Part shown: piece after piece, positions 1 through 53,757 of the stretch
Numbering within the stretch: position 1 is the stretch's first letter
Layout: each line of letters begins with the position of its first letter
Origin: a virus
DNA length: 53,757 nt
Virus record (IMG/VR): IMGVR_UViG_3300005738_000002
Span: 1-53,757 of that record
Reading direction: 5' to 3' (one strand)
Notes under the pieces: model-generated
The model's input: the letters and a program-made list of their open reading frames with translations, nothing else
Told to the model about the DNA's origin: nothing
Database searches by the model: none
Position numbers and translations under genes: made by a program

Positions 1-1
1 C

Positions 2-172
2 TTCCGCAAGGAAGGCAAGTGTACGACTGCTAAGGGCATGGATCGTCAGCACGATCGCATTGTTGGTGAGACTGTGGAAGCATGGCGTCCATTCTCTCAG
101 CAGATCAGTCGCTACACCATCTCTCGTGTGCCAGCTGACGTAGTGGTCGGTGGTGAGATCCGCAAGGCATAA
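2..172 (+). CDS. C-terminal fragment of an unrecognised protein
   Basis: An open frame enters from the left edge and ends at TAA 170-172, giving 56 residues that finish GGEIRKA. The fragment is hydrophilic, with Arg, Lys and His scattered through it and no membrane segment. Its GC content is clearly higher than in the structural genes further right, matching other genes of this left-hand region. No family is recognisable from so short a piece. The start lies outside the window, so length and domain content are unknown. A -10-like box for the next gene sits just after the stop. Confidence 0.6.
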   Translation, partial: FRKEGKCTTAKGMDRQHDRIVGETVEAWRPFSQQISRYTISRVPADVVVGGEIRKA

Positions 173-179
173 TCGGCAG

Positions 180-185
180 TATACT
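180..185 (+). promoter_or_regulatory. Putative -10 box (TATACT)
   Basis: TATACT lies 22 bases before the ATG at 207, in the gap after the upstream stop. No good -35 hexamer is visible at the standard spacing. The same hexamer is used by the much stronger promoter at 659-687, which is why I list it. The leader between it and the ATG is rich in A and C and has no Shine-Dalgarno sequence. Confidence 0.4.
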
Positions 186-206
186 ATTCACATCAGCACA
201 AACGAC

Positions 207-662
207 ATGACCACCACTCCATTGAACAAAGAGTTCTCTCAATTCTGTGCTCAACGTGATGCACAAAACATGAATCAACTTAATATCACCAAGTATTGCT
301 TTGAATTGTGTGATGCATTACTCTCAAACTATATTAATGAGTCAATTCGTCGTCATGAGTTCTTTAAATTAACTGATAAAGAAGAGTATCATCAAGCATG
401 TATTGAAGACCTGAAAGATGGTAATTGTGGTTATGAATTCACACTTGATACTGGACGTAAGTATCATAAGATCATGATGTCTGCCAATGGTTCACGTTCT
501 GTTCATGCTTTCGTAGACAGAAAGACTGGTGAAGTATACAAACCAGCATCCATCAAAGCACCTGCCAAAGGTGTTAGATTTAACCTGCTCATCATCTCAG
601 AGCGTGAGTTTGTCCTAGAAAATGCAGACTGGGCGGGTGGTTATCTCTATCGCAAGGGTTGA
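207..662 (+). CDS. Conserved cyanophage-type hypothetical protein, 151 aa
   Basis: I chose ATG 207 (MTTTPLNKEF) over an upstream in-frame GTG at 150, because that GTG lies inside the preceding gene and the region between reads as a promoter. The C-terminal half has the block SVHAFVDRKTGEVYKPAS followed by KAPAKGVRFNLL, which I recognise from memory as recurring in cyanophage hypothetical proteins. Its function is unknown to me. The N-terminal half looks helical, with Cys at several positions but no metal-binding pattern. There is no signal peptide or membrane segment. The stop overlaps the -35 box of the next promoter. Confidence 0.75.
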   Translation: MTTTPLNKEFSQFCAQRDAQNMNQLNITKYCFELCDALLSNYINESIRRHEFFKLTDKEEYHQACIEDLKDGNCGYEFTLDTGRKYHKIMMSANGSRSVHAFVDRKTGEVYKPASIKAPAKGVRFNLLIISEREFVLENADWAGGYLYRKG

Positions 663-687
663 CAACCAACCAAATACATAGTATACT
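659..687 (+). promoter_or_regulatory. Strong sigma70-type promoter
   Basis: TTGACA (659-664) and TATACT (682-687) are separated by exactly 17 bases, close to the perfect bacterial consensus. The -35 box overlaps the TGA stop of the upstream gene (660-662). The ATG at 712 follows 25 bases after the -10 box. This should be read by the unmodified host sigma70-class RNA polymerase and would drive the overlapping genes 712-1568. Confidence 0.75.
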
Positions 688-711
688 TAATTCATCAAAC
701 CACACAGACCA

Positions 712-966
712 ATGAAACGTTACGAAGCACCTCCGTTCTATCTCGTTGCCGATGGTATTGCTCTCGCTTACGATGACGAGTTAGATTTCTATTTTGCTGC
801 ACCAGTTGATAACAACACTGGTCTCATTACATGGGAATCATCTTATGAACTTGACATTGATCAAGATGATGAAGATGAAGTTGAGTATTATGCATGGATG
901 TGTTGTTATCTTAATACAGCAGCACGTCTTACAGTTGAACACAAACAAGGAGTATTTGTCAAGTGA
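712..966 (+). CDS. Acidic hypothetical protein, 84 aa
   Basis: This is the first gene of a four-gene overlapping set. The protein begins MKRYEAPPFYLVADG and carries a run of acidic residues around position 45-60 (DQDDEDEVE), giving a strongly negative middle section. Two Cys sit together in WMCCYL. I do not recognise the family. The leader is A/C-rich without a Shine-Dalgarno sequence, and the strong promoter at 659-687 lies directly upstream. Its stop overlaps the GTG start of the next gene by four bases, suggesting translational coupling. Confidence 0.65.
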   Translation: MKRYEAPPFYLVADGIALAYDDELDFYFAAPVDNNTGLITWESSYELDIDQDDEDEVEYYAWMCCYLNTAARLTVEHKQGVFVK

Positions 967-1184
967 ATTTAGTTTCCCCACACGTTAAAGAATTAGTTCA
1001 ACTCACCCCACTCACACCAACAACGTTTCATCCACAACCTAACAATATTAACCCAGACAAATACTGGCGTTATTTCTCTAAGTTTCCCAATGAGTTCGCA
1101 TCTGGTCTTGCTCTTAAATTAAAGGAACAACACCTAGAGTTTCTCTCCTACGATCATCTTCAAAACGTACTCACAATCAAATGA
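963..1184 (+). CDS. Hypothetical protein with GTG start, 73 aa
   Basis: The start GTG 963-965 shares the GTGA overlap with the preceding TGA stop. A clear AAGGAG (947-952) lies ten bases upstream, which decides this start. The protein contains a Pro/Thr-rich N-terminal part and then a hydrophilic helical part (PDKYWRYFSKFPNEFASGL). No family is recognised. Its own stop overlaps the next ATG in an ATGA junction at 1181. Confidence 0.6.
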   Translation: MNLVSPHVKELVQLTPLTPTTFHPQPNNINPDKYWRYFSKFPNEFASGLALKLKEQHLEFLSYDHLQNVLTIK

Positions 1185-1405
1185 CAGATCAAATCAATCT
1201 TCTCGTAGAAAAAGCAACTAAGTCTCGCTTTAGACGATTTGACTTCCTTATGAAGAAAGGTCGTAATCAAGATGCAATCTCTATCGGTGAAGAATTCCTT
1301 GAATGGATCATGCCTGATAATGAGGATGAGATCTTCTATGTAAACTATAATGAGATGGAAGAACTCTATTGGCAAAAACGTTTACTCAATGAGAAATACT
1401 CCTAA
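1181..1405 (+). CDS. Hypothetical protein, 74 aa
   Basis: The ATG overlaps the previous stop (ATGA), so translation is probably coupled. The sequence starts MTDQINLLVEKATKSRFRRF and is predominantly helical. A basic cluster (KSRFRRFDFLMKKGR) comes first and an acidic stretch near residues 45-55 follows. No catalytic motif or known domain is visible. It belongs to the 712-1568 transcription unit. A role in early host interaction would be pure inference. Confidence 0.6.
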   Translation: MTDQINLLVEKATKSRFRRFDFLMKKGRNQDAISIGEEFLEWIMPDNEDEIFYVNYNEMEELYWQKRLLNEKYS

Positions 1406-1568
1406 AACATATTATGCTATTGGGTATCGTCATACACTCTATAATGATACCCAATCATCAATACAATATGCTACCTATTTTCAACTTCAATCAGCACAAG
1501 AAGCAATGATGAAGATGATAAAGAGAGGACAAGATGTAATGGGGATGGAAGAAAAGAAATTGCTATAA
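1389..1568 (+). CDS. Small basic hypothetical protein, 59 aa
   Basis: The ATG at 1389 (MRNTPKTYYAIGYRHT) starts inside the end of the preceding gene, overlapping it by 17 bases. An upstream in-frame ATG at 1350 would overlap by 56 bases and give a less convincing N-terminus. The protein is Gln/Tyr-rich and then has a Met/Lys-rich C-terminal helix. No Shine-Dalgarno sequence is evident, so translation probably depends on coupling. This is the last gene before the long intergenic region. Confidence 0.5.
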   Translation: MRNTPKTYYAIGYRHTLYNDTQSSIQYATYFQLQSAQEAMMKMIKRGQDVMGMEEKKLL

Positions 1569-1658
1569 TCTTCATAGATACTCACAATACACCGCAAAGG
1601 CACTCCCTAGTGTATGACTGAAGAATATTTAAACAAATCTTAAAATGTATCAGTGGGT

Positions 1659-1679
1659 TGTGGAAAAACCTGTGGAAAA
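1659..1679 (-). repeat. Two direct DnaA-box-like repeats
   Basis: TGTGGAAAA occurs at 1659-1667 and 1671-1679. On the - strand this is TTTTCCACA, the form I know for cyanobacterial DnaA boxes. The two copies share orientation and are spaced 12 bases start to start, close to one helical turn. Binding by host DnaA is inferred, not shown. Confidence 0.5.
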
Positions 1680-1812
1680 CTAAATGGTTTATTTAATATA
1701 GGTAAGGTGCGGTGGAGTTGTTGTCTTAGACCGAACTGCAACGATTGTCAATGCCCTCTATGACACGTTGAGAACTGGCACAAACCCCCTCTAAGGGTCA
1801 CGGGGTCCATGC

Positions 1813-1818
1813 TATAAT
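1813..1818 (+). promoter_or_regulatory. -10 box TATAAT
   Basis: A perfect TATAAT lies in CATGCTATAATTTAGAGG. At 17 bases upstream the -35 position reads TCTAAG, so recognition may need an activator or the flanking repeats of G and C (CCCCCTCTAAGGG) just before it. Transcription would start near 1825, exactly where the stem-loop at 1827 begins. Confidence 0.5.
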
Positions 1819-1826
1819 TTAGAGGT

Positions 1827-1859
1827 CTTCAAGGGGCAGGAAACTGCAACTTTTGAAGA
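1827..1859 (+). ncRNA. Structured RNA element, type unknown
   Basis: An outer stem forms between TCTTCAA (1827-1833) and TTGAAGA (1853-1859). Inside it GCAG and CTGC close a GAAA tetraloop (1836-1847), leaving an asymmetric internal loop. It begins just after the expected start of transcription from the TATAAT box. It lacks a T-run, so it is not a simple terminator. I compared it from memory with the glutamine riboswitch (glnA / Downstream-peptide) and preQ1 classes and found no match of conserved bases. Confidence 0.35.
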
Positions 1860-1870
1860 AACTTAAAAAT

Positions 1871-1933
1871 ATGAAAAAGTCAAAAAGTTCATTTTTTAAG
1901 AAAGTTCAATTTTTTAAAAACTTTAAATTTTAA
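1871..1933 (+). CDS. Possible 20-residue Lys/Phe-rich peptide
   Basis: ATG 1871 to TAA 1931-1933 encodes MKKSKSSFFKKVQFFKNFKF, with seven Lys and six Phe in 20 residues. It follows the TATAAT box and the stem-loop. There is no clear Shine-Dalgarno sequence, and AAA and TTT codons are what chance would give in so AT-rich a tract. It may therefore be non-coding. If real, it would be a strongly cationic aromatic peptide. Confidence 0.2.
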   Translation: MKKSKSSFFKKVQFFKNFKF

Positions 1934-1953
1934 ATATTAACATTTAACTACAA

Positions 1954-2205
1954 ATGTCATCTTCTCAAATTATCAAAGATTATAGAGATTTAGAATCTTC
2001 AGCTATTAATAGAATATTAGTGAAAGAAGATTATATTGAAGTATTATTTGTATCTTCTGGTAAAATATACAAATATCAACGTAATATTGTTGATTTCGAT
2101 AATACTTTACAAGAATGCATTGATAAGAAAGAATCAATTGGTAAATTCATTAATCAAAGCATTAAAGAGTCTAATTTGATCTTAATGCAGTGTATTAATG
2201 AATAA
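1954..2205 (+). CDS. KTSC-domain-like protein, 83 aa
   Basis: After the leader MSSSQIIKDYRD the sequence follows the KTSC-domain plan. SSAINRI is followed by a short strand, then VLFVSSGKIYKYQ (a strand-glycine-strand hairpin), then a helix, then GKFINQSIKES. The KTSC fold is a small beta-alpha domain found in many phages and bacteria. Its biochemical role is not firmly known, though nucleic-acid binding has been suggested. The gene is very AT-rich, in contrast to several of its neighbours. Its stop overlaps a late-promoter-like ATAAATA. Confidence 0.55.
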   Translation: MSSSQIIKDYRDLESSAINRILVKEDYIEVLFVSSGKIYKYQRNIVDFDNTLQECIDKKESIGKFINQSIKESNLILMQCINE

Positions 2206-2208
2206 ATA
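2202..2208 (+). promoter_or_regulatory. Possible T4-type late promoter (ATAAATA)
   Basis: ATAAATAC overlaps the end of the upstream gene (GAATAAATAC) and lies 41 bases before the ATG at 2249. The core fits the late-promoter boxes before the structural genes at 6860, 19226 and 44406. A single seven-base AT-rich match can arise by chance. Confidence 0.35.
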
Positions 2209-2248
2209 CTTCACATTCATTACCAATTGATTAGAATTCACACTGAAA

Positions 2249-2407
2249 ATGGCAAAGACTAACAAAAAGTATCAAGAATCACCCGGAAAAGAGTATTTAA
2301 AGGATGATTATGAAGATTTCGGTTACAAAGTAACTAATGCTAATCGTTATAGCAATAGAAACAAACAGCAACGCAAATTTAAAGATATCGTAGATTTTGA
2401 AGACTGA
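2249..2407 (+). CDS. Small hydrophilic hypothetical protein, 52 aa
   Basis: ATG 2249 (MAKTNKKYQESPGKEY) to TGA 2405-2407. The peptide is highly charged, with basic residues at the N-terminus and around positions 33-45 (RYSNRNKQQRKFK) and an acidic end (DIVDFED). There is no hydrophobic core, so it is probably disordered or binds a partner or nucleic acid. The bounded position supports it: a late-promoter-like box stands before it and a strong terminator begins seven bases after its stop. I do not recognise a family. Confidence 0.6.
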   Translation: MAKTNKKYQESPGKEYLKDDYEDFGYKVTNANRYSNRNKQQRKFKDIVDFED

Positions 2408-2413
2408 CAAGCG

Positions 2414-2449
2414 ACCCTGTGCCACTTTAACTAGTTGCACAGGGTTTTT
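2414..2449 (+). terminator. Rho-independent terminator
   Basis: ACCCTGTGC (2414-2422) pairs perfectly with GCACAGGGT (2437-2445) across a 14-base loop and is followed by TTTTTC. The nine-base GC-rich stem and T-run are textbook. It closes the unit containing 1954-2407. Confidence 0.85.
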
Positions 2450-2497
2450 CTATTGGTGCTGATTTTGTGCAATGATGATCATCAGTTGAATAAACTC

Positions 2498-2602
2498 ATG
2501 CAGTACACAGAACCTTACCTGCCCACTGGGGTAGAGTATACTAGTGGCATAAAGTTTTGGACTAAGTGTATCAAACTAGTGTTGTCACTAATTAACACCT
2601 AG
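2498..2602 (+). CDS. Possible 34-residue small protein
   Basis: ATG 2498 to TAG 2600-2602 encodes a peptide beginning MQYTEPYLPTGVEYTSG and ending IKLVLSLINT. It is the only reasonable frame in the 247-base gap after the terminator at 2414. No Shine-Dalgarno sequence or convincing promoter is seen before it. The C-terminal dozen residues are hydrophobic. It may be chance. Confidence 0.25.
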   Translation: MQYTEPYLPTGVEYTSGIKFWTKCIKLVLSLINT

Positions 2603-2610
2603 GTCAGCTG

Positions 2611-2636
2611 CCTGTGGAAAACTTTTATTCCACAGG
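2611..2636. repeat. Palindrome built from two DnaA-box-like sequences
   Basis: CCTGTGGAA (2611-2619) is an exact inverted repeat of TTCCACAGG (2628-2636) with an eight-base spacer. Each arm contains a DnaA-box-like nonamer: TGTGGAAAA at 2613-2621 and TATTCCACA at 2626-2634. The first is identical to the copies at 1659 and 1671. No T-run follows, so a terminator is unlikely. Confidence 0.5.
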
Positions 2637-2662
2637 ACAATTGGTGAACAGCACACCATCGC

Positions 2663-2690
2663 TTGATTTCGTCCCCTGATCCTGTATTGT
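2663..2690 (+). promoter_or_regulatory. Sigma70-type promoter giving a leaderless mRNA
   Basis: TTGATT (2663-2668) and TATTGT (2685-2690) are separated by 16 bases. Only six bases lie between the -10 box and the ATG at 2697, so the expected transcription start coincides with the start codon. The segment from 2681 is repeated almost exactly at 2929. Confidence 0.65.
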
Positions 2691-2696
2691 AGACAC

Positions 2697-2885
2697 ATGA
2701 ACGAAACACCAAGCAACAACCCCTACACGAACACCCTCCTTGAGATGGGTTACGATCGCCAAGACATCGAAGTCGCTGGTGCTATGTTTCAAAAGCATAC
2801 GTTCCCTTGTGTGATCCATGGTCGTCAATTTGACACCGAAGAACAATACTATGCTGAGTTGCATGACTATTTCAATGGCATGTGA
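2697..2885 (+). CDS. Hypothetical protein, 62 aa
   Basis: The protein starts MNETPSNNPYTNTLLEMGYD and ends EEQYYAELHDYFNGM. It has one Cys (FPCVIHG) and a helical C-terminus. The N-terminal part around LLEMGYDRQDIEVAG could be a small helical bundle, but I cannot assign a family. The ATG stands six bases after the -10 box and there is no Shine-Dalgarno sequence, so the message should be leaderless. The start region (MNET) resembles that of the next gene (MNKT), in line with the repeated promoter/start segment. Confidence 0.6.
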   Translation: MNETPSNNPYTNTLLEMGYDRQDIEVAGAMFQKHTFPCVIHGRQFDTEEQYYAELHDYFNGM

Positions 2886-2909
2886 CAGTTGACCTAGTGC
2901 CACACAAAA

Positions 2910-2938
2910 TAGGCACAGCACTCAAAACCCTGTATTGT
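2910..2938 (+). promoter_or_regulatory. Sigma70-type promoter giving a leaderless mRNA
   Basis: TAGGCA (2910-2915) and TATTGT (2933-2938) are 17 bases apart, with six bases between the -10 box and ATG 2945. The -10 to start-codon segment is a near-exact copy of the one at 2681-2710. An upstream TTGACC (2889-2894) is wrongly spaced for this -10 box. Confidence 0.6.
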
Positions 2939-2944
2939 AGACAC

Positions 2945-3127
2945 ATGAACAAAACACTTGACGATCTCACCCCTAGCATCAGGGAGTTCTGCAACAGCAA
3001 CCCTGAGGCAGACTTTGAAATGATCATGGATTTTGTGGACTCTCAAATCGCTCCCTTTGAGGCAGACGATGATCTAGTAGACCACGCCATGGCGATCATG
3101 CTGGAGTGTGACGGACAGTCTGCTTAG
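2945..3127 (+). CDS. Acidic hypothetical protein, 60 aa
   Basis: ATG 2945 (MNKTLDDLTPSIREFCN) is chosen because it stands six bases past a clear -10 box. A longer frame from GTG 2882 would run through the promoter. The protein is strongly acidic (NPEADFEM, FEADDDLVD) and predicted helical, with two Cys. There is no membrane segment and I recognise no family. Small acidic early phage proteins sometimes mimic DNA or inhibit host enzymes, but nothing here shows that. Confidence 0.6.
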   Translation: MNKTLDDLTPSIREFCNSNPEADFEMIMDFVDSQIAPFEADDDLVDHAMAIMLECDGQSA

Positions 3128-3140
3128 TGTCCACTAGGGG

Positions 3141-3169
3141 TTGACTTCCGACCCCATTCATTCTATTGT
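3141..3169 (+). promoter_or_regulatory. Sigma70-type promoter
   Basis: TTGACT (3141-3146) and TATTGT (3164-3169) have an exact 17-base spacer. The ATG at 3198 is 29 bases past the -10 box, so this message has a leader of about 20 bases, which is A/C-rich with no Shine-Dalgarno sequence. Confidence 0.7.
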
Positions 3170-3197
3170 TCTCTTAAGTCAAACAACGACACCAAAC

Positions 3198-3524
3198 ATG
3201 CGTAAGATCGAAACCCAAATGAACGCTGCTATCAAAGGCAACGCCAATTGGACTAAGGCAAACACTATGGTTACAACTATTAATAGTGTGTCTCATGTAT
3301 TTCTTCATGGCAACAAGATTGCTGAGGTTGGTGATGATTTCGTTAAGGTATTTGATGGGGGTTGGCAGTCCAATACCACCAAATCACGTCTCAACGCTAT
3401 CATCAATGAATTCTGTAATGCTTTCACTGATGGTGTCTTTCAGAAGGATTTTCAGTGGTTCATTCGTGATAACAAAGTCACCCATGATTTCGTGAATGGT
3501 TTCACATTCAGCGAGTTTGCTTAA
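3198..3524 (+). CDS. Conserved phage hypothetical protein, 108 aa
   Basis: ATG 3198 gives MRKIETQMNAAIKGN. An earlier in-frame start at 3141 would translate the promoter. The layout is an N-terminal helix (TQMNAAI) and a strand block (SVSHVFLHGNKIAEVGDD). After these come GGWQSNTTKSRLNAIINEF and a Phe-rich end. The pattern LHGN ... GW ... TTKSRLNA is one I recall from a widespread phage family of unknown function (a DUF8033-like type, from memory). It has its own consensus promoter and is followed by a terminator, so it is a single-gene unit. Confidence 0.7.
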   Translation: MRKIETQMNAAIKGNANWTKANTMVTTINSVSHVFLHGNKIAEVGDDFVKVFDGGWQSNTTKSRLNAIINEFCNAFTDGVFQKDFQWFIRDNKVTHDFVNGFTFSEFA

Positions 3525-3535
3525 CTTCTAATCAA

Positions 3536-3567
3536 CTCCTAATTTTCTCCTAATTAGGAGATTCTTT
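3536..3567 (+). terminator. Probable terminator hairpin
   Basis: CTCCTAATT (3536-3544) pairs with AATTAGGAG (3552-3560) over a seven-base loop and is followed by ATTCTTT. The stem is perfect but AT-rich and the T-run is interrupted, so termination may be partial. Confidence 0.6.
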
Positions 3568-3579
3568 ATCTAATTCTTC

Positions 3580-3849
3580 ATGAACTACACTCTCAAGCAA
3601 CTTCAAGACAGAGTATCATCTATGATCAAAGAACAGGGAGAAGATGCAGAGTGTGCAGCATGGATTTATACCAAGAATGATTGTCATCTTAAGGACGAAG
3701 ATGGCAACACTGATTATGATAACAATGTAGAAGATCCAGCACTGCTTGCACGTATCTTTGATGATGTAGGCAACATTGATTACATCTATCAGGTGATTCA
3801 AGAGTGTGTAGATGAGGTCGTAGAGGAGGAAATCGCAGCGACTAAGTAA
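3580..3849 (+). CDS. Acidic hypothetical protein, 89 aa
   Basis: ATG 3580 begins MNYTLKQLQDRVSSMIKEQG. The N-terminal 20 residues look like an amphipathic helix. The rest is very acidic (DEDGNTDYDNNVED) and ends in a helix rich in Glu (ECVDEVVEEEI). The segment AAWIYTKNDC has Cys and Trp but no metal-site pattern. I do not recognise a family. A TCTAAT box ends five bases before the ATG, so this gene might also be leaderless, though less clearly than its neighbours. Confidence 0.65.
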   Translation: MNYTLKQLQDRVSSMIKEQGEDAECAAWIYTKNDCHLKDEDGNTDYDNNVEDPALLARIFDDVGNIDYIYQVIQECVDEVVEEEIAATK

Positions 3850-3918
3850 CACAAACTGGTCGGCCGCCTCCCAATTGCCAAAGTGTCACAGCGTTTCGCC
3901 ACTGCCTGCCACAGCCCC

Positions 3919-3924
3919 TATAAT
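3919..3924 (+). promoter_or_regulatory. Consensus -10 box TATAAT, leaderless start
   Basis: TATAAT at 3919-3924 is followed by six bases and the ATG at 3931, the same geometry as at 2685, 2933 and 4132. The -35 position is poor (TCGCCA at 17-base spacing). Confidence 0.6.
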
Positions 3925-3930
3925 AAGGAC

Positions 3931-4119
3931 ATGAACAAAACACAACGCCATCACGACGGACAATTCATCACCACGGGTGATCCATCCCCTTTGATGAGTC
4001 GCGTCATGGATTCGATCCTTAAGCAACAGCAGGCAGAGCATGAGTATCGCATGGCAGTCCGAGCAGGTCGCATCGAACAGGTCCAGTCTACAAACTGGAA
4101 CATCAGCGACAGACACTGA
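3931..4119 (+). CDS. Basic hypothetical protein, 62 aa
   Basis: ATG 3931 starts MNKTQRHHDGQFITTGDPSP. Fifteen bases around this start match exactly those around the start at 2945 (ACATGAACAAAACAC). The C-terminal half is a probable long helix (SRVMDSILKQQQAEHEYRMAVRAG, given in pieces: SRVMDSILKQQQ and AEHEYRMAVRAG) with alternating charge, possibly a coiled coil. GC content is about half, above that of the virion genes. No family is recognised. It is likely expressed early from its own host-type promoter. Confidence 0.55.
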   Translation: MNKTQRHHDGQFITTGDPSPLMSRVMDSILKQQQAEHEYRMAVRAGRIEQVQSTNWNISDRH

Positions 4120-4137
4120 CCCCTGACCCTGTAGACT
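4110..4137 (+). promoter_or_regulatory. Sigma70-like promoter giving a leaderless mRNA
   Basis: CAGACA (4110-4115) and TAGACT (4132-4137) are 16 bases apart. Six bases separate the -10 box from ATG 4144. The flanking CCCTGTAGACTA resembles the start of the other promoters at 2681, 2929 and 4397. Confidence 0.5.
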
Positions 4138-4143
4138 AATCAC

Positions 4144-4359
4144 ATGAGAAACGAAACCATGAACAACCCAAAATGTATCGTCGTCATCGGTGGCATTGAT
4201 TACGAGGGAGAGGCAATCAGATCCCTTCGCCTCTTTGATTGCCAGTCCACTGCTGAGGCATACAAAGCAGAACTAGAGCGTGAGTTCGATTACGTGCTCA
4301 TGGAGGTTCAGGAGATCTCACAGCACAGCGTCATGATGGGCGGTTCGATTCCTGCTTAA
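4144..4359 (+). CDS. Hypothetical protein, 71 aa
   Basis: The protein begins MRNETMNNPKCIVVIGGIDYEG. A second ATG five codons in (4159) is an alternative start, but the promoter geometry favours 4144. The pattern is a strand (KCIVVIGGIDYEGE), a helix (STAEAYKAELERE) and a strand (FDYVLMEVQEI), a small alpha-beta arrangement of no family I can name. VIGGIDYEG looks superficially like a nucleotide-binding loop but lacks the conserved spacing. It is probably transcribed alone as a leaderless mRNA. Confidence 0.6.
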   Translation: MRNETMNNPKCIVVIGGIDYEGEAIRSLRLFDCQSTAEAYKAELEREFDYVLMEVQEISQHSVMMGGSIPA

Positions 4360-4400
4360 TCTCTTAAGGTTTGGGGTCACCTAAAGACCCCGCCATCCTG

Positions 4401-4406
4401 TAGACT
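4401..4406 (+). promoter_or_regulatory. -10 box TAGACT, possibly extended
   Basis: TAGACT is preceded by CCTG, giving CCTGTAGACTATT, very similar to the promoter at 4132. The ATG at 4428 lies 22 bases past the box. TTGGGG (4371-4376) is too far away for a normal -35 box. Confidence 0.4.
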
Positions 4407-4427
4407 ATTCAAAGAAACAAACCAATC

Positions 4428-4655
4428 ATGTTCGCAGTTCAACCCACCTCCTTCGGCACCTTTGACGAGCACGGGGCAGACTACACCCCAACGATCGCAG
4501 GCGCTTACCGCATCGCTGCCATCCGTCAGCAGGAACGCGAGGGCGATCAAATGATCTGGCGTCTCACCACAGGGCAACCCATCCCATGGGTTCGTGTCTA
4601 TGAAGACGAGAACATCTCCAGTGTGACAGAGCAGGAGCTGGCACTGCTCGCCTAG
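4428..4655 (+). CDS. Hypothetical protein, 75 aa
   Basis: ATG 4428 begins MFAVQPTSFGTFDEHGADYT. The chain has several short strands and a C-terminal helix ending EQELALLA. An Arg/Gln-rich helix (AYRIAAIRQQEREG) sits in the middle, followed by WRLTTGQPIPWVRVYEDE, a likely beta hairpin with Trp at both ends. GC content is above half, unlike the tail genes. The A/C-rich leader has no Shine-Dalgarno sequence. I do not recognise a family. Confidence 0.6.
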   Translation: MFAVQPTSFGTFDEHGADYTPTIAGAYRIAAIRQQEREGDQMIWRLTTGQPIPWVRVYEDENISSVTEQELALLA

Positions 4656-4674
4656 GCAGCGTCCCCCTACCGAC

Positions 4675-4680
4675 TACAAT
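4675..4680 (+). promoter_or_regulatory. -10 box TACAAT
   Basis: TACAAT in CCGACTACAATACAAGAG lies 28 bases before ATG 4708. The -35 position (CTAGGC) is weak. The leader is again rich in A and C, as for the other early genes. Confidence 0.4.
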
Positions 4681-4707
4681 ACAAGAGAACACAACACAGG
4701 ACACAGC

Positions 4708-4929
4708 ATGAACGGATGGGCAAACCACGCAACATGGAACGTCGCTCTTTGGATCGGCAACGATGAGACCATCTACCGCCACGCCAAAGCAAACCAGAAC
4801 CTCGGCTACCGCAAGTGGGCAAAGCGTTGGATTGATGAGTACGGCGAGTACATCACAGGCGACGGCATCTCCTGGTTATCCGATGACGTAGACACAGACG
4901 AGATGGATGCGATGCTGGCAGAACTCTAA
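4708..4929 (+). CDS. NGWxNxxTWNVxLWxxND-family small protein, 73 aa
   Basis: The N-terminus MNGWANHATWNVALWIGND is characteristic of a small family seen in many phages and bacteria (DUF7249-like, from memory). These proteins share an N-terminal Trp-rich strand segment followed by a helical part. Here that part is YRHAKANQNLGYRKWAKRWI and the Asp-rich tail is DDVDTDEMDAML. The function is unknown. The length fits the family and the start is secure because the conserved block begins at residue 2. The neighbours are similar single early genes. Confidence 0.75.
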   Translation: MNGWANHATWNVALWIGNDETIYRHAKANQNLGYRKWAKRWIDEYGEYITGDGISWLSDDVDTDEMDAMLAEL

Positions 4930-4966
4930 GGGGTCGCCCCCTCCCTACCCTACACCATTTCTTTAC

Positions 4967-5167
4967 ATGAACATCAGGAAGTATCGCAAACTAGTTGATT
5001 CAATCATGTTTGCTGAAGGACTCATCTGCATCGACGAATCGAAGCATTTGAAATACAAACACCCTGACCTAGGTATCATTCAAACATGCTCAAAGACACC
5101 GAGTGATAACTATGCCATCGCACAGATTAAGCGACAATTGCGAAGATCACTCACAGCACTAAATTAA
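4967..5167 (+). CDS. Small basic protein with HicA-like C-terminal pattern, 66 aa
   Basis: ATG 4967 gives MNIRKYRKLVDSIMFAEG. An earlier in-frame start at 4907 would overlap the previous gene. The C-terminal half reads HLKYKHPDLGIIQTC followed by TPSDNYAIAQIKRQLRR. A strand with His, then TPSD and an Arg-rich helix recall small HicA-like (dsRBD-fold) proteins. Their usual partner HicB is not encoded next to it, so this may be a stand-alone RNA-binding relative rather than a toxin. That is a motif-level inference. A strong terminator follows. Confidence 0.5.
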   Translation: MNIRKYRKLVDSIMFAEGLICIDESKHLKYKHPDLGIIQTCSKTPSDNYAIAQIKRQLRRSLTALN

Positions 5168-5172
5168 ACACA

Positions 5173-5196
5173 GGGGCAGTAATATGCCCCTTTTTT
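5173..5196 (+). terminator. Strong rho-independent terminator
   Basis: GGGGCA (5173-5178) pairs with TGCCCC (5185-5190) over a six-base loop and is followed by TTTTTT. It closes the left-hand early region. Confidence 0.9.
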
Positions 5197-5246
5197 GTTA
5201 TGGGACTCCTAGCCGTAGTCTAACCTACAAAGTGTTACCCAAGCGA

Positions 5247-5254
5247 GATAAATA
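5247..5254 (+). promoter_or_regulatory. Putative late promoter (GATAAATA)
   Basis: GATAAATAC lies in the 235-base gap between 5167 and 5402. It is flanked by ACCCAAG (5238-5244) and CTTCTGGGT (5255-5263), which form an imperfect hairpin with the promoter in the loop. The rest of the gap holds an A-rich tract (5268-5279) and no convincing gene. Confidence 0.4.
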
Positions 5255-5300
5255 CTTCTGGGTCCCTAAAATAAAAAAATCTGCCGGGTAAAAAATGCGA

Positions 5301-5330
5301 CCGACACCTTTCGAGGAAATTAGTTATATT
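5301..5330 (+). promoter_or_regulatory. Possible sigma70-type promoter
   Basis: CCGACA (5301-5306) and TATATT (5325-5330) are separated by 18 bases. It lies just before an alternative ATG at 5336 and 70 bases before the preferred ATG at 5402. Confidence 0.35.
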
Positions 5331-5401
5331 ATGATATGCCTAGGGGAGGTAATACGAATTCTGGGATTAAATGTATACGAAAAAATCCGCCCAATAAAAA
5401 G

Positions 5402-5659
5402 ATGACTGAGAACCACAAGATAAAGTTCAAGACAAAGGATGGCACTATCAAGGAGCAAAAGTTTGATGATTTCAATGAATTTGCCGATGTCATCCAAGAT
5501 GCTGCATTAGACTATTATAAGAGTGCTACTGGAGCACCTGAAATGGAGATAAGCAGTGCATTTGGAGCATACGGCATACAACATAAGGAAAGTTATAAAA
5601 ATGGAGAAAGACATAGAAGTGAGGTTGAATTCCTTGGAGAAGAGGTTGAAGGAATGTGA
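5402..5659 (+). CDS. Hypothetical protein, 85 aa
   Basis: I prefer ATG 5402 (MTENHKIKFKTKDGTIKEQ). The frame is also open from ATG 5336, which adds 22 residues (starting MPRGGNTNSG) with AGG, CGA and ATA codons unlike the rest. If the TATATT box at 5325 is used, 5336 would be a leaderless start, so the choice is open. The protein has a strand pair (HKIKFKTKDGTIKEQKF), a helix (DDFNEFADVIQDAALDYYKSA) and an acidic tail. I do not recognise a family. Its end overlaps the next gene by 59 bases. Confidence 0.55.
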   Translation: MTENHKIKFKTKDGTIKEQKFDDFNEFADVIQDAALDYYKSATGAPEMEISSAFGAYGIQHKESYKNGERHRSEVEFLGEEVEGM

Positions 5660-5801
5660 GGAACCTGGGACGTTAATGTATTGCCGACCGGGGTCGGATA
5701 ATCATGAGACGTTAGTAAATTTCTTAAATGATGTGTATATTGAGATGCAGCAAATAAAGCAACAAATCAATGCCATTACTAGTAACACCAGCAACAATTG
5801 A
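5601..5801 (+). CDS. Small coiled-coil protein, 66 aa
   Basis: ATG 5601 (MEKDIEVRLNSLEKRLKE) is supported by AAGGAAAG at 5585-5592. The first 18 residues show a heptad pattern of a coiled coil, and the end (YIEMQQIKQQINAITSN) is a second helix. Between them lies a short Gly/Pro linker with Cys (MYCRPGSDNHET). It overlaps the preceding gene by 59 bases and the next by 32 bases, so the three genes are tightly packed. The function is unknown; a small structural or chaperone role is only a guess. Confidence 0.55.
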   Translation: MEKDIEVRLNSLEKRLKECEEPGTLMYCRPGSDNHETLVNFLNDVYIEMQQIKQQINAITSNTSNN

Positions 5802-6141
5802 CACAGCATCAACAAATGCGACATGTTTATTTGCTGCAGCACCAATTGGCGGTACACCGATTACTGCAGGGTTGTTTATGAATAAGCAGATTGTGAAGTA
5901 CTATGCAGCAGGGACGCCGGTAGCACCTGTACCTGGGGTTCCGATTGTACCTAGCGTACCATGTGTAGATCCTACAGGTGGCACGAGGATATTAAAACCA
6001 TTAAAGAACAAGTCAGTATTTTTCAATAAGTTATTACCGGTAGTAAGTGGGGACGAAGCATTTATTTTAGGTACGGCAAGACCATTGGTGGGACCATATG
6101 GACCAAGCAGTGTATTGATTGCATCTCAACCACAATCATGA
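5770..6141 (+). CDS. PAAR-like protein, putative tail-spike tip, 123 aa
   Basis: The protein starts MPLLVTPATIDTASTNATC and is rich in Gly, Pro and Val, with short repeated strands: FNKLLPVVSGDEAFILGTA, then RPLVGPYGPSSVLIAS. This resembles the 'V-F-NG-P-A-V-GD' rhythm of PAAR proteins, which form the sharp cone capping the spike of contractile tails (T4 gp5.4, encoded just upstream of gene 6). The position shortly before gp25 and gp6 fits. The canonical PAAR motif is not complete, so the call rests on pattern and synteny. There is no signal peptide. It overlaps the upstream gene by 32 bases. Confidence 0.45.
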   Translation: MPLLVTPATIDTASTNATCLFAAAPIGGTPITAGLFMNKQIVKYYAAGTPVAPVPGVPIVPSVPCVDPTGGTRILKPLKNKSVFFNKLLPVVSGDEAFILGTARPLVGPYGPSSVLIASQPQS

Positions 6142-6147
6142 TATAAT
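6119..6147 (+). promoter_or_regulatory. Possible sigma70-type promoter
   Basis: TTGCAT (6119-6124) and a perfect TATAAT (6142-6147) have a 17-base spacer. The -10 box overlaps the region just after the PAAR-like gene, and ATG 6170 follows 23 bases later after AGGAAGG. Confidence 0.45.
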
Positions 6148-6169
6148 AGGAAGGTATACGGAGAACAAC

Positions 6170-6304
6170 ATGGCAATGTCCAAGAACGGCAGTTATATTC
6201 AGGGTAATCCAAAGATTACGCGACAAGGGAAGAGTAAGAATACAAAACTATCTGCAACCAGCAGAAATGTAGCAAAGAAGAGATATCGTGGACAAGGTAA
6301 GTAA
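6170..6304 (+). CDS. Small basic cyanophage-type protein, 44 aa
   Basis: ATG 6170 (MAMSKNGSYIQGNPKITR) is preceded by AGGAAGG (6148-6154) and GGAG (6160-6163). The C-terminus is strongly basic (KKRYRGQGK), and the whole reads as a disordered nucleic-acid-binding or packaging peptide. I recall very similar short proteins (KNGSYIQGNPK ... KLSATSRN ... KKRYRGQGK) in other cyanophages, so it is likely real and conserved although its function is unknown. The last 17 bases overlap the next gene. Confidence 0.65.
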   Translation: MAMSKNGSYIQGNPKITRQGKSKNTKLSATSRNVAKKRYRGQGK

Positions 6305-6719
6305 AGAGATTTACGAATGGATCGAGCATGTTATAACACCTAGGGATGAACTAGGAGCAATGTGTATATGTCCATTTGCAAAACAAGCAAAGGTTAGTAT
6401 CAGTCATACAACGTTAAGCGATATCACCCCGAAGGAAGGGGTAGATGTCGCTATTTTTGTTGTCAATGATGATATTAGTTTTGATGCATTAATAGATGCA
6501 AGGAATGAGTTAAATAGGAAGTATAAGGAATATATTTTCCTTGAGGATCATATGAATGATCCAAGTTATATAAATGGTGTGCAAAGTAATTTTGGCAAAG
6601 CAAATTTGATATTATGTCAAAAGCGTGATGAATTATTACGAGCACGTAATACTTTAGGTAAAACAGAGTATTATGAGTACTGGTCAAAAGAAATGTATAG
6701 GAGTATAGTTCATGGGTAA
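6288..6719 (+). CDS. Conserved cyanophage hypothetical protein, 143 aa
   Basis: The start is GTG 6288 (MDKVSKEIYEWIEHVITPRDE), within the end of the previous gene and downstream of AAGAAGAG. The motif MCICPFAKQAKVSI holds two Cys near residue 27. A hydrophobic strand follows (VDVAIFVVND), then an acidic turn and a helical C-terminus. The Cys-Pro-Phe-Ala-Lys block resembles that in a family I remember only as a marine phage hypothetical. Two Cys alone are not enough for a metal cluster. No role is assigned. The stop overlaps the start of the next small gene. Confidence 0.6.
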   Translation: MDKVSKEIYEWIEHVITPRDELGAMCICPFAKQAKVSISHTTLSDITPKEGVDVAIFVVNDDISFDALIDARNELNRKYKEYIFLEDHMNDPSYINGVQSNFGKANLILCQKRDELLRARNTLGKTEYYEYWSKEMYRSIVHG

Positions 6720-6858
6720 TAGTCCGACAGATATTAGTGATGAGTTTAAAAAATCGGGAATGACTCTGATTTCACAACCAGCGAGTGACCGCTGGTTAAA
6801 CCGCTCAAAACCCAAAGATAACAAAGAAAAAGAGGGAAAGATCAATTCCAAAGATTGA
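6712..6858 (+). CDS. Small hydrophilic protein, 48 aa
   Basis: ATG 6712 is preceded by AGGAG at 6699-6703 and overlaps the preceding stop by eight bases. It encodes MGNSPTDISDEFKKSGMTL, then SQPASDRWLNRSKPK, and a Lys/Glu-rich tail ending NSKD. It is likely disordered and unrecognised, but the good ribosome-binding site and tight packing argue that it is translated. The late promoter for gp25 begins two bases after its stop. Confidence 0.6.
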   Translation: MGNSPTDISDEFKKSGMTLISQPASDRWLNRSKPKDNKEKEGKINSKD

Positions 6859-6859
6859 C

Positions 6860-6867
6860 TATAAATA
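6860..6867 (+). promoter_or_regulatory. T4-type late promoter TATAAATA
   Basis: This is an exact TATAAATA, the late-promoter core of T4 recognised by the phage gp55 sigma factor. It lies 25 bases before the gp25 start and opens the baseplate operon. Confidence 0.8.
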
Positions 6868-6891
6868 CTAAGAGGTAAACTCTACTTCAGT

Positions 6892-7287
6892 GTGACAGAT
6901 TCCTTTCAAACTTTTAAGGATTTGAGCATTACGTTCAAACCGCATCCTGTAACAGGTGATTTAATCGTCAAGAAGGATGATGCTGCAGTTAAGCAAGCAG
7001 TTATTAACTTATTGCTTACAAATAAGGGTGAGAGACCATTTCAACCAGATTTGGGATCAGATCTTCGTAACTTACTATTTGAACCTGTTGATGCAGCAAG
7101 TGCTGGACAAATTGCAAGAAACATTGCAGACACCCTTAATAGATATGAACCAAGAATCAAGATTCTAAATTTGGACGTAAGTTCAAATTATGAAGATAAT
7201 GGGTTTGATGTCTTAATAAATTTTGAAATCATTGGTAGAGAAGATTTTCCTGTAGTAATAGAATTCTTCTTAGAGAGAACTCGATAA
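6892..7287 (+). CDS. gp25: gp25-like baseplate wedge subunit
   Basis: The start is GTG 6892 (MTDSFQTFKDLSITFKPHP), downstream of AGAGG and the late promoter. The diagnostic block is VINLLLTNKGERPFQPDLG, then SDLRNLLFEP and RYEPRIKILNLDV, matching T4 gp25 (ITTRKGSRPFDPEFGCDL ... NYEPRI). The length of 131 residues equals that of the family. gp25 is a small baseplate wedge protein of contractile tails, stabilising the gp6-gp7 core and helping to start sheath assembly. The gp6 gene follows directly with no gap. Confidence 0.93.
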   Translation: MTDSFQTFKDLSITFKPHPVTGDLIVKKDDAAVKQAVINLLLTNKGERPFQPDLGSDLRNLLFEPVDAASAGQIARNIADTLNRYEPRIKILNLDVSSNYEDNGFDVLINFEIIGREDFPVVIEFFLERTR

Positions 7288-9096
7288 ATGCCATACGTTC
7301 AGATATCAAATTTAGATTTTGCAGACATCAAGACTGCTCTCAAGGAATACTTGAGATCGCAGGCAGAATTTACTGACTTTGATTTTGAGGGATCTACCTG
7401 GAGTAACCTCTTAGATGTATTAGCATATAATACGTATTACACAGCATTTAACACCAATATGGTGGTAAATGAGACATTTTTAGAAAGTGCTACATTAAGA
7501 GATAATGTTGTAGCATTAGCAAAGCAATTAGGTTATAGACCAAAATCAACCACTGCTCCTAAAGCAGTATTAAACTTTAGAGCAATATTTCCAAATACTG
7601 CACCTAATGAGATTATTCTCAAGCGTGGTACAGGATTTACCGCAACATATGATACAACTACGTATAATTATGTTGCTGTTGAGGATATAAAAGCGCAAGT
7701 TGTAAGTGGAACCGCAACTTTTACCGAAACTCCGATTTATGAGGGTAATTTTGTTACGGACACGTATATTGTTAACGCAACTTCTTCTACTAAGTACGTA
7801 ATTAAGAATCCATCTGCGGATATTACTACTGTGAGAGTGCGCGTATTTGCTTCTCAGCAAGCAACTACGGGAAAAGTATTTGCAAGAGCAGACAGCATTT
7901 TAGACATTACAGGATCAAGTGATGTATACTACATCGAAGAAATTGAAGACGAGCAGTATCAAGTCTATTTTGGTGATGGTGTTTTAGGTGCAGCATTAGA
8001 AGCAGGCAATCAAGTTGAGATCACATATTTGTCTACTACTGGTCCTGAATCGAATGGTGCAAGAACATTCACCTTTAATGGCGTCCTAGAGGACCCTCAA
8101 GGATCTTCTAACTATAATTTTAGTATAGACTACACATCTTCGTTAGATCTCGTTGAGGTGGCAAATGGAGGCGCTGAGATTGAGTCATTGAAAAAGATCA
8201 AATTCAATGCTCCAAAATTATTTGGCACTCAGAATCGTGCTGTTACAGCTTCTGACTATGGAGCAATCGTAAGAGAACTATATCCAGCAGTTGCAGACAT
8301 TATTACTTTTGGTGGAGAAGAAGATAGTCCTCCAGAGTATGGAAGAGTAAAGATTGCAATTAAACCAACAAATGGTTCTAGAATTAGTTCCAGAACAAAG
8401 CAAGAGATTATCACTAATCTAAAACCATATATGGTAGCATCCATCACTCCGGTGATTGTTGATCCATCAGTTCTTTATGTTGAGTTAACTTCAAAAGTAA
8501 ATTATAGTAAATCAGTTACAAATCAGACTAATGATGAAATTAAGTCTAAAGTTATTTCTGGTTTAGAAAAGTACATTGCTGATTCAGATACAGAAAAATT
8601 TAATGGTAAGTTTAGATATTCAAAATTTGTTGGCGTTATCGATGATGCTGATCGTAGTATTACTAGTAACAACACTACAATCAAAATAAGAAAAGACTTC
8701 TATCCACAAATCAATAGTAGTTTTTATTATGAATTGTGTTATCAGAATACGTTTAACAATACATGTGATGAGGATGTCATTGTACAATCCACTGGATTCA
8801 AAGTAAGTGAATATCCTTTATACACAGTCTATTTGGAAGATCGTTTTGGTAAAATGGTCCTATATAGAGAGGACTCTATAACTGGTGAAAAAATTGTTCT
8901 TAACGATTCCGTTGGAACAGTTGATTATACTAAAGGTGAAATAAAATTATACGATTTAACGATTATTCAAGGTAGTTTCTTTGATAATCGAATTGAAGTT
9001 AGATCTATTCCATTGAATAATGATATTAACGCAGTTAGAGAAGTATTTCTTGATGTAGATGTTCCCAAAAGTTTGTTCACGATAAACGCAGAGTAA
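7288..9096 (+). CDS. gp6: gp6-like baseplate wedge protein
   Basis: The 602-residue protein begins MPYVQISNLDFADIKTALKE and carries the gp6/baseplate J pattern. Early on there is SNLLDVLAYNTYYTAFNTN, then NETFLESATLRDNVVALAKQLGYRP, split here as NETFLESATLRDNV and VALAKQLGYRP. A beta-rich middle follows, with VEITYLSTTGPESNGA and AVTASDYGAIVRELYPAVAD. T4 gp6 (660 residues) forms the ring joining the wedges and undergoes the main opening on infection. The start follows gp25 in TAAATG without a gap, implying coupling. The length is close to the family's. Confidence 0.93.
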   Translation: MPYVQISNLDFADIKTALKEYLRSQAEFTDFDFEGSTWSNLLDVLAYNTYYTAFNTNMVVNETFLESATLRDNVVALAKQLGYRPKSTTAPKAVLNFRAIFPNTAPNEIILKRGTGFTATYDTTTYNYVAVEDIKAQVVSGTATFTETPIYEGNFVTDTYIVNATSSTKYVIKNPSADITTVRVRVFASQQATTGKVFARADSILDITGSSDVYYIEEIEDEQYQVYFGDGVLGAALEAGNQVEITYLSTTGPESNGARTFTFNGVLEDPQGSSNYNFSIDYTSSLDLVEVANGGAEIESLKKIKFNAPKLFGTQNRAVTASDYGAIVRELYPAVADIITFGGEEDSPPEYGRVKIAIKPTNGSRISSRTKQEIITNLKPYMVASITPVIVDPSVLYVELTSKVNYSKSVTNQTNDEIKSKVISGLEKYIADSDTEKFNGKFRYSKFVGVIDDADRSITSNNTTIKIRKDFYPQINSSFYYELCYQNTFNNTCDEDVIVQSTGFKVSEYPLYTVYLEDRFGKMVLYREDSITGEKIVLNDSVGTVDYTKGEIKLYDLTIIQGSFFDNRIEVRSIPLNNDINAVREVFLDVDVPKSLFTINAE

Positions 9097-9102
9097 CCTT
9101 AA

Positions 9103-12100
9103 ATGGTAGAGACTAGAAGAATATCTACTCTTATCGAAACTCAACTACCTGAGTTTATTTCTACCGACTACGAAAATTTTTCAAAAGTCGTTGAGAAATA
9201 CTACGAGCAGTTAGAGTTAACGGGGCAACCCCTTGATGTTATCCAAAACATCGGGAAGTATCGCGATATAGATTTTTATGAAAAGAATCTATTAAAAGAA
9301 TCTACAACATTATCTTCTAATATTTCTGCTTCGGATTCTACAATCTTAGTAGCAGATGCAACATCATTTCCAGAATCTAATGGATATATTTCTATTGGAG
9401 ATGAAATCTTATTTTATAAGGAAAGGACTGACACATCGTTTTTAGAAGTTTCCAGAGGAGTTAGTGGAAACCAAAGTTTAGGCGATTTATACACTTCTAG
9501 CAATTTTGTTACTACATTATCTGCCGAGCATTTAAGCGGAGATAATGTTCAGAATATTAGTAACTTATTTTTATATGCATTTGTAAAAAACTTTGAATCT
9601 GACTATCTTGCATCTTTTCCTGAGAAGTATTTAAAGGGATCCGTTGATAAGCGTACCCTTATTAAGAATATTACTGATTTCTATCAGGCAAAAGGTACTG
9701 ATCGTTCAATCAAGTTTATTTTTAATACTTTAGTTTCTAATGACAAACCAGAAGTATTAAAACCAAAAGATAATACTCTTAAGGCATCTTTTTCTGATTG
9801 GGTCACTTCATATTCATTAAAAGTTAAAATTCTTTCTGGAAATCCAGAAAATTTGATTGGAGAACAACTTACTCAAGCATTAGATCCTTTAGACTCTTCT
9901 ATTGGGTTTGCTTCTGGTATTATAGACAATATTTTTGCAATTGGTGATGGGCTCTATGAAGTAGTCATTGATACCTCTACATTAAACAATGAATTTGATA
10001 TTGCCGCCAAAACTACACTCACTGAAAATCTTAATCTAGGAACAACGATTGGTGATAGAGTTAATGTCTTCTCTACAGAAGGATTTAACACTAGAGGAAG
10101 ATTTTTAATTGGTAGTGAAGTATTTGAGTACAATCAAAAGAATGTTGATCAATTTGTAATTAGTCGTAGAGAAGGTAATTCTTCATATGCATCAGGAACC
10201 GAGGTTTATAGTGTTTCCACAGTTACATCTAAGAATGCAGAGATATTAGTATTAGGTGTTTTATATAACTTAGATACAGCAATTGAAGCACCATATTCAG
10301 AAGAAGGGGATACCATTCAAATTTCTGATCCTGGTTTTATAACTAGAGATCCAATTATTAATGATATTGCAACAAATCAAACTAGATGGATTTTAAGCAC
10401 ATCAAAGGCATCTTCTCTTAATTCTACAATAACAGGACAAATAAATGATTTAAACGCTGATGTTTCGGCAGTTTATGAAGATGGAAACTATTATTACATC
10501 TGTTCTTCTGGATATCCTGGCAGGAGTATTTTAACTGCTACTACTGATCAAACTTTAAGTGATCAGAAGTTAATGAGGTTGATTAGAAAGAACCCTTTAA
10601 CAATTACCGAGACATATGCCACTTCTCAACGTGATGTTGGTATTTTTGTAGATGGTAGTGTTGCTTTTAGTCAAAAAGATTTTAGGCAAGTCAAATTTGG
10701 TCCCATCGACACTTTCAACGTTGTTAATAAAGGCGGTGCCTATAAAGGAGCTCCATACGTATTAATTAACAACAAACCTGGATTTGCACGAGCATTAATG
10801 TCTGGAGAGACTATAGACTCTATTGAGTCTTTGTCTGATACATCATACACTAGTGTTCCTGAGGTTACCATCACCTCTGGTAGAGGAGCAACTGGTACTG
10901 CAAAAGTTACTTTCGGTAAAATTACAAGTATTAAAGTTGATAATGAAGGTGAATACTATTCAACACCACCTTTAGTTGTAATTACTGATAGATTAGGTAA
11001 GGGAAGATTTGCTGAGTATAATGCTATTATTAAAGATGGAAAAATTGTAGAATTTGAATCTGTAGATCAAGGTAAATTCTATAGCAAAGGAAATGTTATC
11101 GTTCAGATCATTCCTGTTGGTTCTAGAGGTGAAGTAACTTGTGATATTGTTACTTGGACTAGAAATAGGTATGATGTTCTTAATACTGAGCTTGATGCAT
11201 CTAATGGTTATGTTTTTCAAAACTATAATCCAACTAGAGGATATGGTTATGGAATTATTGCCAACCCAGTAGAACTTAGATCACAATTAAATGACGATGG
11301 AACTAATCACTCACCTATTTTAGGTTTTGCTTATGATGGCAATCCAATTTATGGTCCATATGGTTATAGAAACCCATTAGATTCTACTAGTGCTATTAGT
11401 AGACTGAATTCTTCATATCAATTAAAATCATCTAGAGTTGGTGGTCCAATTTTAGCAGATTATCCTTTAGGATCTTTTATCGAAGATTATGAGTGGATTC
11501 CAGGAACTGAAACTGGTAAACTAAATTTAGATGAAAACAATGGAAGATATTGTGCAACTCCTGAATATCCAAGAGGAACGTATGCATATTTCATTACTAT
11601 AGATGCTAATGGTATTCCTGCTTATCCCTATATCTTAGGTCAAAATTTCTATTCATTACCAGTAGATTCTAATTATAATGCTGATCTTACTCAAGATGAT
11701 CTTCCTGCTAAAGCAAAAAGATTAAGAACATCATCAATAGAGAGCAATGGTTCTGAATCTATTCTTAAAGTTAATAAAACTATTTCGGGTAGTGTCAATA
11801 ATTTAAATATCGAAGATTCTCCAGCAACGTTTAAAGTTGGTAATAGATTTATTATTGAAGATCTTGATACTGAAGGATCTGGTGCATCTGCTGTTATTGC
11901 TTCTGTTGAAGGAAAAACTATTACATCCATTGATTCTAAGTCTTTAGATCCAACTAATCAATACTCTGTTGCTCTGGTTAAATTAATTTCACCGACTTTC
12001 CTTTTTGAGAATGATGTAATTACTCAAACAGGTTCAAATTTCACTGGTCGTGTTATTGGTGATGTATTTAACAGAAATGAGTTTGTAATTGAGCGAGTAA

Positions 12101-15100
12101 CAGGAACATATACAGAAGGAGCAACATTAAACTCTTCAAGTAATATTATCAATATTATTACTGATAGAAATGCATTCTATTCAAAAAATTCCACTTTACT
12201 ACTTACAGATGGAGAAGACTCTGTTTTAGCAACCGGTAGAATTCTAGAAACTACAGCAAATCAAAATTCTATTAAAGTCGAAGTGTTGACAGGAGAATTT
12301 GTTGTACCTGAAAGTGTACGTGTTCCTTACTTCCTACAAAGCACAACAATTGGAGATACTGTCGGTGCAGAAGTAGTAGTATACTCAGAATTAAGTAAAG
12401 GTCTTGTTCCGTTTTTAGTAAAAACTGATGTTGCTCTATTAGAAACCAATGAACCCCATAATGTTGGTGTTGGAACATATGTTGATATTGATATTATTCC
12501 TGATGTAGCACAAACATCTACAGAATATTATGTTAGAAAGCGTTTCTATCAAGAAATCACTCTTAAGGCGCCATCATATAATAGTATCTTAAAAGATACA
12601 GGTATTGGTAGAGGTGATCTACTAAATGGTGGATTAGACTATACTTCTGGAGAATATCTAGATGTAGAGTTAATTTTCTCGGATCAAAGTAGGGTAAGAA
12701 ATGGAATTGGTGCTATTGGTGATGCCGACAATGCCAGAGCAACTATTAATGTTAGTGATTTTAATGGAACTGGATATGGTAGTGTTTCAGACTTTACAAT
12801 CACAACTAAAGGAACAAATTATATCAAAGGTGATATTTTAACAGTTTCTGATGCTGATCTATCCAGATTATCAAATTCTATTTCTACACAAAGACTAGCA
12901 ATTAATGTTGATCATATTGGTTTTGCTCAACTTAATACTAGAATAAGTTTAGTTCAAGTAAATAAACTATCTGAAGGAGATCTCTTATTAATTGATAGTG
13001 AAATTGTAAAAATTGTTACAATAGACTCGGGTACTAATTCGGTAATTGTTGAAAGAGGTTTTGAAAATACAAATGTAGTAGATCATTTCAATGATGCTTT
13101 AGTAACATTATATAATGGTCAATATAGATTTAATGCTAATTCAAGACCACTCGGAACAGGACCAAATGATCCATATATCATCAATTATAATTCAACTACT
13201 CAAAGAGTAGTTCTTGCACATAATTATGGTTCTACATCTCCAAGAGAAGTTACACTAAGCACTATATTCCAAGATGATAGTTCTCCAAGAAAGTCAATTT
13301 CTATCTCAACTGCCACTCCAGGAGAGAATAGGTTAGAATTTTCTAAGGATGCAAATTTTGCTACTTATGGTGTTAATACTGATATTAGAATTCAAAAATA
13401 TTACAGGTATGTTTTTGATACCAGTCACTTCTCTATGCTTGGTATTTTCTTAGATTTCTCTGCAAGTAAGACTGGAAGTATCTTTACAGAAGAAAAAGAA
13501 GTAAGTGGAATTCAACCTGGCAATAATGGTTCTTTTGTTGCTATTACTTTAGGATTTGGACCATCAATCACAGGATTTGCTCAACAGAGATTCCCTGTTA
13601 ACTTTGATACTTATTACTACTTCATTAAAGCAAATAGTGATGTTAATACTGAGAGTGCTGCTCTAAAAGTTATTGATGATCCGTTAACAGGATCTAAAGA
13701 AGTTCTTTTTGCTACCTCAAACAAATTTGTTTATCAGTATACAGAAGATCCTGATTACAATGGGTTAGGAACTCTTTCATATACTACTAGCTCTCCTTTT
13801 GCAGAGGGTAAAATCAATATAGCTAGTATTGATAATAAAGGTTCTAATTACAAGAGAGTTCCTATTGTCAAAGGATGTATTGTAACTGAAAATAATGAAC
13901 CAACATTAGAAATACAATGGGATACACTAACAAGGTCTATTTTATCAGTCAACGTTGTTGATGGTGGTACTGGATATGTCAATCCACAAGCAATTGTAAC
14001 TACTGGAGATGGATCTGGAGCAGAATTTAAAGTTGTTAGTGATAATGGTGTTATCAAAAGAATTGATGTTATTAATCCTGGTACAGGATATACATTTGAA
14101 CCAATCATTTCTGTATATGAATCTAGTATAGTTGCATACTTTGATTCTACAACTATTGGTATTCCACAGGATATTTCTATCGTTAAAAGTGGTAATTCTT
14201 TCCATAGAGATAATACATTACTTTCTGAATATACTTCTAACTATGCACTTATTATTAAAGGATCTAGTAAATTCTTTAAAGGTGAAGTAGTAGAGCAAAG
14301 AGATGGAAATACTCTTATATTTTCTGGGTATGTTGCAGATAAAGGTTATAGAATTGGATCTAACATTTTAAGATTAGAAAAAGTTTCTGGTGTAGTTGAT
14401 ACTAGCATTCCATTAGTATCAGGCATTGATGCTTCTAGATCTGTAGAAGTTGTAAGTCTTTTAACGTCTACATTTGTTCCAAATATCGAGTCTTATTCAG
14501 ATAACATTGGCAGATTTACTTCTGGAAGAGGTAAGGTTGGTGATCGTTATCAAAGAATTACAGACTCGTTCTACTATCAAGATTATTCTTATGTAATTAA
14601 ATCAAAAACTTCAATTAATGTTTGGAGAGATTTGATTAACCAGACTACCCACCCTGCTGGTTTCAAATTATTTGGTGAAGTTGTTATCGAGACTAATCAA
14701 GAGTCTACGATGCCTACGGAGCAACCATTCTCTCCTAGAATTTCTTTTATTGAACTTTCGCCTAAAGTAATTACAACTGAGTCTACAAGAACAAGAAGAG
14801 TTGTTACTCAAACATCAGTTAGAGCAGTTGATACACATCTTAAACGTGGTGTAGGTTCTGTTTCTATTAATGAGTATGACACTGAAGGTATTTTATCAAA
14901 ACAACTAATTCTTCAGCAAGACTTTGATGGTCGTTATGCGACAGAAGAAGATTACATTGGTCCACTAGATTCTATTCAAACTGCTGTTGGTAACACAACT
15001 TTCTTTAAAGATAGTGTTAGTGCTGCATCTTCATATGTTTTGGGCACTAACCAGTCTGCTAAACTTTATGAAGTCAAAATGGTTAGAAATAACCAAAATA

Positions 15101-18100
15101 TCCCAATATCTCAATGGCAAGATTCTGATATTGCATTTAGTCTGATAAATCAGTCTACTGATTTCGATATCATTTCTGGATCTGGTCAAATTGAAGTTGG
15201 TGCATCTCATGCATTTAGATTAGGTTGGTTTTATAATATTGGTGCTGGAGAATCTGGAATTGTTGGTGTAGAAGGTAATGTTGCCACCAGAAAATTTTGT
15301 TTGATGTTAATTGGTGATAATATTGGTACAGATGCAGAAGAACTTACATCTAACTTTAAAGTTGGTGATCAAGTAAAACTATATGAAAATGCTACTACAC
15401 ATTATACAATTGAAATTCTGAGAGTAGATGCTCCTGCCTATGACCCTGTTTTTGGTGTTATCGGTGATGGCAATGTTCTTGGTAGAAGGTCTTTCCAAAT
15501 TCTCGATAAAGCAAATAATCTTGCATATACTCCATATAATGATCAAGAACTATTCATTACATTAAATGGTGTTGCTCAAGAACCAGGAAAAGCATTCCAA
15601 GTTTCTGATTCCAAAATTGTTTTCTCATCACCTCCTCTTGGCGCTCAGTATCCTATTACAGGAGAAAACTTTGATGACACATACGTAACTGATCCTACCA
15701 CATTCTTATGTAAGTCTTTCAAATTCAAACAGGATTCTTATAATAGTAAGTATCTAAAAAAATTAAAAGATATTTCTGATAATTTTGATGGAATTACTAC
15801 AGAGTTTGCGTTACAATGGGAAGATGGAACTATTGTTAAGACAGAACCAAAAGAAAATTTATTAGTCTTTATTAATGGAGTTTTACAAGCAGTTAATACT
15901 GCATATACTATTAGAAGAAGTGAGATTGCTTCTAATGCAGATATTATAGTATTTTCTGAACCACCTAGAAATTTCTATGACGTAATTGATTATACTCCAG
16001 AACAATTAGATCAAAAAGAGTACTTCTATGCATATGGTGTTGGTAGTTACGATCGTCTAAAAATTGACGAACGTTTAATTCCTTATCGTGGTACTGGTCC
16101 ATACCTTCTATTTGATGAAGAAACTGATATTGTTAAAAATATTAATGATAGTGAATTTGTATTAGTATTTGTTGATGGGGTGTTACAAAATCCCAATAGT
16201 TACATTTTAAATGGTCCTAACATTTCATTTACTGGCACTTTAAAGAAATTCAACCCAAGTACAGGAGAATCACTTGCAAGTAAGGTAGAGATGATTTCTC
16301 TATTCGGTAGACAAGTTCCAAAAACTCTTTCTGCTTATGATTATGATAGAATCATCTTTAGAAATAAAATTAATATTAATCTTACCAGAACTTTAGATAC
16401 TGCAGCAGGAAATGCTGAATATCTACAATGGCAAGAGAACTTTACTTCACTTGATCCTAGTAAGGAAAAAAATGTATTTACTTTTGATAATGATGGTAAT
16501 CGTATTATAGTTGGAAAACTAAATTCTGTTAGGTTTAACACTTTAGCAGATGGGACTTCTAATGGTCTTGCTAAACCAGGAGTAGTTGCAACTGATTTAT
16601 CCATTGAAGTATTGAATGCTGCTAACTTATTATTCACTACTAATACATTTACTGCAGGACTCAGTGAAGATGATGGCGAACTTAAATTAAAATCAATTTA
16701 TATTTCTGACGAAAGTGACTTTAGCAATTCTGTTAGTTTTAACGTTACTAATGAAGTATTTTCTATTCAATGGTCATACAAAACAAATGAAGATGGAGAG
16801 AGGGTATTAAGTAAAGACTTACCTGCTTGGTTGAATGGTTCTGAACTTGGCGAACAAGCTTATTACGAAATTTATGATGGACTAGTTGATATTTCACCCG
16901 GAGATCAGATTATGGTTGATGGTGAAAATACATATCGAGATATTATATCTGTTCCTAGTGAAGTAAAAGGAAGAAATTTCAATAGAGGAGAAACTGCTAA
17001 ATATGATCACTTTAGCAATATTGAAGTAAGTAACTACAATGGTATTGTAAGAGGTGAGGGACTTAGTGTTACATCACAAATTACCAATGGTGTAGTTACT
17101 AGTGTTGGATTTAGTGATCTAGAGTGGAATAGAAGAGATCTTAAATTATTCTTCGATACTGGTATTCTTCTACAACCAACTGCATATCAATATTTCGTTC
17201 CTCCACAGGTTAAATTTATTCCTGTAGATGGTAATGGTGGTGGTGCTAGAGCAGAAGTATTGACTATTGCTGGTCAAGTTCTTGACGTTATTTTAATTGA
17301 AGGTGGAAGTGGATATACTCAACCACCCAAGGCAGTTGTAACAAGAGGTTACAATGTTCTTCGTAAAAGAGATAGAGTAATCAGCAGCACATATGAAATT
17401 AATATTGGAACTCAGATTTCTGGTGGTGCCAATATTAATGGTCAATCTGAAATTACTCTTATTGGTGATGGAGTAACATCAGGTCTGCTTTCTATTCTTT
17501 CATTCGGTGTTGTTGGTTCAGTTGAGACGGTATCTGGAGATGAAATTGTTGTTCATGTCCAACCTAATTCAGAAAATTCTGGAGATAACCTAGAAATAGT
17601 AGAATCTGCTATAATTGTTAAGAGAGAAGCATTTGAGGCAGTTGATCAAGTTGCTGGCGAATTGATTATTAATGAAACGCTAATTACAGTCTCTCTTGAC
17701 AACCCAATTGCAAGTATTACTAATATCAGTCCTACTGGTCCTAATGGCAATGCTTCTTTAGTCGAGGGACTTGATCTTTATATACAAAAAGTAATCAATA
17801 CTCCGATTGCTTATGTTCGTGAGCAGTCTTCTTCTGCTACTGGTGCTTTCTTGGATGCTCCATTATCAGATTCAGCAACTACAGTATATGTTACAAATAC
17901 ATCACTATTTGCTGATGTCGGAAAACTTCAAATTGGAAAAGAAATTGTTACATATGAAAGAAAACTAGAAGATAGATTCTTTGATGTAACTAGAGGAGTA
18001 GCAGGTACTACAGCAACACCACATCCAGCTGGTCAGTATATTAGAACTATACCTGATTCTGTAAGGGTAATTCAAAGTGGACCTAGAACTATTGTTACCA

Positions 18101-18666
18101 CGATAGTCAGTGTTGCTCAAGAACCAGAAGTAGTAAGTGTTGCAACATCACAAATTCAGGTTATTACTGATGTTGTCGATGTTGATGTAACCACTTCACA
18201 TAAAGTCACTTTACAGAAAGAAATTGATCCAGGAGTTACAGTAGTCTCTACGGCAATTCAAGATTATGTAATTAGTATAACAGAATCTTCTGTATTAATG
18301 AGTGATGTAGTTGCCTTTGAAGTGGGTGCTATTGTCATTGAAAAACTTATTACATCTACAATTGTTACAGAAAAATTATCTGATGAACTTACACAATCAA
18401 TCAGTAGTTCTGTACAACAAAGTCTATTAATCCAACCAGAACTTCCTAGTCCTCTTGGTGGGGCGAATGCATCACCTGTACAAGTACAAACTTTACTTGC
18501 AAATGAGAGTGCTATTACTAATAGAGTTCGTGGATTAACATCCATTGGTTCTATTAATCCTGTTCTACCAAAACCAGCTGATGTTACGTTAAATAGACAA
18601 ACAGGCGTTCTTGACTTCTTTGAAGAATTAGTCGTCTTAGATACAACCATTGTAACCAGAAATTAA
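9103..18666 (+). CDS. gp7: Giant gp7-like baseplate wedge protein, 3187 aa
   Basis: The N-terminal ~240 residues include LPEFISTDYENFSKVVEKYY and later ITDFYQAKGTDRSIKFIFN. This matches the C-terminal wedge-binding part of T4 gp7 (YDFYSTKGIEASYKFLF), and the gene sits between gp6 and gp8, so I call it gp7-like. The remaining ~2900 residues are beta-rich modules. There are four 'IGxE..Y...RG' units (about residues 69-125, 306-370, 1267-1335 and 2909-2981). Several GxGY units lie near residues 539, 610, 1621, 1660 and 2734. A YHYH-type domain occupies about 736-860 (LGFAYDGNPIYGPYGY ... DENNGRYCATPEYP), in which the YHYH signature reads YAYF. It is three times the length of T4 gp7 and AT-rich, with Arg mostly AGA. 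Confidence 0.8.
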   Translation: MVETRRISTLIETQLPEFISTDYENFSKVVEKYYEQLELTGQPLDVIQNIGKYRDIDFYEKNLLKESTTLSSNISASDSTILVADATSFPESNGYISIGDEILFYKERTDTSFLEVSRGVSGNQSLGDLYTSSNFVTTLSAEHLSGDNVQNISNLFLYAFVKNFESDYLASFPEKYLKGSVDKRTLIKNITDFYQAKGTDRSIKFIFNTLVSNDKPEVLKPKDNTLKASFSDWVTSYSLKVKILSGNPENLIGEQLTQALDPLDSSIGFASGIIDNIFAIGDGLYEVVIDTSTLNNEFDIAAKTTLTENLNLGTTIGDRVNVFSTEGFNTRGRFLIGSEVFEYNQKNVDQFVISRREGNSSYASGTEVYSVSTVTSKNAEILVLGVLYNLDTAIEAPYSEEGDTIQISDPGFITRDPIINDIATNQTRWILSTSKASSLNSTITGQINDLNADVSAVYEDGNYYYICSSGYPGRSILTATTDQTLSDQKLMRLIRKNPLTITETYATSQRDVGIFVDGSVAFSQKDFRQVKFGPIDTFNVVNKGGAYKGAPYVLINNKPGFARALMSGETIDSIESLSDTSYTSVPEVTITSGRGATGTAKVTFGKITSIKVDNEGEYYSTPPLVVITDRLGKGRFAEYNAIIKDGKIVEFESVDQGKFYSKGNVIVQIIPVGSRGEVTCDIVTWTRNRYDVLNTELDASNGYVFQNYNPTRGYGYGIIANPVELRSQLNDDGTNHSPILGFAYDGNPIYGPYGYRNPLDSTSAISRLNSSYQLKSSRVGGPILADYPLGSFIEDYEWIPGTETGKLNLDENNGRYCATPEYPRGTYAYFITIDANGIPAYPYILGQNFYSLPVDSNYNADLTQDDLPAKAKRLRTSSIESNGSESILKVNKTISGSVNNLNIEDSPATFKVGNRFIIEDLDTEGSGASAVIASVEGKTITSIDSKSLDPTNQYSVALVKLISPTFLFENDVITQTGSNFTGRVIGDVFNRNEFVIERVTGTYTEGATLNSSSNIINIITDRNAFYSKNSTLLLTDGEDSVLATGRILETTANQNSIKVEVLTGEFVVPESVRVPYFLQSTTIGDTVGAEVVVYSELSKGLVPFLVKTDVALLETNEPHNVGVGTYVDIDIIPDVAQTSTEYYVRKRFYQEITLKAPSYNSILKDTGIGRGDLLNGGLDYTSGEYLDVELIFSDQSRVRNGIGAIGDADNARATINVSDFNGTGYGSVSDFTITTKGTNYIKGDILTVSDADLSRLSNSISTQRLAINVDHIGFAQLNTRISLVQVNKLSEGDLLLIDSEIVKIVTIDSGTNSVIVERGFENTNVVDHFNDALVTLYNGQYRFNANSRPLGTGPNDPYIINYNSTTQRVVLAHNYGSTSPREVTLSTIFQDDSSPRKSISISTATPGENRLEFSKDANFATYGVNTDIRIQKYYRYVFDTSHFSMLGIFLDFSASKTGSIFTEEKEVSGIQPGNNGSFVAITLGFGPSITGFAQQRFPVNFDTYYYFIKANSDVNTESAALKVIDDPLTGSKEVLFATSNKFVYQYTEDPDYNGLGTLSYTTSSPFAEGKINIASIDNKGSNYKRVPIVKGCIVTENNEPTLEIQWDTLTRSILSVNVVDGGTGYVNPQAIVTTGDGSGAEFKVVSDNGVIKRIDVINPGTGYTFEPIISVYESSIVAYFDSTTIGIPQDISIVKSGNSFHRDNTLLSEYTSNYALIIKGSSKFFKGEVVEQRDGNTLIFSGYVADKGYRIGSNILRLEKVSGVVDTSIPLVSGIDASRSVEVVSLLTSTFVPNIESYSDNIGRFTSGRGKVGDRYQRITDSFYYQDYSYVIKSKTSINVWRDLINQTTHPAGFKLFGEVVIETNQESTMPTEQPFSPRISFIELSPKVITTESTRTRRVVTQTSVRAVDTHLKRGVGSVSINEYDTEGILSKQLILQQDFDGRYATEEDYIGPLDSIQTAVGNTTFFKDSVSAASSYVLGTNQSAKLYEVKMVRNNQNIPISQWQDSDIAFSLINQSTDFDIISGSGQIEVGASHAFRLGWFYNIGAGESGIVGVEGNVATRKFCLMLIGDNIGTDAEELTSNFKVGDQVKLYENATTHYTIEILRVDAPAYDPVFGVIGDGNVLGRRSFQILDKANNLAYTPYNDQELFITLNGVAQEPGKAFQVSDSKIVFSSPPLGAQYPITGENFDDTYVTDPTTFLCKSFKFKQDSYNSKYLKKLKDISDNFDGITTEFALQWEDGTIVKTEPKENLLVFINGVLQAVNTAYTIRRSEIASNADIIVFSEPPRNFYDVIDYTPEQLDQKEYFYAYGVGSYDRLKIDERLIPYRGTGPYLLFDEETDIVKNINDSEFVLVFVDGVLQNPNSYILNGPNISFTGTLKKFNPSTGESLASKVEMISLFGRQVPKTLSAYDYDRIIFRNKININLTRTLDTAAGNAEYLQWQENFTSLDPSKEKNVFTFDNDGNRIIVGKLNSVRFNTLADGTSNGLAKPGVVATDLSIEVLNAANLLFTTNTFTAGLSEDDGELKLKSIYISDESDFSNSVSFNVTNEVFSIQWSYKTNEDGERVLSKDLPAWLNGSELGEQAYYEIYDGLVDISPGDQIMVDGENTYRDIISVPSEVKGRNFNRGETAKYDHFSNIEVSNYNGIVRGEGLSVTSQITNGVVTSVGFSDLEWNRRDLKLFFDTGILLQPTAYQYFVPPQVKFIPVDGNGGGARAEVLTIAGQVLDVILIEGGSGYTQPPKAVVTRGYNVLRKRDRVISSTYEINIGTQISGGANINGQSEITLIGDGVTSGLLSILSFGVVGSVETVSGDEIVVHVQPNSENSGDNLEIVESAIIVKREAFEAVDQVAGELIINETLITVSLDNPIASITNISPTGPNGNASLVEGLDLYIQKVINTPIAYVREQSSSATGAFLDAPLSDSATTVYVTNTSLFADVGKLQIGKEIVTYERKLEDRFFDVTRGVAGTTATPHPAGQYIRTIPDSVRVIQSGPRTIVTTIVSVAQEPEVVSVATSQIQVITDVVDVDVTTSHKVTLQKEIDPGVTVVSTAIQDYVISITESSVLMSDVVAFEVGAIVIEKLITSTIVTEKLSDELTQSISSSVQQSLLIQPELPSPLGGANASPVQVQTLLANESAITNRVRGLTSIGSINPVLPKPADVTLNRQTGVLDFFEELVVLDTTIVTRN

Positions 18667-18672
18667 TTTCTA

Positions 18673-19212
18673 ATGGCAGAATTACAATTATCAAGTCCGT
18701 ATAATAGTGTTTTAAAAAGAGATAGTACTACTATTCTTGTGGAAAATTTTAAGAAAAGAAAACCTGATGGTTTTGATTCATTCTCATCAGGAAATGCTTT
18801 CCATACTTTAGGAGCATTTGAAAAATCTGTTTTTGATGGAGACAATGTTATTGAAGAATTGTCAATGCAATATCCTCAATTACAAATTAAAGATTTTGCA
18901 TTAAGACCAAATTCTTCCTTTACTGTTGGAGGAAGACACTTTAATTTTGTTGGTGCTGCCAAATCATCCGCTTTTGGTTTAACTATCAACAGTTTACAAG
19001 TGATGACTATTGATGAAGCAAATCCACTTATACTAGAGGCAGATACTGATATTTCACGATTTTCTAGTTCTGGACATCTTTTTATTGCTGGTGCTGCGCG
19101 TACTCTTTTTGAATACACATCAAAGACTGCTACAGGATTTATTGGTTATGTCAAGAGTGGAAATGTAAATATTCCGCTCTCCACGGAGTTCATTCAATAT
19201 TCTACTGATTGA
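18673..19212 (+). CDS. Putative virion structural protein, 179 aa
   Basis: The protein begins MAELQLSSPYNSVLKRDSTT. A helical/strand block follows (RKPDGFDSFSSGNAFHTLGA) and then a beta-rich C-terminal half (LNSLQV-type strands, SSGHLFIAGAARTLFEYTSK). It lies six bases after the gp7-like gene and before the late promoter of gp8, with AT-rich composition like its neighbours, so it probably belongs to the virion. I do not recognise a T4 counterpart. No signal peptide, membrane segment or catalytic motif is visible. The GHLFIAGAARTLFEY segment resembles the 'IGxE..Y' modules of the upstream protein. Confidence 0.6.
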   Translation: MAELQLSSPYNSVLKRDSTTILVENFKKRKPDGFDSFSSGNAFHTLGAFEKSVFDGDNVIEELSMQYPQLQIKDFALRPNSSFTVGGRHFNFVGAAKSSAFGLTINSLQVMTIDEANPLILEADTDISRFSSSGHLFIAGAARTLFEYTSKTATGFIGYVKSGNVNIPLSTEFIQYSTD

Positions 19213-19225
19213 TCAACCTATATCG

Positions 19226-19233
19226 TATAAATA
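19226..19233 (+). promoter_or_regulatory. T4-type late promoter TATAAATA
   Basis: An exact TATAAATA lies 35 bases before the gp8 ATG in the only gap of this part of the operon. It gives gp8 an independent late start. Confidence 0.75.
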
Positions 19234-19267
19234 AATCAAGACAACAACGTTCTAGAGAAAAACTAAA

Positions 19268-21136
19268 ATGGCTGCAATTATTTCAGACAAATTTAGAATT
19301 TTTAATGCAACACAATTTCTAGAGTCCTTGTCCGAAGGCAGTAGTGATACTGGAACGGAAAGAACTAGAATGTACTTCTTTGTGGGTCGTCCACAAGCAT
19401 GGAATTCTTATTTGGAGATCTACTCCCAGAATGCTACAGCATTTACTGCTGGACAATCTGTATATGTTTCGCAAGATACTAACGGAACATTTACTTGGGC
19501 AAACTCTCCTTTCAGAGCAACAATTGTTGCGGTATATGATAACTCACTCATCTTGAGTAGTATCACTCCTTCCACAACTTCAACTCCACTTCCCAATGCA
19601 TTACTTGAAGGCTGGAATGGTTCGTCCGACACTGGTGCTGAGGCACGTTCGGGAGTTTATCGCTACGCTACAGAAGAAACCCCACCTACACCACTAGACA
19701 ATCAAGCTGAAAAGTTTGATGTTTATGACGAAATTATCGCTGCTAAGCGTATTACCGATAGTTTTGCTCGTGCTGTTATCACTCGTTACGATTGGAACAC
19801 TCTGGCAGCAGAACCTCGTTTCGATATGTACAAGCCTGATTACACAGCAACTACAACAGGTCAGGTAGGTAAACTATCACTTACTGCTTCATCTACACTA
19901 GGTGCTGCTAAGTACTACGTAATCAACTCTAATTACGAAGTATTCAAGTGTCTTTATAATGGCGAGTTCCCCGGAAGAACTGCACCTAACCCTCAGTATG
20001 AACCCAAGACTACACCTTCTGCTGGTCAAGGTAATTATTCAGGTGGAATTTTTACCGAAGATGCTGACACCACTGTATCGAATACTGCTGGTTATGTATG
20101 GAAGTATATGTACACCATTCCAACGGATGATGTTCTACGTTTCCTTTCTACTAACTTCCTTCCTATCAACCTTGCAACAGAATCTACAAGATCTGCTACA
20201 GTAGCAGCTGCTATTGATGGAGCACTTGAAATTGCTTTAGTTGAAGAAGTTGGATCTGGTCTACCTAATGGTACTCACTTTGCACCTGTTAATGGTGATG
20301 GTCAACTTGCTGGTGGTACTGAAGCAGTAGTCGAAATTATTGTTTCTGGTGGAGCAATCACTTCTACTAAGGTAGTTCAAACTGGTGCAGGTTATACTTA
20401 CGGATCAGTTGCACTCACGGACGGATCTACTACTGGTGGAATCAAAACTGGATTGTACTCCGATTCTGCTTTAACTAGTGCTCGTACTGGCGTAACCGGT
20501 ACAGGTGCTGTTGAAATTGTTATTGGTCCAGAAGGCGGTCATGGTGGAACCATGGAAGCAGAACTTAATGCTAAGCGTGTCATGACGAATATTCGTTTGA
20601 CTTATGCTGAAGGTTCTGGAGATTTCCCTGTTGATAACGACTTCCGTCGTATCGGAATCATTAAAGATCCCTTCAGTTTCGGTACAACTGATTTCGCTAC
20701 CTTAGACACTCTCAATGGTCTTTATGCCGTTAAAGTTACTGGTGCTACTGCAGACTATACTTCTGACGAAGAGATCACTCAGACCCTTGCTAGCGGTGGT
20801 ACAGCGAAAGGTACAGTCGTTTCCTGGGTACTAGACTCTGGATCAACAACTGCTGGCGTTCTTAAGTATATTCAGTCTCCTGATTTACATACAGATACGG
20901 GCGTTGTAAGAGCATTCGATGACTCTGCTGCTATCGTTGGTTCTAGTTCTCTAGCATCGGGAACAGTTGATACAGGAACTACAGGTTCTACTCTCTTGGG
21001 TGTTTCCTTTACCAATGGTCAAGGCAATCCTGAAATCGCACAAAACTCTGGCGATATCATTTATGTAGAGAATAGAAGACTGATTACTCGTGCTCCTGAC
21101 CAAATTGAGGACATTAAGTTAGTAATTGAGTTCTGA
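19268..21136 (+). CDS. gp8: gp8-like baseplate wedge protein, enlarged
   Basis: The N-terminus MAAIISDKFRIFNATQFLESL is followed by RMYFFVGRPQAWN. Together with the C-terminus GDIIYVENRRLITRAPDQIE this matches T4 gp8 (SKFRTEKMLNF ... ITFGRSEPWS; GEMIYMENRPPI). The shared middle includes YEVFKCLYNGEFPG and GYVWKYMYTIPTDDVLRF. T4 gp8 (334 residues) is a dimeric wedge protein. This one has 622, and the extra part holds a GxGY module (QTGAGYTYGSVALTDG near residue 370) and a Gly/Thr-rich stretch at about 490-590. Arg uses CGT as well as AGA, unlike the AGA-dominated neighbours. Confidence 0.9.
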   Translation: MAAIISDKFRIFNATQFLESLSEGSSDTGTERTRMYFFVGRPQAWNSYLEIYSQNATAFTAGQSVYVSQDTNGTFTWANSPFRATIVAVYDNSLILSSITPSTTSTPLPNALLEGWNGSSDTGAEARSGVYRYATEETPPTPLDNQAEKFDVYDEIIAAKRITDSFARAVITRYDWNTLAAEPRFDMYKPDYTATTTGQVGKLSLTASSTLGAAKYYVINSNYEVFKCLYNGEFPGRTAPNPQYEPKTTPSAGQGNYSGGIFTEDADTTVSNTAGYVWKYMYTIPTDDVLRFLSTNFLPINLATESTRSATVAAAIDGALEIALVEEVGSGLPNGTHFAPVNGDGQLAGGTEAVVEIIVSGGAITSTKVVQTGAGYTYGSVALTDGSTTGGIKTGLYSDSALTSARTGVTGTGAVEIVIGPEGGHGGTMEAELNAKRVMTNIRLTYAEGSGDFPVDNDFRRIGIIKDPFSFGTTDFATLDTLNGLYAVKVTGATADYTSDEEITQTLASGGTAKGTVVSWVLDSGSTTAGVLKYIQSPDLHTDTGVVRAFDDSAAIVGSSSLASGTVDTGTTGSTLLGVSFTNGQGNPEIAQNSGDIIYVENRRLITRAPDQIEDIKLVIEF

Positions 21137-21138
21137 CC

Positions 21139-21156
21139 TCCTAAATAACGTTAGGA
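21139..21156 (+). promoter_or_regulatory. Late promoter CTAAATAA within a small hairpin
   Basis: CTAAATAA (21141-21148) precedes the ATG at 21182. It overlaps an inverted repeat, TCCTAA (21139-21144) and TTAGGA (21151-21156), with a six-base loop. No T-run follows, so the hairpin is not a normal terminator. Confidence 0.55.
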
Positions 21157-21181
21157 AAACCAGGACGTTAGTGCATATACA

Positions 21182-24100
21182 ATGCCTCAAAATACTAACC
21201 TAAACGCTAAGCCATACTTTGAAGACTTTGATCCGAAGAAGAATTTCTATAAGGTCTTATTCAGACCAGGGTTTGCAGTTCAGGCTAGAGAGTTAACTAC
21301 TCTCCAGTCTGCGCTGCAGACTCAAATAGAAAACTTCGGAAGAAACGTCTTCAAACAAGGCGATCTTGTCGTGCCTGGAGAAGTTGGGTTTAATAATAGA
21401 CTCAATTATGTTAAATTATCATCGGTTTCTGAAGTTGCGATAACTGATACTGCTGGTAACATTACTTATCAAAAGTATGATATCAGTCAATTAATTGGTT
21501 TAAAAGTTCAAGGAGTATCCTCTAGTGTTATTGCTAGTGTTGTAGCGACTGAACTTGGGTCTGATACAGAATCAGATACTCTTTATGTTAACTATCTAGA
21601 TTCTGGTGCATCTGGAGACGAAGAGAGATTCCGCCAAGGTGAAACACTTGAAGTAATTGGCGGAGTTAATTCTCCTTTATTAGTTGTTGGTACTGACGGA
21701 GTTTCTTTACCAACTAGTATTGGTGTAGTAAATCCAGATACAAATATTGAAACATTTGTAGATAGTCCTGCACTTGGTTATGCTTCTGCTGTAAAGGTAG
21801 AAGAAGGTATTTACTTTGTAAATGGATATTTTGTAAGAAATTCCGAACAACTATTAGTTGTCAACAAATACTACGATTCTCCTTCTGCTAAAGTTGGATT
21901 TACAATCAAAGAATCTTTAGTTACCCCAGAGCAAGATGCTTCTCTGTACGATCCTTCTCAGGGGTATTCTAATTTCTCTGCTCCTGGAGCACATCGCCTT
22001 AAGATCGATCTTACTTTAGTTAAGTATGATTACTACGAACTTACGGATAAAAACTTTATTCAATTGTTACTCGTAAAGAGTGGCACAATTCAAAAACAAC
22101 TTAAAGCAACTGATTTTTCTCTTGTAGAAGCTGCTATTGCAAGAAAAACATTTGATGAGTCTGGAGATTATGTAGTAGAACCTTTCCCACTACAAGTAAG
22201 AGAATATTATCAAAACAATAATAATCTTGGGTTCTATACTGCAGATGAAAATAATCTTGTTAATGGAATTTCTGCAAATGTAGCATCAACTAAACTTCTA
22301 GGAAGTATTGGTAGTGGAAAAGCATACATTAAAGGATATGAAGTTAAAAATAAAGAAACTAAGTATCTTGAAATTGATAAAGCAAGAGATACCATTAAAA
22401 GAGAAAATGAGACATTAAAAACTAGTGGTCTCACTTCATTCTTTATCACTAATGTACATGGAACAATTCCTGTTAATACAGAAGGTGCGGATTTAACTTC
22501 ATACCCAACCATGTATTTGAACTCTGTGTTCAATGATGGTTCTGTAGGACTTAATAATACTGAATCAGCAACTGATTCTAAACAGACTATAAACAGAAGA
22601 GGACTTGGATTTGATGTAACGGAAGGTGTTAAAACCATCTATTGTAGTATTGAAGATACAAATTATAATATTGGAAATTTCACTGATGCAACTTTTCAGT
22701 CTTTTATTCCAAAATTATATTACGTTAAAACAAGAACGGGTGGTGGAGATGTTAACGAATATGGTTATGTAGATACATTAGCATTTTCTATTGTTAAGCG
22801 TCCAGAAATTGACGGCACCGGAGTAACGGATTATCTAGAAATTACAGTTAAAGGTACGAGAGGAGAATTAGATTTATTTGTACTAAATTACGATTTAACA
22901 AATAGTGCAGGTAATTCTACTAGAAAATTATATAAGTCTCAAGCAGATATTGAATCATTAGTCACACCAATTTTTCAAATTCGTGATTATAACGAGACTA
23001 TTACTCCTATTGTAGGAATTAGCAAACCAAAAAATATTTCTTTAAAGAAAATTAGTTCTGGTTTTGATAGAGATACCGATAAAGTATTATCAAAAGGTAA
23101 ATTAGCAGGCGGTCTAGAAAAGTATAATTCTATATTCGACCTTGCATATTTTGCTCCTCAATTTTTTACTAGATTAATTCTTGAACAATCAATTACTGGA
23201 GACGATTTTACTGCTGGTAAGTACATCTATGGTTCTGTTAGTAAAGCAGTTGCTGTAATTGAAGGAGGAACTTCTGCTTCATATTCATCTATTAATAAAT
23301 TATTTGTTAGTGTTGTATTTGGAGAATTCCAAGATGGCGAGACAATAATTTCAGAAACTGGTGCAACTATTAATATTGCAACAGATAATACTATCTCACA
23401 TTTTATTGTTACCAAAGCAGGAGATGATTATGACCAGGGCGTCAAAATTATTCTAGATGGTGTAACATACGAAAATAATAAAATTCAACTAGTTGTATCT
23501 GGTGCTAATGCGATTGAAAGAGTATATGTCAATAATAGAAATGCAGTAAGAACGAAGTTTTCTCAACCTCCTGTAGTAGAATTATCTGGTACTGTTCCTA
23601 GTAACAAAGCAATAGTTGTACCTGTTCTTTTTAGAAATTCTGTATACACATATTCTCCTAAAAATATTAAATCAATATTTTCTGAATTTGGATCTGGAAA
23701 TAGTAATAAATTTTCTGCTGACGTTGAATTAGATCAGACTGGTTATTCAACAACTACTTCTGTAACAGATTTTACTTTCTCTGGAACTTTAGGATATAAG
23801 TTTATTGAATGTAATGGTTTTGGTGGTGATGCATCTAAAAATATTGTTCAAGGTGATGTTATTCAATTCTCAGATACTTCTGGTTCAGTATCCAAATATA
23901 TTGTACAATATGCAACTAGACCCGATGGTGTTAAGAGATCTAGAATTTATCTAGACAGAACCCTTACAAGTGATGTTAGTAATGCTTCTGTAGTTTTACA
24001 GAAACCAGTAATTGAAAATCCTAATGCAACTCTAGTATTTCCTACTGGCGATAAGCAAATTAAGACTTTAATTGATTCCTCAGAAGATTCTAAATTTAAG

Positions 24101-27100
24101 TATTTCTTCAGAAGAGATTTTATTACAACATCTTCTTCTGCTAGCGGCAACTTAACTTTTGCTGCACAACTTCCTTTTGGTACACAAAGATTTGCTCCTT
24201 TCAGTGAAGATAATTTCCTACTTACAGTATTAGAGACTGGCGTTGCTAATCACGCTTTAGATTCTGCAGGACAATTAGTATTGTTTGGAGGACCACTCAG
24301 CGTTGGAGACATTGTTTATATTGATAAAGAGTATGTTACAATATCCCAAACTGATTCTGATTTAACTGCCGGTAGTGTGACACTCAATTTCCCAGAAAAT
24401 CATTTTGGTGATATTGATGCTATTAGAACTGCTCTTGAACTTAGGGTTGCAAACCCACAAATAGGAGATCCTGATATCACATTGCCTTCGTCTAACTTTC
24501 CTAAAATGAAGTTGACTTCTACCTTGGAAGTATCAAAGGCAAAACCAAGACTTAAAACATCTATTAAGAATAAGCAGATTATTGTTCAATCTGGTGGTAC
24601 AACTATTGTTCCATTTAGAGGTCAGGAATTAGATGGAGAAACAATTCAAATCACATCATATGCTGATGTATTTAAATTGAATTATGTTTATGAAGGATCT
24701 ATTTCTTCACCACCATCTGTAGATGCTGGTGGTAATTTAATTTCTGGAACTGATGTAACTAATAAGTATACTTTCGATAATGGTCAAAGAGATACTCTTT
24801 ATGATATTGCTAGATTAGTTCTCAAATCAGGACTTGAAGCACCAACAGGTCAACTTGTTATTTCTTTTGATTACTTTGAACATTCTCAAGGTGACTTCTG
24901 TACTATCGACTCTTATTTACATGAAGCAGGTGTAGGTGCAGAGGAAATTCCATTCTTTAACTCTAGTGTAAATGGTCTTGTTTCACTGAAAGATGTTGTT
25001 GACTTTAGACCTAAAGTAGATAATTCTAATATTGTTCCTGGATATCAAGATCAGACTTTATTGTCTCAAACAGATTATCTATCTTTCTCTGGAGTTTCTG
25101 GTATTCCTGCTAGTACTCCTGCAGATGATAGTAATCTAGATTTCACTATTAAGTATAATAAAGTTCAGTATCTTGATAGAATTGATGGTGTATTCCTTAA
25201 CACTGACGGAAACTTCATTGTAAAGAAAGGAAACTCTTCTCTCGATCCATCCAGACCAGAAATTATTAGCGATAGTATTCCTTTATATTATCTTTATATT
25301 CCAGCATATACAGATTCTAGTAGGGATGTACGTATTATTCCAGTTGAGAATAAGCGTTATACTATGAAAGATATCAGTAAGTTGAATCAGCGTCTTGAAA
25401 GATTAGAATACTATACATCAATGAGTATTCTTGAGCAACAATCTCTCAATATGCAAATCACTGATGATATTGGTTTAGACAGATTTAAATGCGGTTTTTA
25501 TGTAGATAGTTTTGAATCTCATAAAGGAGATATCAAGTCTGCAGATTATCTATGTTCTATTGATACTCAGCAATCTGTTTTAAGACCTCAAGTTAGTGAA
25601 GATAATTTCTTAGTCAAAGAAATTAATACCAGAAATGATCAAAGAGAAGTTGCTGGATATGTTAATAACAATGGAGTATTGACATTACCATATACTGATT
25701 TTAGATTACTTGGTAATAACTTTGCAACAAAAACTATTAATCCCAACCCATTCGTAGTCCTTCAATATGTTGGTGATTTGTCTATCGATCCTAATGTAGA
25801 TTCTTGGTATGATAAGAGCATTGCTCCTCTAATTACCGACAACAATACTAATTTGTTTGTTCCTTTCTTAGCAAAAGATGATTTAGATGTAGCATTTGCA
25901 AGTACATATAATTCTTTTGTTGTAACTTGGACAGGAACTGAGAGATCATTCTTCAATATTAATCCTCTATCCAAAACAAATAGTGAAGTCTCTTCTTCTG
26001 AAGTTGTTGATGCAAATGTTTCTAGTTCTTCAAATATAAGTCCCTTTAATAACGAGGTTGCTAAAGGAGTTTCTACCAGAACAAGTCGTGGAAAATCTGT
26101 TGTTTCTTCACTTCAATACTTTGCTCGTAGTATTCCTGTTAAATTCGCAATCCGTAGATTAAAACCAAAAACACAAGTATTTGTTTACTTAGAGGGTAAA
26201 AAAATTAATAGATGGGTTGTTCCTGATATCAGGTTTACCGGAATTCCCGGCAACTCTCTATCTTCTTTCAATGCTCCTATTGTTACCGATGAGAATGGTA
26301 ATGCAAGTGGTATTGTATTGATTCCAGCTGGAGCTCCTCCTAGAGAATCTGTTATTTGGACTGGAGATATCGAGACATTAGCATATGACCAAAGTGCTGA
26401 AGAAGTTAGAATTACAACTGGCGAAAAAACTTTAAGATTTACTTCTAGTTCTACAAACAGAGATAAGAATAATGTAGAAACATTTGCTGAAACCAAGTTC
26501 TATGCTACAGGTCTTCTCCCTGATAACCCCGGTTCAATTATTTCAACCAAACCTGCTTACTTCAAGGCTAACGAAGGTACTCAATTAGTTAATAATAATA
26601 CAGAGATAGAGCAGAAACCAAATCCATTAGCACAAACATTCAAAGTTGAAAATTTTGAAGAAGGTGTATTTGCAACTGGCATTGATCTTTATATTGCTAA
26701 GAAGAGTGATTCTATTCCTCTTAGAGTATATCTAACTGATGTAGATTCTGAAAAACCAGGAAAAAATGTTATCCCTGGAACAGAAATTGTCAAAGAACCT
26801 TATACTTATATTAAAGCATTTGTATCAGCATCAGTTACTATCCTAAAAGGAGAAAATATTTCTGGTATTAATACGAATGCTTCTGGTCCTATTCTTAGAG
26901 TTCTTGATAAGAATAATAATGAACTACCAGTTTCTGAAGATAATGAAATCACACTAACAAACGAGCAAGTCTATACCTTTGTTCTTTCTAATAACAATGG
27001 ATTATCTTTTATTGCTGATGAAACATTAAAAATTAATTCTATTGTTTCGTTCAACAATTCTAATAATACAGAAGTTGTTGCAAGAATTGCTAAGGATTCA

Positions 27101-29437
27101 GGAATTGTATCTGCTCTTAAAGTTGTGAATACCGGATCAAATTATGATACTGCTACTATCACAATCGAAAGTCCTGGTCTTCCTGGTGGAAGTAATTCTA
27201 CTGGAAGTGTTGCTGTATCTGATGGTATGATCTATGATTCTACTATCACTCTTTCTGGTAGAGGATATACAGAACCTCCATCTGTTGTTATTAGAGGAAC
27301 TGGTGTTGGAAATACAGGTGCTATTATTGAAACAGAAATTGAAATTACAGAACCAGCAGTCAGAATGGGTATTGCTGAGGATGTGGTTGGAGTAGTGCCA
27401 TCAACTACTGCTACTAAGTTTATGTTTGATTATCCTGTTTTCTTACAGAATAATACAGAATACACCTTGGTAGTAGAAACAGATTCTAAGGATTATGAAA
27501 TCTGGGTATCTAAACTAGGAGAAACTGAAGTATCAACTAATACAACTGTTACTACAAACCCATCACTAGGTTCTGTATATAAGTCTCAAAATACCGGATC
27601 ATGGGTAGAAGACTTATTTGAAGATATTAAGTTTACTCTTTACAGAGCAGAGTTTGATTCAACTAAAACAGCAACTATTGATCTAACTACAATCTCTTCT
27701 GGATATGAAAAAATGTCTTCTAATCCTTTAGAGACTTATGCTTTTGCTAATGCTAATGCATCCTCACCATTGTTCAAGAATAATAATAATATTATTAAAG
27801 TTAGTCATAAGAATCATGGATTTGAAGATAGAGGTAATTCCTACGTATTCTTTAAAAATCTAGAGACAACTGCTGGATATACTCAAGGTTCTTTAAACTC
27901 TACTCTATTCAAGGTCACTAATGCTGGTCTCGATACTTTTAATATTACTGGTATTGGTAGAGCAGCTGATACAGTATTAGGTGGAGGTAATAGTGGTCTT
28001 ATTTCTTATAATAGAAAGTATGAAAGACTGGTTGCTCAAATTGCATACCTACAATCACCTTCAACAAACATTGATACATCAGTTAAAACTACTAACATAG
28101 TTCCTATTGATTCTAATACTGAAAACTTTAGTTCATATTCAGTCTCAAATTTCGAGAAAACTTTCTTGAATGAAGAGCAGTTCTTTATTAATCAAAAAGT
28201 TATTACTTCTGATATTAACTCATTGTTGAATAATTTGAACACTAGTCTTACCTACAGACTTCAGTTATCTACAACAAAGAGTTATCTTTCTCCTATCATC
28301 GATCTCAAAACTTCTTCTATTAAAGTTTCTTCTAATAGAATTGAAAAATCGAAAGGTCAAGAAGATAGATTTGGAAAGAGATATCAAATTGTTGAGTTTT
28401 ATCCAGTTTATAAATTTGTTATTAGCGGAAACGTCGATGGTAATGGTGTAAATATTAATGTTTCTCCTGGACAAACAGTTGAAGGAAAAGGAAACGCATC
28501 TTTAAATATTGATGCATCTGGATCTAAAGGAGAAGTTGTTTCATATGAATCTGGATCTAATACATTGTATGTCAAGATTAAAAACTCTAGCGTTTTTGTT
28601 AGTGGTGAACAATTGTTCTTCTCAATTGATTCTCAAACAGGAGCAATTTTAGATGATGCATCATATGATGTTGTAATTTCTGCTGCTGATCCACAGATAG
28701 TTAACCCATCATTCAATTTCAATGAACTGGTAACTGCTGTTAATCCTTCTAATACAACTACGACATATGATAATCTTATTGGAGCAAATGTTGTCCAATG
28801 GAACGTTCCATCTCAAGTATTAACTATTGATAATGATAAGGAACCAATTCTTAAAGATTATGTTAGTAATAACAATTCTGGATCTTTTGTAAGAGCACAA
28901 CTAGTTGCCGATCAAACGGCAGATATTTTTAGAGTTGGAGATCTTGTTTCGTGGTCAGGTTTGCAAGTAGGATATGAAAAATTCTACGAAATTAGATCTA
29001 TGATCTTTAGTGATGGTATTGATTATATTCCTGAGAATAGTGCTAAAGAAACATCAGCGGTTGCAAAATATACAACCAAAGAAATTTCTCTTAAAACACA
29101 AGCAACGGGAATTGATGTCATAATTACTGCAAATGTAAAAACTTCTGAAAATATTAAACTTTCTTATAAAACTAAAACTACTTCTATTCAGAAAAAATTT
29201 GAAGATATTGAATGGGTTCTATTCAATCAAACTGGTTATGCAAATGTTTCTGAATTAGCTACTCCTCAAAATACTATTTCCGCTCAAAAAGAAGAACAAT
29301 CTTCTTATCAGGAGTTTAGATTTAGTGTTGACAACCTAGATGATTTTGTATCGTTTGGTGTTAAAGTAAGTATGGAGTCTGATGATCCCGCTTATGTTCC
29401 TAAAATCCAGGACATTAGAGTGGTTGCTTCTGCATGA
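21182..29437 (+). CDS. Giant virion structural protein, DUF4815-like, 2751 aa
   Basis: The protein starts MPQNTNLNAKPYFEDFDPKK, then FYKVLFRPGFAVQARELTTL and QTQIENFGRNVFKQG. This is the N-terminal pattern of the DUF4815 family of phage virion proteins. Later come an Ig-like strand set (PVKFAIRRLKPKTQVFVYLE, near residue 1651), a jelly-roll-like segment (PLAQTFKVENFEEGVFATG, near 1815) and a GxGY module (SGRGYTEPPSVVIRGTG, near 2025). It lies directly after gp8, in the slot of T4 gp9-gp10, so it probably forms a peripheral baseplate or fibre-attachment part; that is inference from synteny. It has its own late promoter. The stop overlaps the next gene in ATGA. Confidence 0.75.
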   Translation: MPQNTNLNAKPYFEDFDPKKNFYKVLFRPGFAVQARELTTLQSALQTQIENFGRNVFKQGDLVVPGEVGFNNRLNYVKLSSVSEVAITDTAGNITYQKYDISQLIGLKVQGVSSSVIASVVATELGSDTESDTLYVNYLDSGASGDEERFRQGETLEVIGGVNSPLLVVGTDGVSLPTSIGVVNPDTNIETFVDSPALGYASAVKVEEGIYFVNGYFVRNSEQLLVVNKYYDSPSAKVGFTIKESLVTPEQDASLYDPSQGYSNFSAPGAHRLKIDLTLVKYDYYELTDKNFIQLLLVKSGTIQKQLKATDFSLVEAAIARKTFDESGDYVVEPFPLQVREYYQNNNNLGFYTADENNLVNGISANVASTKLLGSIGSGKAYIKGYEVKNKETKYLEIDKARDTIKRENETLKTSGLTSFFITNVHGTIPVNTEGADLTSYPTMYLNSVFNDGSVGLNNTESATDSKQTINRRGLGFDVTEGVKTIYCSIEDTNYNIGNFTDATFQSFIPKLYYVKTRTGGGDVNEYGYVDTLAFSIVKRPEIDGTGVTDYLEITVKGTRGELDLFVLNYDLTNSAGNSTRKLYKSQADIESLVTPIFQIRDYNETITPIVGISKPKNISLKKISSGFDRDTDKVLSKGKLAGGLEKYNSIFDLAYFAPQFFTRLILEQSITGDDFTAGKYIYGSVSKAVAVIEGGTSASYSSINKLFVSVVFGEFQDGETIISETGATINIATDNTISHFIVTKAGDDYDQGVKIILDGVTYENNKIQLVVSGANAIERVYVNNRNAVRTKFSQPPVVELSGTVPSNKAIVVPVLFRNSVYTYSPKNIKSIFSEFGSGNSNKFSADVELDQTGYSTTTSVTDFTFSGTLGYKFIECNGFGGDASKNIVQGDVIQFSDTSGSVSKYIVQYATRPDGVKRSRIYLDRTLTSDVSNASVVLQKPVIENPNATLVFPTGDKQIKTLIDSSEDSKFKYFFRRDFITTSSSASGNLTFAAQLPFGTQRFAPFSEDNFLLTVLETGVANHALDSAGQLVLFGGPLSVGDIVYIDKEYVTISQTDSDLTAGSVTLNFPENHFGDIDAIRTALELRVANPQIGDPDITLPSSNFPKMKLTSTLEVSKAKPRLKTSIKNKQIIVQSGGTTIVPFRGQELDGETIQITSYADVFKLNYVYEGSISSPPSVDAGGNLISGTDVTNKYTFDNGQRDTLYDIARLVLKSGLEAPTGQLVISFDYFEHSQGDFCTIDSYLHEAGVGAEEIPFFNSSVNGLVSLKDVVDFRPKVDNSNIVPGYQDQTLLSQTDYLSFSGVSGIPASTPADDSNLDFTIKYNKVQYLDRIDGVFLNTDGNFIVKKGNSSLDPSRPEIISDSIPLYYLYIPAYTDSSRDVRIIPVENKRYTMKDISKLNQRLERLEYYTSMSILEQQSLNMQITDDIGLDRFKCGFYVDSFESHKGDIKSADYLCSIDTQQSVLRPQVSEDNFLVKEINTRNDQREVAGYVNNNGVLTLPYTDFRLLGNNFATKTINPNPFVVLQYVGDLSIDPNVDSWYDKSIAPLITDNNTNLFVPFLAKDDLDVAFASTYNSFVVTWTGTERSFFNINPLSKTNSEVSSSEVVDANVSSSSNISPFNNEVAKGVSTRTSRGKSVVSSLQYFARSIPVKFAIRRLKPKTQVFVYLEGKKINRWVVPDIRFTGIPGNSLSSFNAPIVTDENGNASGIVLIPAGAPPRESVIWTGDIETLAYDQSAEEVRITTGEKTLRFTSSSTNRDKNNVETFAETKFYATGLLPDNPGSIISTKPAYFKANEGTQLVNNNTEIEQKPNPLAQTFKVENFEEGVFATGIDLYIAKKSDSIPLRVYLTDVDSEKPGKNVIPGTEIVKEPYTYIKAFVSASVTILKGENISGINTNASGPILRVLDKNNNELPVSEDNEITLTNEQVYTFVLSNNNGLSFIADETLKINSIVSFNNSNNTEVVARIAKDSGIVSALKVVNTGSNYDTATITIESPGLPGGSNSTGSVAVSDGMIYDSTITLSGRGYTEPPSVVIRGTGVGNTGAIIETEIEITEPAVRMGIAEDVVGVVPSTTATKFMFDYPVFLQNNTEYTLVVETDSKDYEIWVSKLGETEVSTNTTVTTNPSLGSVYKSQNTGSWVEDLFEDIKFTLYRAEFDSTKTATIDLTTISSGYEKMSSNPLETYAFANANASSPLFKNNNNIIKVSHKNHGFEDRGNSYVFFKNLETTAGYTQGSLNSTLFKVTNAGLDTFNITGIGRAADTVLGGGNSGLISYNRKYERLVAQIAYLQSPSTNIDTSVKTTNIVPIDSNTENFSSYSVSNFEKTFLNEEQFFINQKVITSDINSLLNNLNTSLTYRLQLSTTKSYLSPIIDLKTSSIKVSSNRIEKSKGQEDRFGKRYQIVEFYPVYKFVISGNVDGNGVNINVSPGQTVEGKGNASLNIDASGSKGEVVSYESGSNTLYVKIKNSSVFVSGEQLFFSIDSQTGAILDDASYDVVISAADPQIVNPSFNFNELVTAVNPSNTTTTYDNLIGANVVQWNVPSQVLTIDNDKEPILKDYVSNNNSGSFVRAQLVADQTADIFRVGDLVSWSGLQVGYEKFYEIRSMIFSDGIDYIPENSAKETSAVAKYTTKEISLKTQATGIDVIITANVKTSENIKLSYKTKTTSIQKKFEDIEWVLFNQTGYANVSELATPQNTISAQKEEQSSYQEFRFSVDNLDDFVSFGVKVSMESDDPAYVPKIQDIRVVASA

Positions 29438-29628
29438 TAAAAGTCAAAGGTCACGAAAATTTATACAGAGACCCTGAAACTGGGGCAATTGTAAATACTC
29501 AATCGCCCCCAAAAAGATCTGCTTCGCAGACAATTCAGGGAATGAAGACTGACATAAATACATTGAAGGAAGAACTATCTGATATCAAACATCTTCTTAG
29601 AGAGATAATAAGAAATGCCAGCAATTAA
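29434..29628 (+). CDS. Small coiled-coil virion-operon protein, 64 aa
   Basis: ATG 29434 overlaps the preceding stop (ATGA) and the gene overlaps the next by 14 bases, so expression is coupled. The N-terminal half is a Gly/Pro segment (GHENLYRDPETGAIVNTQSP). The C-terminal half is a clear heptad coiled coil (MKTDINTLKEELSDIKHLL). I recall similar short proteins next to this giant gene in other cyanophages. A linker or assembly-chaperone role between the flanking structural proteins is plausible but unproven. Confidence 0.65.
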   Translation: MIKVKGHENLYRDPETGAIVNTQSPPKRSASQTIQGMKTDINTLKEELSDIKHLLREIIRNASN

Positions 29629-32600
29629 CGTCGCTAAAACAGATACCTTTGAAATTCAAAGGAATAAAATTAATGACATTGGAGTACAAATTTTCAATGT
29701 TACTGCTGGTGGTAGCGATCTCGCCACAGGGGAATTAAAATTAGGTGACGGAACGAAACCTCTACCTTCTTTAGCATTTACTAGTGATCCAAGTTTAGGA
29801 TTTTATAAAGCAGCTCAACAAGAAATTGGGTTTGTATCTGCAGGAAAAGATATTGTTAACTATAGACCTGATGGAATTTTTTCTTTCCAAGATCTTTATA
29901 TTAGAAAAAGGACATTACTTACCGATGGATTAAATATACAAGCACCGGGACAAAATTATGATAGTGCTAGTTATACAGATATAAGTACAACTGGTGGTTC
30001 TGGTTCTAATGGTTCTATAAATCTTGATGTAGAAGCATTTGGCGGAGTATTTACTTCAGTAGGATCTGGATATGGATCTGGACAATATTCAGATATTCCT
30101 TTAGTATCTAGTGGATCTGGATCAGGAGTTATTGTTACATTTGGTACAGTAGAACCTGTTTTTGTTTTAAATAATGCCGGTAGTGGGTATGACGATGAAG
30201 TCTATAGTTCTATCCCAACAACTAGTAGTGGATCTGGTACTGGATTAGTTGTAAATATTACAGTTGAAAGTGGATCTATTACAGAATTTGAAATTGATGA
30301 GATAGGAACAGGTCATAGTGGAACTGATACTTTTACAATTAGTAATTCCGATTTAACATATTTTGATGAGTTAGGAGTAGAGCAAACTAGTGGTGGATCA
30401 GGAATTCAATTTGGTATTAGTAATGATCCTACTTTAATTGATTCAGGAAATTTTGATTTTCTGAATAAGGGAACGGGACATGCAGTTAATGATGTTTTAA
30501 CAACTCCTGTTGCCAGTACTAAAACTGGAGATCTCCCTGGTATTGTTTCTGCATTAACTACTACTCTTAGTACTGGAAGTACAAATATTGTAGTTTCATC
30601 TACTGCTGGTATACTGCCAGGAATGATCCTTACACAGACTGCAGGAGATGGTGCTATTGCTAGCGATACAACTGTTGTATCTGTTGTAAATGGAACTACA
30701 CTTCAAATTAGTCTCAATCCCGAAGTAGATGGTACTGCTACTCTAGATATTGGTAGCGAAAGTCTGAACACACTTTCTTTTTCTGATGTATCTGATATTA
30801 TTCCCAATAGTGGAATATCAGGTGGTGGATATACTGGTGTTGTTTCATCTGTAAACTCAGAAGAAAATACTATTGAAATTTCTCCTGATGTAGCATCTGG
30901 TGGTGCTACAGGAGTAACGTTTTCAATTTCACCCCCATATGGATCAGGAACAGGATTCCAATTCACAATTGATGCCGTTGGTGTTGTTACATCTGTAGCA
31001 GTTAATAATGCCGGAAATGGATATGCTGTTGGTGATGTACTAACAGTAAACCCTCTTGACTTGACACAAGCAATTGAGTATGAAGTAAATACTTTTGATG
31101 GTCAAGAAATTACAGTTGCTAGTGGAATCAATGTAAGTGTTGGTAGTGTTGTTAATGGATATACTCCAGCAGATAGTGAGGCAGGAACACCAGCATCATA
31201 TGGAGATGATTTAGAAGTTATTGAAATTACTGGAGGAACTCCAGGAAACGCAACTTCGTTTATTGCGGATGGTGCTACTACATTTGAAGATGGTGGTCAA
31301 TTTGGAATTAATTCATCAGGAGTCTTTACTGTAGTTGGAACACCTGGAAATGCATTTAGATATAGAATTAATACTGGTGATGGATCTGGATTCCAGACTA
31401 CCCCAACTTTAACTTTATTTGAAGGAAATACATATTACTTTAATCAAATAGATGGAAGTTTTGGCGTTCATCCTATTTCCTTATCTCAACATAGTGACGG
31501 ATCTAGAAATGTAGTCACTGGAATAACTGCAACTCTTAGTACATCATCAAATGTTATAGCAGTAAGTGATGCTACTGGTATTGAAGTGGGGATGATAGCA
31601 AGTGTAACTGGCGGAGTCGGTACAATTGGTATTGGAGATTTTGTTACTGATATAAATGGAAATAATGTAACTATTAGTGGAAATCCTACTGGAGATGGTG
31701 CTGCTGATCTAGAATTTACCGGTGCTGAGTATACAGAAAACGTAGTTGTTGGTGGTTCTGGTCCAACAATTACGATAACTGCTTCTACTCCAAATCCATT
31801 ATATTACTATTGCCCAAATCATGGGAACGTTGGTGGACAATTTACGATAGATGCTAATAATCCAAAAGTATTTGGTTCTGGATTAGAAATTTTAGTTTCA
31901 AGTGTTGATATTATTGATATTATAAAATCAGATATTGCTGATGGCAAATTTACATCGGTAAGTCTTGTAGCAGACACTTCTACTATTGGAGATTCAGTAT
32001 TTACTAATACTATATCATCGCCGGTTGCAAATTTAACTAGTGTTGTTGCATCAAATATAAATGCTACTGCAGGGGCAAATTTAAATATTTCATCCGCTAC
32101 TGCTAACATTGTAGTTACTGCAGGGCAATTAACATTATCTGGAATTGTACTTGATTCATCATTAAATTCTATTACTACAACTGGTGAGATTAAAACTACT
32201 AATCAACTTAATATTAATGATAAGTTGACTATTATTAATAATAGTATTAATACTACTTCTCTTGATGACATTCTTTTAACACCTGGATTAGGAAGGGTGG
32301 CAAAAGTTAATACTACAACAGCATTAACTTTACCTGTTGGTGATACTAATGCCAGACCTACAGTTGGTAATGTTGAAAGTGGAATGGTAAGATTTAATAC
32401 TGATACAAATCAGTATGAAGGTTATAGCGCCAGTGCTGCTTCCTGGTCATCTCTAGGAGGAGTTCGAGATCTTGATGGAAATACTTATATTTTAGCAGAA
32501 GAATTTGTTGGAGCTAATGATAACACTCTATACTTTGTTAATGATGCTGTAACTACTCTAAAGTTAGATAGAAATTTCTTAGATTTCGCAGCAACTAAAA

Positions 32601-33883
32601 ATATTAAATCTACCCGAGTTGGAGCTCCATCTAATAGAGATTGGAATACTAATACTCCTGTTAATTTAGGAGAATTCCTGAAGTATGGTTTAAATTTATT
32701 TGAAGTAATGACTGCTGGTGTTACCGGAACTTCTGGTAATGAACCAACAGATACCACCGGAAGTAATTTTAATAATGGTAGTGCTGTTCTTAGATTTGAT
32801 TCGTTAGCTGTAGCACCTTTAGATATTGATGAAGTAGAAGTTTTAAGAATTGGTGCATCCAATCCAATTGGACTCCAAATAAATGGAGAACTATCATTCA
32901 AAGACAATATTATTTCCACTTTAGTTAATGATTTAGAAATCAAACCAAATTCTGGTCAGAAAGTATTTGTTAATGCAGCAACTTCTTTAGTGATTCCAGT
33001 TGGCGATGGAAATTCTAGAGGTAATGCTGCTCAAGGTTCTATTAGATATAACACTCAAGATCAAACATTTGAAGGATATAACGGAGCGCAGTGGGGATCT
33101 CTTGGTGGAGTTAAAGATGTAGATGGTAATACTTATATTCTTCCAGAGACAGCACCTGGGGCGAATGAAAATATTCTTTACTTCTATAATAATAATGTTA
33201 ATACACTAAGAGTTACAGAAACTCAACTTGAGTTTCGTGAGATTGACACTATTACTTCTTTGCAGGTAGATGGTGCTTCTCTTGATACACTTAATATTAA
33301 TGCAAACTTAGTTACGTTTGAAAACCTGGGAACATCTATAGATAATACATCAACAGACAGAACTTTCTTCTTAAGTACAAAAGAAAATTTTGATTTTGGA
33401 TTATCTTCAGGTCTTACTACAGATACTTTATTAAGATTAAAAGATACTGGAGATATTTTCTTCAACCTTGGATTTGGAACTGGAGTTTATTCAGAATTAA
33501 AACTTCTAAATGAAGATTTAACTACTCTTGAGTTGTCTAAGTATAGATTACATACTAATCAATCCCAATTAGTAAAAAATGTACTCGATCAAGGTTTTAC
33601 GACACTATATAATCCAACAAACGAAGCTTCAGCAAAGGTTACAATAACAGCACATAATAAAACAAGTTCTGAAAAAGAATTTTTAGAATTTGCTGTTATT
33701 GATAATGGTACTGATATTCTATATACAGAATACAATAATATGAAAACTGGTGTAGAAATAATTTCTGTACTATTTGATTTTGATTCTAGTGGAGATGTTC
33801 GTGTGACATATACTTTAGATACAAATTTAAATAATAATAATGCAGTTGATGTAACCGTAGTCACACACGTAACCAAGAGGTAA
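29615..33883 (+). CDS. Virion structural protein with cupredoxin-like domain, 1422 aa
   Basis: It begins MPAINVAKTDTFEIQRNKIN, and the N-terminal ~110 residues look like a fibre attachment domain (DPSLGFYKAAQQEIGFV). Gly/Ser-rich GxGY-type modules follow (residues ~110-330). A cupredoxin-like domain runs from about residue 594 (LTLFEGNTYYFNQIDG, GVHPISLS) to about 746 (YYYCPNHGNVGGQFTID). It retains His, Cys and His but has Val where Met is usual. Inside that domain sits a 'STSSNVIAVSDATGIEVGM' module, a relative of one near residue 315. The C-terminal third repeats RFNTDTNQYEGYSA/RYNTQDQTFEGYNG, typical of fibre proteins. Likely a fibre or whisker component; no enzyme activity is implied. 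Confidence 0.7.
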   Translation: MPAINVAKTDTFEIQRNKINDIGVQIFNVTAGGSDLATGELKLGDGTKPLPSLAFTSDPSLGFYKAAQQEIGFVSAGKDIVNYRPDGIFSFQDLYIRKRTLLTDGLNIQAPGQNYDSASYTDISTTGGSGSNGSINLDVEAFGGVFTSVGSGYGSGQYSDIPLVSSGSGSGVIVTFGTVEPVFVLNNAGSGYDDEVYSSIPTTSSGSGTGLVVNITVESGSITEFEIDEIGTGHSGTDTFTISNSDLTYFDELGVEQTSGGSGIQFGISNDPTLIDSGNFDFLNKGTGHAVNDVLTTPVASTKTGDLPGIVSALTTTLSTGSTNIVVSSTAGILPGMILTQTAGDGAIASDTTVVSVVNGTTLQISLNPEVDGTATLDIGSESLNTLSFSDVSDIIPNSGISGGGYTGVVSSVNSEENTIEISPDVASGGATGVTFSISPPYGSGTGFQFTIDAVGVVTSVAVNNAGNGYAVGDVLTVNPLDLTQAIEYEVNTFDGQEITVASGINVSVGSVVNGYTPADSEAGTPASYGDDLEVIEITGGTPGNATSFIADGATTFEDGGQFGINSSGVFTVVGTPGNAFRYRINTGDGSGFQTTPTLTLFEGNTYYFNQIDGSFGVHPISLSQHSDGSRNVVTGITATLSTSSNVIAVSDATGIEVGMIASVTGGVGTIGIGDFVTDINGNNVTISGNPTGDGAADLEFTGAEYTENVVVGGSGPTITITASTPNPLYYYCPNHGNVGGQFTIDANNPKVFGSGLEILVSSVDIIDIIKSDIADGKFTSVSLVADTSTIGDSVFTNTISSPVANLTSVVASNINATAGANLNISSATANIVVTAGQLTLSGIVLDSSLNSITTTGEIKTTNQLNINDKLTIINNSINTTSLDDILLTPGLGRVAKVNTTTALTLPVGDTNARPTVGNVESGMVRFNTDTNQYEGYSASAASWSSLGGVRDLDGNTYILAEEFVGANDNTLYFVNDAVTTLKLDRNFLDFAATKNIKSTRVGAPSNRDWNTNTPVNLGEFLKYGLNLFEVMTAGVTGTSGNEPTDTTGSNFNNGSAVLRFDSLAVAPLDIDEVEVLRIGASNPIGLQINGELSFKDNIISTLVNDLEIKPNSGQKVFVNAATSLVIPVGDGNSRGNAAQGSIRYNTQDQTFEGYNGAQWGSLGGVKDVDGNTYILPETAPGANENILYFYNNNVNTLRVTETQLEFREIDTITSLQVDGASLDTLNINANLVTFENLGTSIDNTSTDRTFFLSTKENFDFGLSSGLTTDTLLRLKDTGDIFFNLGFGTGVYSELKLLNEDLTTLELSKYRLHTNQSQLVKNVLDQGFTTLYNPTNEASAKVTITAHNKTSSEKEFLEFAVIDNGTDILYTEYNNMKTGVEIISVLFDFDSSGDVRVTYTLDTNLNNNNAVDVTVVTHVTKR

Positions 33884-33885
33884 AA

Positions 33886-34395
33886 ATGGCAGTCAATTTA
33901 AAAAATTTAGATTCTTTAGGTGGGTTTTCAGTACAAAACACAACCGTTGTTAGTGACACTTTTGACGTAAAAAATGTCAATTCGTTAGAACTTAAAAATA
34001 GTTTTTATGGCGATAGTGCAATTTCGCATTACATTCTTAGAGGATTAAATACAAATATTTTATCTGTTGATGATACTGGTGGTCAACTTATTTTGCCATC
34101 AAATACTATTAATTTTATTGAATCAACTATTGTTGGTGTAAATGATACTGGAGCAAGTGTACTAGCACAAAAATTAGAAACTGCAGTTTCAGTGAATTCT
34201 GCTGGTGTTTTGGCAGAGATGGGCACAATGACAACTATTATTAAAGACACCATACCTATTACACAAACATGGACCATTAGTCCATTTACAGGAGGATCTG
34301 CAAATAGATTTAGTTATACTACCACAAGGGCAGGAACAACTATTACTATTAAGTGGATTGCATATACAAGAGTAGTCACTATCGACCATACATGA
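33886..34395 (+). CDS. Putative virion structural protein, 169 aa
   Basis: ATG 33886 follows AAGAGG (33874-33879) and starts MAVNLKNLDSLGGFSVQNTT. The chain is Ser/Thr/Val-rich beta structure with no recognised domain. It ends FSYTTTRAGTTITIKWIAY. It lies two bases after the previous gene and just before a late promoter. The N-terminal part (DTFDVKNVNSLELKN) resembles the fibre attachment start of the upstream protein (KTDTFEIQRNKIND), so the two may share a binding site on the tail. That resemblance is weak. Confidence 0.55.
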   Translation: MAVNLKNLDSLGGFSVQNTTVVSDTFDVKNVNSLELKNSFYGDSAISHYILRGLNTNILSVDDTGGQLILPSNTINFIESTIVGVNDTGASVLAQKLETAVSVNSAGVLAEMGTMTTIIKDTIPITQTWTISPFTGGSANRFSYTTTRAGTTITIKWIAYTRVVTIDHT

Positions 34396-34397
34396 TG

Positions 34398-34405
34398 CTA
34401 AATAG
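34398..34405 (+). promoter_or_regulatory. T4-type late promoter CTAAATAG
   Basis: CTAAATAG lies 37 bases before the ATG of the 3321-residue fibre gene. The following TAAATAGATAAGAGAA is similar to the sequence at the next late promoter (44406). Confidence 0.7.
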
Positions 34406-34441
34406 ATAAGAGAATAAAACCTACGGCAAGGCTGAGTAAAG

Positions 34442-37400
34442 ATGAGTTTTCAGTTTAATTCCGATAGAGAAACTATTAGAGCCTTAGCGCCGACTCTTAT
34501 CGGAGAACAAGAATTTTCTATTAGAGCTGGTACTGGATCTACAGAGAAAGAGATTCTACGAACTCTTCTGGATCCAGGTACTAATTTACCTCGTGTTGGT
34601 ATTAATAGAACTGGAAATAGACTTGACCGAATTAGTGTAGATGTTCCCGGATCAGGATACACTCTACAACCAACAGTTACTATTGCACCACCTCCAATTG
34701 GCGGCACACAAGCAATTGGTTCTGCTGTTATTGACGAAGGTTTCGTTACATCTATTTTAATTGATAATCCTGGCGCTGGATACACTTCTGCTCCTGCAGT
34801 TACAATTGCCGGAGGAAATGGTGCTGGTGCATCTGCTACCGCATTTCTAGATACTGTTGACTTTGAACTTGATATTAATGGCGCTATTAGAACTTCTACG
34901 TCTATCATTTCAGATACGGCAAGAATTCTAAACCTAGATATTGACAACTTTGTTACTCCTGATGCCAAATTTAGAGCACCAAGTTTAAAAACTTATCAAA
35001 ACAATAGTGGTATTCCCTGGGCATCAAATACTATTGTCCAAAAAGATGCTTATAGGTATAGAGGACCAAACGTTTATCAAGCATTGAATGCTGGTACAAC
35101 AGGATCTTCGCCACCATTATTTAAAGATGGAACTGAATTAAATGGTGACGTAAACTTTAAACATATTGGTTTCCGTGTTTCGGATTCTCTATCATTTGGT
35201 TATCAAGAAACAGGAGATTCTGGAGAGTTTCCTCGTTCTATCACTCCACTTCTTGGTGATAGATCTGATAAAATTGCTACTACAGAATACGTCCTCAACC
35301 TAGCAACCAATGACGTTGGTGGTCGTATCTACGTTTCTCAGCAGATTGGTAGTGACCTTAATGATGGTCGTTCTGCTGTTGCTCCTGTAAGAACAATCAA
35401 AAAGGCAGCACAACTTGCATGGTCAACTCCTGGTGTCAAAGAAACACTTATTGTTTCTGGTGGAGACTACGTAGAAGATAACCCAATCTCTCTACCACCC
35501 GATGCATCAGTTGTTGGTGATAACTTACGTCTGGTTATCATTCGTCCAGCAAATCCAAGAAAACACATTTTTAAATTTGGTGACAAGAACTATGTAATCG
35601 GTGTTACGTATAGAGACCAAATTGATTCCAGTGGTGATTCTATTGCAACGTGGGACTTTGCAATGGTCTTTGATGACAAGCAAAGGATTAATTATGATGC
35701 TTCAGTTAATGGAGATTTCGGAACCAGTTTCCCAATTGGTACTCAAATTTTTGGACCAGAAAAATTCCGTGCAACATTCCAAACAAACACTGGTCTATCA
35801 GCTCTAGTTGCAAACTTGCCGGTAAAAGGTGTTAACACTGGTGCAGAAGCTACACTTAATAGTGTATCTTTTACTACTTTAACAGGTCCTAGTGCATATA
35901 TTAATGGTAATGTAGAATTTTCTATTGATAGTGGTGCATTTACTCCTGGTGAAACGTTCTTATATGGCGGATCAGGAACAATTAAATGGGAACCTAATAC
36001 CGCATATACTGTAGGTCAAATATTATGGGTAGAAAGTAATGTTTATACAGTAGCAGTTGCTGGTACTTCTGGTGCTTCTTCTCCAATCCACACCACTGGA
36101 ACTGCGGTTAATGGAACTACAGAAGTTACATTCCTTAGAGATGCCTATGAATTTGTATCTACTGATATTAAATCAATTAGAGCTGAGGGTGAAGTAGTAT
36201 TTGAAGATACTGATCTAGACAATGCACTTCCTATTGTAAGAATTGATTTCTCTCAGCAAGGATCATTTAGTGGTGGATATCAAGATCCAGGAGTTACAGA
36301 AGATCTTGGTGGTATTGTATTCTATACTAATGCTCTTGTAGGTCGTCAAAATGTTCATGACTTTAAAGAAGGTCAAGAAATTACAATTTCTGGTCTTCCT
36401 ACATCAACACCAGATTTATCCTTCCTTAATGGAAAGCAAAGAATTTATAAAGTATTAGAAGATGCTGATGGTCGCTGTAGACGATTTGTTATTCCAAAGA
36501 AAACTACACTAACACTTACTGATAATTTTGATCCCGGATCGTTTGCAACAGTTGCTTCTGCTAGTAAATCTATTACTATCTCGCTGCTTAACTCTCCAAA
36601 CAGATTTCCAATGGCAAATCCTATTGCCAGAAGATATCAAGATGCATGTTTGCAAATCAGAAATAACGCCGACTTTATTGCTGATGAAGTAGTTGGTAAA
36701 ATTAACGACGAATTTAAAAAAGATTATTACTCTGTATATGATATTGGAGGTACTCCAAGTCAGCAATTTACACCAACAGATGTAACCTATGATCCTGCTA
36801 CAGGAAACTCAGTATTTACTGTCGCTAATCATGGATTAGCACTAGGTGATGGTGTATCAATTACAGATCAATCTATTGTGTTTACATGCACAATGGATGG
36901 AAATAAGACTGAACATGCATTACCTGATACGGATCAATATGCAAGTGGCAAGTCTTTACCTATTACCGCAACAACAACTAATACATTTACATTAAATGTT
37001 GGTGCTTCCGGTCCTGACGAGCAATTCACTCCAGTAGATGCTGCCTATAATCCAGCAACAGGTGATCTTGTTCTAACTATTGGATCACATAGTTTATCTG
37101 TTGGTGAAGGTATTGTTATCGATGATAATTCGTTGACATTCACCTGCACGATGGATAATAACGATTCTCAGAAATCGTATCCACGTCCTGGTATTGATCC
37201 ATTTGCTGGTAGGTCTATGCCTATTACAGCAACCACAGACACTACCATTACAATAAATGCTGGTGTTTCTGGTCCCAACAAATACTTCACTCCTAGTGCA
37301 GCAAATTATGATGCTGCGAATGGTGACTTGACATTCACAGTTGGTCAGCATGGTCTTGGTGTAGGACGTAATGTTGTTCTTGAGGACAATTCATTAACAT

Positions 37401-40400
37401 TCACATGCGATTCAGATAATAACGAAACGGAGCATACTTATCCACGAAATGGTGTTGATCCGTTTGCTGGCAAATCTATTGCTATTACTAGCGTCGGTTC
37501 TACTCAACATACAGTAGAAGATGCTCCATATGTAGCATCAAATGGTGTGGTAACAATTACCATTACCAATCATGGATTTATTAACGGAGACTACATTAAA
37601 CTTGATGACAATTCTCTTACATATACTTGTAATCTTGATGGTAATACTGTTACTAAGTCATATCCACGCGCTGGTTATGATTACCCATCAGGTCGCTGGT
37701 TAGAAATTTCTAATGCAACTACTGATACATTCCAAATTAATATTGGTCCTTCTTCTTATACTGGAGCACATACATTTGTTAGTGCGTCAGCTAGTGGATT
37801 AGAAAGACAAGACGGAACGTTCACAATTAATGTTGGTGCTTCTCCTGTTGGTCAGCAATATACTCATAATTTTGTATCAGCAACCGCTAATGCAATTAAG
37901 CACGAACCTCAGTCTAATCATACATTTGTTGGTGCATCATCAAACGCTGTTAAGCATCTTCCACAATCAGTACACACTTTTGTAAGGTCTAGTAGTAATT
38001 CTCTATCTGTTGGTGGTTCTGAATTTAAAATTTTCCTTGGTCCATCAAGATTTATTCATAGTTATGTAAGCGGTGGATCAGTTGTATACGCGGGACAGAC
38101 CTATACAGTTTCTAACTTTGTTTGGGACAATGTTATTACTGGAGAAGCAGTTGTAACACTTACAACTCCGGTTGGTGCTTTGTCTGAAGATGCAACAGTA
38201 AAAATTGCTGATTTGCTTCTAGAATGCACAATTGATGGTGTGGTTACCCAAAAGACCTATCCTAGTTTTAGCATCCCTGTAAGTGACGACAAGTGCCGTA
38301 GAGACGTTCGACACTTTATTAATGCAATTCTAAGGGATTTAGAATTTGGTAGCAATTATAATGTCATCGATGCTGCTCAAAAATATATTGATGCAACTAA
38401 TACAGAAATTGATTTTGTAAATAATGAAAGTATCCAAACTGTACGTGCTTTAGAGTATGCTAGAGAATTAATGATTTTCGCCATGAGAAAGTGGCGTACT
38501 GGAACTGGTTTATTATCAGATCCTATCTATACTCCAGTATACTCTTCTCTTACTAGATATTTTGATCCAACAGTTATCGATGATCTAGATCCTACAGAAG
38601 CTTGTGCTAATGTAAGATCTGCTATCGACACGTTATCATATCTTTTTGTTGATGTTCTTGCTAATAATACATCAGGAACTTATCTAGATGGTGTTTATCT
38701 CATTGCTAGAAATAGAGATCTTATTGCAGATGAAGCATACAAGAGAGCAATCATTCAATATCCTAGTCTTGGATTAAGCAATATTGATGAGCGCAAATGT
38801 CGTAGAGATATTAACTTAATTATTGGCGCTATAATTAGAGATCTCACTTTAGGCGGAAACTATGGCATTGTTGATGCGGCAGAACGTTACTTTACTGGAG
38901 CAGCATTAACTGGAATTCCGGCATCAGAACTGGCACCAACCAGATATGCATTTGAGCAAGCAAGGGATCTTTGCATTGCTGCAATGAGAAACTGGAAAGA
39001 TGCAGCAAGCAATCCAATCACACTTGCGAATTCTGACATTCCACAATTTACAGATTTAACAATTCTTGCTGATCCTGCAGGAGCTCCATTATGTGCAAAC
39101 GTAGAAGCTTCTATTACAACAGCATTCACTCTCCTTGATGATATTTTATCTGGAGTTATTTCACCTGGTGCTACAGCAAAAACCACAGGAACTTTATATG
39201 ATACTTCTACAATTATTAGTTATCCTGATAGTGTAATCTATGATTCCACTGGTTTAAAAATTACACCAAGATCAGATTTTGCTGATAACCCAATTATCGA
39301 GGCATCTCCATACACTCAGAACGCATCTGTTATCTCCTTCTTAGGTGGTGGCGGTGCTGAGGTTGATGGAGACAAGGTTAAGCAACCTAACTGCCCCTTC
39401 CCTGGTCTTGAGTTGGACGGAACAGCATCCTTCCCCAATCAGGGTAAGTCGATGGTTGCGGCGGCATTCACGATCGTCTCATTCGGTGGTACAGGTTACA
39501 TTATTAAAAATGATGGATATGTTCAGTTAGTTTCTGTATTCGTTATTTTCTGTGCCGATGGCGTTCTTGCAGAATCTGGTGGTTATTGTTCCATTACTAA
39601 CTCCGCTACAAACTTTGGTCAGTTTGCTCTAAGAGGAACTGGATTCCGTAAAGATCCATATAGTTTTGATATTGGTCAAATTACTAATGTATCTTCTACT
39701 CCAACAGGAAGAACAATCTTCACCGTAGGTGGACTTGGTAGAGAACCACTTGAGCATTATATTGCTAAAATTGATGGATTTGAAAATGTAAATCCTGACA
39801 TTGAATACTTTATTGATGAAGTTGATGGAGTAACAGTTGGACCTCCATTCTCCGCGCAATTGACGATGGAGTCTGGTTCTGGTGGCGGGGCAGAATTTAA
39901 AAATAGTAGTACTGGTAGTGTCGTTGCTGTTGGTGATTTAGTAGGCGAAACTATTAACTTCCACAGACCATCTATTGTCAACTCTTCTTCGCATACATGG
40001 GAATTTGCTGGTTCTGGTACTAACTATAATGCACTACCAGAGAACGGCGGAACTAAAGTTGAAGCATATGAGCAAGTTTCTGAAAACTATGGCAGAACAT
40101 ATGTTTCTGGTACTGACGAACTGGGTGACTTCAAGGTTGGTACTTTCGCTAGAATTGAAAACAGAACTGGTAACATTACTTTTACAGGTACAGTTACAAT
40201 CTCGGAAGTTGAGTTCCTTAAACTAAAAGGTGGTGACGTTGTTGTTACCGGTTTCGATGCATCTAATACATTAGGTGGCGCTAATACTACCGATTCCAAA
40301 CTACCTACACAGAAGGCAGTTAAGGATTATATTACTAACAACCTTGGTCCATATCTCAACAAACCATATTCCACAAACCCAGTTCCTAGAGCACTGGTAG

Positions 40401-43400
40401 AACTTACCGATTCTGGTAAAATCTCGGAAGATCAGATTCCACCTCTACGTCCTTTCCAAGTATTTACAGTTGCAAACCAAGCAGAAAGAGTTGCTATTGA
40501 AGGAGCACTTGCTGGTGATATTGCTATTCAGCAGGATACATCAACATCATTTATTCTAAACAATGATAATGATAGTTTGTTTATCTCATTCAATGTAGAT
40601 CCAACAATACAATTTACCATTGGTGATGTATTTACGGGCGATCTTTCTAACGGAAAAATTCAGGCAACTGAGTATAGAGAAGGTGTAGTTTATCAAATCA
40701 ATATTACTGATGGTGGTTCTGGATATGTAACTCCTCCTGTTGTTACTATTTCTGGAGGTAACCCACAAGCAGGTGCAGTTAGTGCAAGTGCTACTTGTAC
40801 AATTGCAAATGGAGTTGTTGTTCTTGTAGAAATCGAACTATTTAATAATTATATTGGTGGTAAAGGATATACTACTGCTCCTGTAGTTACTTTTGCTGCT
40901 CCTGCTGGTTCTGGAACACAAGCACAAGGTAATTCTTTAATTGAAAGTAGACTATACGGAGATATTGTTAACAACATTAAGATCGAAGATACTGACACTA
41001 TTGATAGTAGTGACGTTCCAGCAGAAGAAATTAACATTATAAGAGTTGTTAACACTTCTGCTAATGATACTAATAACTGGGTATCTCTATCCTCTAATCA
41101 AATTGCTGCTAATGACATTACATCAGGTGTCATTTCTACAGCAAGATTAGCATTTGCTTCAGATGCTGCAAACTCGTTTACATTCCTTAGAGGAGATCAA
41201 GCATATGCACCAGTTCTTCAATCTATTAAAGGTGCAGAGACTAGATATTTTGCTAAGTTAACTTCACAAGCAAGTAGTGGTAGTTCTCAACTTCTTTTTG
41301 CAACTAACTCTAATGTTCTTCTTGGACATGAAGTTGTAGCAAACATTAGCGGAATTCCAGCAAATACAAATATTACTGGAATTCTTACTGCATCTGGTAC
41401 AACTACAGTTAGTATTGATAACCCATTAACAGCAACAATTCCTGTCAATACAGTTATTGAATTTGAAAGAGGAGCATCACCGCTCACCTTTGAATCTACA
41501 CTTACACAGGGAGAATTTATTGATAACGTTGTTATTGCAAATGGTGGTTCAGGATTTACTGATGGTCAATTCTTTGATGTAGAACTAGATGGCGGAAGCG
41601 GAGTAAATTTAAGAGTCAACATCATTGTATCTGCTGGTTCTGTAACTGATTTAACTCTTACAAATTCTGGTTCTGGTTATACTTCTGACTTTACAGTTAC
41701 CGGAGCTCCTGCTGCAATTGGTAGCGGAACATCATTAGTATTACTTGCTAAAGTTAGTACAGTTAATAGACAATATGCAAACACTGCTATTGACATCGCG
41801 AGAGTTTCTAATCTAACAATTTCTGCAGACGAATATGGAACTATTGGTGTTAGTAGATTCTACAAAGATCAATTCTTCATTGGTGTTAATGGAAATGGTT
41901 CTATCAAACTTAAGACTGGAGCAGATAGTGGATTAGATGCTGACTTACTTGATGGAGCACAAGGTTCTTTCTATACAAGTGCAAGCAACCTATTTACCGG
42001 AACTGTTCCAACAGATAGACTTTCCGGCACATATAACATTAGTATTTCTGGTCAGTCTGGTAATACTATCCGACTAAATTCTTCTACATCTAACCCAACT
42101 TCAAATCCGACTCCAGATGCATTTAACGTTGGTGTTATTGCAGAGACTAGAAACAATGCAGCAGACACTCTATCTGATGGTGGTACAAGACATCTGACAT
42201 TATCCATCAGAAATGGTGGTTCTGGTTTTGATACTACATTCGGTGGTGTAAGACAACTTGCATTCACAGATAACGACAACATGTGGTTGCGTGGTTCTGG
42301 TTCTTCTCTAGCAACCTTTGGAACCTGGGCAAAAATCTGGTCATCGGAAAATGATGGTACGGGATCTGGTCTAGACGCAGACAGATTGGATAGTCGTCAA
42401 GGAGATTTTTATCAAAATGCTATTCACATGAATAGTGGTGTTTTCAGTGATGAAAGACTACCAGATCATCAAACTGCAAAGGATTTCCAAACTTCTATTC
42501 GTGTTCTTGATTGGAGTGGATTCCCAAGATATAAAATTCTTGTTAGAGATGAACTTTTAACAAGTAGTCCATTCTTAGCAGGACTAACAGTAAACTTGTA
42601 TGACGCACAAAGTCTTGCACAAGGTTCGCTTTCTATTACTAAGGTCCAACCTTATCAAGATATCAATGATGCCTTTAATAACTATACACTTATTACTGGA
42701 ACTTTAACAGCTGGTTCTTTTAGTACTGGTGCGATATCAATTGGTACTGCTTCTGTTAATTACTTATTCCAAGACTTCAGTATTTCTGATCTTGATGATA
42801 ATGTAGATGGTCTTCCTGACGGAACATTTGAAGTTGGTGGACTTAGTAGTGTTGGCGGAAATGCTCTTCTAAAATTAGGTAGAACAGATGGTTTCAATTC
42901 ATCCCCTTCAATCTACTTTAATTCTTCTCAATTAGCATCTACCAATTATAATTCAGCATTTATTGCTACGGGCGGAAATGCTACTGATGGTAGTGGCGCA
43001 CTTGAAATTAAAGTTAGTAGTCCAGATGCTCTTACATTATTAGGAAATAAAATTTGGAACGAAGGAAACGTTACATTTAATTCTACTAATGTTGTTTCCA
43101 CTGCTGTTATTCGTGATGCATCAGGTGACTTTGCTGCTGGAACAATTACAGCTTCTGTAACTGGTGCAGCATCCTTGAACGTACTCAAGGCGGGAGATAC
43201 CATGTCGGGGGCGCTGACTATTGGTGGTGTTTCAGCCTCTAATCAAGCACTTGAATCTTCTGGAAGAGCAGATTTCCTGAGTAATATTACAGTAGGCACT
43301 GATGTACAAGTAGGAACAAATACATTATTCGTAGATTCTACAAATGTCAACGTAAATATTGGCACAACTACTTCTGATTCTGCTGTAAAACTTCTGGTCG

Positions 43401-44407
43401 TGGAAACAGCAGATCAGGATGCAATCTTCAGAATGTATGCTACTGATGGAGATCGCGATCCTAGAATTCAATTATTAGGTCAAGATGGTCTTGCAAGCAG
43501 TGAAGGTTTTGAAATTCAATACGACAATAGTGTTGGAGATGTTTATTTCAAACAACTATTTACTGGTCTGACAACTACTGCGGCAATGCGGTTTGACACT
43601 GCAAATTTTGCTAGTGCTTTAACTATAACTGGAAATGGTAACGTTGGAGTCAATATGACTGCTAACGATGCATTTGAACTAGATGTAAATGGTTCAGGAA
43701 GAATTAAAACTGCACTAAACATCGGAAGAGCAGATTCTAATGCTGGTGCTCCTGTTATATTTGCTGGCGCTACAGGTGGCAGCTCAGGTGGTGGTAATTA
43801 TATTAGTAACTTTAGAGTTGGTAATCAACTTCTACAAGCAGATACTTTTGAAATTACTCCAAATAATGGTGCTAGTGGTGCTCTAGTTTGGAAAGCAACA
43901 CCAGCACTTGCCATTCAAGGTACTGGAAACAGAGTTGCTATTAATACTCTGCTATTTGGTGGAACTGATACCACAGTATCACCGCAAGTACAAAGAGAAT
44001 ATCAACTGAACATCCAAGGCGATATCAACATCAATGGTCTGGTCTTCCAGAACAATGCTGAGTTCGTTACTTCCAGATGGACAGAATCTGATAATGAACT
44101 GGATATCTACAGAGAGTCGAAAGTATGGGTTAACCCAGATTCTAGTGTTGGTGGATTTACTGGAGACCCTGACTATGATCTACAAGTTGGTGGTGGTGGA
44201 AATGATGGACACTTCGGTCTTACTGGTGTCATGTACATCAATGATTCACCTCAGTGGATTGATAGCGCGGGTATTATTAAAACCTCTGCAGCTACTCTTT
44301 CTGAAAATACAACCATCCCCGCAAATACTAATGCAATGTCTGTAGGACCAATTACAATTAATCCAGGCGTTGTAATTGATGTTGTTGGGAATTGGTCCAT
44401 TGTTTGA
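34442..44407 (+). CDS. Giant tail-fibre-like protein, 3321 aa
   Basis: Domains in order, with approximate residues. An N-terminal head has two GxGY modules (PGSGYTLQPTVTI, PGAGYTSAPAVTI, ~60-125). A right-handed beta-helix/pectin-lyase-like region runs ~295-690 (GRIYVSQQIGSDLNDGRSA, VRTIKKAAQ). Helical repeats with KCRRD at ~1284 and ~1450 are interrupted by four 75-87-residue repeats (~775-1110). A beta region holds ~1640-1830. LPTQKAVKDY is at ~1955, more GxGY modules lie at ~2090-2150 and ~2365-2420, and fibre motifs LDADLLDG and LDADRLDS are at ~2498 and ~2642. The end, NAMSVGPITINPGVVIDVVG, is typical of marine phage fibres. It probably forms the long tail fibre. The next gene encodes a glycine-rich adhesin-like protein. 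Confidence 0.8.
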   Translation: MSFQFNSDRETIRALAPTLIGEQEFSIRAGTGSTEKEILRTLLDPGTNLPRVGINRTGNRLDRISVDVPGSGYTLQPTVTIAPPPIGGTQAIGSAVIDEGFVTSILIDNPGAGYTSAPAVTIAGGNGAGASATAFLDTVDFELDINGAIRTSTSIISDTARILNLDIDNFVTPDAKFRAPSLKTYQNNSGIPWASNTIVQKDAYRYRGPNVYQALNAGTTGSSPPLFKDGTELNGDVNFKHIGFRVSDSLSFGYQETGDSGEFPRSITPLLGDRSDKIATTEYVLNLATNDVGGRIYVSQQIGSDLNDGRSAVAPVRTIKKAAQLAWSTPGVKETLIVSGGDYVEDNPISLPPDASVVGDNLRLVIIRPANPRKHIFKFGDKNYVIGVTYRDQIDSSGDSIATWDFAMVFDDKQRINYDASVNGDFGTSFPIGTQIFGPEKFRATFQTNTGLSALVANLPVKGVNTGAEATLNSVSFTTLTGPSAYINGNVEFSIDSGAFTPGETFLYGGSGTIKWEPNTAYTVGQILWVESNVYTVAVAGTSGASSPIHTTGTAVNGTTEVTFLRDAYEFVSTDIKSIRAEGEVVFEDTDLDNALPIVRIDFSQQGSFSGGYQDPGVTEDLGGIVFYTNALVGRQNVHDFKEGQEITISGLPTSTPDLSFLNGKQRIYKVLEDADGRCRRFVIPKKTTLTLTDNFDPGSFATVASASKSITISLLNSPNRFPMANPIARRYQDACLQIRNNADFIADEVVGKINDEFKKDYYSVYDIGGTPSQQFTPTDVTYDPATGNSVFTVANHGLALGDGVSITDQSIVFTCTMDGNKTEHALPDTDQYASGKSLPITATTTNTFTLNVGASGPDEQFTPVDAAYNPATGDLVLTIGSHSLSVGEGIVIDDNSLTFTCTMDNNDSQKSYPRPGIDPFAGRSMPITATTDTTITINAGVSGPNKYFTPSAANYDAANGDLTFTVGQHGLGVGRNVVLEDNSLTFTCDSDNNETEHTYPRNGVDPFAGKSIAITSVGSTQHTVEDAPYVASNGVVTITITNHGFINGDYIKLDDNSLTYTCNLDGNTVTKSYPRAGYDYPSGRWLEISNATTDTFQINIGPSSYTGAHTFVSASASGLERQDGTFTINVGASPVGQQYTHNFVSATANAIKHEPQSNHTFVGASSNAVKHLPQSVHTFVRSSSNSLSVGGSEFKIFLGPSRFIHSYVSGGSVVYAGQTYTVSNFVWDNVITGEAVVTLTTPVGALSEDATVKIADLLLECTIDGVVTQKTYPSFSIPVSDDKCRRDVRHFINAILRDLEFGSNYNVIDAAQKYIDATNTEIDFVNNESIQTVRALEYARELMIFAMRKWRTGTGLLSDPIYTPVYSSLTRYFDPTVIDDLDPTEACANVRSAIDTLSYLFVDVLANNTSGTYLDGVYLIARNRDLIADEAYKRAIIQYPSLGLSNIDERKCRRDINLIIGAIIRDLTLGGNYGIVDAAERYFTGAALTGIPASELAPTRYAFEQARDLCIAAMRNWKDAASNPITLANSDIPQFTDLTILADPAGAPLCANVEASITTAFTLLDDILSGVISPGATAKTTGTLYDTSTIISYPDSVIYDSTGLKITPRSDFADNPIIEASPYTQNASVISFLGGGGAEVDGDKVKQPNCPFPGLELDGTASFPNQGKSMVAAAFTIVSFGGTGYIIKNDGYVQLVSVFVIFCADGVLAESGGYCSITNSATNFGQFALRGTGFRKDPYSFDIGQITNVSSTPTGRTIFTVGGLGREPLEHYIAKIDGFENVNPDIEYFIDEVDGVTVGPPFSAQLTMESGSGGGAEFKNSSTGSVVAVGDLVGETINFHRPSIVNSSSHTWEFAGSGTNYNALPENGGTKVEAYEQVSENYGRTYVSGTDELGDFKVGTFARIENRTGNITFTGTVTISEVEFLKLKGGDVVVTGFDASNTLGGANTTDSKLPTQKAVKDYITNNLGPYLNKPYSTNPVPRALVELTDSGKISEDQIPPLRPFQVFTVANQAERVAIEGALAGDIAIQQDTSTSFILNNDNDSLFISFNVDPTIQFTIGDVFTGDLSNGKIQATEYREGVVYQINITDGGSGYVTPPVVTISGGNPQAGAVSASATCTIANGVVVLVEIELFNNYIGGKGYTTAPVVTFAAPAGSGTQAQGNSLIESRLYGDIVNNIKIEDTDTIDSSDVPAEEINIIRVVNTSANDTNNWVSLSSNQIAANDITSGVISTARLAFASDAANSFTFLRGDQAYAPVLQSIKGAETRYFAKLTSQASSGSSQLLFATNSNVLLGHEVVANISGIPANTNITGILTASGTTTVSIDNPLTATIPVNTVIEFERGASPLTFESTLTQGEFIDNVVIANGGSGFTDGQFFDVELDGGSGVNLRVNIIVSAGSVTDLTLTNSGSGYTSDFTVTGAPAAIGSGTSLVLLAKVSTVNRQYANTAIDIARVSNLTISADEYGTIGVSRFYKDQFFIGVNGNGSIKLKTGADSGLDADLLDGAQGSFYTSASNLFTGTVPTDRLSGTYNISISGQSGNTIRLNSSTSNPTSNPTPDAFNVGVIAETRNNAADTLSDGGTRHLTLSIRNGGSGFDTTFGGVRQLAFTDNDNMWLRGSGSSLATFGTWAKIWSSENDGTGSGLDADRLDSRQGDFYQNAIHMNSGVFSDERLPDHQTAKDFQTSIRVLDWSGFPRYKILVRDELLTSSPFLAGLTVNLYDAQSLAQGSLSITKVQPYQDINDAFNNYTLITGTLTAGSFSTGAISIGTASVNYLFQDFSISDLDDNVDGLPDGTFEVGGLSSVGGNALLKLGRTDGFNSSPSIYFNSSQLASTNYNSAFIATGGNATDGSGALEIKVSSPDALTLLGNKIWNEGNVTFNSTNVVSTAVIRDASGDFAAGTITASVTGAASLNVLKAGDTMSGALTIGGVSASNQALESSGRADFLSNITVGTDVQVGTNTLFVDSTNVNVNIGTTTSDSAVKLLVVETADQDAIFRMYATDGDRDPRIQLLGQDGLASSEGFEIQYDNSVGDVYFKQLFTGLTTTAAMRFDTANFASALTITGNGNVGVNMTANDAFELDVNGSGRIKTALNIGRADSNAGAPVIFAGATGGSSGGGNYISNFRVGNQLLQADTFEITPNNGASGALVWKATPALAIQGTGNRVAINTLLFGGTDTTVSPQVQREYQLNIQGDININGLVFQNNAEFVTSRWTESDNELDIYRESKVWVNPDSSVGGFTGDPDYDLQVGGGGNDGHFGLTGVMYINDSPQWIDSAGIIKTSAATLSENTTIPANTNAMSVGPITINPGVVIDVVGNWSIV
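36764..37766 (+). repeat. Four tandem protein repeats within the fibre gene
   Basis: Units begin at 36764, 37022, 37283 and about 37508 and are 86, 87, 75 and roughly 86 residues apart. Each has an opening such as QFTPVDAAYNPATGDL, then H-G/S-L, then SLTFTC (or SIVFTC), then YPR.G.DPFAG and a closing TxTIN.G. They look like Ig-like or similar beta domains. DNA identity between units is only moderate, so the duplication is not recent. Confidence 0.75.
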
Positions 44408-44414
44408 TAAATAG
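44406..44414 (+). promoter_or_regulatory. T4-type late promoter GATAAATAG
   Basis: GATAAATAG overlaps the stop of the fibre gene (TGA 44405-44407) and precedes the ATG at 44446 by 31 bases. No other late promoter is seen until 51774, so it appears to drive the whole 44446-51756 cassette. Confidence 0.7.
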
Positions 44415-44445
44415 ATAAAGAAAAGAAACTCAATCATTTTTAACT

Positions 44446-45501
44446 ATGTCTGCTTTAAATGTAGGAACTATTACATTATCTAATGGATTGACTCTACCTT
44501 CTTATAGTTCTTCACCAGATACAAGACCTGCTCATGCAGCAGGTAAAACTATTTACGATACAACATCATCAACTATTCAAGTTTCTGATGGAAGTCAATG
44601 GATTAGTGCTGGTAGTGCTGGTTCTGGTTTGATTAGTGCTACTGGTGGAGAAATTACATTTTCTGGTGGATATAAAGTTCACACTTTTTCTAGTGTTGGT
44701 CAATTTAACTTTAATGTTGTTGGTGCTGCTTCAGGCGCAACTGCGGAAGTTTTAGTTGCTGCTGGGGGTGGACCTGGTGGTATTATTGGTGGCGGCGGAG
44801 GAGGTGGCGGTGTATGCTATCACTCCGCATATCCAATTACTGCTGGTAGTTATACAGTTGAAGTTGGAGCAGGTGGTGTTTGTCCTTTGTCTGGATATCC
44901 TTCTCCTAAAGGAAATAACGGATCCAATTCACAATTCGGAACACATATAGCATATGGTGGTGGTTCTGCTGGATGTTGGGCTGGAACTACAAACGAACAA
45001 GGAACTAATGGAGGATCTGGTGGTGGTGGCACAGGTCCTGGTCCTGACGCACAAGGTGGTACTGCTACAAAGGGTGTTGCTCCTGGTGGCGGACAAACGT
45101 TCGGTAATCCTGGATATAATGGCGGCAACCTAACAGGAGGTACACATAGTGGTACTCACACTGGTGGGGGTGGCGGTGGTGCAAACCCCAATAATACTCG
45201 TAACGGAAGGGTTGGTGGTGATGGTGTCACATTTAATGGTTTAACTGTTGGTGGTGGTGGCGGTGGTGGAACCCACGAAAACTATGCCAATGCTCCTATC
45301 ACAACTCCTGCTGCTCCTGGTGGCGGTGGTCGTGGTGGATCTAGAACATCGCAATATGCAGGTGGCGGTGGACAAGGTTGGGGTGAACCAGGACAAGTCA
45401 ACACTGGCGGAGGCGGCGGTGGCGGCTGGTATAATGGCGGTGGTAATGGTCAAGGTGGTGCTGGTGGTCCTGGAATTGTTCGTATTCGTCATACAGTCTA
45501 A
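44446..45501 (+). CDS. Glycine-rich adhesin-like protein A, 351 aa
   Basis: The N-terminus MSALNVGTITLSNGLTLPSY leads to a short domain (GKTIYDTTSSTIQVSDGSQW) of the kind found at the attachment end of fibre proteins. From about residue 105 it is a dense glycine-rich array (AAGGGPGGIIGGG, GGGVCYHS, GSYTVEVGAGG), ending GGWYNGGGNGQGGAGGPG and then IVRIRHTV. Runs of Gly with conserved aromatic, His and Cys residues recall the polyglycine sandwich of T-even adhesin gp38. Like gp38 it directly follows a large fibre gene, so host binding at the fibre tip is likely. A paralogue lies at 49416. Confidence 0.7.
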   Translation: MSALNVGTITLSNGLTLPSYSSSPDTRPAHAAGKTIYDTTSSTIQVSDGSQWISAGSAGSGLISATGGEITFSGGYKVHTFSSVGQFNFNVVGAASGATAEVLVAAGGGPGGIIGGGGGGGGVCYHSAYPITAGSYTVEVGAGGVCPLSGYPSPKGNNGSNSQFGTHIAYGGGSAGCWAGTTNEQGTNGGSGGGGTGPGPDAQGGTATKGVAPGGGQTFGNPGYNGGNLTGGTHSGTHTGGGGGGANPNNTRNGRVGGDGVTFNGLTVGGGGGGGTHENYANAPITTPAAPGGGGRGGSRTSQYAGGGGQGWGEPGQVNTGGGGGGGWYNGGGNGQGGAGGPGIVRIRHTV

Positions 45502-45504
45502 TAA

Positions 45505-46002
45505 ATGTTTTACAATGTAGAGGAAAATTTCCTCAATAGTGAAGAGTTTGAACAACTAACTAAACAAACAATAAACAATCCATATTTCCCGTTGTATTTG
45601 AAGCACCGAGTAGCATCGGCGTCTTCAGATGACGGGATTTATTTTACCCATAATTTTTTCTCTGCTAACGAAATATGCAGTGATTACTACGAGCATCTTT
45701 CTCCTATTATAGGAAAAATTAAAACTAAAAAATTTTTAAGAATTCAATTAAATTTATTTCCCAAAACTACTGAGATCGTGCGCCATGACTGGCATACAGA
45801 TATGCTTTGGGATCATAGAGGTTGTATAGTCTACCTAAATACTAATGATGGGTCAACGTTATTAAAAGAAGATGATGAGAATGCTATAAGCATTCGTTCT
45901 ATATCAAACAGAGCATTATTTTTCAATCCAGCAAAACCTCATTGTAGTACGACATGTACTGATTCTGAATTCAGAAGCAACATTATTTTTAACTATGAGT
46001 GA
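45505..46002 (+). CDS. Predicted Fe(II)/2OG oxygenase 1, 165 aa
   Basis: The protein begins MFYNVEENFLNSEEFEQLT. The double-stranded beta-helix signature reads RHDWHTDMLWDHRGCIVYLN, supplying the HxD pair (HTD). A distal His follows in NPAKPHCSTTC, and an Arg comes 11 residues later (FRSNIIFNYE) for the 2OG carboxylate. At 165 residues it is a compact PKHD-type enzyme without extra domains. Members use Fe(II), O2 and 2-oxoglutarate to hydroxylate side chains or small molecules; the substrate here is unknown. It starts three bases after the adhesin A stop and overlaps the next gene by eight bases. Confidence 0.65.
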   Translation: MFYNVEENFLNSEEFEQLTKQTINNPYFPLYLKHRVASASSDDGIYFTHNFFSANEICSDYYEHLSPIIGKIKTKKFLRIQLNLFPKTTEIVRHDWHTDMLWDHRGCIVYLNTNDGSTLLKEDDENAISIRSISNRALFFNPAKPHCSTTCTDSEFRSNIIFNYE

Positions 46003-46675
46003 TTTTTACAATATATTTTCTTGTCCTGTTTGGAAAACAAAAATAACTAAACAGGACTATGATAAAGATCTCATTTTAAATGAGATGCTTCATAACTTTA
46101 AAAAAGATCCTAAAAGAAATACTTGGGATGATGTTATGAATACATCATTTAAAAGTAATTGGCATCATTCTAATAATGATGAATCTAATAGTAATTTTTT
46201 ACCAGTAAGTTATGAACAATCTGGACTGACAAAATGTATGGATTCTAAGATTAGAGAATTTATGTCATATCTTTCCCTAATTTCTGATGTAAATTATTTT
46301 TTTCAAATTACAAATTATACAGTATCCACTGAAGGATATTATTTGACTAGTCATGGTCATGGAAAAGATTCGTTTAGTTCTGTTTTATTCCTACAATTTG
46401 ATAAATTAAATCATCCACCAACATATTTTAATAATCCATATACAGCAGCAGACCAAACCAGATGTTTACAAAAAGATCTTTACGAATCTTTCGATAACAA
46501 AAATCCTTTCTTTAGTTATATGCAAGACACTTGGGCAGTTGATGTAGAAGAAGATGATTATATTATTTTTCCAGGTCATATTAAACACGAAGTTCCTCCT
46601 GTAGGAAAATCTGATAAAGAGAGAATTACTATTTCATGTAATATAAAGGTTTATAAAAATGTCGAAGCAAATTGA
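45995..46675 (+). CDS. Predicted Fe(II)/2OG oxygenase 2, 226 aa
   Basis: The start MSDFYNIFSCPVWKTKI and the long N-terminal helical part fit the '2OG-FeII_Oxy_5' type, whose members often open with a strand like 'LFxxPVW'. The metal-site region is LTSHGHGKDSFSSVLFLQF, where the family usually has HxHP....SGVYYL. The distal part is FPGHIKHEVPPVGKSDKERI, with His and a following Arg. Here GKD replaces the usual HPN and SSV replaces SGV, so activity needs testing. It overlaps the genes on both sides (eight and 17 bases), which suggests coupled translation with oxygenase 1 and the halogenase. Confidence 0.65.
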   Translation: MSDFYNIFSCPVWKTKITKQDYDKDLILNEMLHNFKKDPKRNTWDDVMNTSFKSNWHHSNNDESNSNFLPVSYEQSGLTKCMDSKIREFMSYLSLISDVNYFFQITNYTVSTEGYYLTSHGHGKDSFSSVLFLQFDKLNHPPTYFNNPYTAADQTRCLQKDLYESFDNKNPFFSYMQDTWAVDVEEDDYIIFPGHIKHEVPPVGKSDKERITISCNIKVYKNVEAN

Positions 46676-48215
46676 TACGATTACAATTGTTGGTGGTGGA
46701 AGTGCAGGGTGGATGACTGCTGCTACGCTTTGTAGATTTTTTCCATATAGAACTATTAATATTATAGAAAGTCCTGATTATCCTATCGTGGGAGTTGGAG
46801 AAAGTACTCTAGGACATATCAATCATTGGTTGCATCTTTTAGATATTGATGAAGATGATTTCATGAAAGATTGTGATGCTTCATATAAACTTAGTATTAA
46901 ATTTACAGATTTTTATTCTAAAAATGATGGAGGATTTCATTATCCTTTTGGACAACCTTTCTTCAAAGATACAGAACTAGACTTTAATGATTGGCAACTT
47001 GTAAAATTATTTTATCCAGGAATTCCTGTTCAAGATTTCGCTAGGTCTTATAATCCTGCTACTATTTTGGCAGAGATGAATAAAATTGATACCAATGAGA
47101 GTGGAGATTTAGATAATTTTAATTTTAAAAAGGATGCTGCTTATCATATAGATGCTGTTAAGTTTGGACAATGGTTAAAACATAACTATTGTATTCCAAG
47201 AAATGTAAATTTAATTCAATCTAATGTAGAGCACATTAACGTAAATGATGATGGGGTAGAATCTTTAGTACTAAGTGATGGTACAAAACATGAAGCAGAT
47301 CTCTATATTGATTGCACAGGATTTAAGAGTCTACTTTTAGGAAAATCATTAGAAGAAAAATTTATATCGTATAATGATATACTTCCAAACAATAGAGCAT
47401 GGGCAACTAAACTTCCTTACACAGATAAAGAAACACAACTTCAACCATATACAAACTCTACAGCATTATCTTCTGGTTGGGTTTGGAATATTCCTTTATG
47501 GAGTAGAATAGGTACGGGTTATGTTTATAGTGATGAATTTATCAGCAAAGAAGATGCTTTAAAAGAATTTCAAGAACACATTAGAAGAGATGATTTAGAG
47601 TTCAAAGATATTGAAATGCGAATTGGTATTCATGAACAAACTTGGAAAAAGAATGTAGTTGGTATTGGACTAGCTGCTGGATTTATTGAACCACTAGAAA
47701 GTAATGGATTATTTACAGTACATGAGTTTTTATTAAAACTAGTCAAGTCTTTATCTAAACCTTTTGTAAATCAATTTGATCGTGATGTTTATAATCTAGC
47801 GACTCGTGATATGTTTGATGTTTTTGCAACTTTTGTTTCTTTACATTACAAATTGAGTTCCAGAACAGATACAGAATATTGGAGAAATGTTACTGAACGT
47901 AGTTGTATTCGTGGAAGTATTAATAATATTCCACAAATGCAATCTGATTTCAAGAACTTGGCACATGATAAAATGTTTAAAGAACAATTTACTGGAGGTG
48001 GTGTATCTTATATCGCAACTGGAATGCATTACACTATGGTAGATGATTCAACTCTTCTGTCATGGAACTATCATAATGATGTTGATTATAAGAAACTGGC
48101 AGATAGAGCACGTTTAATTTTTAATAGAAGACAGCATTTGTGGACTTCTACAGCATACATTGCTCCAACATTGAACACATTTTTGTCGAATAAATATGGT
48201 TATGAGAGTAATTAA
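46659..48215 (+). CDS. Flavin-dependent halogenase (tryptophan halogenase family), 518 aa
   Basis: The N-terminus has the FAD-binding GGGSAGWMTAA (residues 12-22). Next come GVGESTLGHINHW and DASYKLSIKF, with Lys77 in the position of the catalytic Lys79 of PrnA. The family signature WxWxIP appears as GWVWNIP near residue 272. GFIEPLESNG follows with Glu347-Ser348, aligning with Glu346-Ser347 of PrnA. The length is near PrnA (538), so the enzyme looks complete. Such enzymes use FADH2, O2 and halide to halogenate aromatic rings; a flavin reductase is not encoded nearby and may come from the host. A cyanophage relative, VirX1 from phage Syn10, is a known iodinating halogenase. The native substrate is unknown. 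Confidence 0.9.
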   Translation: MSKQIDTITIVGGGSAGWMTAATLCRFFPYRTINIIESPDYPIVGVGESTLGHINHWLHLLDIDEDDFMKDCDASYKLSIKFTDFYSKNDGGFHYPFGQPFFKDTELDFNDWQLVKLFYPGIPVQDFARSYNPATILAEMNKIDTNESGDLDNFNFKKDAAYHIDAVKFGQWLKHNYCIPRNVNLIQSNVEHINVNDDGVESLVLSDGTKHEADLYIDCTGFKSLLLGKSLEEKFISYNDILPNNRAWATKLPYTDKETQLQPYTNSTALSSGWVWNIPLWSRIGTGYVYSDEFISKEDALKEFQEHIRRDDLEFKDIEMRIGIHEQTWKKNVVGIGLAAGFIEPLESNGLFTVHEFLLKLVKSLSKPFVNQFDRDVYNLATRDMFDVFATFVSLHYKLSSRTDTEYWRNVTERSCIRGSINNIPQMQSDFKNLAHDKMFKEQFTGGGVSYIATGMHYTMVDDSTLLSWNYHNDVDYKKLADRARLIFNRRQHLWTSTAYIAPTLNTFLSNKYGYESN

Positions 48216-48217
48216 TT

Positions 48218-48814
48218 ATGGCGTATGAAACTTTGTGGTATCACTCACAACTACCTGACGAAGTTATAGATCCTTTATGTAAGACATTAGAACTAAGTGA
48301 TAACTTTGTAGATTCTTTAACAAAAAGTGGCGCAGATTACACTGTTAGAGATAGTCAAAATCAGTGGGTTCCTCACACACATTGGGTGTGTGGATTAATT
48401 TGGCACTATATTAATCTTGCTAATGATACTAATTTTGGATATGACATCGAGCAATTTGATGGCGGTAGTGTTCAGTATACAAAATATGAAGCTGGTCAAT
48501 ATTATAATTGGCATAAAGACGATGGGGTAGCAAATCAATATGCACCTAGTTTGGCAAATCCAGAAGAAGATTTTATTAAATCAAAAACTAAAAAAATTAG
48601 AAAACTTTCCGTAGTGGTTCAGTTATCTTCCCATGAAGATTATACCGGAGGAGAGTTTCAATTTATGGAGGACTATAATAAAACTTTCTTTGCCCCAAAA
48701 AAGAAAGGAACTATTATTATTTTTGATAGTAGATTACCTCACAGAGCAAAAAAAGTTATCAGTGGAGAAAGAAGATCTCTTGTAGGTTGGGTTACTGGTC
48801 CTCAATGGAAATAA
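48218..48814 (+). CDS. Predicted PKHD-type Fe(II)/2OG oxygenase 3, 198 aa
   Basis: The clearest of the five. A first strand block is GGSVQYTKYEAGQYYNWHKD with HxD as HKD. It is followed by KLSVVVQLSSHEDYTGGEFQ and GTIIIFDSRLPHRAKKV, with the distal His, then ISGERRSLVGWVTGP with Arg ten residues on. This is the PKHD (prolyl/lysyl hydroxylase-like, YbiX) arrangement, and the length of about 200 residues fits. It would hydroxylate a peptide side chain or free amino acid. It starts two bases after the halogenase stop. No signal peptide is present, so it acts in the infected cell cytoplasm. Confidence 0.8.
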   Translation: MAYETLWYHSQLPDEVIDPLCKTLELSDNFVDSLTKSGADYTVRDSQNQWVPHTHWVCGLIWHYINLANDTNFGYDIEQFDGGSVQYTKYEAGQYYNWHKDDGVANQYAPSLANPEEDFIKSKTKKIRKLSVVVQLSSHEDYTGGEFQFMEDYNKTFFAPKKKGTIIIFDSRLPHRAKKVISGERRSLVGWVTGPQWK

Positions 48815-48817
48815 ATT

Positions 48818-49396
48818 ATGGAATGGAATGATTGGTCAGTTCTGGTATTAAAAAATCTTGTAGATCCAGTATATCTTTTTAGTGAAGTTCCTTGGGAAAG
48901 AGGTCAGTATACTTATGTAAAACCTGGAACAGTTATCCAAGAACCTTTAGAGAAGCAAGTAGAAGGAAGTATCTCTCGTTATAATCACCCAAAATATAAA
49001 GAGATTCAGTATTTTATAAAATCACAACTCGAAAAAACTATTGGGGAAGTTTTATATCCAACATATTATTATGATAGATTTTATTTTAAAGGTCAAGATT
49101 TAGAAGTTCATGTAGATAGACCTGCATGTGAAGTTAGTGTCTCATTACATTGTTCAAATAATTTAGATTATAATTGGCCAATATGGTTCAAAACACCAGA
49201 AGATACTAATATACCATTGATTACTAACCCTGGTGACGCAGTTGTTTACAAAGGTTGCGAGAGACCACACTGGAGAGAACCAATGAAAGGTAATCATAAG
49301 TCATATTATCATCAAATATTCTTTCATTATGTCAGAAGAGATGGTCCATATATTGAACATGCATATGATATGTGTAACAATATAAATAGTAACTAG
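48818..49396 (+). CDS. Predicted Fe(II)/2OG oxygenase 4, 192 aa
   Basis: The N-terminal part (MEWNDWSVLVLKNLVDPVYL) is followed by the core FKGQDLEVHVDRPACEVSVS, with HVD as the HxD pair. The distal half is NPGDAVVYKGCERPHWREPM, with His, and then NHKSYYHQIFFHYVRRDGP. The usual Arg for 2OG appears to be replaced by Lys ten residues after the His, seen in some relatives. It resembles marine phage and eukaryote lysyl-hydroxylase-like proteins more than oxygenase 3. It lies between oxygenase 3 (three bases) and adhesin B (19 bases). Confidence 0.65.
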   Translation: MEWNDWSVLVLKNLVDPVYLFSEVPWERGQYTYVKPGTVIQEPLEKQVEGSISRYNHPKYKEIQYFIKSQLEKTIGEVLYPTYYYDRFYFKGQDLEVHVDRPACEVSVSLHCSNNLDYNWPIWFKTPEDTNIPLITNPGDAVVYKGCERPHWREPMKGNHKSYYHQIFFHYVRRDGPYIEHAYDMCNNINSN

Positions 49397-49415
49397 GAAA
49401 AAAGTCGCTACAAAT

Positions 49416-50618
49416 ATGTCTGAATTAAATGTTGGTGATTTAAATATTTCACAGAATTGTAATTTTGCTGTCTATGCAACTGCTAATCGTCCTGTTGGAG
49501 TTGATATAGGATTTATTATTTTTAATAGTGATGAAAGTAAACTTCAAGTATGGGATGGATCTAACTGGATAAGTTTTGGACAATCAAGTTATGATATGTC
49601 TGGTAGTGGTAATGTAACTACTACTGATTTGTCTGGTGATTTTTCTGGTTATAGGGTTCTAAAATTTACTGGTGATGGAACGCTGAATGTCTCGCAGTCA
49701 AACCAAGATGGTGGTATAGAAATGCTACTCATCGCTGGAGGCGGCGGTGGCGGTGGTGTAATTGGCGGTGGTGGTGGAGCAGGAGGAGTTATTTACAGAA
49801 GAAGTTTATATCTACCACCTGGTTCATATAATATTAATATTGGTGCTGGTGGCGATGGCGGCCGCGGATGGAATAATTCAGAACAAGAAGGAAGAGCTGG
49901 AAATCCATCTACATTTGTTGGTGGGGATGTAAGTTACGAAGCAGTTGGTGGTGGTGGAGGTTGTGGTCATGGCGGTTCTACACCTAATCGTATCGGAGGA
50001 AATGGCGGAAGTGGTGGAGGATCTGCCAATATTTTCAGAAGAGGTGGTAATGCTATTGGAAATAATACAGGTCCAATTGAAGTAGTGCAGTCAATACGAT
50101 CTGTCTACGCAGCACCATCCAATAATGCTATGGCAAGTAATACAATTTTACAAGCTTGTACTGCGAATCAGGGTAACGACGGAGATAATTTCTATAGGAG
50201 AGGTATTCAAGGATATCCTGGAGGAAACTGGGGTGATGGTGATGCTGGTGCCGGTGGTGGTGGAGCAGGTGGTGCTGGAATTGGTGGAGGTAGACCTAGA
50301 GATGTAGGCGGTCCTGGTGGTTCTGGTATTTTCAATGCAATCACAGGAACTGAAGTAGGATATGCCGGTGGTGGGGGAGGCGGAACCAGAGGTACTGGTC
50401 GTAGAAGATCTGAGGGTGGTGCCGGTGGTGGCGGAAAAGGTGGTAGAAATACTCTAGCACCTGCTAGTTATGGAGCTGCTACAGGCGAACAAGCAGAAGC
50501 AGGTCAAACTAACACTGGCGGTGGTGGAGGAGGTGGAGGATATAATGGTTCTTCATCTGCCATCATCGGCGCTCCAGGCGGTCCTGGAATTTGTATTATT
50601 AGATTTAAGAGAACTTAA
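49416..50618 (+). CDS. Glycine-rich adhesin-like protein B, 400 aa
   Basis: A paralogue of adhesin A. It shares the start (MSELNVGDLNISQNCN versus MSALNVG), the segment QVWDGSNWISFG, the core GGGGGVIGGGGGAGGVIY, GSYNINIGAGG, and an end of the same design (GGPGICIIRFKRT). The middle differs, with Arg-rich insertions (RRGGNAIGNN, GTGRRRSEGG). It carries 49 extra residues and scattered Trp, Tyr, Cys and His. These could define a different receptor specificity or a different modification site. It sits after the oxygenase/halogenase genes, so the enzymes lie between the two adhesin-like genes. Confidence 0.7.
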   Translation: MSELNVGDLNISQNCNFAVYATANRPVGVDIGFIIFNSDESKLQVWDGSNWISFGQSSYDMSGSGNVTTTDLSGDFSGYRVLKFTGDGTLNVSQSNQDGGIEMLLIAGGGGGGGVIGGGGGAGGVIYRRSLYLPPGSYNINIGAGGDGGRGWNNSEQEGRAGNPSTFVGGDVSYEAVGGGGGCGHGGSTPNRIGGNGGSGGGSANIFRRGGNAIGNNTGPIEVVQSIRSVYAAPSNNAMASNTILQACTANQGNDGDNFYRRGIQGYPGGNWGDGDAGAGGGGAGGAGIGGGRPRDVGGPGGSGIFNAITGTEVGYAGGGGGGTRGTGRRRSEGGAGGGGKGGRNTLAPASYGAATGEQAEAGQTNTGGGGGGGGYNGSSSAIIGAPGGPGICIIRFKRT

Positions 50619-50621
50619 AAA

Positions 50622-50945
50622 ATGGATTTAACATATATTGCTGGTTTATCTGCAGAACAAAAAGATGTTCTTGCTTATGTTTTAGAACACATAGAAACTG
50701 AAGAACCATTTGGTCCAGGAATTTCTTCAGACTGGGTTAAAGAAAAAAGAGAAGATCTTAGATTGTCTGCTCCCAGAAATGAAGATATTAGTCAATGTGA
50801 AACGATTAAAAAAATTGATGGATCTGAAACTAGTCTTTCTTATAAAGTTGCTGCATTAGCAGATTCTTCTACCGGTCTACCGGTAATTACAATCAAAGGA
50901 ACTACTACTGATATTGATACTTTGTTTAATGTAAATGGAGATTGA
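50622..50945 (+). CDS. Small hypothetical protein of the adhesin cassette, 107 aa
   Basis: The protein begins MDLTYIAGLSAEQKDVLAYV. The N-terminal 55 residues are predicted helical, with acidic and Pro turns. The C-terminal half (SLSYKVAALADSSTGLPVI) is beta-like and ends TLFNVNGD. It has a single Cys and no metal or nucleotide motif. It starts three bases after adhesin B and overlaps oxygenase 5 by 11 bases. A chaperone or substrate-carrier role for the adhesins would fit but is only inference. I do not recognise a family. Confidence 0.6.
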   Translation: MDLTYIAGLSAEQKDVLAYVLEHIETEEPFGPGISSDWVKEKREDLRLSAPRNEDISQCETIKKIDGSETSLSYKVAALADSSTGLPVITIKGTTTDIDTLFNVNGD

Positions 50946-51555
50946 TGTACTACCTCTGTTTTCTGCTCCCGTAGCTACGGGAAAAATTGAAGTAAATCAT
51001 GAGCATATTTTAGATCGTTTACGAACACTAAAATATAACAAAACTGAAAACAATGATAATTTAGAAGTAATTGGATCTGAAATTTCTGATAGTCTCAGTG
51101 TATTAGATAAACTATCTTCGCTTGAATACCACATTAAAGATTTTGTAAATTTTTACTTTAATAATATACTTCATTATGAACCTATAAATTACGAAATTGT
51201 ATCGTCATGGGCAACAAAAACTCCCATGGGAACTTGTGGTACTAGACACACACATCCTAATAGTTGGATTAGTGGTGTGTATTACCCTGATACATTAGAT
51301 TCTAGTATTGAATTTTCTAAACAGGTTCCTAGTAATTTCTATCAACCAGTAAAAAATAATAACATATTAAATTCTGAAAAATGGTATCTACCTGTTGTTA
51401 AAGGATCTGTTGTTTTATTTCCTAGTGATCTATCCCATAGAGTTACTAAAAATAATTCCGATCGAAACAGATATTCTATTGCCTTTAATATTTTCCCAAC
51501 AGGAACGTTCGGTAAACACGATTCAACTTTGCATATAAATACTATCGTATCGTAA
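50935..51555 (+). CDS. Predicted Fe(II)/2OG oxygenase 5, 206 aa
   Basis: A typical '2OG-FeII_Oxy_5'-like protein. The start is MEIDVLPLFSAPVATGKIE, then a helical linker. The metal-site block is GTRHTHPNSWISGVYYPDTL, with the conserved HxHPN....SGVYY. The distal block is GSVVLFPSDLSHRVTKN, with His, followed by SDRNRYSIAFNIFP with two Arg. It is better conserved than oxygenase 2. It overlaps the preceding small gene and is followed nine bases later by the coiled-coil gene. Hydroxylation of a virion protein or a small molecule is possible; no substrate is visible. Confidence 0.8.
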   Translation: MEIDVLPLFSAPVATGKIEVNHEHILDRLRTLKYNKTENNDNLEVIGSEISDSLSVLDKLSSLEYHIKDFVNFYFNNILHYEPINYEIVSSWATKTPMGTCGTRHTHPNSWISGVYYPDTLDSSIEFSKQVPSNFYQPVKNNNILNSEKWYLPVVKGSVVLFPSDLSHRVTKNNSDRNRYSIAFNIFPTGTFGKHDSTLHINTIVS

Positions 51556-51564
51556 TTTTTAACC

Positions 51565-51756
51565 ATGGACACGGAGCAACTGAGAAAAAACTTTGATGAA
51601 CAACTTGCTAATACAGAGAAACAAATTGTTGATCTTGAAGCAAATCTTGCAAAGGCAAGAGAATATAAACTAAAATTAGTTGGCGGTATCGAAACTCTGG
51701 ATCTACTAAATCCTCCAGAAGAAAATACAGAGACAACCGAGACCACAGAAGAGTAA
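51565..51756 (+). CDS. Small coiled-coil protein, 63 aa
   Basis: The protein MDTEQLRKNFDEQLANTEKQ continues as one long heptad-patterned helix to about residue 48. A short acidic Thr/Glu tail (ENTETTETTEE) ends it. It could trimerise like a small fibre-associated or fibritin-like stalk, and it lies where T4 has wac (fibritin) before gene 13, but sequence similarity is not apparent. It is the last gene before the terminator at 51761. Confidence 0.6.
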   Translation: MDTEQLRKNFDEQLANTEKQIVDLEANLAKAREYKLKLVGGIETLDLLNPPEENTETTETTEE

Positions 51757-51760
51757 TCTT

Positions 51761-51797
51761 AATTCCCTGCTTCCTAAATAGAAGTAGGGAATTTTTG
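51761..51797 (+). terminator. Rho-independent terminator with late promoter in the loop
   Basis: AATTCCCTGCTTC (51761-51773) pairs with GAAGTAGGGAATT (51781-51793), with one G-T pair, around the seven-base loop CTAAATA. TTTGT follows directly. It ends the adhesin/modification cassette while also holding the promoter for the neck genes. Confidence 0.8.
51774..51781 (+). promoter_or_regulatory. T4-type late promoter CTAAATAG
   Basis: CTAAATAG occupies the loop and first stem base of the terminator at 51761-51793. The gp13 ATG at 51809 follows 28 bases later, so this is the likely start of the neck operon. Confidence 0.7.
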
Positions 51798-51808
51798 TAT
51801 CTAGGTGC

Positions 51809-52639
51809 ATGGCTACACCAACAACTAAAGCAGAACTAATTTCATACTGCGAACGACAGTTAGGTGCGCCTGTTCTGCAGATCAACATGGATGATACACA
51901 GAAAGATGATATCATCGATCAAGCACTACAATATTATCATGAATACCATTATGATGGTATTGAAAAAATGTTCCTCAAGCATAAATTTACTGAGGCTGAG
52001 GTAACACGATTTAATGAAGGGGATGCATCATCTACGTCTGCAGATGGATCCTCGTGGGAAAATAGAAATAATTATATTGAAGTTCCAGAACTAGTGCTAG
52101 GAATTCAAAAGGTTTTTGGAGTATCTTCAAATTTCTTAAGAAACAATCTTTTTGGTATGAGCAATCAATACTATTTGATGGACCTGTTTTCTTTCTCATC
52201 AGGTTCTGCATTTAGTTTTGGTAACTTTGATCTGACTAACTATTACATGATCAAGCAACATTTTGAAACCATTGACATGGTTATCAATACTGGGTCGTTA
52301 ATTCAATATAGATTTAATAAAAGACAAGATAGATTATATCTCGACATTGATAAATCTAGAATTGTAGAAGATCAATATTTAATTATTGAGTGCTATCGTT
52401 ATCTAGATCCAACTGACTTTACTCAAGTTTTTAATGATAGTTTCCTTAAGAGATACTCTACTGCTTTAATGAAAAGGCAGTGGGGTCAGAATCTAATTAA
52501 ATATAACAACGTCCAACTTCCTGGTGGTATTACTTTAAACGGACGCCAAATCTGGGAAGATGGAGATCGTGAAGTGCGCGAATTAGAATCTAGAATGATG
52601 ACAGATTATTCACTCCCACCTCTGGATATAATCGGATAA
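51809..52639 (+). CDS. gp13: gp13-like neck protein
   Basis: The 276-residue protein has the family's typical start (TTKAELISYCERQLGAPVLQ) and INMDDTQKDDIIDQALQYYH. Further on are NYIEVPELVLGIQKVFGVSS and the C-terminal YSTALMKRQWGQNLIKYNNV followed by LPGGITLNG. This is the pattern of T4-type gp13 (309 in T4), which with gp14 seals the head portal and joins head to tail. The position after the terminator, with gp14 one base downstream, confirms the call. Signal peptides and membrane segments are absent, as expected. Confidence 0.88.
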   Translation: MATPTTKAELISYCERQLGAPVLQINMDDTQKDDIIDQALQYYHEYHYDGIEKMFLKHKFTEAEVTRFNEGDASSTSADGSSWENRNNYIEVPELVLGIQKVFGVSSNFLRNNLFGMSNQYYLMDLFSFSSGSAFSFGNFDLTNYYMIKQHFETIDMVINTGSLIQYRFNKRQDRLYLDIDKSRIVEDQYLIIECYRYLDPTDFTQVFNDSFLKRYSTALMKRQWGQNLIKYNNVQLPGGITLNGRQIWEDGDREVRELESRMMTDYSLPPLDIIG

Positions 52640-52640
52640 G

Positions 52641-53525
52641 ATGCCTACTAGTCCTTACTTTCCAACTTATTATAGTGGCACCACTGGAGAACAGGGGTTG
52701 CTACAAGATCTTGTTGACGAACAAATTAAATTGTTCGGAACAGATATTTACTATATGCCAAGAACTTTGTTAAAAGATAATACTCTAGATGATATTGTCT
52801 ATAACAAATATCTGGAGCAGTTTCAAATTGAAATGATACTCCAAAATGTTGAAGGGTTTGGATCACCATCAGAATTTATTAGCAAATTTGGTTTAAGAAT
52901 TACTGATGAAGTAAAATTTTCTGTATCTCAAAGACGTTGGGATAATGAAGTAGCAGAGCATAATCCTACTTTAACTGTAGATGGTAGACCCAATGAAGGC
53001 GACCTACTATACTTCCCACTGACAAAAGATCTTTATGAAATTAAGTTTGTTGAAAGAGAAGATCCTTTTTATCAGTTAGGTAAGATCTATTACTATACAA
53101 TGACTGCCGAAATTTATGAGTATGGTAGCGATGATATCTCAACAGGAATTGCTGAGATTGATGAGATCGAGACGCTATTCAGTTCTGCTATTGCGCTTAC
53201 TATGGGTGTTGGTGGTACTGGAGACTTCACAATTAATGAGACTGTTACCGGAGCAACTACCGGAGTTACTGCAGAAGTTAAATCTTGGGATAATTCTACA
53301 AGAGTTCTTCAGGTTATTAATAGAACAGGAACATTCGCAACAGGCGAAAGTATAACAGGAAATGATTCGGGATCTGTTTGGGTTGTAGGAACGTTCGACA
53401 CTCTAAATAACACTAACAGCGAATACGATCAAAATAGAGTCATTGAAGATTCTGCTGATAATATCATTGATTGGACAGAAGGAAATCCATTTGGTGAAGC
53501 TGGCAATTTTACAGGTAGTATCTAA
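52641..53525 (+). CDS. gp14: gp14-like neck protein with inserted module
   Basis: The start MPTSPYFPTYYSGTTGEQGL is followed by VDEQIKLFGTDIYYMPRTL, a hallmark of T4 gp14. The core VEGFGSPSEFISKFGLRITD and RWDNEV agrees. The protein has 294 residues against 256 in T4. The extra part is a module at about residues 190-255 with FTINETVTGATTGVTAEVKS, then FATGESITGNDSGSVWV, of a kind also seen in this phage's giant tail proteins. The end (DWTEGNPFGEAGNFTG) is again gp14-like. gp14 binds gp13 at the neck. Its stop overlaps the gp15 ATG by one base (TAATG). Confidence 0.88.
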   Translation: MPTSPYFPTYYSGTTGEQGLLQDLVDEQIKLFGTDIYYMPRTLLKDNTLDDIVYNKYLEQFQIEMILQNVEGFGSPSEFISKFGLRITDEVKFSVSQRRWDNEVAEHNPTLTVDGRPNEGDLLYFPLTKDLYEIKFVEREDPFYQLGKIYYYTMTAEIYEYGSDDISTGIAEIDEIETLFSSAIALTMGVGGTGDFTINETVTGATTGVTAEVKSWDNSTRVLQVINRTGTFATGESITGNDSGSVWVVGTFDTLNNTNSEYDQNRVIEDSADNIIDWTEGNPFGEAGNFTGSI

Positions 53526-53757
53526 TGTTTGGGTCACATTTTTATAACGAAATTATTCGCAAGAATATTGTTGCATTTGGAACTCTATTCAATAATATTA
53601 GTCTGAAAAAAATTGATCCTTCTGACGGAACAACTGTTCTAGAAGAAGAAAAAGTTCCCTTGGCATATGGACCTAAATCAAAATTTCTTACACGTCTAGA
53701 ACAAAATCCAGATGTGAATCGTAAAGTTGCGATTACTTTACCACGTCTTTATTTTGA
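53525..53757 (+). CDS. gp15: gp15-like tail terminator, N-terminal part
   Basis: Seventy-seven residues are visible before the window ends. MFGSHFYNEIIRKNIVAFGT aligns with T4 gp15 (MFGYFYNSSFRRYATLMGD), and VPLAYGPKSKFLTRLEQ aligns with T4 VPITYASKEHFMMKL. The visible end LPRLYF corresponds to LPRINL. gp15 forms a hexamer that caps the tail tube and sheath and connects them to the neck. Synteny with gp13 and gp14 is exact. The C-terminus is outside the window. Confidence 0.88.
   Translation, partial: MFGSHFYNEIIRKNIVAFGTLFNNISLKKIDPSDGTTVLEEEKVPLAYGPKSKFLTRLEQNPDVNRKVAITLPRLYF

Follow-up and report, generated by a model that had tools for sequence, protein, structure and literature searches.

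The stretch of DNA analysed here (the window; 53,757 nucleotides in all) is a 53.8-kb IMG/VR virus fragment from a T4-like cyanophage, a virus of marine cyanobacteria. Four small genes, designated A–D, belong to a cluster of small, functionally uncharacterised genes that share one strand and lie upstream of the baseplate genes gp25/gp6, and the nearest relatives of this early cluster are those of Vellamovirus S-RIM44 and Syn1, at ~86% identity. Position, size and host-type promoters suggest that A–D are early genes. A Pfam search returned only two sub-threshold matches for gene A and no matches for genes B, C and D. The genes, their promoter parts and the −10 boxes of four neighbouring leadered genes are collected in Table 1.

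Table 1. Promoter elements and genes of the early cluster, in window coordinates; d is the number of bases between the −10 hexamer and the ATG.
Feature	Position	Strand	Remarks
−10 TATACT, leadered gene 712	682..687	+	d = 24
−35-like TTGATT, gene A promoter	2663..2668	+	16-nt spacer; retained as TTGATT/TTGACT where orthologues differ in their −10
−10 TATTGT, gene A	2685..2690	+	six bases to ATG 2697
Gene A, 62 aa, phrog_649	2697..2885	+	predicted leaderless; first further Met is M17
−10 TATTGT, gene B	2933..2938	+	six bases to ATG 2945; site has the 21-mer of site 1
Gene B, 60 aa, phrog_7223	2945..3127	+	predicted leaderless
−10 TATTGT, leadered gene 3198	3164..3169	+	d = 28; hexamer as at sites 1 and 2
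−35-like TCGCCA, gene C	3896..3901	+	17 nt to −10
−10 TATAAT, gene C	3919..3924	+	six bases to ATG 3931
Gene C, 62 aa, phrog_14769	3931..4119	+	predicted leaderless
−10 TAGACT, gene D	4132..4137	+	six bases to ATG 4144; contains in-frame TAG stop
Gene D, 71 aa, phrog_17343	4144..4359	+	predicted leaderless; profile begins at Met6
−10 TAGACT, leadered gene 4428	4401..4406	+	d = 21; hexamer as at site 4
−10 TACAAT, leadered gene 4708	4675..4680	+	d = 27

The earlier note had placed a −10 box six bases before the ATG of each of these four genes (2697, 2945, 3931 and 4144), and every coordinate proved exact. All four sites have an ATG start, with the −10 box positioned so that the predicted +1 is its first base. 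The relatives with this spacing start with ATG as well, the scans having covered ATG starts. The cluster is bimodal in this distance, with d = 6 at A–D and d = 21–28 at genes 712, 3198, 4428 and 4708. When a −35 element was sought at 16–18 nt, as for a sigma-70 promoter, the match was good at A (TTGATT, 16 nt), weak at C (TCGCCA, 17 nt) and poor at B and D. The 21-mer CTGTATTGTAGACACATGAAC is identical at sites 1 and 2, which means that the four cannot be treated as independent; genes A and B, and in part C, also share their first codons, ATGAACNAAACAC. A strong hairpin without a T-run (CCTGTGGAA...TTCCACAGG, 2611–2636) lies ~60 nt upstream of gene A. An 8-bp inverted repeat, AGTCTACA/TGTAGACT, occupies 4085–4092 and 4130–4137 (fold z −2.2), its 5' arm falling in the end of gene C, where S-RIM44 reads AGTCTACG, and its 3' arm overlapping the −10 box of gene D.

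The absence of a Shine–Dalgarno (SD) sequence, claimed for all four genes, holds for A, B and D (duplex ~+0.5 kcal/mol) and fails for C, where AAGGA stands one base before the ATG with a duplex of −4.8 kcal/mol. This AAGGA would not be a usable SD, being too close to the ATG and upstream of the predicted 5' end. In-frame GTG codons occur upstream of genes B (2882) and C (3883). The TAGACT box of gene D and of some B orthologues includes a TAG stop that is in frame with the ATG and 12 bases ahead of it, which makes an upstream protein start impossible in these genes. Among the leadered neighbours, the leader of gene 4428, AGAAACAAACCAATC, is similar to codons 2–5 of gene D (coding start AGAAACGAAACC); an in-frame ATG gained at +1 would convert such a leader into codons 2–5. 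The A+C content of the first 22 nt of the mRNA is alike in both classes (0.63 and 0.59).

That four identical spacings are unlikely to have arisen by chance had first been argued from the window itself. In that form the argument is weak, because two of the sites are copies and a naive count of TANNNT-N6-ATG over the whole window reveals no excess (69 versus 63.6, s.d. 7.4). It stands when taken from comparative data, in which the d = 6 signal is confined to gene starts that have a strong −10 box. Orthologues of A–D were gathered from viral contigs of Kyanoviridae relatives, giving 145 loci. At dereplicated starts with strong −10 hexamers, 23 sites fell at d = 6 as against 1, 6, 4 and 2 at d = 4, 5, 7 and 8, the six hexamers behind these sharpest counts having been selected after the four sites were seen; a second, broad hump appeared at d of about 17–30 in the same starts. 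With hexamers preset as TATAAT bearing one change at positions 3–5, the excess sought by the earlier note in related genomes was present and modest across ten cyanophage genomes and one freshwater contig (37 sites at d = 6 versus 20, 20, 12 and 23 at d = 4, 5, 7 and 8), while a T4 control yielded a single site at d = 6. The excess is modest because few genes per phage are involved, most genes being leadered. A family-level TANNNT scan was discarded as too noisy.

Distances that keep the reading frame (multiples of three: d = 0, 3, 9 and 12) carry a coding background, and an apparent excess at d = 3 was traced largely to coding sequence running in frame into internal Met codons; later tests therefore took in only first ATGs preceded by an in-frame stop. 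Under this restriction 27 sites lay at d = 6, ten at d = 5 and one at d = 7, with a hump at d = 19–29; the 27 include a few gp25-like or isolated cases for which no claim is made. The base at −1 was C or T in 25 of the 27 against a baseline of 45% (p = 2.5e-7), which is the pattern that initiation on the A of the ATG would produce. The following ATG was in frame by 10:1, and the A/C content of positions +4 to +24 was 0.68 versus 0.59 (p = 0.001). Some gp25-like genes (L048 10917, L057 9151, L107 9555 and L218 17208) likewise showed a −10-like box at d = 6; these boxes were not counted as support, being placed behind late-type AAATAA sequences.

Within families A–D the six-base spacing is kept in orthologues despite unrelated upstream DNA. 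Family C occurs with the variants TATAATaaggac, TATACTaacagc, TATACTagggac and TACAATagccac, family B with TATTGTagacac or TAGACTaaccac, and family A with TTGATT-N16-TATTGT, TTGATT-N17-AATGATactatc and TTGACT-N17-CATACTataggt. Candidates with this spacing recur in S-RIM44, ACG-2014e, S-CAM4, S-MbCM7, Sf-CH11, S-RSM4 and P-SSM2, the last at a gene near 58.6 kb (TATAATaagagtATG). The d = 6 spacing is thus both enriched at gene starts and conserved in evolution. In some relatives (L021 at 4987, L106 and L276) a hairpin with a T-run stands directly before the −10 box of a gene with this spacing, so that the putative leaderless promoter seems to follow on straight from the preceding gene's terminator.

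A second promoter-like repeat, CTCTAAAGTGTCCCTATAGT (or TCCTAGTAGT), is present in multiple copies in other cyanophages, its upstream part differing from phage to phage. Its carriers comprise SynMITS9220M01 (L275, 195–7660), L040, L057, L104, L105, L110 and others; SynMITS9220M01 holds nine forward-strand copies at 38.9–50.0 kb and one weaker reverse-strand match. A scan requiring AGT at the 3' end collected 225 dereplicated sites in 94 loci. At 73 sites the repeat directly abuts an ATG, the frame staying open for at least 51 codons at 68 of them and the second ATG falling 31:2:2 across the three frames. At 87 sites the repeat is followed by GTA or ATA and a leader, and here the frame of the first ATG is random (19:26:32). 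The frame bias and open frames of the first class, set against the randomness of the leadered class, indicate that the ATG abutting TATAGT is a real start codon.

The homologues of these two classes differ, the comparison being made at loci without high-scoring repeat copies. Among 112 dereplicated starts of homologues of the ATG-abutting genes, 24 show TANNNT at d = 6 and none at d = 5 or d = 7; among 123 from homologues of the leadered genes only one has it at d = 6, and the distances there form a hump at d = 15–28. A few of the loci compared still hold the repeat owing to the score threshold, which if anything lowers 24/112. The difference (Fisher p = 9e-8) is to be read with regard to the many of the 24 that belong to families C and D, dereplication having been by sequence, so that not all are separate families. 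A gene encoding MKNTH(L/I), for example, abuts the repeat in SynMITS9220M01 and reads TATCTTaagaacATG in phage Bellamy. A start codon at the promoter edge looks like a property of the gene, retained through a change of promoter.

As a promoter, the TATAGT repeat would not fit the standard geometry, since the ATG directly abuts it and a normal −10 box would start transcription seven bases further on. Its resemblance to CACTATAG led to its consideration as a T7-type promoter, a reading that was rejected: a search of the repeat-bearing phages tested found no single-subunit RNA polymerase, and its positive control, P-SSP7, worked. Nor was an extra phage sigma factor found in phages of either class, each phage tested giving one region-2 match, presumably a gp55-like late sigma factor. 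The repeat could be matched to no described cyanophage promoter. Tentatively, the 5'-end start codon may be a conserved, gene-specific trait that was kept as the promoter went from a sigma-70 type (−10, N6, ATG) to CTCTAAAGTGTCCCTATAGT, with TATAGT abutting the ATG, which would point to an unrecognised recognition factor.

Taken together, the one-base peak at d = 6, the pyrimidine at −1, the in-frame second ATG, the persistence of the spacing after promoter replacement and its per-gene conservation across two promoter types support the proposal that these messages are leaderless. Leaderless transcription is the best explanation for genes A–D and, judged from sequence comparison, a highly probable one. 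The four sites would be host-type (sigma-70-like) promoters with +1 on the A of the start codon, and the mRNAs of A–D would open with 5'-AUG and continue in A/C-rich codons; early genes nearby would use similar −10 boxes and A/C-rich leaders of ~15–22 nt. Initiation would then proceed by ribosomes, probably 70S, binding the 5'-terminal AUG, with the A/C-rich start helping, a route that the literature makes plausible. CA repeats after the AUG raise both leaderless and leadered translation (PMC9031893), and the A/C-rich first codons of A–D resemble these translation-enhancing repeats. On the host side, 6–8% of primary transcription start sites (TSSs) in Prochlorococcus MED4 lie within 10 nt of the start (PMC5607370), and leaders in MED4 and MIT9313 measure 27–29 nt according to values quoted in PMC6091082.

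The alternative that survives best is that the 5'-AUG is real and secondary: the main protein would start at a second in-frame Met 5–8 codons on, and the first AUG would be a ribosome-catching 5'-uAUG on a normally leadered mRNA. Gene D (MRNETM) and many C homologues, among them those reading MENKAM, do have a second in-frame Met near codon 6, at the usual leadered distance, and for D the phrog_17343 profile and the S-RIM44 annotation both begin at that Met. Leadered D homologues exist (L079 and L121), a Met occurs in codons 4–9 of 10 of 45 d = 6 genes versus 44 of 454 leadered genes, and 5'-uAUGs of E. coli bind 70S ribosomes (PMC4965119). However, such a Met is missing from genes A and B and from C as it stands in the window, and the first ATG is nearly always in frame with the second (10:1 for the d = 6 sites and 31:4 for those abutting the repeat), which suggests selection for its use as a start. 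As an account of the set this alternative is unlikely, and gene D, with the MENKAM homologues of C, may nevertheless use mainly the second Met. The starts of C and D are annotated differently in the S-RIM44 and Syn1 records (L001 9348, 9561 and 9576; L002 9023 and 9284).

Far less probable is a duplicated or recombining −10-N6-ATG cassette whose spacing would reflect common descent and not selection on the transcript start. The 21-mer shared by sites 1 and 2 fits such a cassette, as do almost identical units that precede unrelated genes in further phages (L047 and L135), but the spacing survives among several −10 and upstream sequences that are unrelated to one another, and under the TATAGT repeat these genes again have an ATG at the 5' edge. 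It is equally improbable that the TANNNT boxes are inoperative and A–D are read from longer transcripts started upstream, as the one-strand arrangement, the gaps of ~60–70 nt and the poor −35 elements at B and D might suggest, given, on the other side, the sharp one-base spacing peak, the pyrimidine/A initiator signature and the T-run hairpins directly before −10 boxes in L021, L106 and L276.

If the leaderless reading is correct, T4-like marine cyanophages run part of their early programme via messages that need no SD pairing, and the six-base rule would settle the start codons of C and D, unifying their annotation in S-RIM44 and Syn1. The same genes, leaderless or leadered depending on the phage, would offer a comparative system for the role of leaderless translation in infection. 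Our literature search found no paper on leaderless cyanophage genes. A study of Syn9 has reportedly addressed cyanophage transcription start sites. The predicted leaderless mRNAs of A–D are new examples of their kind, notable for being conserved gene by gene in a major marine phage group.

Among known systems, the PeSL cassettes of T4-like phages join a stem-loop terminator to an early promoter. The cyanophage units are similar in being small intergenic promoters that recur ahead of shuffled early genes, in some cases with hairpins, but no terminator-like hairpin was found directly before any of the four −10 boxes of the window. A terminator-like hairpin at 3137–3155, GGGGTTGACTTCCGACCCC, includes the −35 element TTGACT of the leadered gene 3198 and is like a combined terminator–promoter of the PeSL kind. 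For leaderless TSSs of the hosts, we know of no conserved gene set. Such TSSs in Prochlorococcus MED4 and Synechococcus elongatus UTEX 2973, where 19 are considered leaderless (PMC6091082), provide a host-side precedent but concern host genes. The 5'-uAUGs of E. coli (Beck et al. 2016) resemble the predicted A–D messages in that the mRNA begins with an AUG and another start follows; there the downstream genes are SD-leadered, whereas here no usable SD is present and A and B lack a nearby second Met. The cI mRNA of phage lambda, the leaderless standard (PMC4965119, PMC9031893), is likewise a phage mRNA beginning at AUG, transcribed from PRM. It represents a single repressor gene of a temperate phage, in contrast to several early genes with an A/C-rich start in a T4-like phage. 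In actinobacteria, including M. tuberculosis, leaderless mRNAs have TANNNT ~6–7 nt before an RTG start and no SD. As predicted for the cyanophage genes A–D, the −10 box puts +1 on the start codon in the absence of an SD; in actinobacteria, however, this arrangement is genome-wide and serves host genes, whereas in the T4-like cyanophage it concerns a handful of small early genes.
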